Source of the DNA: a virus | Direction: 5' to 3' (one strand) | Virus record (IMG/VR): IMGVR_UViG_3300015189_000123 | Location: 1 to 31,821 of that record | Length of the DNA stretch: 31,821 nt | Part shown: in pieces, positions 1-31,821 of the stretch | Layout of the letters: every line of letters begins with the position of its first letter | How positions within the stretch are numbered: position 1 is the stretch's first letter | The notes under the pieces: model-generated | What the model saw: the letters and a program-made list of their open reading frames with translations, nothing else | Database searches by the model: none | What the model was told of the DNA's origin: nothing | Program-made: the position numbers and the translations under genes

Positions 1-165
1 ACACAGCTCGTCGCGACACGGGTGGTGCTCACCATCAGAGAAGACCCAGGTCGCCCCCTCGACGTGTTCAGGCTGCGGCTTCACCAACCGCCGCGTTTGC
101 GTCTTGGTGCCTGCGAGCAACGCTCGCACCATCAGACCGGAGAAGAGGATCGGGCGCTCTTTCAT
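1..165 (-). CDS. Conserved phage protein, ASCH-like N-terminus (partial, cut by window edge)
   Basis: Only the first 55 codons are inside the window; the rest lies left of position 1. The protein starts [19 protein letters not shown] and continues with a KTQTRR motif. This opening is a recurrent signature of small phage proteins, and the G-x-K-T-x-T-R pattern recalls ASCH-type nucleic-acid-binding domains; that link is inference. The ATG overlaps the stop of the upstream gene as ATGA, which supports both the start and leftward operon membership. The exact biological role is unknown. Confidence 0.75.
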
Positions 166-398
166 CGTCCACTCGCAGCGCGCTTGCGCGCAAAGTCGGT
201 GCGCCGCTTGCGCGGCTTCGTGTCCTTCCGCGGGGGGAGGTGGTCAGGCGGCACCGGCGTGACGACGACCTGCCCGGGCGGGATCTCGTACTCGGCGACA
301 GCCCAGGCGATCGCGTCGCCCTGCGTCTCCGCCTGTCGGCAGACGATGGGCTCGACGTGGCCGACCACGCGACCGATGGTGAACCAGGTGGTCGTCAT
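162..398 (-). CDS. Small hypothetical phage protein (78 aa)
   Basis: I do not recognise a family. The first two thirds is mixed and could be a small folded domain; the C-terminus is strongly basic ([13 protein letters not shown]), which suggests nucleic-acid contact but proves nothing. The ATG at 398 shares bases with the stop of the 26-codon gene upstream (TGATG) and has a GAGGAG Shine-Dalgarno sequence six bases ahead. A GTG one codon earlier (401) is also possible. Its own stop overlaps the next ATG as ATGA, so the gene is embedded in a translationally coupled chain. Confidence 0.7.
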
Positions 399-478
399 CA
401 CTCGCTCCTCGCTGGCGGCAGCATCGGCGGCATGTTGCCCGTCTCGACGCTGACCGAGGTGCCTTCGGAGTAGGTCAT
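398..478 (-). CDS. 26-codon mini-gene in the coupled early chain
   Basis: A very short frame encoding 26 residues (MTYSEGTSVSVETGNMPPML then PPARSE). Its ATG overlaps the stop of 475-879 as ATGA, its TGA overlaps the next ATG as TGATG, and a GAGGA Shine-Dalgarno sequence sits about seven bases upstream. These three signals argue that it is translated. No domain, membrane segment or cysteine motif is visible. It could be a functional micropeptide, or a leader whose translation carries ribosomes to the following gene. Confidence 0.5.
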   Translation of the reverse strand: MTYSEGTSVSVETGNMPPMLPPARSE

Positions 479-879
479 GTGGTTCCTCGGGACGTTCGCT
501 CTTTCAGCCAGGCCACGACTTCGGCCACGTCGAACCGCGGGGCGTCGCACAACCAGACGGTCGGGAGTCCCTGTGTGCGCAGACGGTCTACGGTAGCGAG
601 CGACGTTTTCAGGCTTCGGGCCAAGCCAGCGCGGTCCTCGAGCCTCGGGCCTGCTGGGAGGCCGGTGTCGCTATCCGCGTCCGGTTCTCCGTGTTCAGTC
701 GGGCCGTCGATCGTGCCTACCGAGATCTCGAGCATCGTGCCTTCGGGGAAGAGCGACGTCCAATTCAGACAGGTTGTGGATGTCCCGTCTCTTCGGATGA
801 GATGTGCTTGCAGCGTGCCGTTAGCGTCGTGCACCCGTGCGAGCTTCCCACGGAAGACAATGATCATCTCCGGCATCAT
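475..879 (-). CDS. Small phage protein with C-terminal helix-turn-helix (134 aa)
   Basis: The start is placed at the ATG at 879, which overlaps the upstream stop as TGATG; a longer frame runs to 936 but would overlap that gene by about 60 bases. The N-terminal half (residues about 1-55) looks beta-rich. The C-terminal part, with GLARSLKTSLATVDRLRTQG followed by RFDVAEVVAWLKER, fits a winged helix-turn-helix of the MerR/excisionase type (HTH_17-like), where the second helix reads DNA and the wing follows. A role as excisionase-like or regulatory DNA-binding protein is inferred from that domain only. Confidence 0.65.
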   Translation of the reverse strand: MMPEMIIVFRGKLARVHDANGTLQAHLIRRDGTSTTCLNWTSLFPEGTMLEISVGTIDGPTEHGEPDADSDTGLPAGPRLEDRAGLARSLKTSLATVDRLRTQGLPTVWLCDAPRFDVAEVVAWLKERTSRGTT

Positions 880-1475
880 CAGGTCGAGACCTTGCGAAAG
901 TCCGCCACGCTGAACGTGCCAAACCGCGGACGCCAATCACCGATCCCGACGTGCGTGCCTGCATCGACGATCGCCTTCTTCAGGTCGCTGTCGTTGAGCG
1001 CACCGTCGAGCAGCTGAACGGAGAATGAGAGCTTCCAGTTACGGAACAGCGGCCGCGTGCGGACGATCGCGGCGCGGTTCACCTTCGCCGTCCGCCTGTC
1101 TACGAACCGCTTGTCTTTCCAGAGACCTTCTCGCGTGCGCGGCCCGTCGTACTCGAGCGCAAACCAGTCGTCGCACGCGACCAGCGCAGCCTTGAACTGC
1201 TTGCCGAGCTTCGACTTCATCGCGCCTTCCTGGATCATCCGCTCCACGGTCTCGCCCGGAATCGCTGGACCAAGATCAGGACTCCACCAGAGAGAACCTT
1301 GGAACTCGACCTCGGCGATGCGCAGGTGGTCCTCGTCGCCCTTCTTCCGCTGCGACGTGAGCACCTTCAGTGCTTTGGTGTGTTCGTTCAGCGGGTCGGC
1401 AAGCTGGCCGTTGTGCATCAGCATGCGTTGACCCTCGATGGTCGCTTCGAACGTTCGGATCGCGGTCTTGCTCAT
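879..1475 (-). CDS. Conserved hypothetical phage early protein (198 aa)
   Basis: The sequence has the look of a conserved phage family: an N-terminal MLMHNGQLADPLNEHTKAL stretch and a C-terminal GTHVGIGDWRPRFGTFSV motif. Between them the protein is mixed alpha/beta with many charged residues (KSKLGKQFKAAL). No catalytic motif or membrane segment is visible, and I cannot assign a function. Both ends overlap neighbours (ATGA with the gene ending at 1472, TGATG with the gene starting at 879), so it is translated as part of the leftward early operon. The position beyond SbcCD suggests a DNA-metabolism or takeover role, which is only inference. Confidence 0.75.
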   Translation of the reverse strand: MSKTAIRTFEATIEGQRMLMHNGQLADPLNEHTKALKVLTSQRKKGDEDHLRIAEVEFQGSLWWSPDLGPAIPGETVERMIQEGAMKSKLGKQFKAALVACDDWFALEYDGPRTREGLWKDKRFVDRRTAKVNRAAIVRTRPLFRNWKLSFSVQLLDGALNDSDLKKAIVDAGTHVGIGDWRPRFGTFSVADFRKVST

Positions 1476-1921
1476 CGTGCTTTGCCTCGCAGGGTTTCAG
1501 CCCGAGGCGCTGCCTCGAGCTCGTGTGGTTCGGGGGAGCGATCACGCGCCGCCGCGATCGCGAAGTTGTATGACCGCCCTATGCGCGTGACGGCGCGTTC
1601 GAGTGTTGCTCGCTCGTCGGACGAGAGCGCGGCCGCGTCGACGGCGTCGAGCACAGCGAGACTGCGCTTCACCTTGCGCAACCCGGTGCGGTTAAAGCGA
1701 AGCCCGCGGCGCAACGCCTGATCGGGCGCGGCCGCCACCAACCAGTCGCCCTGCGTGATGAACTCGATCCCGCGCCGCTCGCGCATCATCTGAACGGCAT
1801 GCCAAAGGAGCTTCCTCCAACGAAGATCAGAGAGCTGCTGACCAACAGCCTTCCGCAGTTCGCTGATGCAGACGCGCGGGCCTGTGAGCCGCGTGGCCAA
1901 CTCTTCCACGTCGGAGCTCAT
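1472..1921 (-). CDS. Conserved hypothetical phage protein (149 aa)
   Basis: A mostly helical basic protein with LRWRKLLWHAVQMMRERRGI followed by a short strand and a long charged helix. The pattern of a helix, then a GI-x-F strand and a glycine turn, then a basic helix, occurs in a family of small phage proteins of unknown function. The ATG at 1921 lies six bases after a conserved GC hairpin (1928-1940), whose 3' arm (GGGGC on the coding strand) may serve as ribosome-binding sequence. The stop overlaps the next start as ATGA. No function can be assigned. Confidence 0.7.
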   Translation of the reverse strand: MSSDVEELATRLTGPRVCISELRKAVGQQLSDLRWRKLLWHAVQMMRERRGIEFITQGDWLVAAAPDQALRRGLRFNRTGLRKVKRSLAVLDAVDAAALSSDERATLERAVTRIGRSYNFAIAAARDRSPEPHELEAAPRAETLRGKAR

Positions 1922-2277
1922 CGGAACGCCCCAGAGGGGCCCTTGCCATGCCTGGCCATGCCGTGCCTGGCCATGCCGGGCCAGGCCCCGCCTGGCCGCG
2001 CCCCGCCTGGCCGGGAACCGCCATGTTGCGCCGAGCGGTGACGCGCCCGACCAAACTTTAAAGTCTCATCCCCCAAGTGCCTCAGAGAGGCCCATGCCGC
2101 GCCGAGCCGGGCCCAGCCTAGCCGCGCCGAGCCTCGCCATGACCGGCCGAGCCCAACCTTGCTGAGTTTGGAAAGTCTATCCCCCGATGCCCCAGAGGAG
2201 CCCCTGCCCAGCCGAGCCGCGCCACACCCTGCGACGCCGTGCCCCGCCTTGGCGCGCCACGCCACGGAGGAGATCAT
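1918..2277 (-). CDS. Doubtful ORF spanning the GGCNN arrays (119 aa)
   Basis: This frame is open across all three repeat copies. Its ATG overlaps the SbcC stop (ATGA at 2274-2277) and its TGA overlaps the ATG of 1472-1921 (1918-1921), exactly as real genes do here. The product would be Gly/Ala/Arg-rich with pentapeptide periodicity such as MARHGMARHGKG. Against it: GGCNN repeats almost never create stop codons in any frame, and the three hairpin boxes fall in different reading frames (spacings of 151 and 110 bases, neither divisible by three), so conservation is at the nucleotide level. I treat it as possibly translated but not as an established protein. Confidence 0.3.
   Translation of the reverse strand: MISSVAWRAKAGHGVAGCGAARLGRGSSGASGDRLSKLSKVGLGRSWRGSARLGWARLGAAWASLRHLGDETLKFGRARHRSAQHGGSRPGGARPGGAWPGMARHGMARHGKGPSGAFR
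1928..2034 (-). repeat. Repeat copy A: hairpin plus GGCNN pentamer array
   Basis: On the plus strand the array reads GCCNN with a strict 5-bp step from 1945 to 2034: 18 units, of which 16 keep GCC. On the leftward transcript this is GGCNN. It is followed by a 13-base hairpin at 1928-1940, stem GCCCC/GGGGC with loop TCT, six bases before the ATG of 1472-1921. Confidence 0.8.
2079..2155 (-). repeat. Repeat copy B: hairpin plus GGCNN pentamer array
   Basis: Twelve GCCNN units at 2096-2155 (11 keep GCC) precede, in the leftward sense, a hairpin at 2079-2091 with stem GCCTC/GAGGC and loop TCT. Compared with copy A, both sides of one base pair have changed together, so pairing is preserved. The hairpin is followed by GGGGGATGAGACTTT, an element also found in near-identical form after copy C. 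Confidence 0.8.
2189..2265 (-). repeat. Repeat copy C: hairpin plus GGCNN pentamer array
   Basis: Twelve GCCNN units at 2206-2265 (9 keep GCC) lie directly after the SbcC stop in the leftward sense. They are followed by a hairpin at 2189-2201, stem GCTCC/GGGGC (one T-G wobble) with loop TCT, then GGGGGATAGACTTT. Arrays B and C are 110 bases apart and in the same 5-bp phase. Confidence 0.75.
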
Positions 2278-4727
2278 GCGGCCACCAAAGTAACGGTGCC
2301 GTTCGAAACGAGGAGCTTCGCGTCCGCGAGGTCGACCACCTCAGGCGAATGCGAGACGAACAGCACGTGGCTGGCGCCGAGGATGTCAGCGGCTCGGCGG
2401 AGCATGGCCATGTACGCCCGCGCGTTGGTGGGGTCGAGCGCTGCGCCACTTTCGTCACGGATCAGCGTGCAACCTTCCACGCCGGTACGCCGGCAGGCCA
2501 GCATCGATAAGGCAAGCGAGATCGCCTCTCCAACCAGCACGCGCTCGCCTCCGGAGAGGGTCTCGGCGTTGGCGTCGCGCCCCCGCTCGGTGTCGATCAC
2601 CCGCACCTCGCAGCCTTCGATCATGCGCTTGCCGTCCGAGCTCGCGCGGGTGGTCTCGATGCTGACCGTCCAGCGTGACCCCACGCAGGTGCGCAGCAGG
2701 TCGTTGATGAGCTCGGTGAGCTCGGGGCCGGCCGCGTCGATCTCGAGGGCTTGGATGCCGTCCCTACCCAGCGAGTCGGCGAGCAGCGTCCAGTCGGCGA
2801 GGTCAGCTTCCATGGCCCGCTGTTGCCCCATGAGGGTGGCAAGGCGCTTCTCGCTCAACCTGGCCGAAGCGAGGTGAGCCTCACGCACGGCGACAGCGGA
2901 GTGGGCGTTCCTGGCGGTCACGGAGGCCGCGTCGCGTCGACGGCGGTGCACGGCCACCAGGTCGGAGGGGTCGGCGACCGGTGCGCCGATGGCGTCCATC
3001 AGCACGGCCACCTCTTCGCTCAACGCCTCGACGCGCTTCCAGGCTGCATCGCGCTGCGGGGTGAGCTCGGCCAGGCGCGCCTGCGCGCTGGCGAGCGGGG
3101 CGGCCTTGGCGAGCAGCGGGGCCAGGGTGGTGCGTTCATCGAGGAGGTCGAGCAAGGCGGCGGACACGACGTTCTTCTCGCCCTCAAGTTCGCGTTGCCG
3201 GGTCTCCAGAGAGCTTCGCTCGCGACCGAGGTCTTCCAGCTCGCGGCCCAGGCGGTCGCTCTCCTCGGTCTCTTGCGCGAGGGCGAGCTCGGCGCGCGAC
3301 AGTTCTTCAGCTCGCGCGGCGATCGCTTCCTGGTCGCGCAGGCGCTCCCTGTTCAGCCGGAGGGCTCCGCCGATGTTAGGCAGCGCCTTGCGGAGGTCAG
3401 CGAGTTCCTCGGGGACACTGGTCGCCCGGGCTACCAACTCGTCGTCCCGCGCTACGGCGTCGCAAGCGACATCGCTCGCATCGCCATTGTCGCCGACGCC
3501 GTTGGCGATGCGCTCCAGCGATGAGCGGAGGTGCCCGACCCGCGCGCTCGTGGCACCGGTCTGCTCCGAGTGCAGCCAATCAATGCGCTTGCGGACGCCG
3601 GTCTCCTCTTCCTCAAGCGAGGCGATGGCCGCGCGCAGGGTTTGCGAAGTGGCCTGCGCGGCGTCGACCGCAGGCTTCATTGCGAGCAGCTCGGCGGCTT
3701 TGGCGCCAGCGACGATCGCTCGCTTGCGTTGCGCGTGCAACGAGTCGAGACGCGCGCGCCACGCGTTGAGCTTGTAGGAAACCGACGAGAGGTCTGACCC
3801 CGTCTTTCGCTCCTCGTCACGAAGCGCGTCGATCTCGGTGCCCAGTGCGGGAGACCGCGCCACCGCCGCGCGAATCGCGGCGGCTTCCTCCAAGACCTTG
3901 GCGTTGTTGCCAACGCGGGCCTCGAACTCGAGGAACCTCGATCGCTCGAGGCCGAGCTGGGCCTTGAGCAAGGCGAGGCGCTTGACGTTGTTCATGGCGG
4001 CCTCGACTTCGGGCAGCAGCTTCGCCGCTTCCGTCTCGGCCTCGTCGAGCGCCGCCTGCGCCACGGCGAGCTCACGGTCGGTCGCTTCAGCGGCTGCGGT
4101 GGCTTCGGCGAGCCCGCGCTCCGCGGCTTCCACCGTCGGGCCGTTGGACCGCTCGTCGGCGATGCGCGCGGCCAGCGCTTGCAGCTCCGCCTTCGCGGCC
4201 CGGGCGCGCTCCCGCGCAAGCTCAGCTTGCTTCTCGAGATGCTCGATACCGAGTACGCGAAGGAGCACCGCTTTTCTGTCGCCGGCCTTGAGCTCAAGAA
4301 AACCGCCCGAGCCCTGCGCGGCGAAGACGCTGGAGTAGAAGACCTCGGGCGAGGGGAGGTGCGTCGCGCCCCACGCGTCGAACTCCCGGAGCTTGGCCGA
4401 CGTGAGCACCGCGGCGCCCGCGCCATCGGTCACCGACGACTCGCCCTTGCCCGACACGGCGTCGACCAGGTGGCGGATGGTGTACGTCGCGCCGTTCACC
4501 ACCGTCGCTTCGACGAACGCGTTACGCTCCGTCGCCAGTTCCGCGAGCGAGCCTCGCGTGGCAGTCACACGGTGCAGGATGCTGCCGAGCAGCTCGACGA
4601 AGGTCGACTTGCCCGCACCGTTGTCGCCGGTCACCGCGACCAGCCGCCCCTCGATGGCCGACAGGTCGACGTCGACGCGGTTGTGGAAGGGCCCCAGTCC
4701 TTGCAGCGAGATTCGGTCAAACCGCAT
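2274..4727 (-). CDS. sbcC: SbcC/Rad50-like ATPase subunit of recombination nuclease
   Basis: This is the ATPase arm of an SbcCD/Mre11-Rad50-type complex, which processes DNA ends in phage recombination and replication (compare T4 gp46). Walker A GDNGAGKST is at residues 34-42, the ABC signature LSGGER at 724-729, Walker B with the acidic pair DE at 758-759, and the H-loop histidine near 793. Between the ATPase halves are two long charged coiled-coil arms (about 170-640). At 817 aa it is shorter than E. coli SbcC, and the apex shows no CXXC zinc hook; a lone cysteine is near the middle. The start overlaps the stop of SbcD by 11 bases with GGAG upstream, so the subunits are coupled. Assignment is firm. 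Confidence 0.93.
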   Translation of the reverse strand: MRFDRISLQGLGPFHNRVDVDLSAIEGRLVAVTGDNGAGKSTFVELLGSILHRVTATRGSLAELATERNAFVEATVVNGATYTIRHLVDAVSGKGESSVTDGAGAAVLTSAKLREFDAWGATHLPSPEVFYSSVFAAQGSGGFLELKAGDRKAVLLRVLGIEHLEKQAELARERARAAKAELQALAARIADERSNGPTVEAAERGLAEATAAAEATDRELAVAQAALDEAETEAAKLLPEVEAAMNNVKRLALLKAQLGLERSRFLEFEARVGNNAKVLEEAAAIRAAVARSPALGTEIDALRDEERKTGSDLSSVSYKLNAWRARLDSLHAQRKRAIVAGAKAAELLAMKPAVDAAQATSQTLRAAIASLEEEETGVRKRIDWLHSEQTGATSARVGHLRSSLERIANGVGDNGDASDVACDAVARDDELVARATSVPEELADLRKALPNIGGALRLNRERLRDQEAIAARAEELSRAELALAQETEESDRLGRELEDLGRERSSLETRQRELEGEKNVVSAALLDLLDERTTLAPLLAKAAPLASAQARLAELTPQRDAAWKRVEALSEEVAVLMDAIGAPVADPSDLVAVHRRRRDAASVTARNAHSAVAVREAHLASARLSEKRLATLMGQQRAMEADLADWTLLADSLGRDGIQALEIDAAGPELTELINDLLRTCVGSRWTVSIETTRASSDGKRMIEGCEVRVIDTERGRDANAETLSGGERVLVGEAISLALSMLACRRTGVEGCTLIRDESGAALDPTNARAYMAMLRRAADILGASHVLFVSHSPEVVDLADAKLLVSNGTVTLVAA

Positions 4728-5922
4728 GGGTGATCTCCAACTCGTTGAGCTTCGTGAAGATGCGTCCGGCGCGGTCGGGGTCGACTTTGATGCCGCGCGC
4801 TTCCCAGCACAGGATGAGCTTGTGGTTCAGCGTCACCGCGGTGGTGATCTCCGGGGTGCGCGCGCGCGTGGTGGCAATGACCTGCTCTTCGAGCTTCACC
4901 GATATGGCGCCTTTCCGGACGAGACTTTCGCGTAGCGTCGTCGCCACGGCCTTCGCCTCGTCGCGGCGGTCGGAGGGGACCGTGTAGCGGCATCGCACCT
5001 CAGCTCCGGCGATCGGCGCGGAGCGAAACGACATCATCCATCGGCCGTCGTCCGCCGAGTACTCGTACACGGCGTCGATGAGCACCATCGGCGTCGCCGG
5101 TGCAACGACGCGTTGCCATTCGAGGCACTGGCCGAGTTGTTGACCGTCCACGCTTCTGTCGATGGCTTCGCTCAGCTTCGAGACGAACTCCGCGACGACG
5201 TACCCCTTGTCCTCGGTCTCACCGAACGCGGTTCGGCGTGGGCTTCCCGGGTACACGACAGGCTCGCCACCCTCGGAGCTCGTATACCAATCCTGCGGCA
5301 GGTGAATGTGCCCGAGCGCGTTGAAGTCCGCCCGAGCAAGCGCGATATCCTCGATGCCCAGCTCCATGTCGCACCCCACGAGCGGCTGTCCCGTCGACGT
5401 CTTCGAGCCGCTCACCATCGCGTGAGCCAGCAGAATGCGCGGGCCGTCGTGCTTCGCGAGCTGATCGCCCATCCCCCGCAACACGTTGCGCATGCACTCG
5501 GTGGCGAGCTGCTCGCTGCCCACCATGCCGGCCTCGCGCGCAGAGGCAAGGAGCGCCGCCTTGCGCGGCCACGCCAGACACGCGACGGCGACCCCGGCCA
5601 CGACGTGCACGCCGGCGGCTTCCTCGACGATGACCGGATGTTTCGTCCGGAGCTTCGCGAAGATCGCCAGATCGCCCACGACATCGTGGTTGCCGCGAAC
5701 GATGACGACGGGCGCGATCTCGGCGCACCAGCGCAGCCAAGCCGCGACCGCTGCGCGCTCGGTGGGGGTGCTCTTCGCGTCGAACACGTCGCCCGCGTGC
5801 AGGATGAGATCGACGCCGCGCGTCCGGATGTCGTCCGCGATCCAGTCGTGGAGCCGGAGGCACTCGGCGAAGCGCGAGCTCTCGGAGAAGTGGCTGTCGG
5901 CGATGATGGCGACGCGCTTCAT
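4717..5922 (-). CDS. sbcD: SbcD/Mre11-like nuclease subunit
   Basis: A calcineurin-fold phosphoesterase that pairs with SbcC to cut DNA ends and hairpins (compare T4 gp47). The metal-binding motifs are present in order: D9-x-H11 (ADSHF), D45 (GDVFD), GNHD at 77-80, H167 (LLAHAM) and GHIH at 204-207. The C-terminal part (about 230-401) would be the capping and SbcC-contact region. Length 401 is normal for SbcD. It starts three bases after the upstream stop without an obvious Shine-Dalgarno sequence, so it probably relies on re-initiation. The gene order nuclease then ATPase is the usual one. Confidence 0.93.
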   Translation of the reverse strand: MKRVAIIADSHFSESSRFAECLRLHDWIADDIRTRGVDLILHAGDVFDAKSTPTERAAVAAWLRWCAEIAPVVIVRGNHDVVGDLAIFAKLRTKHPVIVEEAAGVHVVAGVAVACLAWPRKAALLASAREAGMVGSEQLATECMRNVLRGMGDQLAKHDGPRILLAHAMVSGSKTSTGQPLVGCDMELGIEDIALARADFNALGHIHLPQDWYTSSEGGEPVVYPGSPRRTAFGETEDKGYVVAEFVSKLSEAIDRSVDGQQLGQCLEWQRVVAPATPMVLIDAVYEYSADDGRWMMSFRSAPIAGAEVRCRYTVPSDRRDEAKAVATTLRESLVRKGAISVKLEEQVIATTRARTPEITTAVTLNHKLILCWEARGIKVDPDRAGRIFTKLNELEITHAV

Positions 5923-5925
5923 GGT

Positions 5926-7128
5926 TCAGTACGCGTCCGGATCGTCGCCACGATCCTGCTCGGGGGGAAGAGCTTCGGCCGGTTGCTGCGGCGGCAAGGG
6001 CTCGGGCGCCATGTCGACGTACGAGTCGCCATCGTCCTCGTGGGGCACGGCGCCCACGGGGGGCGGCCCATGGTGGCGTGATGGCAGCGCGGCCGCGGGG
6101 GCCGGCTGCGCGCCGTACAACGCCCGAGCGCCGCCCATCATGTTCTCCATCTGCTTCTCGGCGAAGAATCGGCGGAGCTCGGGGTCCTTCGTCTGCCCCG
6201 TCCAGACAAGCTTGGCCACCGCGAACGGCTTCCGCAGTTGCTCCGCGGTGTACGCGCGCGCCACGCCCATGTCGGCGATCGCGCGGAGCTTGGCTTTCGT
6301 CTCCGCGTGCCGGAGTAGGAACTTCCGCAGCTCGAGGAGCTGGCTATCCCCGCCGTCGTTGGTCCACGACGGGTTCTTCTTGCGACGCGCCTCCGCCTTC
6401 GTTCGGATCTCCTGCTCCTGCGGCGAGCCGTCGCGCGCGTCAACCTCGACCTCGCCGCTCACGCGTCGTCGCGAGCCGTCGAAGTTCTTGATCCAGCCGA
6501 CCGCTCGGTAGTGGCAGTAGTGCGGGTCGCGACCATCGTCGAGGCGCCCCGACTCGGCGGTGTCCCAGTCGACCGAGGCGGCCGCCGCGATCTTCTTCAG
6601 CGTCGTGCCGGTGAGCATAAGCTTGCCGCCCACCTCGACCACTTCGCCAGCCGGGTACTTGTCGCCGACCTTCGTGATGTCGACGTAGACGAGCGACAGC
6701 GCGACTCCGCAACCCTCTGGCAGCATCCCGCAGTGCGTTGCGGGCGCCACGAGGTTGTATTGGCTGACGGCTTCGCGGAGAGCTTCGTTCGCTGCGTGCG
6801 CATCGGAGAAGCTGCCGGAGAGCTTGTCGCTCTTGCGTGCGGCGATCGCGGTGGAGGCGGCGGGCGCGTTGTTCGCGGCAGGCGCCTGACGCTGTTGCTG
6901 AGGCGCCGTGCGTGGGGTGCTTGTCGCCGGCGCAGCTCCACCCTTGCGGTGGTGGAGCTCGTCGCTAATCGCGGACCACAGCGCGCGATCGCGATCCGGA
7001 TAGCGCGACTCGCCCTTTTCCAGGCTCGCGCCGATGCGATCGGCCCAATACTCGAGCGACTTGTCGCTGGCTTCTGCGAGCGGGGCGCCCTTCTCTTGGC
7101 CGCCCGGGATGGTGAATGATTGCGTCAT
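5926..7128 (-). CDS. Conserved phage protein, candidate single-strand annealing protein (400 aa)
   Basis: The core (about residues 98-340) has the motifs CHYRAVGWIKNFDGSRR, an acidic ARDGSPQ segment, LLELRKFLLRHAETKAKLRAI and AEQLRKPFAVAKLVWTG. I have seen this combination in phage proteins near recombination genes, but it does not match RecT, Erf or Rad52 clearly. An Ala/Gln/Pro-rich linker (70-97) precedes the core and a proline-rich acidic tail ending DDPDAY follows, resembling the disordered acidic tails of ssDNA-binding proteins. Its position directly upstream of SbcCD suggests a strand-annealing or ssDNA-binding partner of the nuclease. That function is inference; the gene itself is secure. 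Confidence 0.6.
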   Translation of the reverse strand: MTQSFTIPGGQEKGAPLAEASDKSLEYWADRIGASLEKGESRYPDRDRALWSAISDELHHRKGGAAPATSTPRTAPQQQRQAPAANNAPAASTAIAARKSDKLSGSFSDAHAANEALREAVSQYNLVAPATHCGMLPEGCGVALSLVYVDITKVGDKYPAGEVVEVGGKLMLTGTTLKKIAAAASVDWDTAESGRLDDGRDPHYCHYRAVGWIKNFDGSRRRVSGEVEVDARDGSPQEQEIRTKAEARRKKNPSWTNDGGDSQLLELRKFLLRHAETKAKLRAIADMGVARAYTAEQLRKPFAVAKLVWTGQTKDPELRRFFAEKQMENMMGGARALYGAQPAPAAALPSRHHGPPPVGAVPHEDDGDSYVDMAPEPLPPQQPAEALPPEQDRGDDPDAY

Positions 7129-7161
7129 GGTTCGTGGCTACCCTTCGCGAGGTTCGCGCCC

Positions 7162-7335
7162 TCAGGCGCAGATCTCGTGCCCTTCGGTGGTGATGATGGT
7201 GAGCCGCGGGAGCGGCTTGATCGCGTCGAGCTCGGCGAGCGTGCGGAGCGACAGGTAACCGACCGTCTCGCGCGGCAAGGCGTAGAACGAGGCGATGTGA
7301 TCCAGGACCTTCTCGACTTGTTGCTTCGTAGTCAT
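7162..7335 (-). CDS. Small hypothetical phage protein (57 aa)
   Basis: It encodes MTTKQQVEKVLDHIASFYAL followed by a helical stretch and a C-terminal strand with RLTIITTEGHEICA. The ATG overlaps the stop of 7332-7691 as ATGA, which identifies the true start within a longer open frame. It looks like a compact soluble helical protein; no motif gives a function. Confidence 0.65.
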   Translation of the reverse strand: MTTKQQVEKVLDHIASFYALPRETVGYLSLRTLAELDAIKPLPRLTIITTEGHEICA

Positions 7336-7691
7336 CGTGGTTCCCCTCCGCAGTTGGCCGGCGCTGCCGGCGATACCTGTTGGCACGCGTGACGGTTCCA
7401 GCGGCGCCAGCCGCTGTGCAAGGTGGCGTCGTAGGCGACAGCACAGGGCTGCCAGTTGTCGTCGATGAGCACGTACTCGCCGCCAGCGAAGGGCACCGCA
7501 TCGAGCAGCAGCGTGACCTCGCCAACCGTCGGGCCGCCGAACACCGCGGCCACGAACTGCGTGCAGCGGCGGCAGCACACGAGCTTCGGGCGCCGCCCGA
7601 ACGCGGTGCCGGCTGGCTTCGCGCTGATCCCGAGGCTCTGCGCGCGGCGTTCGGCTGACTCCTGTTCGAGAACGGCAGCAAGGCGGCTCAT
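7332..7691 (-). CDS. Hypothetical phage protein with cysteine pair (119 aa)
   Basis: Start chosen at 7691, where an AGGAAAGGAAG ribosome-binding sequence lies upstream; the open frame extends further but would run through the opposite-strand lipoprotein gene. The sequence has CCRRC near residue 39, then a beta-rich middle (EYVLIDDNWQPCAVAYDATL) and a C-terminal cysteine, so a metal site is possible. No family is recognised. It overlaps the downstream 57-aa gene by ATGA. Confidence 0.65.
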   Translation of the reverse strand: MSRLAAVLEQESAERRAQSLGISAKPAGTAFGRRPKLVCCRRCTQFVAAVFGGPTVGEVTLLLDAVPFAGGEYVLIDDNWQPCAVAYDATLHSGWRRWNRHACQQVSPAAPANCGGEPR

Positions 7692-7701
7692 GGCGTGGTG
7701 C

Positions 7702-7731
7702 TTCCTTTCCTGGCGGGCGGTCGCGTAAACT
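7702..7731 (+). promoter_or_regulatory. Candidate promoter for the lipoprotein gene
   Basis: A -10-like TAAACT at 7726-7731 has a weak -35-like TTCCTT at 7702-7707 (18-bp spacer). Only six bases separate the -10 from the ATG at 7738, so transcription would begin at or next to the start codon. The -35 match is poor. Confidence 0.3.
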
Positions 7732-7737
7732 GGCGGG

Positions 7738-8388
7738 ATGCGAGAACTAGGGGTGGTGATCGCGCTGCTACTCGCGGGATGCCGGGCGTCGCGGGACGAC
7801 GGCTTCCCGGAGGCGCTGCTGCGCGGGTGCACGGGAGAGCAGGAGTGCTGGGAGCTGAAGAAGCAGCTGGCGCACCACCAAGGCGCTTGCGCCGAACGCC
7901 GACTGCCGGCGGCAGAGTGCCAACGGCTTGAGCGAGCGGTTGCGCGCGTGGCGGCCAACGATGCCGACGCGGAGCTCAGGCGCGCGGAGGAGAGGCGCCG
8001 CGCTGACGAGCGGAACGCCAGGGCTCGCGACGAAGCTGCCGCCGAGGAGCGACGCGCTGCTGAGGCCAAGGCGTGGCTGGAACTGGACCTGGTCGCATGC
8101 CGAGCCGGGGAGCAGTTCACATGCGGGCCGGTGGCGGACTACGTCACCCGCTACCCCGGAACACCGAACGCGCGGGACGCCGAGAACGCGTTGGCCGTTG
8201 GACGTGTAGCAGCTGAGGCACGCCGCACCGAACAGAGGGCTCGGTCGCTGAAGGAAGCGGAGGACTTCGCGAACGCCCCGCTGACCGTTCGCCCCAAGCG
8301 ATGCTGCGACGGTACCACGCTGTCGGATCGGTGCGTAGGAACGCTGGCGCAAGGGTGCTGCTCGCGCCACAAGGGCGTGTGCCCCTAG
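7738..8388 (+). CDS. Lipoprotein with cysteine-rich C-terminus, opposite to its neighbours (216 aa)
   Basis: The first 15 residues form a short lipoprotein signal with lipobox LAGC and the acylated cysteine at 15, so the mature protein should be membrane anchored. Residues about 60-115 are Arg/Glu/Ala-rich and likely coiled coil. The C-terminus has CCDGT, then paired cysteines and GCCSRHKGVC, a pattern seen in small secreted bacterial domains (DUF3761-like resemblance). It is the only rightward gene in the leftward arm and ends two bases before the convergent stop at 8391. That placement and the surface-protein features fit a moron, a gene expressed from the prophage that alters the host envelope; this role is inferred. 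Confidence 0.75.
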   Translation: MRELGVVIALLLAGCRASRDDGFPEALLRGCTGEQECWELKKQLAHHQGACAERRLPAAECQRLERAVARVAANDADAELRRAEERRRADERNARARDEAAAEERRAAEAKAWLELDLVACRAGEQFTCGPVADYVTRYPGTPNARDAENALAVGRVAAEARRTEQRARSLKEAEDFANAPLTVRPKRCCDGTTLSDRCVGTLAQGCCSRHKGVCP

Positions 8389-8390
8389 GC

Positions 8391-8603
8391 TCATCGCGGC
8401 CCTCGAATCCTGCGTGATCGCTCCTTCATCATCGAGTGAGCGCAGGCGTAGGCGCTCATCGCGATCCGCTCCCAGTAAGCGGGGTCGTGCGGGCCGCCGT
8501 CCGGCAGCCGGCGCTGGTCGACCAGCACCGGAAGGATCGCTAGTGCAAAGCGATCGCGCAGGCTCTCGCGCGGTGCACCGTCGGGGTGTTTCTCGTCAGC
8601 CAT
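8391..8603 (-). CDS. Small conserved phage protein (70 aa)
   Basis: The segment RDRFALAILPVLVDQRR, then WERIAMSAYACAHSMMKER, matches the layout of a common small phage protein in which an amphipathic N-terminal helix is followed by an A-Y-x-x-A-D/H-x-M-x-x-x-R helix. The function of that family is unknown. Its ATG lies only six bases after a -10-like TATACC, so the message is probably leaderless; no Shine-Dalgarno sequence is present. The promoter carries the same 14-bp operator as the Cro-side promoter, so it is probably under repressor control. Confidence 0.7.
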   Translation of the reverse strand: MADEKHPDGAPRESLRDRFALAILPVLVDQRRLPDGGPHDPAYWERIAMSAYACAHSMMKERSRRIRGPR

Positions 8604-8609
8604 GACATA

Positions 8610-8638
8610 GGTATAACCAAGCCTATGAGTGACCGCAA
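8610..8638 (-). promoter_or_regulatory. Promoter with immunity-type operator, leftward
   Basis: Read leftward: -35 TTGCGG (8633-8638), 17-bp spacer, -10 TATACC (8610-8615), six bases to the ATG. The 14-mer ATAGGCTTGGTTAT occupies 8613-8626 between and over the -10. The flanks CATAGG and CCTATG (8605-8626) form an inverted repeat, a plausible dimer-binding operator. Confidence 0.6.
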
Positions 8639-8646
8639 GAAAAAAG

Positions 8647-8663
8647 TATAGGCGGAGTTATGG
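8647..8663 (+). promoter_or_regulatory. Second operator-like site (TATAGGCGGAGTTATGG)
   Basis: It differs from the Cro-side TATAGGCTTGGTTATGG in only three central bases, and the next bases TCCTCA also match after a 5-base gap. There is no -35 sequence, so it looks like a repressor-binding site beside 8610-8638 rather than a promoter. Confidence 0.45.
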
Positions 8664-8666
8664 TCC

Positions 8667-9023
8667 TCAGGCGATCCGCTGGAAAACTCCGGACGCCGAC
8701 CGGCAGAGCGCTCGGGCGACCGCGACCGCGTCACCGTCGACGCGGGGCCTGCCGTCCTGCTGGAGCATGTGGTGCACGATCGCGAGGCTCATGTGGTAGT
8801 TGCGGTCGCGCACGTTGGCGCGGTCGTCAAAGAGCATCACGCCATCTCGGATGACGGTCGCTCCCCGGTGGGGGACGACGTCGAAGCCAAGGCGCTTGGC
8901 TATGAGGCGGGCATCACTGCCGGCTGGCAGGCTCACGAGTCGTAGAATCTGACTGGCCGTCGTGATGGCGCCGGTGCGCGAGAGCGGCGGAGTGTTGGTT
9001 ACGACGCGCAGCAGGGTCTTCAT
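8667..9023 (-). CDS. ImmA/IrrE-like protein, probably catalytically dead (118 aa)
   Basis: The region from about residue 36 follows the ImmA/IrrE plan: a helix with ARLIAKRLGFDVV, two strands ending with GVMLFDDRANVRDRNYHMSL, then the helix that should carry the zinc motif HExxH. Here that helix reads SLAIVHHMLQQDG, so the glutamate and second histidine are not in place. A later helix (AVAVARALCRS) matches the place of the family's last conserved helix. ImmA proteins normally inactivate phage XRE repressors, and this gene is next to one, so it may bind the repressor without cutting it. The family call is by pattern and moderately uncertain. Confidence 0.45.
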   Translation of the reverse strand: MKTLLRVVTNTPPLSRTGAITTASQILRLVSLPAGSDARLIAKRLGFDVVPHRGATVIRDGVMLFDDRANVRDRNYHMSLAIVHHMLQQDGRPRVDGDAVAVARALCRSASGVFQRIA

Positions 9024-9298
9024 CAGGTCACCATCGTGCGGAAGTCCGACTGCGACGTCTACGGGGTGGTCGGTATCGGGCCACAGTTGCCCAGTACCGA
9101 CCAGACCTCATTCGCGCGCGCGGTCAAATAGATGGCTTAAGAGGGCTTAAGCCACGTGGCAACGGTGTGCGTGCTCGACCGAGCGTGTCGCCAAAACGCG
9201 CTCCGGCGGGGGGTAGTCGCAGACCTGCACGGCGCTACCTGACATCCTCATCGTCGAGCTTCTGTCGACGGTTGCGAGAAAAGGTTCTGGGGGGGCCG
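9024..9298. other. Non-coding gap with hairpin and palindromes
   Basis: No convincing gene lies in these 275 bases. It holds an imperfect hairpin at 9067-9103: 9-bp arms TGGTCGGTA and TACCGACCA, then an inner GGGC/GCCC pair around loop CACAGTT. Further right are GGCTTAAG at 9134-9141, the palindrome GGCTTAAGCC at 9144-9153 and the palindrome GCCACGTGGC at 9151-9160. The hairpin lacks a run of T residues on either side. These may be operators or a processed leader between the repressor gene and the ImmA-like gene. Confidence 0.55.
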
Positions 9299-9901
9299 TT
9301 AGGCCTTCTTTACCGAGAGGGTCGGCGTGACGACGCTCGGTCGATCGCTTACCCGCTGCGGGCCCTCCTGCTCGCGATCAGCGAGCTCGTCATCGACGGC
9401 GCGCTTCTTCGCAGCAGGCGAAGCGCCATCACGGAACAAGCGCGCGAGGCGCAGCACGATGGCAGCCGTGACCTTCCGAGGCGGCATCGAGATCGGCATC
9501 GTGCGCGCGCCGCGGATCGCCCAGTCGAGGTGTGGCCGCAGCTTCCTGGCGGCTGACTCGGCTTTCGCCCAGCCCGGCAGGGTCCTCGGCAAAACCAGCT
9601 GCGTGGCGTGTAGGTCGCCGTCCCCCAAGCCTAGAAGCATGCCCAGCTCGTAGAGCACGTTGGGATTCTGTTCGCCCCGTTGGCCGATGACCGCGTACAC
9701 AGGCTGGCCGATCTTCTCGGCGAAGAGCTCGGCCGTCGCCATACTCGCTCCGCTCTTACCTCGCAGGATTTCAGAGATACTTGGCTGCGAGCGTCCGATG
9801 AAGTCGGCGAGGTGCGATGGCTTCTTGTCGGGGTGCTCCGCCAACCACGCTTCCATCGCAGCGCGGAGGCGGGCGTTCTGGGCGTCGCTTAGCTGGGCCA
9901 T
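9299..9901 (-). CDS. XRE-family repressor, probable immunity repressor (200 aa)
   Basis: Residues about 29-64 form the helix-turn-helix: SHLADFIGRSQPSISEILRG, followed by a helix with MATAELFAEKIG. The rest (65-200) contains LYELGMLLGLGDGDLHATQL and a helical basic tail; there is no recognisable Ser-Lys LexA-type autocleavage domain. It faces the Cro-like gene at 10009 across 107 bases, the classic immunity switch arrangement. If it is the prophage repressor, inactivation would need another route than RecA-driven self-cleavage, consistent with the ImmA-like gene next door. Confidence 0.8.
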   Translation of the reverse strand: MAQLSDAQNARLRAAMEAWLAEHPDKKPSHLADFIGRSQPSISEILRGKSGASMATAELFAEKIGQPVYAVIGQRGEQNPNVLYELGMLLGLGDGDLHATQLVLPRTLPGWAKAESAARKLRPHLDWAIRGARTMPISMPPRKVTAAIVLRLARLFRDGASPAAKKRAVDDELADREQEGPQRVSDRPSVVTPTLSVKKA

Positions 9902-9910
9902 GACGCGCCG

Positions 9911-9935
9911 ACACTAGCAGTGTGAAAACATAGGC
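9911..9935 (-). promoter_or_regulatory. Repressor promoter region: ACACT palindrome and ATAGGC half-site
   Basis: ACACT-AGC-AGTGT is an inverted repeat at 9911-9923, ten bases before the repressor ATG. At 9930-9935 lies ATAGGC, the left half of the 14-bp operator. Read leftward, TATGTT overlaps this half-site and could be the -10 of the repressor promoter; no good -35 is visible. Confidence 0.4.
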
Positions 9936-9971
9936 ATGCTTTGGAGTTGCGAGGCCCACAGCCGAAACTTC

Positions 9972-9999
9972 TTGCCAGGTCTATAGGCTTGGTTATGGT
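9972..9999 (+). promoter_or_regulatory. Rightward early promoter (PR-like) with 14-bp operator
   Basis: -35 TTGCCA (9972-9977, five of six consensus), 16-bp spacer, -10 TATGGT (9994-9999). The operator ATAGGCTTGGTTAT lies at 9983-9996, so bound repressor would block polymerase. Nine bases lie between -10 and the ATG at 10009, leaving almost no leader. Confidence 0.7.
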
Positions 10000-10008
10000 T
10001 ATGTCCTC

Positions 10009-10299
10009 ATGGCGAAGCGGACGAAGACTCGAACGGACGGGCAGCGGTTGCTGCAGAGCGTGGTGGACGGCGGCCGCACGGTGACGTGGATTGCGGCGAT
10101 CTGCGGGGTCTCCCAGCCTGCGGTGTCCGGGTGGTTGAGCGGACGATCTCGCCCCGACGTCGAGCACCGACTGACATTGGAGAAGCACCTGGGGGTGCTC
10201 GCTGAAGCGTGGCTTACGGCGGCCGAGCGCCGCCTCGCTTCGGAGCTGGAGCTGAAGCGCGCTGCAGCTCTGGGCGCCGCCACGGGAACGGAAGGGTGA
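10009..10299 (+). CDS. Cro-like XRE DNA-binding protein (96 aa)
   Basis: A small helix-turn-helix protein: residues about 24-62 include TVTWIAAICGVSQPAVSGWL and RLTLEKHLGV, the five-helix XRE layout. The C-terminal part is an Ala/Glu/Arg-rich helix. It is first in the rightward operon and divergent from the repressor, so a Cro-type or CII-type switch role is likely. No Shine-Dalgarno sequence precedes the ATG and the promoter ends nine bases away, so translation is probably leaderless. Confidence 0.8.
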   Translation: MAKRTKTRTDGQRLLQSVVDGGRTVTWIAAICGVSQPAVSGWLSGRSRPDVEHRLTLEKHLGVLAEAWLTAAERRLASELELKRAAALGAATGTEG

Positions 10300-10393
10300 G
10301 CTCTGCCCCCCGTGGGCATTGAACATCTGCGCACCCTGACAGGTGTAGGTGCTGTTGGCAATGAGGTTCACGCGTTCAGGTGGAGAGTCGGCA

Positions 10394-10537
10394 ATGAACT
10401 TTAGACGACTACGCTATTCGCAATCGGCAGCAGGACTGGGTGCGCTGCTTTGGTCGATGCTCGGGGGTGATCTCGTTGAACGCCGCGGTGGTCGCGTGCT
10501 GCATCGCTGCTTCATCGGTGAGGAGTGGGGCGAGTGA
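10394..10537 (+). CDS. Small hypothetical protein (47 aa)
   Basis: The ATG at 10394 follows GGAGAG at the right distance; a longer frame from 10349 lacks such a signal. The protein has a short hydrophobic stretch (SAAGLGALLWSML) and a charged C-terminus. Its stop overlaps the GTG of the next mini-gene (GTGA). The 94 bases between 10299 and this start hold no recognised element. Function unknown. Confidence 0.45.
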   Translation: MNFRRLRYSQSAAGLGALLWSMLGGDLVERRGGRVLHRCFIGEEWGE

Positions 10538-10614
10538 CGCTCGCGGGGGCGCTGTTCATCCTGATCGCGTTGCCCATGCTGGGCTATGCGGTCTACCACG
10601 GGTGCCGCTCGTGA
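10534..10614 (+). CDS. 26-aa single-span membrane mini-protein
   Basis: The GTG at 10534 overlaps the previous stop (GTGA), and its own TGA overlaps the GTG of the following gene. The product is almost entirely one hydrophobic helix (LAGALFILIALPMLGYAVY) with a short CRS tail, so it should be an inner-membrane peptide. No family is recognised. Coupling on both sides is the main support. Confidence 0.5.
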   Translation: MTLAGALFILIALPMLGYAVYHGCRS

Positions 10615-10946
10615 CGGTCGATCGCAAGCGCTACGCGCCCGGCGACATGCGCGCCATGCTCGACAAGCTGGTCGACTGCGGGCTGCTCGACAATCGCGAG
10701 GACGAGGCGTTCCGTCACATGCGCCGCGTGCTGGCGGGGAACGCGCAAGCGAAGCTCTCGCAGGGCCAGAAGTCGTGGGCTCGCCAGGTGTTCAACCGGC
10801 TCGAGCTCGACAGCGACGAGTGCCTCAACCTCTACAGTGCCGGCAAGGTGCCCGACGGTATCCCGATGCCGAAGACGGCGCGCGAGATCGAAGCCATCCA
10901 CGTGCTCGCCAACCGCCCGCTCAAGCCCCCGGGTGTGCAGCGATGA
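10611..10946 (+). CDS. Conserved phage hypothetical protein (111 aa)
   Basis: GTG start overlapping the previous stop. A helical protein with RHMRRVLAGNAQAKLSQGQK followed by SWARQVFNRLEL, a layout found in small phage proteins where a repeated L-x-x-x-Q-x-x-W-x-x-x-x-x-x-R-L pattern is conserved. Possibly a nucleic-acid or replication-associated helper, but I cannot assign a function. It is coupled by ATGA to the next gene. Confidence 0.65.
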   Translation: MTVDRKRYAPGDMRAMLDKLVDCGLLDNREDEAFRHMRRVLAGNAQAKLSQGQKSWARQVFNRLELDSDECLNLYSAGKVPDGIPMPKTAREIEAIHVLANRPLKPPGVQR

Positions 10947-11128
10947 AGATGGTGCCCTGGATTCGTGAGCGCTCGGGTCCGCCGCATGGCGCGATGACCT
11001 GCGACAAGTGCCGGCGGAGCGTGCACGCCGACGAGGGTAGCGATCTGCCGCTCAAGGAGATCGACCGGTTCATCGCGGTGCACCAGCGCTGCGGGTTTGC
11101 CCGAGTGAACGAAGGGCGCGCGCGATGA
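10943..11128 (+). CDS. Small zinc-ribbon-like protein (61 aa)
   Basis: The sequence has CDKC near residue 20 and H-x-x-C near residue 52 (VHQRCGF), enough for a single zinc site, separated by an acidic, helix-forming segment. ATGA overlaps at both ends place it firmly in the operon. Its role is unknown; many phage early operons carry small zinc-ribbon proteins that contact host polymerase or DNA. Confidence 0.6.
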   Translation: MKMVPWIRERSGPPHGAMTCDKCRRSVHADEGSDLPLKEIDRFIAVHQRCGFARVNEGRAR

Positions 11129-11376
11129 GCGATCTCCTCTTGGCGCTCGGTCTCATGGGTCTGGGCGCCGTGCTCACCGAGCTCGTCCACGACTTCGTCC
11201 GCAGCCGGCGTCGGGAGGACCGCGCACGCGAGCAGCGCACGCGGCAGGCCTTCAATGCCGAGACGGAAGCCGACAGATTCGTGTCGCGCGTGATGCGCGA
11301 GGAGAACGCCCGACGGCGCCGCGAGGCACTGCGCGCCATTCCCGGCGGCAAAGACGATCCGAAGGGGGCGGCGTGA
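11125..11376 (+). CDS. Small membrane protein with charged tail (83 aa)
   Basis: Residues 3-20 (LLLALGLMGLGAVLTELV) form one membrane helix; the rest is very rich in Arg and Glu and probably helical in the cytoplasm. The start overlaps the previous stop as ATGA. No family is recognised. The basic tail after the helix predicts an N-out, C-in orientation. Confidence 0.6.
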   Translation: MSDLLLALGLMGLGAVLTELVHDFVRSRRREDRAREQRTRQAFNAETEADRFVSRVMREENARRRREALRAIPGGKDDPKGAA

Positions 11377-11440
11377 GGGGACATCGGAAGCTGGTTGGAA
11401 AGTACTGCGCACAAGGATTGCGGACATCGTCCAAAAGTAG

Positions 11441-12088
11441 GTGCGTGTGAACAACGTTCGTCACAGCTCGGCGACAACGGAGCACTACTCGCCGCTCGAG
11501 ATCGTGCGCGCCGCACGCAAGGTCATGAATGGTCTGGATGTCGATCCAGCGAGCAGCGACGTCGCCAACGCGCGCATCGGGGCGGCGAGGTACTACACGA
11601 AAGAGACGAACGGGTTCACCCGCGCGTGGGGCGGCAGAATTTGGCTCAACCCGCCGGGAGGCCTGTGCGACGTGGAGGGGCGCGAGGTCATCCGCGACAC
11701 GAAGACACGCCCAGGATGCACGCAGACGGGCGCGTGCGGGCTTCCCGCGGGGCACACTCATCACGGGGTGGTGAGCTCGGCCAAGGCGTGGTGGCAACGT
11801 CTGGCGGACCAGTGGGTGAAGGGCAACGTCGAGTGCGCCGTCTTCATGGGCTTCTCGATCGAGATCTTGCAGACGACCCAGGTCGATCCGCGCGGGCTCC
11901 CCACGCCGTTCGACTTCCAGCTGTGCTTCCCCCGGCAGCGCGTGCGGTTCTGGGTCGAGAAGGGCGGCGAGCTCACGCCCGGCAACAGCCCCACCCACAG
12001 CTCGGTGATCGTGTACCTGCCGCCGCGGTGGTCGAGCGGCGTGACGTTCCGTGAAGAGTTCTCGCAGTTCGGGAGGGTCATCGGATGA
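11441..12088 (+). CDS. Phage Dam-like N6-adenine DNA methyltransferase (215 aa)
   Basis: It follows the phage Dam family: EHYSPLEIVRAARKVM, GLDVDPASSDVANARIGAA, YYT, then GRIWLNPPG at residues 66-73. The catalytic motif of this family is usually NPPY; here it is NPPG followed by an insert of about 40 residues with several Cys and His (75-112). Downstream, AVFMGFSIEIL and GNSPTHSSVIVYL match the later family blocks. It would methylate adenine in phage DNA, for example against host restriction. The GTG start at 11441 is uncertain (GTG at 11447 is also possible), and 64 non-coding bases precede it. Confidence 0.75.
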   Translation: MRVNNVRHSSATTEHYSPLEIVRAARKVMNGLDVDPASSDVANARIGAARYYTKETNGFTRAWGGRIWLNPPGGLCDVEGREVIRDTKTRPGCTQTGACGLPAGHTHHGVVSSAKAWWQRLADQWVKGNVECAVFMGFSIEILQTTQVDPRGLPTPFDFQLCFPRQRVRFWVEKGGELTPGNSPTHSSVIVYLPPRWSSGVTFREEFSQFGRVIG

Positions 12089-12612
12089 ACGCTCAACGTC
12101 CTCGTCGGGGCTCGCGTCGCGAGCGCTTGCCGCTCAAGGCGACCCAGCGCGCCGTCACGCTGTGGAGCATCGTCTGCTCGGTCTGTACCGAGCTCGGGCC
12201 CGTCGTCGACGACCCATCAAAGGCGGCGCGCCCCGACTCGGCCTCGGGCTACGTGCTGCGCCGCGTGGGCAACCTGGTGGGTTGGCTGTGCCCAGATTGC
12301 GGCGACAAGTACACCATGATGCTGCCGCCCCCGACGCGGGCGGATTGCCTCGACGGGCCGCGCCCGTGCCGCGCGATCCTCTGCAAGTTCAACCTGCACT
12401 ACGACGTGAGCCGCAAGGCCAAGGACGACTTCGAGCTCGGCGAGACCTGCGCGCTCGACGTGGCCGATCGCGGCCAGCACACCCTGCGCGTCGTCGGAGG
12501 GATGCTCGGCATGACCCGCGAGGGCAGCCGCACCATTGAGGTCAGCGCGATGACGAAGATGCGCGCGCTCCCGAACATCGGCATCGACTTTGGTGACGAG
12601 GATTACGAATGA
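12085..12612 (+). CDS. Zinc-ribbon plus sigma-region-4-like DNA-binding protein (175 aa)
   Basis: Two cysteine pairs (C31-C34 and C69-C72) form an N-terminal zinc ribbon. Residues about 93-160 resemble sigma-70 region 4: ETCALDVADRGQHTLRVVGG, then a helix-turn-helix with GMTREGSRTIEVSAMTKMR, where R-E-x-x-R-x-I-E mirrors the recognition helix of sigma factors. There is no region 2, so it is not a complete sigma factor; it may redirect host RNA polymerase or act as an anti-sigma decoy. Coupled by ATGA at both ends. The regulatory role is inferred from the fold. Confidence 0.6.
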   Translation: MNAQRPRRGSRRERLPLKATQRAVTLWSIVCSVCTELGPVVDDPSKAARPDSASGYVLRRVGNLVGWLCPDCGDKYTMMLPPPTRADCLDGPRPCRAILCKFNLHYDVSRKAKDDFELGETCALDVADRGQHTLRVVGGMLGMTREGSRTIEVSAMTKMRALPNIGIDFGDEDYE

Positions 12613-13136
12613 CCGTGCAAGCCAAGTGGGACGGTAAAGAGGACGTGCTCGACTGGGCACTGTCGCTGCCCAAGTCGGAGCCGCCACCGTCGGGCGATCT
12701 TGTTGATCTGCTCACCGCGGACGCGACCGTGGATCTGCGCAAGGCCGAGTCGGCTCTCGAGGAGCGTATGTTCGCCGCCCTTTGCGCGTGCGGCTTCAAC
12801 ACCACGAAAGGGTCACCGCAGCGGCTTGGCGATCTGCTGCAACAGCATGAGGTGCGGACGAGCGCAGGGACCTTCCGGCTCGACTACGCCGTCGTGCGGA
12901 CGGTTGGGCGTCGTCGTGTGCGAGTAGCCGTGGAGCTGGATGGCCACGAGTTCCACCAGAAGACCAAGGAGCAGGTCGAGCGCGACCACCGGCGCTCCAG
13001 GGCCCTCGCCAAGGCGGGTTGGACGGTGCTGCGCTACGCGGGATCGGAAGTCTGGCGCGACGCCGGGGCGTGCGCGCTGGACGTCGCTGGAGTGGTGATC
13101 GAGGCCGTCGATCGGATCGTCGGAGGTGACGCGTGA
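12609..13136 (+). CDS. PD-(D/E)XK-type endonuclease, DUF559/Vsr-like (175 aa)
   Basis: The nuclease core runs from about residue 45: E51 in a helix, RLDYAVV with D92, then VAVELDGHEFHQKT with E109 and D111, and DHRRSRALAKAGWTVLRYAG, which matches the final helix and strand of the DUF559/very-short-patch-repair group. This predicts a metal-dependent DNA nuclease. It lies between a DNA-binding protein and the replication initiator, so a role in phage DNA processing or host DNA degradation is possible. Substrate is unknown. Confidence 0.65.
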   Translation: MTVQAKWDGKEDVLDWALSLPKSEPPPSGDLVDLLTADATVDLRKAESALEERMFAALCACGFNTTKGSPQRLGDLLQQHEVRTSAGTFRLDYAVVRTVGRRRVRVAVELDGHEFHQKTKEQVERDHRRSRALAKAGWTVLRYAGSEVWRDAGACALDVAGVVIEAVDRIVGGDA

Positions 13137-13993
13137 CCGCCGACTGGGTGCCGTTCCACCGCAGCCTGGTCAACGGCAAGAAGAAGGCGTGGCCGCGCGC
13201 TGTCCGGTTCGTCCTGATGGAGCTTTCGTTGGCGGCGCGTGCGACGGGCGGCGTGCTCGAGTTTCCACCCGAGTGGGACACCCTGACAGCGCTCCACGAC
13301 CTGCTCGGAGGTGACCGGCGGGAGCTCAGGCGCGCACTGGATTTGCTCAAAGTGCGGGATGAACTCGGACAGCCAACCATCGAAATCGACAAGGATCTGT
13401 TCAACCACAGACTGAAAATCGTCAAATGGCGGGAGCATGCTGGACCGCGGCGAGGCAGCGAGCGAACAGCCGACTGGCGCGACCGTAAGAAAACCGATGG
13501 GTTAGCGGAGCCGCCGCGTCACACGCCGTTACGGCCTCCAGCCGATGTGACGCCTACAGAAGAAGAGAAGACAGTAGATAACAATACAGAAGAAGAAGCA
13601 GAGCGCGCACGCGCGCCTGCCGCAGCACCCGAGCGACCGAGGGTCCCTGACCGATCGTCGGAGCTTGACGCCATCATCCGCGAGCTGGAGCGCTGGCCAT
13701 CGTGCGACTGCCTGCCCATCCCGGAGGTTGCCGCGATGCTCGAGCAGCGTTGGCGGACCAACCATCTCGCCAAGGGCACCAAGCTCTCGTGGGTGCTCGA
13801 TGCTTTCGGCGAGGCCGCGGCGGACGGCGTCGGTCTCACAGGCCAAGCCCTCACGAAAAAACTTCGGTCGTACGGTGACCACGCACGCGCGCCGCGAGCC
13901 GATCAGCCGTCGACGGCGGATGACGCCGAGCCCCTGGTGGACCGGCTGAACCGCGAGGAACGTCAACGTCGATCCCAGCGAGGTGCAGCATGA
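13133..13993 (+). CDS. Replication initiator / helicase loader-like protein (286 aa)
   Basis: The N-terminal third (VPFHRSLVNGKKKAWPRAVRF with LMELSLAAR, LRRALDLLKVRDEL and LFNHRLKIVKWRE) has the layout of phage replisome-organiser winged-helix domains. A disordered Glu/Ala-rich linker (about 140-175) leads to a C-terminal helical domain (180-255). GTG start overlaps the previous stop (GTGA) and its stop overlaps the helicase ATG, so initiator and helicase are coupled, as in many phages. DNA around 13550-13600 is locally A-rich and might contain the origin; this is inference only. Confidence 0.7.
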   Translation: MTADWVPFHRSLVNGKKKAWPRAVRFVLMELSLAARATGGVLEFPPEWDTLTALHDLLGGDRRELRRALDLLKVRDELGQPTIEIDKDLFNHRLKIVKWREHAGPRRGSERTADWRDRKKTDGLAEPPRHTPLRPPADVTPTEEEKTVDNNTEEEAERARAPAAAPERPRVPDRSSELDAIIRELERWPSCDCLPIPEVAAMLEQRWRTNHLAKGTKLSWVLDAFGEAAADGVGLTGQALTKKLRSYGDHARAPRADQPSTADDAEPLVDRLNREERQRRSQRGAA

Positions 13994-15390
13994 GCGAACC
14001 GCGCCAGCTGCCGAACGACGTGGTCGCGGAGATCGACCTGCTCGCGAGGATCGTCCAGGACCCACCGGGTCAGATCCACCTCGTCGCCGACACGCTGCGC
14101 GCGGAGCATTTCTTCAAGCCGCGCCACGAGGCCGTCTACCGCGCGGCCCTCGCTGTCGTCGACGCGGGTCACACGGTGGATATTGGCACGGTGCACGCGT
14201 GGTTGCGCGACAAGGGCTTGTTGGAGGGCAAGGACGAGGCGCAACGGACGGTGCGTGAGTTGCTGCTGGCCGACCTGCAGTACCACGTGCCCGAGCTGAA
14301 GACCGAGGTTGCGGCCAAGCGCATTCGGGACAAGCACGCGCTGCGAAAGCTGGCGGTGGTTGCGGAGCGGCTGTCCTTGGCTGCCAAGGCGCCGATCGAG
14401 GATGCCGAGGAGTTCTGCGAGCAAGCCGAGGCGACGATCAGCGCCATCGGGCAGGAGCTTCGCGACGGCATCGGCGATGAGGACGTGTTCTCGCTTCACG
14501 ACATCGTGGCGGGGCTCGTGAGCGACATGACCAAAGGCATTGCGCGTGACTTCGTCACGACGGGCTTCCGCGAGCTCGACGAGGACATGGGGGGCCTGGA
14601 GTACGGCTACGTGACCGTCTTCGGAGCGCCGACGAATTGGGGCAAGACGAACTTCTCGGTGATGGTCGCGGACGAGGCCGCGCGCAAAGGCAAGAACGTG
14701 CTCATCGTCTCGTTCGAGGACGCGCCGAAGCTCTACGGCAAGCGCTTCGTAGCGCGGCGCATGGACATCAGCGCGCGCGACTTGAAGGACCAGTCGCTGG
14801 ACGCTTTGGACGCTTCGAAGTTCATGCAGCTGGCCCAAGAGACCGCGCGCGACCAACGCAAGCCGTTCATCCTGAAAGCCAACGGCCGGCCGATCGAGAA
14901 CGTCGTGCGACGGGTGCGGCGGATCTGCCAGAGCCAGCGCGTCGACCTGATCATCTGGGACTACCTGCAGGCCGCGAAGTGCCGCGAGCGGCTGAAGGAC
15001 AAGCGCGAACGTGTCGAGTTCTGCGCGCGGGAGATCACCGACTGCACGAAGCTGGTCGGTGCGGCCGGGCTGCTCAACTCGCAGTTCCGACGGATGGAAC
15101 CAGGCGAACAGCCGACAGTGGGGCACCTGAAGGAATCGGGCGACATCGAGAATGGCGCCGAGTGCATCTTGCTGGGATTCAACGACAAGGGCGGCGTGCC
15201 CCGCGTGAGGCTGGCCAAGAACAAAGACGGCGAGAAGAACTTTGATTACTCGCTGAACTGGAACGCTCGATCCGCCTCATTCAGCGCTGGCGAGCGGCTC
15301 GAGCGGAAGGTGCGAACGCCGCCGCCGACAGTGGTCGAGCAACAACGAACCTATGCCAACCAGTGGATGCAAGACAGCCAGGAGAGGTGA
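13990..15390 (+). CDS. DnaB-like replicative helicase (466 aa)
   Basis: An N-terminal helical domain (1-100), linker helices (105-160) and a RecA-fold motor. Walker A is GAPTNWGKT at 212-220, the catalytic glutamate is in SFED (E243), and Walker B is DLIIWD with D324. The Walker A differs from the usual G-R-P-x-M-G-K-T of DnaB by Asn-Trp before the glycine. HLKESGDIENGAE in the C-terminal part matches the DnaB motif around the arginine region. It should unwind DNA at the phage fork, loaded by the protein upstream. Confidence 0.9.
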   Translation: MSEPRQLPNDVVAEIDLLARIVQDPPGQIHLVADTLRAEHFFKPRHEAVYRAALAVVDAGHTVDIGTVHAWLRDKGLLEGKDEAQRTVRELLLADLQYHVPELKTEVAAKRIRDKHALRKLAVVAERLSLAAKAPIEDAEEFCEQAEATISAIGQELRDGIGDEDVFSLHDIVAGLVSDMTKGIARDFVTTGFRELDEDMGGLEYGYVTVFGAPTNWGKTNFSVMVADEAARKGKNVLIVSFEDAPKLYGKRFVARRMDISARDLKDQSLDALDASKFMQLAQETARDQRKPFILKANGRPIENVVRRVRRICQSQRVDLIIWDYLQAAKCRERLKDKRERVEFCAREITDCTKLVGAAGLLNSQFRRMEPGEQPTVGHLKESGDIENGAECILLGFNDKGGVPRVRLAKNKDGEKNFDYSLNWNARSASFSAGERLERKVRTPPPTVVEQQRTYANQWMQDSQER

Positions 15391-15394
15391 CCGC

Positions 15395-15913
15395 ATGAGC
15401 AAGCACGAAAAGATGTTCGAGAAGGTAGCAGTGCGTCTGGAAGACCCCGAGGTGCTGAAGCTCGGCAAGGAGCTCGCCGAGAAGCGCGTCGCGTACAACG
15501 CGCTCGCCGAAGAGAAGGGCGAAGCGCTGAAGACCTTCAACGCGAAGCTCAACACGATGGACGCGCAGATCGACGACCTGGCCCGACAGGTGAGCGAGCG
15601 CGTGACCGAGCGCGACATCGAGATCATCGAAGAGCACGACGACGCGCGCAAGATGGTGATCATCAAGAACGCCGAGACAGGCGCGATCCTGCGCACGCGC
15701 AAGATGACCATCGAAGAGATGGGCAGCGCCAACGCCCGCGCGCAGGGCGGGTTGCCCTTCGGCGACAGCGACGACGACGAGGAAGACGCGGAGGACGACA
15801 GCGACGCGGTGAGCGACACCGATCCCCCGCCACCGGAACTGGTGGCCGACGACGGCGAGCAGAAGCTCGTCCAGCTGCACCGAGGCCGGCGCTCGCGCGT
15901 CGCGGCGGAGTAG
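15395..15913 (+). CDS. Coiled-coil phage protein with acidic tail (172 aa)
   Basis: The ATG at 15395 follows GGAGAGG and lies just after the helicase stop; an upstream extension is possible but unsupported. Residues 5-80 form a Lys/Glu/Leu-rich coiled coil, then a beta stretch (ARKMVIIKNAETGAILRTRK) and a run of Asp/Glu (about 128-147). Acidic tails of this kind can bind basic proteins or SSB partners. No family is recognised. Confidence 0.65.
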   Translation: MSKHEKMFEKVAVRLEDPEVLKLGKELAEKRVAYNALAEEKGEALKTFNAKLNTMDAQIDDLARQVSERVTERDIEIIEEHDDARKMVIIKNAETGAILRTRKMTIEEMGSANARAQGGLPFGDSDDDEEDAEDDSDAVSDTDPPPPELVADDGEQKLVQLHRGRRSRVAAE

Positions 15914-15924
15914 GCCGCACGCCC

Positions 15925-16158
15925 ATGCTCGTCTACGACGCGATGTGCAAAGCGTGCGGCGCGCCTCTGCGCTGGTGCATCACCGCCGACGGCAAGCGTG
16001 TGCCGCTCGATGCGCGTCCTTCGAGCAGGGGCCACCTCATCCTCGTCAGCCGGGGCGGGCGCGATCACGCGATCGCGCACCGCCCCGAGCATGGCCACCA
16101 ACCGAAGTATCAATCGCACTTCGTCTCTTGCCCGCAGAAGGGGGAGCCACAGTCATGA
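15925..16158 (+). CDS. Conserved phage zinc-finger protein (77 aa)
   Basis: CKAC at residues 8-11, then RWCITADGKRVPLDARP, a glycine turn, and SHFVSCP near the end. This combination (C-x-x-C, W, GKR-x-P-x-D, SHF-x-x-CP) is a widespread small phage zinc-ribbon protein of unknown function. It has no clear ribosome-binding site and starts 12 bases after the previous stop. Its own stop overlaps the next ATG. Confidence 0.75.
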   Translation: MLVYDAMCKACGAPLRWCITADGKRVPLDARPSSRGHLILVSRGGRDHAIAHRPEHGHQPKYQSHFVSCPQKGEPQS

Positions 16159-16586
16159 AAGTCTACGTCGCAGCAGCCCTCGCATCGTTCGCGCGAGCTC
16201 AACACTTTGCCGACCGCATCGCTGCGGCGGAGCACCAGATCGTCTCACGCTGGCACTCCAGCGCCAGCGTGCGCGGAGGCGCGCCTGACCCGCGAGCGGA
16301 CGTGGAGCGCCAGGTGCAGCTGTTCCCCAACGTCACCGACCTGGAGCGCGCCGACATCCTCGTGGTGCTGGCCGATCAGGGGCAGCCGCGAGCGACGTTC
16401 GTGGAGGCGGGCTACGCGCTCGGGCGGGGCCTTCCCGTCGTGTGGGTCATCGGGCCGAACGGGGAGGGCCGCTGCCTGTTCGACTCGCACCCGGCGGTCG
16501 TCCGACTCGAGTCAAGCCTCTTCGACAACACGCAGCTGGTGAGCCGCGTCGTCACGGCGATCCGCAGCATCGAGGCCGCGCGATGA
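16155..16586 (+). CDS. Nucleoside 2-deoxyribosyltransferase-like protein (143 aa)
   Basis: The order KVYVAAALAS, then HQIVSRWH, DLERADILVVLAD and FVEAGYALGRGLPVVWVIG matches the nucleoside 2-deoxyribosyltransferase/RCL fold, with E84 in the VEAGYALG motif as the likely catalytic glutamate. Such enzymes move deoxyribose between bases or hydrolyse nucleotides, and phages use them in nucleotide remodelling. Starts in ATGA overlap. Substrate cannot be read from the sequence; base salvage and modified-base synthesis are both possible. Confidence 0.75.
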   Translation: MKVYVAAALASFARAQHFADRIAAAEHQIVSRWHSSASVRGGAPDPRADVERQVQLFPNVTDLERADILVVLADQGQPRATFVEAGYALGRGLPVVWVIGPNGEGRCLFDSHPAVVRLESSLFDNTQLVSRVVTAIRSIEAAR

Positions 16587-17086
16587 AGACGCTGGCGGAG
16601 CGCTTCTGGCCGAAGGTGGCAAGGGGCGATGGCTGTTGGCTATGGCAGGCGAACACAAATGGTCGCTACGGAACCATTGCGGTTCGTAAGGGGGAACGCT
16701 GGTCGATGGGCTACGCGCATCGCATCGCGTGGGAGCTCACCGAGGGGCCAATCCCGTCTGGTCTGAAGGTGCTGCACCGATGCGACACGACGCTCTGCGT
16801 TCGGCCGTCGCACCTGTTTGTTGGCACGCAGAAGGAGAACCTGCTGGACATGATCAGTAAGGGCCGCGAGGCGTGCGGAAAGAAGAACGGGGCGCACACG
16901 CGGCCGGACCGTCTGCCGCGTGGAGAGCACAACGGCTCGGCAAAACTGAACGCGCGCGCCGTCGCGGACATCCGCAGGCGTCGTGCGCGCGGCGAGCGCA
17001 TCGCACTCATCGCCGCTATCCACGGCGTTCACGCAGTCACCGTTGACCGGATCGCCAAACGCACCAGCTGGAGCCATGTCGCATGA
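16583..17086 (+). CDS. HNH homing-type endonuclease (167 aa)
   Basis: Residues 44-90 carry the HNH core: GYAHRIAWELTEG, then LHRCDTTLCVRPSHLFVGT with H65, C67, C72 and H77, and N86 in KENLLD. The N-terminal FWPKV and GCWLW pattern is typical of HNH_3 phage endonucleases. The C-terminal half (GSAKLNARAVADIRRRRARG) is a helix-turn-helix targeting module. It is probably a free-standing homing endonuclease sitting between genes by ATGA overlaps, rather than a gene the phage needs. Confidence 0.85.
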   Translation: MKTLAERFWPKVARGDGCWLWQANTNGRYGTIAVRKGERWSMGYAHRIAWELTEGPIPSGLKVLHRCDTTLCVRPSHLFVGTQKENLLDMISKGREACGKKNGAHTRPDRLPRGEHNGSAKLNARAVADIRRRRARGERIALIAAIHGVHAVTVDRIAKRTSWSHVA

Positions 17087-17283
17087 TCAAGTTAATCCAC
17101 GTTTGCGGATGCAGCGCAGTGCGACCCTGTCCGACGGGGGCGAAGCTGTTCGACCGCGGGCTGAGCATACGGCTGATCAACCACCTGGAGCGGACCATCC
17201 AGGTCAACCGACCGTACGATCAGGCCGACGTCACGCCGCACCCGTCGTTCGCGACGCTCGGCGAGGTGGCGAGGGTGCGATGA
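17083..17283 (+). CDS. Small hypothetical protein (66 aa)
   Basis: Starts in ATGA overlap with the HNH gene and ends in ATGA overlap with the next. It has three cysteines early (HVCGCSAVRPCP) that could form a metal site, then a helix with RLINHLERTIQ. No family is recognised. Confidence 0.5.
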   Translation: MIKLIHVCGCSAVRPCPTGAKLFDRGLSIRLINHLERTIQVNRPYDQADVTPHPSFATLGEVARVR

Positions 17284-17396
17284 AGCTGGCGTACCGCATC
17301 GCGTCCATCCCGCTCGTGGTTGTCTTCTGCGGGCACCTGCTCATCGCGATCGCGCTGGACGACTTCAAGTGCAAGCGGGTGAGGTCAGAGCGATGA
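17280..17396 (+). CDS. 38-aa single-span membrane protein
   Basis: Encodes MKLAYRIASIPLVVVFCGHL followed by LIAIALDDFKCKRVRSER: one hydrophobic helix of about 20 residues with a basic tail. ATGA overlaps on both sides support translation. Position between the 66-aa gene and the PD-(D/E)XK gene gives no functional hint. Confidence 0.5.
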   Translation: MKLAYRIASIPLVVVFCGHLLIAIALDDFKCKRVRSER

Positions 17397-18202
17397 GCCG
17401 CTGGACCGAAGGAGAGATCGAAGCGCTGTCGCTGGCCTATGCCGATCCGGGCGTGCCGCTGAACATCAACGCGCTCGCGACGCGCTTCGGACGGCTCAAG
17501 AGCAACGTCTCTCGAAAGGCGCGCGAGCTCGGCCTCACCGATCGACGTCGACGCAAGCGCGTCGACGTTGAAGCGCACGCGCTTCGAACTCGCGAGCAGC
17601 TCGCCAGGGACGGCCATCCGCGAGGTGCGCTGGGAATGAAGCACTCACCCGCGACGCTCGCGAAGATGTCGGTCGCGATCAAAGCATCTTGGGCCGATCG
17701 TACGACAGGTCATCATCGGCCTGAGCGAACGAAGCAACTCTCGGATGCGATGCATCGACGAGTCATTGCCGGCGGCCTGTTGTCCGGAGCCCAGATGTAC
17801 TCGCGCGCCGCGAATGGGCGCCGCCCTGATCTCGGCGGGCGGTACTTTCGCTCCGCCTGGGAAGCCAACTACGCCCGCTATTTGGAAGATCGACTCGCGA
17901 GCGGCGCCCTGCTCGCATGGGACTATGAGCCCAAGACCTTCGTCTTCGACCAAGTAGGGATCGGCGCTCGCTCATACACGCCCGACTTTCTCGTCACCTT
18001 CGCGGATGGCAGCCGTGAGTGGCACGAGGTGAAAGGGTGGATGGACGACGCGAGCCGAACGCGGCTCGCGCGCATGGCGGAGTTTTACCCCAAGGAGATC
18101 GTCGTCATCATCGATGAAGCGTGGTTCGGCGAAGCGCGCCGCAGCGGGTTGGCAGCGTCGCTCCCATGCTGGGAGAAGAAGAAACAGCGGGAGCGCCCAT
18201 GA
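17393..18202 (+). CDS. PD-(D/E)XK endonuclease with N-terminal SANT-like domain (269 aa)
   Basis: Residues 1-48 (SRWTEGEIEALSLAY, LATRFGRLKSNVSRKARELG) resemble a SANT/Myb-like DNA-binding unit. Residues about 60-130 hold short basic motifs like those of homing-endonuclease DNA-binding modules. The nuclease is C-terminal: E157 in WEANYARYLE, PD at 197-198 in YTPDFLV, and E212-x-K214 in HEVKGWMD, followed by RMAEFYP. The nuclease part matches the phage DUF1064-type recombination nucleases. With RusA next to it, a role in recombination intermediates is plausible; a homing nuclease is the alternative. Confidence 0.7.
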   Translation: MSRWTEGEIEALSLAYADPGVPLNINALATRFGRLKSNVSRKARELGLTDRRRRKRVDVEAHALRTREQLARDGHPRGALGMKHSPATLAKMSVAIKASWADRTTGHHRPERTKQLSDAMHRRVIAGGLLSGAQMYSRAANGRRPDLGGRYFRSAWEANYARYLEDRLASGALLAWDYEPKTFVFDQVGIGARSYTPDFLVTFADGSREWHEVKGWMDDASRTRLARMAEFYPKEIVVIIDEAWFGEARRSGLAASLPCWEKKKQRERP

Positions 18203-18666
18203 AGCCGAGGCTGTACTTCACGGTCCCGGGAGTTCCGCAGGCAACGCAGCGACCGCGCGTCTTCCTGCCGAAGGGCGGCCGGTTCCCCGTAGCGACGACG
18301 CCTCCGGAGACACGCGAATATCAGAAGCGTGTCGAATTGCACACGCGCGCCGCGGTGCAGCTGAACCCAGCGTGGGCGAAGTTCGTCGCAGAGCACCCGC
18401 GGGGTCGCATCTACCGCCTCCACGTGCACTTCGTGATCCCCGCCGACCGCGGCGACCTCGACAATTACGCGAAGGTTGCCGACGCGATGAACGGCGTGGC
18501 GTGGAAGGACGACCGGCAGATCCACCAGTCGCTCACCTCGCTGACCGTCGACCCACGCGAGGAGCATCACACCGAGGTGCTCGTCGAGATCGCCATGGGC
18601 CCGCTCGAAGAGCCGCTGTGGCAGCAGATCGCGAAGGAGCACGGATGGGCGAGGGTAGCGCCATGA
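18199..18666 (+). CDS. rusA: RusA-like Holliday junction resolvase (155 aa)
   Basis: The RusA pattern is clear: an N-terminal FTVPGVPQATQRPR strand, then DLDNYAKVADAMNG with aspartates D86, D88 and D95, and WKDDRQI with D104-D105. RusA proteins act as dimers that cut four-way junctions; the conserved aspartates bind the metal. Length is normal to slightly long. It is coupled by ATGA to the nuclease before it and to the zinc-finger gene after it. Confidence 0.9.
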   Translation: MKPRLYFTVPGVPQATQRPRVFLPKGGRFPVATTPPETREYQKRVELHTRAAVQLNPAWAKFVAEHPRGRIYRLHVHFVIPADRGDLDNYAKVADAMNGVAWKDDRQIHQSLTSLTVDPREEHHTEVLVEIAMGPLEEPLWQQIAKEHGWARVAP

Positions 18667-19343
18667 TCTCGCCCGCGGTGCAGCTCCCCGAGCCGATCGC
18701 CATCGCCGATGTCACATCACATGGCGATCGGTTCCGCTGCCCGCCGTACAACGTCGTGCTGTTCGCTGGTGCGTGCGCGAAGCGCCAAGCGATCATGCGC
18801 GCAGACCCAGCCCGCCAGGGCTTCAGCCAATGCCCAGGCTGCCCTCACGGCGCCATGGTCGAGCAGCAGACCGGCGGCCCGCTGACCGTCGCAGCCAGCG
18901 AGCGCCGCTGGGTCACGGGCTTCTTCGGTGAGCGCCGACAGCTCGCGCCAGCAGGCGCTTCGAAGCCGCTACCACCAACAGCACCACCGCCGGCAGCGCC
19001 GGCACCGAAGGAGAACACCATGGCGAAGTGCATACGCGAGGGGTGCGACACCGAGGTCCTGAGGGCCGGGGGCGCCTGCCCCAAGCACAAACAGGAGGTC
19101 AGGATGACCTACCAACGCGCGTGGCGTGAGCGGAGGAAGGCCGAAGCTGGCGGGAAGGCAGCCCCGGCACGCGGCAGGCCGAAGGTGCCGCGCAAGGCGC
19201 CCACAAGGGCCCAAGTCGTTACCCCGGCCGCTCACCCCACCACATTGGCCCAAGAGCTGGTCGAAGCGCGCGAGCTCATCACGCTGATCGGCTGGGACCT
19301 TGCCCGCACTCTCGCGCGCGCGGTTTCAGGTCGGAGTCTCTGA
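18663..19343 (+). CDS. Cys-rich two-part protein with strong internal start (226 aa)
   Basis: The full frame begins with an ATGA overlap at 18663. The N-terminal part has C26, C38, C57 and C60, a zinc-ribbon-like set. A low-complexity Pro/Ala linker (about 100-117) leads to a second part with CIREGCDTEVLRAGGACPKH and a basic, disordered tail. At 19020 an internal ATG has AAGGAG six bases ahead (19008-19013), the best ribosome-binding site in this operon, so a 107-aa product (19020-19343) is probably made too, or is the main one. This may be two genes fused in frame. Function unknown. Confidence 0.6.
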   Translation: MISPAVQLPEPIAIADVTSHGDRFRCPPYNVVLFAGACAKRQAIMRADPARQGFSQCPGCPHGAMVEQQTGGPLTVAASERRWVTGFFGERRQLAPAGASKPLPPTAPPPAAPAPKENTMAKCIREGCDTEVLRAGGACPKHKQEVRMTYQRAWRERRKAEAGGKAAPARGRPKVPRKAPTRAQVVTPAAHPTTLAQELVEARELITLIGWDLARTLARAVSGRSL

Positions 19344-19597
19344 TGATCAGCAGCAGCGAGCAGGGCAGGACAGCAGGCAGCGGCAGGCGGATCAACCGAT
19401 CAGGTCAGGATCGCGCGAGCGAGGCGGAGGTCAGATCTGCCCGCGTGCCAACGACCTGTCAGGTTCGAGCATGTTGGTTCTTTGAGCGTTTGCCGACACG
19501 CTCACTGGCGAACGGCGCAGACATGAACAACTACGTGACGTTAGGTCAATTAAGCGCCACCCAGTCGATCACCCAGGTGATCCCAGTAGGAGGGTAA
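19343..19597 (+). CDS. Weak ORF filling the gap before the terminase genes (84 aa)
   Basis: The ATG overlaps the previous stop (TGATG) and the frame ends inside the terminase ribosome-binding site. Against it, third positions are much less G/C-rich than in neighbours, the sequence has no domain, and the last codons are simply the terminase Shine-Dalgarno sequence. I see this as mainly an intergenic regulatory stretch that may be read through. It also holds a hairpin GAGCGT/ACGCTC at 19484-19503. Confidence 0.25.
   Translation: MISSSEQGRTAGSGRRINRSGQDRASEAEVRSARVPTTCQVRACWFFERLPTRSLANGADMNNYVTLGQLSATQSITQVIPVGG
19567..19582. promoter_or_regulatory. 16-bp palindrome before the late operon
   Basis: GATCACC-CA-GGTGATC is a perfect 7-bp inverted repeat ending about eight bases before the AGGAGGG of the small terminase gene. 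It is a likely operator or RNA hairpin that gates the late genes. No standard promoter is clear beside it. Confidence 0.4.
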
Positions 19598-19601
19598 CGA
19601 G

Positions 19602-20018
19602 GTGGGAAGGCTGAAGACATCGGGGAAGAAGCTGGAGGCCGCCAACCGGTGCAAGCTCTGCGTGCACTACCGGCTGGCCGGGTACACCTTCGTCGAGATC
19701 GGGGAGAAGGTTGGGTGCTCGGCCAAGACCGCGCACAAGTGGGTCACCAAGACGCTGCACGAGATCCAGACGACCTACCGGCAGGACGCCAACTCGCTTC
19801 GGACGCAGGAGCTCCAGGCGCTCGACCAGCTGAAGCAGACGTTGTGGGCGAAGGGTCGGCAAGGCAACCTGCAGGCGATCGACCGGCTGCTCAAGATCAG
19901 CGAGCGGCGGGCGAAGCTGCTCGGCATCGACGCGCCGGACACCTACGAGCACACGGGGGCGGGGGGCACGCCGCTACTGGCCCCGGTGATCGTGCTGCCG
20001 AGGGCGAAGGACGAATGA
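19602..20018 (+). CDS. Terminase small subunit-like protein (138 aa)
   Basis: GTG start with AGGAGGG upstream. Residues about 15-50 form a helix-turn-helix (RLAGYTFVEIGEKVGCSAKT then AHKWV), followed by long helices and SERRAKLLGIDAPDTYEH, a C-terminal pattern shared by many small terminases. The protein recognises phage DNA for packaging and works with the large subunit at 20535. Two small genes lie between them, which is unusual but keeps the order. Assignment is by pattern and position. Confidence 0.7.
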   Translation: MGRLKTSGKKLEAANRCKLCVHYRLAGYTFVEIGEKVGCSAKTAHKWVTKTLHEIQTTYRQDANSLRTQELQALDQLKQTLWAKGRQGNLQAIDRLLKISERRAKLLGIDAPDTYEHTGAGGTPLLAPVIVLPRAKDE

Positions 20019-20302
20019 GGACGTGCAGGCGCTGCGGCGTGGCCAAGCCGCTCAGCGACTTCTACCGGTCGAACAACATGCCGAGCGGGCTCCAGTCCCG
20101 GTGCAAGCGCTGCGACTCCGAGTCCGCGGCGAGTCGGTTCCTCCGCGCGGTGGCGCTTGGGGCACCACCGCCGGCCCACGGCGCGACGCTCGAAGATGTC
20201 GCGGTCGCGATCGGCGTGTCGCGCGCGCGTGCCGCCCAGATCGAACGCAAGGCGCTGCTCAAGCTGCGCCGTGGCGCGGTTCGAATGGGCCTGCGGCCAT
20301 GA
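20015..20302 (+). CDS. Zinc-ribbon plus sigma-region-4-like regulator (95 aa)
   Basis: C4, C7, C30 and C33 form a compact zinc ribbon (CRRCGVAKPLSDFY then CKRC). Residues 58-86 (TLEDVAVAIGVSRARAAQIE then RKALLKLRRG) copy the sigma-70 region 4 helix-turn-helix, including the R-x-x-Q-I-E turn into the recognition helix. It is a smaller analogue of 12085-12612. Sitting second in the late operon, it could regulate late transcription. ATGA overlaps on both sides. Confidence 0.6.
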   Translation: MRTCRRCGVAKPLSDFYRSNNMPSGLQSRCKRCDSESAASRFLRAVALGAPPPAHGATLEDVAVAIGVSRARAAQIERKALLKLRRGAVRMGLRP

Positions 20303-20538
20303 ACTGCGAGCGCGAGTTCGGCTACCCGAAGTGCATGGGGGCAGCAGCGCTGGGGCGCTGCACCTGCCCGGCCAGCGCGAAGCAGCGACTACGCACCACG
20401 CGAGCGCTCCTGCACGCTTGCCAAGACGCCCTGAAGTACCTGGACCCCCGGGCAGACCGTGGCGAGCTAGTCGACGCGAAGGATCTCGCCAGGCGTCTGC
20501 GTAGCGCGATCAAAGCCCACGACCGGTTGCACGAATGA
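20299..20538 (+). CDS. Small Cys-containing hypothetical protein (79 aa)
   Basis: Four cysteines in the first 26 residues (MNCEREFGYPKCMG, GRCTCP) suggest one zinc site, followed by two helices (LHACQDALKYL and ARRLRSAIKAHDRLHE). It lies between the regulator and the large terminase with ATGA overlaps. No family is recognised. Confidence 0.55.
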   Translation: MNCEREFGYPKCMGAAALGRCTCPASAKQRLRTTRALLHACQDALKYLDPRADRGELVDAKDLARRLRSAIKAHDRLHE

Positions 20539-21959
20539 ACCACCCCGCCATGCACGAGGGGAGGCCGATCGGGTTCCAGGCCGACCCGGGTCCGCAGACG
20601 CGGTTCCTAGAGCTCGCCAACGTGTTCGAGGTCATGTACGGCGGCGCGGCCGGCGGCGGCAAGACGACCGCAGCGTGCATCGACTTCCTGCGCTACGTCG
20701 GGCAGGGCTACCGCACCAACTACAAGGGCGTGCTCTTCCGCCGTGTCCAGCCGGAGATCGAGAAGGCGCTCGTTCCCGAGACCATGAAGTGGTTCCCGAT
20801 GCTGGGCGGCCGGTACAAGGAGCACAAGAAGATGTGGGTCTTCCCCGAAGGGGAGATCTGCTACCTCGGGCACGCGCAGTTTCAAAACGACATCAAGGCG
20901 TACCTCGGCTCGGAGATGCAGTTCATCTACTTCGACGAACTGACCACGTTCCTCGAGTACCAATACACCTACGCGATGAGCCGGCTGCGCTCCTCGCAGG
21001 GCATCCCGGTACGGATGCGCGCAGGAACGAACCCCGGCAGCGACGGCCACGAGTGGGTCTTTCGTCGCTTCGCTCCCTGGCTCGATCCGAAGAGCAAGCT
21101 CAAGGCGAGCTCGGGCCAGGTGCTCTACTTCATCATCGAGAACGACAAGCCGATCTGTGTGCCGAAGGGCACGCGAGACAGCGATGGCAACCTCGCGCGC
21201 GGGCGCGTCTTCATCGCCGCGAAGAGCGACGACAATCGACACCTGGACGCCGACTACAAGCGCACGCTGATGGAGCTCGATCCCGTCACGCGCGAGCAGC
21301 TCCGCAACGGCAACTGGCTCATCAGGCCGGCCAAGGGGCTCTACTACAAGCGCGCCTGGTTCGAGTTCGTCGAAGCGGCGCCCGCCGAGATGCGTTGGGT
21401 GCGGGCGTGGGACCTCGCGGCCACCGAAGCACGGAAGGGGAAGGGCGATCCCGACTGGACCGTTGGCGCGAAGCTGGGCGTTAGCCTCAACCCGAACCAC
21501 GCGGGGCTGTTCTTCATCGGCGACGTTGTCCGCATGCGCGGCGCGCCAGGCGACGTCGAGGCGACGATCAAAGCGACCGCCGAGCTCGATGGCAAGAACA
21601 CGATGGTGGTCATGCCGCGCGATCCCGGTCAGGCCGGCGTGGACCAGGTGCGCCACTACGCGAAGCTGCTCGCCGGCTTCAACGTGCGGTTCCGCATCCA
21701 GACGGGCGACAAGACCCACCGGCAGAACCCCTTCAGCGCGCAGTGCGCGCGCCTGGTGGGCAACGTGAAGATCGTGCGCGGGGAGTGGAACGAGGCGTTC
21801 TTGCAGGTGCTGGAGGCGTTCCCGGAGGGTTCGCACGATGACGACGTCGACGCAGCGGCCACCGCGTTCAACGAGCTGGTGACCGGCGGCGACTACGTTC
21901 CGCCCGGCGACGGTGACGTCGACACGTCGAACGTGGTCGAGAGCTTCGGCGGCTTCTGA
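20535..21959 (+). CDS. terL: Terminase large subunit (474 aa)
   Basis: The motor that pumps DNA into the head and cuts it. ATPase: Walker A GGAAGGGKT at 36-44, Walker B FIYFDE at 130-135, coupling motif GTNP at 164-167. Nuclease: D293 in AWDLAA, D363 in RDPGQAG and HDDDVD at 434-439, the RNase H-like triad. Length is typical. It couples by ATGA to the gene before and by TGATG to the gene after. Packaging by terminase contrasts with the Mu-like head genes that follow only in lacking a transposase in view. Confidence 0.95.
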   Translation: MNHPAMHEGRPIGFQADPGPQTRFLELANVFEVMYGGAAGGGKTTAACIDFLRYVGQGYRTNYKGVLFRRVQPEIEKALVPETMKWFPMLGGRYKEHKKMWVFPEGEICYLGHAQFQNDIKAYLGSEMQFIYFDELTTFLEYQYTYAMSRLRSSQGIPVRMRAGTNPGSDGHEWVFRRFAPWLDPKSKLKASSGQVLYFIIENDKPICVPKGTRDSDGNLARGRVFIAAKSDDNRHLDADYKRTLMELDPVTREQLRNGNWLIRPAKGLYYKRAWFEFVEAAPAEMRWVRAWDLAATEARKGKGDPDWTVGAKLGVSLNPNHAGLFFIGDVVRMRGAPGDVEATIKATAELDGKNTMVVMPRDPGQAGVDQVRHYAKLLAGFNVRFRIQTGDKTHRQNPFSAQCARLVGNVKIVRGEWNEAFLQVLEAFPEGSHDDDVDAAATAFNELVTGGDYVPPGDGDVDTSNVVESFGGF

Positions 21960-22147
21960 TGGCAGCGCGCAGTCCGCTCCTCCGGATGATGCTGCGCCAG
22001 GTGTGCGACCGCCTCGCGCTGCCGCAGCTCGAGACGAGCTACAGCCAGCCAGTCGTGCTGCTGCACGTGATCGACGCGCTGTGCATCCGGATGGACCAAC
22101 TCGAGGGAAAGACCATCATGCTGGAAGACGAAAGCGAGAAGCGATGA
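21959..22147 (+). CDS. Small hypothetical protein (62 aa)
   Basis: Starts in TGATG overlap with the terminase stop and ends in ATGA overlap. It is helical and amphipathic (RSPLLRMMLRQVCDRLAL, VVLLHVIDALCIRMDQLEG) and could be a small dimeric accessory. No family is recognised. Confidence 0.55.
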   Translation: MAARSPLLRMMLRQVCDRLALPQLETSYSQPVVLLHVIDALCIRMDQLEGKTIMLEDESEKR

Positions 22148-22362
22148 TCACCGCGCGCAGCGTGCAGCATGTGATGCACATCGGTGGGCAGGCCTACCCG
22201 ATGACCCTCCGCCAGAACGAGGACGCGACCTGGACGGCTTTCGCTGACGGCAAGGAAGCGACCAACAAGGTGCGGCGCGAGGCGATCGCTGAGCTCGTAA
22301 CGCTGGTGCGCTCGTCGGCGGGCGCCGATGGTGCTATCAGCAATCGAATGGGTGGCTTTTGA
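22144..22362 (+). CDS. Small hypothetical protein (72 aa)
   Basis: The ATG at 22144 overlaps the previous stop as ATGA and the stop overlaps the next ATG as TGATG. The middle (ATWTAFADGKEATNKVRREA) is followed by an amphipathic helix, and the N-terminus is beta-like (HIGGQAYPMTL). No family or function recognised. Confidence 0.55.
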   Translation: MITARSVQHVMHIGGQAYPMTLRQNEDATWTAFADGKEATNKVRREAIAELVTLVRSSAGADGAISNRMGGF

Positions 22363-22532
22363 TGCTGATGCTTTGCCCGTGGTGCGGTTGCCGGGGATGC
22401 CTGGGCCAATGCAGAGCGCCGAAGCCCAAACATGGGACCATCGTCGTACGCTCACCAGGCGAGAAGGTGGCAGCAACAGTCTATCCTGTGCTGGTGACCA
22501 TCACCTACCCGCCGGGCCACGACAAAGCGTGA
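22362..22532 (+). CDS. Mini zinc-finger protein with R-S-P-G-E-K motif (56 aa)
   Basis: The ATG overlaps the previous stop (TGATG). Five cysteines occur in the first 17 residues (CPWCGCRGCLGQC), a likely zinc knuckle. The rest is a short beta unit, GTIVVRSPGEKVAATVYPVL, whose core is repeated in the next gene. The stop overlaps the following GTG. No known family. Confidence 0.55.
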   Translation: MLMLCPWCGCRGCLGQCRAPKPKHGTIVVRSPGEKVAATVYPVLVTITYPPGHDKA

Positions 22533-22816
22533 AGCGACAGCGACCGCTCGTCATCCGTGCGCCCGGCGAGAAGGTCGCCGCGCGCATCCTCCCTGTCCGG
22601 CCCATCGACGCGAGCCCTGGCCACATCGCCTACGCCAGGGCGAAGTTCGGCGCGGTCGAGTTCGAGGTGCCACTCTACGCCGGTGACTCGCCCGAGGTGA
22701 TTGGGCAGCGGATCATCAAGGAGCTTCGCTCGCGCAACCTGCCGGAGCGCTCGCCCGATGCGAGCTTGCCGGAGTGCCGAAGCCCCGAGCCCGCAAGACC
22801 GTCGCGCAGAAAGTAG
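22529..22816 (+). CDS. Small protein repeating the R-A-P-G-E-K motif (95 aa)
   Basis: GTG start overlapping the previous stop. It opens with RPLVIRAPGEKVAARILPVR, nearly the same beta unit as the preceding gene, then adds FGAVEFEVPLYAGDSPEVIG and a helix. The last 43 bases overlap the start of the portal fusion gene. Function unknown; its position suggests a head-assembly accessory. Confidence 0.55.
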   Translation: MKRQRPLVIRAPGEKVAARILPVRPIDASPGHIAYARAKFGAVEFEVPLYAGDSPEVIGQRIIKELRSRNLPERSPDASLPECRSPEPARPSRRK

Positions 22817-25299
22817 CGCTCGCCGCGCCAAAGCTCCCGGGGCTCTCCGCCCAGGACCTCGCCCGTGCGATGTTCAGTGGCCGCATCCCCACCGAGGACC
22901 TGTGGCGCACGTACTACGGCGGCAGCGTCGACATGATGCGCATCGAGCAAGCGCTGCTCGGCGCGAACGTCGGCATGATGCGCCCGCTTACAGACCTCGG
23001 CCGCGAGATGGTCGACCGCGACCCGCAGATCTCCAGCCTGCTGCTGCGCCGGTTCGGCCTGCTAAAGACGCTGCCCTACACGATCGAGCCGGCGCAGGGC
23101 GAGGGCATCGACGAGACGCGCGCCAAGCTCTACGCCGACGTGGTGCGTGACCAGCTCGGGCGAATCCCGGGCTTTCGCACGCGGCTTTTCCAGCTGGCGT
23201 GGGGCCAGTACGACGCGCGCGCAGCCCTCGAGATCCAGTGGGAGTTCGGTCGCAAGGGGGTGAGCCGCATCCAGGCGAAGGCCCTCGGTTGGATTCACCC
23301 GCGGCGGATCTCCTACGGGCCCGAGCGGGAGTTTCGCATCGTCGACTCGGCCTACCAGACGAGCTACTTCCCCGCCATCGGTGAGGCGCTGCGGGACTAC
23401 CCGTACAAGTTCATCGAGTTCAGGTCCCAGCTGTTCGCCGAGTACCCCGAGCGCGAGGGGCTCGGGCCGCGGTGCCTCTACTGGGCCTTTTTCAAGCGGT
23501 TCGGCGTGCGTGAGCGCATGATCCTGGCCGAGCTGTTCGGCAAGCCATGGCGCATCATTGAGGTCGACAAGGACGCGGGCGCCCAAGCGGAGGACCTGGC
23601 TGCGGCCGACCGGCAGATCCGCAACCTCGGTGGGGCACAGACCGCGCGCCTACCGAAGGGCGCCAAGCTCAACGTCGTCTCCCCCGGGGACAACGCGGGC
23701 AAGGTTCACGATTCGATCCTGAGTCACGCCGACGAGCAGATGAGCAAGCTCATCCTCGGCAACACCAACACCACCGACGCGAAGCCAGGCGGGCTCGGTA
23801 CGGGCCAGGCGGACGTGCACGAGGGGCAGCAGCTCATCGTGCACAAGAACGACGCGAGCGACATCGACGAGGCCATCGAGGACCAGCTCACCGACGCGAT
23901 CATCCTGCTGAACTTCGGACCGGACGCGCTGTCGCACGCGCCGCGCTTCTTCCTCAACGTCGACCCCAAGACCGACAAGGGAATGGAGATCGACCGACTG
24001 GCGAAGATCGTCCAGGTGGGCGTGCCCGTCTCCTTGGCCGAGGCCTACGAGCGCACAGGGTACCGGGCGCCTGCGGACGACGAACCGGTGCTCATGGTCG
24101 TGCAGGCGCCCGCGCAGGAGGGCGGCGCGCCAAGCCCCATCGCGCGCGCGCAGGTCGTGCACCCGTCCGGCAAGTCGCCCGAGCCGGGCGAGGTCACGCC
24201 GTCGCCGGGAGCAGGCGGACCGCCTGAGCTAGCCGCCGATCCCCAGGAGTTGCCAACCGATCCCCAGGAGCTGCCGTTTGCTCGAGCAGAGGACGACGGC
24301 GACGACGAGCCAATCAAGACCCGCGCGGCGTATCTCGGGCACGGGTGCGAGCACGTGCTGTTCGCCGCACAGCCCGAGACGGTCAACGGCTCGCCGGATG
24401 ACCTGATCACGAAGGGCATTCGCGACGGCGCGCGCGAGACGGGCAAGTGGGCGCAGCGCCTCGCTGCTTCGTGCGATGGCGCCACGACGGCGGGGGAGAT
24501 CTTGCGCGCGCTCAGCGACGCGGCGGCGCACCTGAATGTGCAGCCCTTCGCCCGCGTGGCCGAGCGACGGATGATGCACACGGCCATGCTCGGTGCGCTC
24601 GACTCGCACTGGGAGGCGTCAAATCAAAAGCCGGTAGCTCCCGAGACATTTGCGCAGACGATCCCGCCGGGGGTCGCGGCCGAGCCGAGCTTCGTGCGCA
24701 AGCCCTACGACGCGGCGGTGAAGTGGTTCAAGGCGAAGCAGGTGATGGACAAGGCCACGTTCGAGCAGCTGTCCGCGCGCGCCAAGAGCAGAGCGTTCAC
24801 CATCGCCGGTATGGCAAAGGACGAGCTGCTGGCCACCGCGCACGCAGAGCTCGCGCGCCACATCGAGGTGGGAGCAGACCTGAAGGACTTCCGGAAGTTC
24901 GTCGCGGAGCGTCTCGAGTCGGCAGGTTGGACGCCGGCGAACCCGTCGCACGTCGAGAACATCTACCGCACCAACGTGATGAACGCGTACAGCGCAGGCC
25001 GTCACGCGGAGATGACGCAGCCAGCGGTGCTGAAGGCGCGGCCCTACTGGCAGGTGCTCGGCGTGGACGACGCGCGCACCAGGTCGACGCACCTCGCTGC
25101 GCAGGGCAAGGTGCTAGCCGCGAGCGATCCCTACTGGCAAAAGGCGCACCCGCCGTTCGGATTCATGTGCCGCGATCGCGTCCGGTCGTTGTCGGAGGCG
25201 GACGTGAAGCGGCTCGGCTTGAAGATCAGCACCGCGGCGGACATGCCGCGCGAGCTACCTGACAAGGGCTTCACGTCGGGCACCCTGGCGCTTCTCTAA
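22774..25299 (+). CDS. Portal (DUF935-like) fused to Mu F-like head morphogenesis protein (841 aa)
   Basis: Residues about 30-430 match the Mu gp29/DUF935 portal family: REMVDRDPQISSLLLRRFG, LFQLAWGQYDARAALEIQW, GWIHPRRI and LFGKPWRIIEVDKDA. A disordered, Pro/Glu-rich linker (about 430-520) contains DPQELPT-DPQELPF, encoded by a 21-bp tandem repeat (24238-24279). From about 550 to 830 the sequence follows Mu gpF/SPP1 gp7: VENIYRTNVMNAYSAGRHAE, RSTHLAAQGKVLAASDPYW and PPFGFMCRDRVRSL. In Mu these are separate genes; here one chain would carry both. The GTG start is uncertain, and the first ATG is at 22869. Confidence 0.85.
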   Translation: MPKPRARKTVAQKVALAAPKLPGLSAQDLARAMFSGRIPTEDLWRTYYGGSVDMMRIEQALLGANVGMMRPLTDLGREMVDRDPQISSLLLRRFGLLKTLPYTIEPAQGEGIDETRAKLYADVVRDQLGRIPGFRTRLFQLAWGQYDARAALEIQWEFGRKGVSRIQAKALGWIHPRRISYGPEREFRIVDSAYQTSYFPAIGEALRDYPYKFIEFRSQLFAEYPEREGLGPRCLYWAFFKRFGVRERMILAELFGKPWRIIEVDKDAGAQAEDLAAADRQIRNLGGAQTARLPKGAKLNVVSPGDNAGKVHDSILSHADEQMSKLILGNTNTTDAKPGGLGTGQADVHEGQQLIVHKNDASDIDEAIEDQLTDAIILLNFGPDALSHAPRFFLNVDPKTDKGMEIDRLAKIVQVGVPVSLAEAYERTGYRAPADDEPVLMVVQAPAQEGGAPSPIARAQVVHPSGKSPEPGEVTPSPGAGGPPELAADPQELPTDPQELPFARAEDDGDDEPIKTRAAYLGHGCEHVLFAAQPETVNGSPDDLITKGIRDGARETGKWAQRLAASCDGATTAGEILRALSDAAAHLNVQPFARVAERRMMHTAMLGALDSHWEASNQKPVAPETFAQTIPPGVAAEPSFVRKPYDAAVKWFKAKQVMDKATFEQLSARAKSRAFTIAGMAKDELLATAHAELARHIEVGADLKDFRKFVAERLESAGWTPANPSHVENIYRTNVMNAYSAGRHAEMTQPAVLKARPYWQVLGVDDARTRSTHLAAQGKVLAASDPYWQKAHPPFGFMCRDRVRSLSEADVKRLGLKISTAADMPRELPDKGFTSGTLALL

Positions 25300-25312
25300 C
25301 CAAGGAGCTGCC

Positions 25313-25552
25313 ATGGCCAACATCCGAGCAAAGTTCATCTGCGAGAGCGTCACCGACTTCGGGAAGGAAGCCGCCGAGCGCGTTACGCTCCGCGCCATTC
25401 ACGGCAAGGGCAATGAGTCGTGGTCGAAGTGGACGCCCGGCGGCTCGCTGGAGCTGTCGATCTCGAACCCTGAGGCCCGCGGGAAGTTCGTGCCGAAGCA
25501 AGCCTACTACCTGGACTTCTCGGACGCTCCTCAGACGGAGCCGGGCGAGTGA
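25313..25552 (+). CDS. Conserved small phage protein (79 aa)
   Basis: AAGGAG precedes the ATG at 25313. The sequence IRAKFICESVTDFG, WTPGGSLELSISNPEARGKF and YYLDFSDA belongs to a small beta-rich protein found in many tailed phages. Its biochemical role is not known to me. It sits between portal and protease genes and overlaps the next start as GTGA. Confidence 0.75.
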   Translation: MANIRAKFICESVTDFGKEAAERVTLRAIHGKGNESWSKWTPGGSLELSISNPEARGKFVPKQAYYLDFSDAPQTEPGE

Positions 25553-25683
25553 GCCTCATCGTCGTCCTGCTCGTCCTCCTGAGCGTCATCATTCTTGGCG
25601 CCGCCGCGGGGCGCCCGCTCGGGTGGGTCGCGATCGGGCTGGCCCTGATCGCGCTGCTCATCCAGCTCAACGTCCACGTCTGA
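25549..25683 (+). CDS. 44-aa two-span membrane mini-protein
   Basis: GTG start overlapping the previous stop (GTGA). The product is two hydrophobic helices, IVVLLVLLSVIILGAAAG and LGWVAIGLALIALLIQL, separated by a short RPLG turn. A membrane protein in a head operon is odd; it could be a holin-like or exclusion peptide. No ribosome-binding site is visible, so it depends on coupling. Confidence 0.55.
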   Translation: MSLIVVLLVLLSVIILGAAAGRPLGWVAIGLALIALLIQLNVHV

Positions 25684-25686
25684 GAG

Positions 25687-25718
25687 CGCGGCAACCTGCC
25701 TTCGGGTGGGTTGCCGCG
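25687..25718 (+). other. 14-bp hairpin with UUCG tetraloop
   Basis: The stem 25687-25700 pairs with 25705-25718 (12 Watson-Crick and two G-T pairs) around TTCG closed by C-G, the most stable RNA tetraloop. A second small hairpin, GTAG-CTGT-CTAC, overlaps its end at 25718-25729. There is no T-run, so it is probably a translational control or processing element rather than a terminator. Confidence 0.75.
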
Positions 25719-25732
25719 TAGCTGTCTACGAC

Positions 25733-27334
25733 ATGAACAAGCGCAAGGCCGCGGACGCGAGGCTGCTCAGCACCTACCGCAGCGTGGTGCAGCTCGATGC
25801 CGGCGCCGCCAAGACAGAAGGCGACAAGCCGGTCTGGCTCCAGATCGCGAAGACGGGAAGCTGGAAGGGACACCACTCGGGCGCCTTCGAGTTCACCGCC
25901 GTGCACTTCGCGCAGCTGATCGCCAACTTCCGGGCGCACCCCTGGTACAGCGCTGGCGCTGACGGCATCGGTTGCGCGGACGTGGTGCCGTTCGACTTCA
26001 ACCACGCGAGCGAGATGAATCCATCGGAGGGCGAGCTCCCGGTGCTGGGCGCACCCGCGCAGGCATGGGTGCTGGATCTCGAGGTGCGGCCGGGCAACAG
26101 CGACAGCACCCTCTGGGCCCTCACGCGCTTGCTGGAACCCGCCAAGACCTACATCGCCGAGGGGAAGATCAAGTCGACCAGCGTCGCTGTGTGGATCAAC
26201 GCGGTCGATCAGGTGACGGGCAAGAAGGTGGGACCGCGACTCACGAGCGTGGCGTTCACCAACCAGCCCTTCATCCAGGGCATGCAGCCGGTCAGCATCG
26301 CCGCGCGCGAGTATTACGGTGGCCGCGCCGACTCGCCCGAAGACGCGCTTACGAAGATCCGAGGGCTGTTCGGATTGTCGGAGCTGACGAGCTTCAACGA
26401 CGTGATGTCGCAGATCAAGCAACTGCAGGTCTGGGTTGAAACGGGCACCGTCCCGTTCGGCGTCGATGCCGACTGCTTCGTCACCGCGCTCCGCACGATC
26501 CTGTCGCTGCCGCCTCTCTCCACGACGGCGGAAGTCTTCGCCGAAGCGGACAAGTTGCTACCAGCCCTGATCGAACAACAGGCGCTGGAAGCCGCGGAAA
26601 CCGCCGCGAACATGCCAGCCGAAAACGCAGATGCGAGCTTGAGCGGCGTAGCAGCTGCCGCACCGTTGACCGCCAGCCAGCACAAGGACTCGACCATGAA
26701 CAAGATCCTCCTCGCTCTCACCCCCCTCTTCTGCCTTCGGGCCGACACCTCCGAGGACGTCGTTATCGAAGCGGCGCGCGAGCAGCACACCCAGCTGAGC
26801 TCGCTGCACAAGGCGCTCGGGGTGAAGGACGCTGAGGGCGCCGCCTCGAAGGTGGCGGAGCTGCTGACCACGGCCAAGAAGCACGCCGAGGTGGAGCCCG
26901 AGCTCGTTGCGCTGCGGGCCCAGGTGGACGCCATCGAGACAGACGCGGCGAAGAAGGAAGTGGCCGAGGTCATCGCCTTCCACAAGCTGCCCGCGACGAT
27001 GGAAGACTTGCTCCTCGACGCGCGCAAGAAGGACAAGGTCGGCTTCGCCAAGCGGTTCCCGTTGCCGAACGCCAACGAGCGCCACCTCACGCAGACCCAG
27101 TTCGCCGGGGCCGACGGCAGCCAGGTCGGCAGCACTGTCACCGGCGCGGACAGGGTTGAGCTGGGCGAGCGCAGCGGAACGCTCCAGCTGGACAACTACC
27201 CGGGACGCAACCGCGTCGAGAAGTGCAAGGCGCACATCCTCGCGACCGTGAAGGGCGCCGACTCGTGGGACTTCGACAAGCTGCACGAAGCGGCGTGCGC
27301 TCTCAACCGCCAGCACCCCGCGACGCGCGCCTAA
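25733..27334 (+). CDS. Mu I-like prohead protease with C-terminal scaffold (533 aa)
   Basis: The N-terminal part follows Mu-like protease: PFDFNHAS with H91, GAPAQAWVLDLEVR, and KIKSTSVAVWINAV with serine at 148 or 150, the likely catalytic pair, then LTSVAFTNQPFI. The second half is helical and Ala/Lys/Glu-rich like a scaffold. An internal ATG at 26696 (residue 322) has AAGGA seven bases ahead, and would give a 212-aa scaffold alone, as Mu makes Z from within I. The start may instead be the GTG at 25706 inside the UUCG hairpin; neither start has a Shine-Dalgarno sequence. Confidence 0.8.
   Translation: MNKRKAADARLLSTYRSVVQLDAGAAKTEGDKPVWLQIAKTGSWKGHHSGAFEFTAVHFAQLIANFRAHPWYSAGADGIGCADVVPFDFNHASEMNPSEGELPVLGAPAQAWVLDLEVRPGNSDSTLWALTRLLEPAKTYIAEGKIKSTSVAVWINAVDQVTGKKVGPRLTSVAFTNQPFIQGMQPVSIAAREYYGGRADSPEDALTKIRGLFGLSELTSFNDVMSQIKQLQVWVETGTVPFGVDADCFVTALRTILSLPPLSTTAEVFAEADKLLPALIEQQALEAAETAANMPAENADASLSGVAAAAPLTASQHKDSTMNKILLALTPLFCLRADTSEDVVIEAAREQHTQLSSLHKALGVKDAEGAASKVAELLTTAKKHAEVEPELVALRAQVDAIETDAAKKEVAEVIAFHKLPATMEDLLLDARKKDKVGFAKRFPLPNANERHLTQTQFAGADGSQVGSTVTGADRVELGERSGTLQLDNYPGRNRVEKCKAHILATVKGADSWDFDKLHEAACALNRQHPATRA
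26696..27334 (+). CDS. Nested scaffold protein from internal start (212 aa)
   Basis: An in-frame internal start with AAGGA (26684-26688) and seven-base spacing. It would make MNKILLALTPLFCLR followed by long charged helices (DVVIEAAREQHTQLSSLHKA, KVAELLTTAKKHAEVEPELV), a scaffold-like composition. By analogy with Mu genes I and Z this would be the free scaffold. Inference from arrangement. Confidence 0.5.
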   Translation: MNKILLALTPLFCLRADTSEDVVIEAAREQHTQLSSLHKALGVKDAEGAASKVAELLTTAKKHAEVEPELVALRAQVDAIETDAAKKEVAEVIAFHKLPATMEDLLLDARKKDKVGFAKRFPLPNANERHLTQTQFAGADGSQVGSTVTGADRVELGERSGTLQLDNYPGRNRVEKCKAHILATVKGADSWDFDKLHEAACALNRQHPATRA

Positions 27335-27394
27335 CGCAGCGGTCACGCCCGCCAAAGCCCTTCACCGCCGACACCCTGATCAGGAGAGACTCCC

Positions 27395-27808
27395 ATGCCG
27401 TTTACACCGCGAGTGATTGTCAACAACGACTTCCGTTCGGCCGCCAACACTAGCGGCGCCACCCTGCCGAAGGGGACGATTGTGAAGCTATCGGCAGCGG
27501 CTGACGACACGGTGATTCTTCCGACCGCAGTCGGTGACGCCGTCTGGGGTGTAACGACAGCAGACATCCCGAACAACACGGTCGGCACCGTGCAAATCCG
27601 CGGCCGCGCGCTGGTGCTCATCGGCACGGGCGGCGTGGTGCGCGGCGACAAGCTCACGCACGACACGGCCATCTTCGGCAGCGCCAAGACCGCAGCCCCG
27701 GCCGCTGGCACCAACAACGCGCTGCTCGGCATCGCGGCGCGAACGTCCGCGATCTCCACCCTCGCCGAAGTCGAGCTCGCCGGTCCTGGCGCGTTCTTCC
27801 AGGGCTAA
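27395..27808 (+). CDS. Capsid decoration (cement) protein, DUF2190-like (137 aa)
   Basis: AGGAGAG lies ahead of the ATG. The chain is small, Gly/Ala/Thr-rich and beta-dominated (GATLPKGTIVKLSAA, GDAVWGVTTADIPNNTVGTV, RGRALVLIGTGGVVRGDKLT), like head-decoration proteins that sit on the major capsid protein. It lies directly before the capsid gene, the usual place. No catalytic motif. Confidence 0.7.
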   Translation: MPFTPRVIVNNDFRSAANTSGATLPKGTIVKLSAAADDTVILPTAVGDAVWGVTTADIPNNTVGTVQIRGRALVLIGTGGVVRGDKLTHDTAIFGSAKTAAPAAGTNNALLGIAARTSAISTLAEVELAGPGAFFQG

Positions 27809-27875
27809 CGCGTAGTCGGCCAGTCACACCCAAACGAATCACCAGCAGCGAGCGAAGGAACCACGGGAGAAGACA

Positions 27876-28943
27876 ATGGAGAAAATCACACTGCGGTTGG
27901 CCGAAGACAGCGTGCATGGCAAGGCCGGCCAGGTGGTCACCCTGGCGTTGACGCCCGCAGACGTGCACGACCCGACCGAGCTCGCGACGTACCTCGCCGG
28001 CTACTCGCCGCCCGAGTTCCGAGCGGACGAGGCGAGCCCGGTGATCCTGGTCGACAAGGAGCAGGACAAGTTCCGCACCTTCGCGAAGGACGATGCCTTC
28101 CGGCGCGTCGACGTGAAGGCGGGGGGCCAGGGCCCCGTGCCCGAGGTCGACCCGTCCTCGTCGCTCTCGACGTTCAACGTGGTCTACCGCACCGCGGGCT
28201 CGTTCATCCCCAAGCAAACGGAGATGCAGGCCAACGCCAACTACCAGGCGCGCTTCCGCGCGTCGCGTCGATGCTCCCGAGCGCTGTTGCTCGACCGTGA
28301 GATCGACGCCTGGACGCCCCTCGTGACCTCGGGCAGCTGGACCGCCGGCAACGTCGTGACGCTGGGTGCTGGGTTTCAGTGGGGCGGGTTGACCGCTGCA
28401 GCTGCGGGCGTGAACAGCGACCCGATCTTCGACATCCAGAACATGATCATCAACTCGGCCCAGTACATCGACAGCATCTGGTTCAACCAGAAGACGGCCT
28501 TCGCCTTCTTGCGCCACGCCAACGTGCGCAACCACATGCGCCAAGCACTCGGCGACGGCGCGGTCGAGAACGCGGTCATGCAGGTGAAGGAGGCGGCTCG
28601 ACCTGGCGCCAAGGTCGACTTCTCGCTGCCCGGCTTCCCGCCCTTCCGGGTGGTGGCGTCCAAGGTCAAGAACGAGAGCACCGGCGCGCTCGACTTCATC
28701 GTCCCCGACGGCGCTGTGGTCGGCGTGACACGCCCCGCTGGCGTGCCGGGTGACGGCGAGGAGATCGCGACGTCCTACACGTTCCGTTTCAAGGGGCCGT
28801 CGGGCGTCGGGTTCGAAACGCGCGAGTACTTCGTCGATGGTCGCGGCCCGTACGGCGGCACCATGGTCGTGGCGACGATGGGCGACATCTTTAAGATGAC
28901 GGGCACCGATTGCGGTGGCCTCATCCTTGCCGCGCTGCAGTAA
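27876..28943 (+). CDS. Major capsid protein (355 aa)
   Basis: GGGAGAAG precedes the ATG. The protein has a mixed alpha/beta layout consistent with the HK97 fold used by all tailed phages: an N-terminal extension, then SLSTFNVVYRTAGSFIPKQT, a long helix ending with NMIINSAQYIDSIWFNQKTA, and beta strands in the last third (ATSYTFRFKGPSGVGFETRE). Position between decoration protein and connector genes, and a strong terminator immediately after, support the call, since capsid genes are often followed by one. It is proposed from position and pattern. Confidence 0.8.
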   Translation: MEKITLRLAEDSVHGKAGQVVTLALTPADVHDPTELATYLAGYSPPEFRADEASPVILVDKEQDKFRTFAKDDAFRRVDVKAGGQGPVPEVDPSSSLSTFNVVYRTAGSFIPKQTEMQANANYQARFRASRRCSRALLLDREIDAWTPLVTSGSWTAGNVVTLGAGFQWGGLTAAAAGVNSDPIFDIQNMIINSAQYIDSIWFNQKTAFAFLRHANVRNHMRQALGDGAVENAVMQVKEAARPGAKVDFSLPGFPPFRVVASKVKNESTGALDFIVPDGAVVGVTRPAGVPGDGEEIATSYTFRFKGPSGVGFETREYFVDGRGPYGGTMVVATMGDIFKMTGTDCGGLILAALQ

Positions 28944-28972
28944 ACCAAGTTCTACAAAAAAGAGAGCCCGGC

Positions 28973-29012
28973 GATCGCGAGGTCGTCGGGCTCTACGCTT
29001 TTGTGCAACCTG
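28973..29012 (+). terminator. Rho-independent terminator after the capsid gene
   Basis: Stem AGAGCCCGGCGA pairs with TCGTCGGGCTCT (one G-T pair) around loop TCGCGAGG, then ACGCTTTT. A run of A residues lies before it. It would lower transcription of downstream connector and tail genes relative to capsid. Confidence 0.85.
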
Positions 29013-29044
29013 CTCGGCGGGTCAGCAGGGGCGACAAGGGACGC

Positions 29045-29461
29045 ATGGCTAAACCCAACGAGCCCCCCAAGACCGAACCCACCACCGACGCCTCCGCCGC
29101 GTCTCTGCCTCAGACGACGGCCGACGTTGATGAGCTCGAGACGCTCAAGCGACGGCTCGAGCTGGAGCGTGGCAAGAATGAGAAGCTCCAGAGTAAGCTC
29201 GACCAGATCAACGTTGCCGCCGAGGATCTGAAGCACGGCGACGTGCTCGGCGAGGACGACACCCACGAGACCGTCGTGGTGCGCCGCCCCAAGGCCGCCA
29301 AACCGACGGGTCGCTACAAGGCCAAGCACTTCTATCGCTGCAGCCCCTTCAAGGGCGCCGAGGACGGGATGCTCCACCCGGGCAAGGTGTACACGCTGCT
29401 CGACGAGAAGATGGTCGAGCACGCGCTGCAGCACGGTGCCATCGAGCCGGAGCTCGCCTAA
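29045..29461 (+). CDS. Hypothetical head-region protein with coiled coil (138 aa)
   Basis: AAGGG precedes the ATG. Residues about 26-70 form a Glu/Leu/Lys coiled coil, and the C-terminal part (GRYKAKHFYRCSPFKGAEDG then MLHPGKVYTLLDEKMVEHAL) looks like a small beta unit for binding other head proteins. The position between capsid and gp36-like connector suggests a head-completion or decoration role, by location only. Confidence 0.55.
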   Translation: MAKPNEPPKTEPTTDASAASLPQTTADVDELETLKRRLELERGKNEKLQSKLDQINVAAEDLKHGDVLGEDDTHETVVVRRPKAAKPTGRYKAKHFYRCSPFKGAEDGMLHPGKVYTLLDEKMVEHALQHGAIEPELA

Positions 29462-29464
29462 CCG

Positions 29465-29944
29465 GTGTCGGCCTACTTCGACATGGCGGACATGGCCGCT
29501 ATCGTGGGGCAGGCCAACATCGACCGCTACTTCTCCGACGACGGCAGCGGCGTGGCCTTGACGTCCAACGTGGACGCCGCCATCTCCGCTGCCAGCGCGC
29601 TCGCCGATGGCGTGCTGATGCAGGGCGGGTGGGGCGCGTCGCAGCTCGCGACCATTGCCACCGACGACGTCATCAGGATGCACATCGCATGGATGGCCAT
29701 CCACTTCGGCGCGCGGCGCAAGCCCGAATGGCGCGACGACATGGGCCGCGCGCACTTCCACACTGAGTACACCGAGGCGATGGCGCACCTGAAGAATGTC
29801 GCCAAAGCCGACCTCAGATCGGTGAAGGAAACGACCGCCGGCACCAACGTTCAGGTGGGGGGACACCTGAACAGCGACTACGACCCGCCCACGTTCGTGT
29901 TTGCCGGCACAGACTCCAAGCCGGCTGGCTCGGGCGGCTTCTGA
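29465..29944 (+). CDS. Mu gp36-like (DUF1320) head-tail connector (159 aa)
   Basis: GTG start. The helical opening SAYFDMADMAAIVGQANIDR, a variable loop, then ALADGVLMQG and DDVIRMHIAWMAIHFGARRK follow the DUF1320/Mu gp36 plan, a helical-bundle adaptor that binds beneath the portal. Its stop overlaps the next ATG as TGATG. Length is typical. Confidence 0.7.
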   Translation: MSAYFDMADMAAIVGQANIDRYFSDDGSGVALTSNVDAAISAASALADGVLMQGGWGASQLATIATDDVIRMHIAWMAIHFGARRKPEWRDDMGRAHFHTEYTEAMAHLKNVAKADLRSVKETTAGTNVQVGGHLNSDYDPPTFVFAGTDSKPAGSGGF

Positions 29945-30387
29945 TGCCCGACGACACGAGCAGCAGCGTCAAGCTCGATTACAGCGAGCTGAAGACCCTA
30001 TTCCAAGACTTCGAGCGCGACATCCATGCGGGTCTGGCGAACGTCATGCCCGTCGCCGCCGAGATGCTGGTGTCGGCGGTGCAGGAGGAGTTCGACACCG
30101 AGGGCCACGGCATGTGGCCGGACTTGTCGCCGCTCACGCTGCAGCGTCGTCGCAAGGAAGGGCGCGGCGCCAAGATCCTGCAGGACACTGGGCGCGCCGC
30201 TGGCTCCATCACCCCGATGCATGGCGAAGACTTCGCCATGGCGTTCACCAACGTGCCCTACATGGTCTTCCACACGAGCGATCAGCCGCGCAGCAAGATC
30301 CCGCTGCGCAATCCCTTCGCTCTGTACGATGAGGACCGCGTGCAGGACGAGATCGCCGAGCTCATCCTGAAGGCGATCGCGCCATGA
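29944..30387 (+). CDS. Mu gpG-like virion morphogenesis protein (147 aa)
   Basis: Contains LVSAVQEEFDTEGHGMWPDL, SPLTLQRRRKEGRGAKILQD, TGRAAGSITPM and a PYMVFHTSDQPRSKIPLRNP stretch, the hallmark order of the Mu gpG/phage virion morphogenesis family (tail completion). The residues R-x-P-x-R-x-P-F and the LQDTG motif are as expected. Coupled by TGATG before and ATGA after. Confidence 0.85.
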   Translation: MPDDTSSSVKLDYSELKTLFQDFERDIHAGLANVMPVAAEMLVSAVQEEFDTEGHGMWPDLSPLTLQRRRKEGRGAKILQDTGRAAGSITPMHGEDFAMAFTNVPYMVFHTSDQPRSKIPLRNPFALYDEDRVQDEIAELILKAIAP

Positions 30388-31265
30388 GCATCGTCAACGA
30401 CGCCCGCGCCATCCTCGCCTGCCTGCAGCCGCTCACCGGGACGCGATCGAGCGGCAACGCGGTGGTCACGGCCTCGCCCGGGCCGACCGTCGTGCTCCCT
30501 GCGAACGCGTGCGCCGTGCCGGTGATCGGCGGGGCCATTCGCTACGACCGCATGGTCAAGGTCGCCAAGAACCCGGCGTCGTCGGCGGGGTGGACGGTGG
30601 GCACCGCGACCGTCGTGCCGATGATCAGCAACATCGGCGGGGCGGACATGAACCTCCCTGCGGGCACGCCGCTGCGCTGGTGGCCCGCGGTCCCGGGCGT
30701 CGAGGCCGTGAGCGCCGTCGACGGCTCGGGCATGACGGGCGGCACGCTGGCCACGGGCCTTACCGCCATCGCCCAGCTAGCCTTCTTCGAAGACCTTGCG
30801 GTGCCGAACCTGGGCGAGATGCTCGCCAAGGCCAGCATCTCGCGGTTCCCCGCCGTCGTCCTCGCGTGGGAGGGCTCGGGCGACTACTCGCCGATCGGGC
30901 GCGGGCAGTGGACGCAGCAGCAGCAGTGGGGGCTCTACGTGATCGCCAGCCGCAACGACGCGGAGGCGGCGCGCCGACTGGAGGGCGTGGTGCTGCTCGA
31001 TGCCGTGTGCGACCAGATCTGGGGGCAGCAGGAGGCGGACGGGTTTCACTTCTCGACGCCGAGCGGCGCCCAGATCACCGGACGCAAGATGCTCGGGGCG
31101 AGCGACCGGTTCTACGTGTACCGCGCGAGCTTCACGACCGGCTCGAGCTCCAACTTCAAGGAGACGCGCGCCTTCAACCCGTGGACCAAGACCAAGCTCA
31201 ACGCGAGCACCGCGGACGTGGTTCCCCTGCCGCTGATCGTCGACAACATCACGCCAAACACCTGA
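30384..31265 (+). CDS. Mu gp37-like tail-terminator/connector protein (293 aa)
   Basis: By order (after gp36-like and gpG-like genes, before gp38-like) and by the C-terminal half, VVLAWEGSGDYSPIGRGQWT, then LYVIASRNDAEAARRLEGVV and LDAVCDQIWG, this fits the Mu gp37/DUF1834-type tail terminator. The N-terminal 130 residues (PNACAVPVIGGAIRYDRMV and a long beta region) are longer than in typical members, a possible added domain. Assignment is moderate. Confidence 0.55.
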   Translation: MSIVNDARAILACLQPLTGTRSSGNAVVTASPGPTVVLPANACAVPVIGGAIRYDRMVKVAKNPASSAGWTVGTATVVPMISNIGGADMNLPAGTPLRWWPAVPGVEAVSAVDGSGMTGGTLATGLTAIAQLAFFEDLAVPNLGEMLAKASISRFPAVVLAWEGSGDYSPIGRGQWTQQQQWGLYVIASRNDAEAARRLEGVVLLDAVCDQIWGQQEADGFHFSTPSGAQITGRKMLGASDRFYVYRASFTTGSSSNFKETRAFNPWTKTKLNASTADVVPLPLIVDNITPNT

Positions 31266-31299
31266 GGTTTGGCCAGCAACCTGCCGGCCCCGGGGGCGC

Positions 31300-31620
31300 A
31301 TGCGAGCGTCCCTCAACGCCATGGCAGACCTGAAGATCGCTCTCTACGTGTCCTCGGTCGAGGGAAGGCACGTCCAACGCTACGGCTCCGAGACGATGAT
31401 CGGCGCGGTGATCGACCGCAGCGTCGACGGTCTCATCAAGTGGGACACCGACAAGGTCGTCGCCATCCCGGAGCCCGAGTACCAGACCTACCGCGCGGAG
31501 TACGACCGCCTGCTCAAAGAGGGCTCGCTGGTGCGCCGAACCGCAGCCGAATTCGCCGCGCACAACGACGCGCGCGACGAGCAGATCGAACAGAGCGCCG
31601 CCGACCAGGAGGAGAAGTAA
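31300..31620 (+). CDS. Mu gp38-like (DUF2635-type) small tail protein (99-106 aa)
   Basis: Located between the gp37-like gene and the sheath gene, the place of Mu gp38. The protein has IALYVSSVEGRHVQRYG, then a helical acidic C-terminus ending EQIEQSAADQEEK. Two starts are possible: 31300 (GGGGG upstream) and 31321 (no clear signal). The family call is mostly positional. Confidence 0.5.
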   Translation: MRASLNAMADLKIALYVSSVEGRHVQRYGSETMIGAVIDRSVDGLIKWDTDKVVAIPEPEYQTYRAEYDRLLKEGSLVRRTAAEFAAHNDARDEQIEQSAADQEEK

Positions 31621-31623
31621 GCC

Positions 31624-31821
31624 ATGGGCATCCAGCTCGCTGTCGCGCCGTCTATCAAAGGCCCGGGGCTCTACCTCACCGCCGACCTTCTCGCGGGCGC
31701 GAGCTCGCCCGGCACCGCGGCGCAGAAGGCCATCGTCATCGCGCCGCGCTCGAGCGCTGGCACCCTCACGGTCGACACCGAGGTGCGCCGCGCAGGCGGC
31801 GTGACCGACGGGCAGACCGCC
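31624..31821 (+). CDS. Probable tail sheath protein (partial, runs off window)
   Basis: GGAGGAGAAG six bases before the ATG is the strongest ribosome-binding site of the late operon, expected for a highly made sheath protein. The visible 66 residues (IKGPGLYLTADLLAG, then KAIVIAPRSSAGTL and VRRAGGVTDGQTA) match the N-terminal region of contractile sheath proteins and the gene order of Mu (gp39). It would indicate a contractile tail. Confidence 0.65.
   Translation, partial: MGIQLAVAPSIKGPGLYLTADLLAGASSPGTAAQKAIVIAPRSSAGTLTVDTEVRRAGGVTDGQTA

Follow-up and report, generated by a model that had tools for sequence, protein, structure and literature searches.

Organisation of the locus

The DNA considered here, termed the window, is a stretch of 31,821 nucleotides (positions 1 to 31,821 of the IMG/VR virus record IMGVR_UViG_3300015189_000123), and the viral record also encodes a terminase, a Mu-like portal, a head protease and DnaB. 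Within the window, an array of five-base units on the minus strand is followed by two genes on the same strand. An SbcC/SbcD-like pair (phrog_77 and phrog_100, 2274-5922, minus strand) lies directly upstream of these genes in a leftward operon. The features are given below in the direction of transcription, with the vrRNAs, the guide RNAs of the VIPR system discussed later, to be read as putative.

2274-4727, minus: SbcC-like gene, the upstream flank of the array
1918-2277, minus: 119-codon open frame spanning the array, judged spurious
2204-2263, minus: vrRNA A guide part, 12 GGYNN units; NN series GT GC AA GG AC GT AG GT GC TC TG AG
2164-2203, minus: vrRNA A 3' tail; hairpin GCTCC/TCT/GGGGC (2189-2201), then GGGGGATAGACTTT
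2094-2158, minus: vrRNA B guide part, 13 GGYNN units; NN series TG TC CG AT GA TC GC TA TG CC TC GC AT
2053-2093, minus: vrRNA B 3' tail; hairpin GCCTC/TCT/GAGGC (2079-2091), then GGGGGATGAGACTTT
1943-2032, minus: vrRNA C guide part, 18 GGYNN units; NN series GC AT GG CC CA GG GC CA GG CT CC AT CA AC AT CA AT AA
1922-1942, minus: vrRNA C 3' tail; hairpin GCCCC/TCT/GGGGC (1928-1940), reaching the vap start codon
1472-1921, minus: vap1-like accessory gene (P0003, 149 aa), found with a profile of vipr-neighbour genes
879-1475, minus: vipr (P0004, 198 aa), phrog_4652, with a PDB 36pp match and an AlphaFold model

The five-base units

The minus strand of 1922-2263 consists of three blocks of the unit GGYNN, amounting to 43 units, of which 36 carry an exact GGC and 38 GGY. 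The original prediction, made from the same DNA, had recognised the three blocks and the 36 exact copies, and its total of 42 units becomes 43 on recounting. The unit combines a conserved part with a hypervariable one, the entropy being 0.48, 0.59 and 0.27 bits at the G, G and C positions and a near-maximal 1.96 of 2 bits at each N. Six consecutive GGCNN units with at most one mismatch occur 19 times in the window, every time within the array, against 0.01 expected from shuffled sequence. The phase of the array differs between blocks, in keeping with the earlier remark that the copies do not share a reading frame.

Block C contains internal near-repeats, for instance GGCCAGGCGGGGC twice, and its guide possibly extends to 2052 by way of four further degenerate units at the 5' end, giving about 22 in total. 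vrRNAs A and B would each be approximately 100-110 nt in length including their 40-base tails. At the borders of the array, ATGATCTCCTCCGTGG (2277-2262, minus strand, upstream) and ATGAGCTCCGACGTGG (1921-1906, minus strand, downstream) share 13 of their 16 bases, which would fit insertion of the array together with a duplicated start region.

The tail hairpins

Each block is joined to a 13-base hairpin, as had been proposed, and the three hairpins (2201-2189, 2091-2079 and 1940-1928) are held in a fixed register, each beginning two bases past the last unit. The pattern GCNNCTCTGNNGC matches these three sites only within the window. Three or more matches of this type are found somewhere in 31.8 kb in 11 of 100 shuffles, and so the hairpin motif alone is not significant; the register of the hairpins is. 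The sequence GGGGGAT(G)AGACTTT, earlier seen trailing two of the copies, is present as AAAGTCT(C)ATCCCCC at 2172-2185 and 2060-2074.

Of the compensatory changes first claimed for the stems, one pair is indeed altered on both sides (C-G to T-A), and the window holds no second such pair. The stem of vrRNA A (GCTCC/GGGGC) has a one-sided T.G wobble, which pairs only in the minus-strand RNA. Compared with shuffled sequence the window hairpins display no unusual stability (z +1.0, -0.9 and +0.6). The tails of the SUSP1 clade contain a pseudoknot; in the window, A and B alone offer a candidate, in which the UCU loop could form three pairs with an AGA some 12 nt further on. Rfam gave no match in the array region, nor in 15 related loci.

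The proteins encoded beside the array

The gene at 879-1475 belongs to phrog_4652, which is annotated as "unknown". A search of solved structures with P0004 returned a single relative, the SUSP1 Vipr protein of PDB 36pp, with E = 1.1e-31 (phmmer) and, when a P0004 profile was used, E = 7.4e-48; it is this match that identifies the system as VIPR, a literature search for GGCNN having found nothing. P0004 is 36-44% identical to the Viprs of cultured phages over about 90% of its length. Its AlphaFold model, derived from a 67-sequence alignment, has a pLDDT of 96.8, and the best PDB folds for the model are the Csm3/Cas7 RAMP subunits, with Csm3 first. On the basis of homology and modelled fold, the product is a RAMP-fold Vipr, a protein predicted to bind guide RNA.

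The intervening gene was compared with a vap profile built from vipr-adjacent genes of five cultured phages and of viral contigs, with the window left out. This profile ranks 1472-1921 first of the 322 ORFs of the window (E = 9e-6 to 1e-8), and its other 25 matches in vipr loci are all adjacent to vipr and on the same strand. Searches for close relatives of P0003 and P0004 found none.

Relationship to the VIPR system

VIPR is a recently described virus-encoded relative of CRISPR in which a small protein is steered to the DNA of competing viruses (PMC13142463). It consists of Vipr, a small RAMP homologue encoded by the phage and built on a single RRM-like core, together with a vap gene and the vrRNAs (PMC13142463, bioRxiv 2026.04.26.720920), each vrRNA being made of 9-16 YNNGG repeats followed by an invariable structured 3' tail. 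Double-stranded DNA is read through pairing of the NN dinucleotides, one base being skipped in each unit, and reprogramming the NN changes the DNA site that is repressed. In nature the complex is aimed at competing phages, satellites and prophages, and it represses transcription (PMC13142463).

The window brings together a RAMP Vipr, GGY/NN units with hypervariable NN, a structured 3' tail, a vap gene and a viral origin. We are therefore nearly certain that 1922-2263 on the minus strand is a VIPR vrRNA array, and the locus is a not previously described member, in an uncultivated phage, of this recently described system. The first reading of the element as a structured RNA or DNA rather than a simple repeat is borne out by the published vrRNA architecture of repeats plus structured tail.

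The closest point of comparison is the VIPR of Escherichia phage SUSP1 and of a P. fulva prophage, described as type II (PMC13142463), a type recognised by the place of its Vipr in the tree together with vap1. This system shares with the window a RAMP-fold Vipr, a vap1-like neighbour, GGY/NN vrRNAs with a structured 3' tail, a phage location and several vrRNAs per locus. The two differ in gene order, since SUSP1-like phages have vipr and then vap1, whereas in the window the order is array, vap and vipr, with all three vrRNAs upstream of both genes. They differ also in the tail sequence and in the third tail of the window, which runs into the vap start codon. vrRNAs A (12 units) and B (13) fall within the published 9-16 units, whereas vrRNA C, with 18-22, lies above it.

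Similar GGYNN arrays stand beside vipr in Gordonia phage MakoManhole, Pseudomonas phages Medea1 and LESphi2, Mycobacterium phage LittleE and the Felixounavirus wV8; in these five loci vipr is annotated as a hypothetical protein, and several have the hairpin at the start of the tail, as in the window, but the order and number of vrRNAs, the tail sequence and the hosts differ. With the Csm3/Cas7 effectors of class 1 CRISPR-Cas the likeness lies in the RAMP fold and in a protein that coats guide RNA at a fixed period. VIPR, in contrast, uses a five-base unit with a two-base readout rather than a contiguous spacer, and has no cas genes. The repeat/spacer array with cas genes that defines class 1 is absent from the locus: a tandem-repeat scan of the window found no CRISPR repeats, and the neighbours examined are not cas genes.

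Linkage of arrays to vipr in other viruses

How general is the association between array and protein? A pattern of eight GGCNN units (24 fixed bases), scanned over viral contigs, matched at least 120 contigs, many of those listed carrying several arrays with punctuation between them. A P0004 profile detected homologues in 85 of the 120 listed array contigs, most of them directly adjacent to the array or one gene away, and in 83 of these 85 the vipr homologue and the array share a strand, the sole two exceptions being L067 and L121. Control loci fetched by unrelated patterns contained neither array nor Vipr homologue (0 of 69; 599 kb). The reverse check gave the same association, GGYNN arrays adjoining vipr in all five cultured phages examined (MakoManhole, Medea1, wV8, LESphi2 and LittleE). 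The same DNA pattern also retrieved two arrays from bacterial genomes (L158, L160), and the gene that comes after each has a beginning similar to that of P0004. The similar GGC-rich phage arrays mentioned in the original prediction are thus widespread in viral contigs and linked to one RAMP-fold protein.

In the remaining 35 of the 120 listed contigs (for instance L033, L099, L086 and L064) no Vipr homologue was detected in the fetched DNA. Some of these arrays sit at contig ends, which do not explain all of them; the contigs could be truncated, the Vipr could be of a distant type, or the guide arrays could be orphans.

The arrays vary in how they are bordered. In six loci (L051, L139, L184 from MakoManhole, L188 from LittleE, L036 and L125) tRNA-like 3' halves border or separate the vrRNA arrays, the T-arm motif GGTTCGANTCC lying within 140 nt of an array in 10 of its 27 occurrences in these loci, and in L125 ARAGORN calls a tRNA-Pro that overlaps the array. 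These tRNA-like borders suggest that some vrRNA arrays may be cut by tRNA-processing enzymes; in its main text the preprint PMC13142463 names hammerheads and staggered arrays, and not tRNA-like borders. In five other loci (L040, L063, L096, L130 and L151) the guides are separated by fixed punctuation so short (GTTCA, ACCGCA, ATCGCA, AGGC) that it leaves no room for a hairpin tail, and these arrays may equal the staggered ones of that preprint. More than 100 GGC units are present in each of the single loci L039, L104, L066 and L147, with L039 and L104 about 80% identical, relatives that could show guide turnover.

The tail hairpin in other loci

A hairpin beginning two bases past the last unit is found three times in the window, three times in LESphi2, and in LittleE, wV8, L034, L043 and L072. 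Among 46 tails that start with GGG, 37% carry a stem of five or more pairs close to that site, compared with 13% in shuffles, the highest rate in 200 shuffles being 28%. Over all 401 tails the excess is absent (15% against 14% in shuffles), and the hairpin tail is therefore a feature of a subset of VIPR loci. In 13 tails aligned by hand, picked for having such a stem, the paired bases co-vary, pair 3 being CG, TA, AT or TG and pair 4 CG, GC, TA, AT or TG. Since these pairs change together, the suspicion that pairing is kept by compensation holds across the hairpin-bearing subset as the sequence changes. A strict hairpin-plus-array pattern gave chance matches only in viral contigs and GTDB genomes, and the same collections held no copy of the exact window tail outside the window.

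Alternative explanations

The frame of 119 codons across the array (1918-2277), which the original prediction did not mention, raises the question of whether the DNA is simply a protein gene in which the repeats encode a low-complexity basic protein. It stays open between the SbcC-like stop codon and the start codon of the gene that follows, and it overlaps each of these neighbours through an ATGA. A five-base period is, however, not a codon period, the three blocks lie in different frames, the NN positions approach maximal entropy, and the arrays of other phages are intergenic. Pfam and PHROG searches with the frame matched nothing; a made-up ARHG repeat peptide likewise had no match in phages, possibly through the low-complexity filter. 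As 8% of shuffles that keep the GGC are also free of stops, the frame is probably a spurious accident of GGC richness, and translation of the array is very improbable.

Origin as a selfish or slippage-made pentanucleotide repeat, of the REP-like or minisatellite kind and with no guide function, would account for the near-repeats of block C, in which GGCCAGGCGGGGC appears twice. Yet slippage would copy the NN positions too, and these are near-random while GGC is kept; pure simple repeats of a GGCNN-type unit do exist in bacteria (G218, G230) and look quite different. Together with the strong strand-specific linkage to one RAMP gene, the very observation that counts against such an origin, the near-random NN exclude a simple repeat, to which we attach a negligible probability.

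A third role, that of a regulatory leader or protein-binding RNA controlling vap and vipr, draws on the position of the window array directly upstream of these genes on the same strand, and on the sites of TRAP, triplets with a similar spacing by two bases. In most loci, however, the array is downstream of vipr, which makes a purely regulatory leader unlikely, and hypervariable NN would be unexpected in an RNA that merely binds protein. With such RNAs also demonstrated to serve as guides in the homologous system (PMC13142463), this role is scarcely credible. Readings of the TRAP-like, G-quadruplex and RecT-like kinds were set aside when Vipr had been identified.

Proposed mechanism and the search for targets

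With the array read as VIPR guides, its mode of action can be modelled on the preprint (PMC13142463), from which expression, processing, binding, repression and the one-base skip are taken. The minus strand of 1922-2263 would encode three vrRNAs, each a GGYNN run followed by a 3' tail that opens with a small hairpin. They would be transcribed leftwards from a position upstream of the vap1-like gene and vipr, whose strand they share, and by analogy with SUSP1 the RNA would be processed to vrRNAs of about 100 nt. Small Cas7-like RAMP subunits of Vipr would then coat the repeat tract, with, we infer, one subunit per GGY, and the tail would cap the particle. The exposed NN would pair with double-stranded DNA as xNNxNN..., skipping one base each time, and binding would repress a gene belonging to a rival phage, satellite or prophage. 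It is conceivable, if rather unlikely, that the 18-22 units of vrRNA C constitute a pair of overlapping guides, or else a particle of unusual length, with the minimal tail of vrRNA C doubling as the vap translation-start region and coupling guide processing with vap expression.

Decoded by the one-base-skip rule, the guides read GTnGCnAAnGGnACnGTnAGnGTnGCnTCnTGnAG (A), TGnTCnCGnATnGAnTCnGCnTAnTGnCCnTCnGCnAT (B) and GCnATnGGnCCnCAnGGnGCnCAnGGnCTnCCnATnCAnACnATnCAnATnAA (C). Exact sub-patterns of 8 to 9 units from the three vrRNAs found no DNA targets beyond chance in viral contigs, and none within the window itself. This result carries little weight, because scans of the collections depend on exact matches. 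Units 1-8 of vrRNA B match a sequence, probably enterobacterial pncB, that codes for YADSIREQ, and the skipped base falls on the wobble position. The match was rejected as a chance one: at most one of the five units that remain fits, and pncB belongs to host metabolism. For units 11-18 of vrRNA C the 22 matches are close to chance expectation and none extends.

Significance

The locus demonstrates that raw DNA by itself suffices to find VIPR guide arrays, and the link between array and Vipr holds in many uncultivated phage contigs that were gathered without knowledge of the protein. The paired tail hairpin gains independent comparative evidence, and re-annotation is due for phrog_4652 and for the spurious "hypothetical proteins" drawn over such arrays. 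To a system described only in 2026, and one that bears on the origin of CRISPR, the locus contributes a long guide and a gene order that differs.
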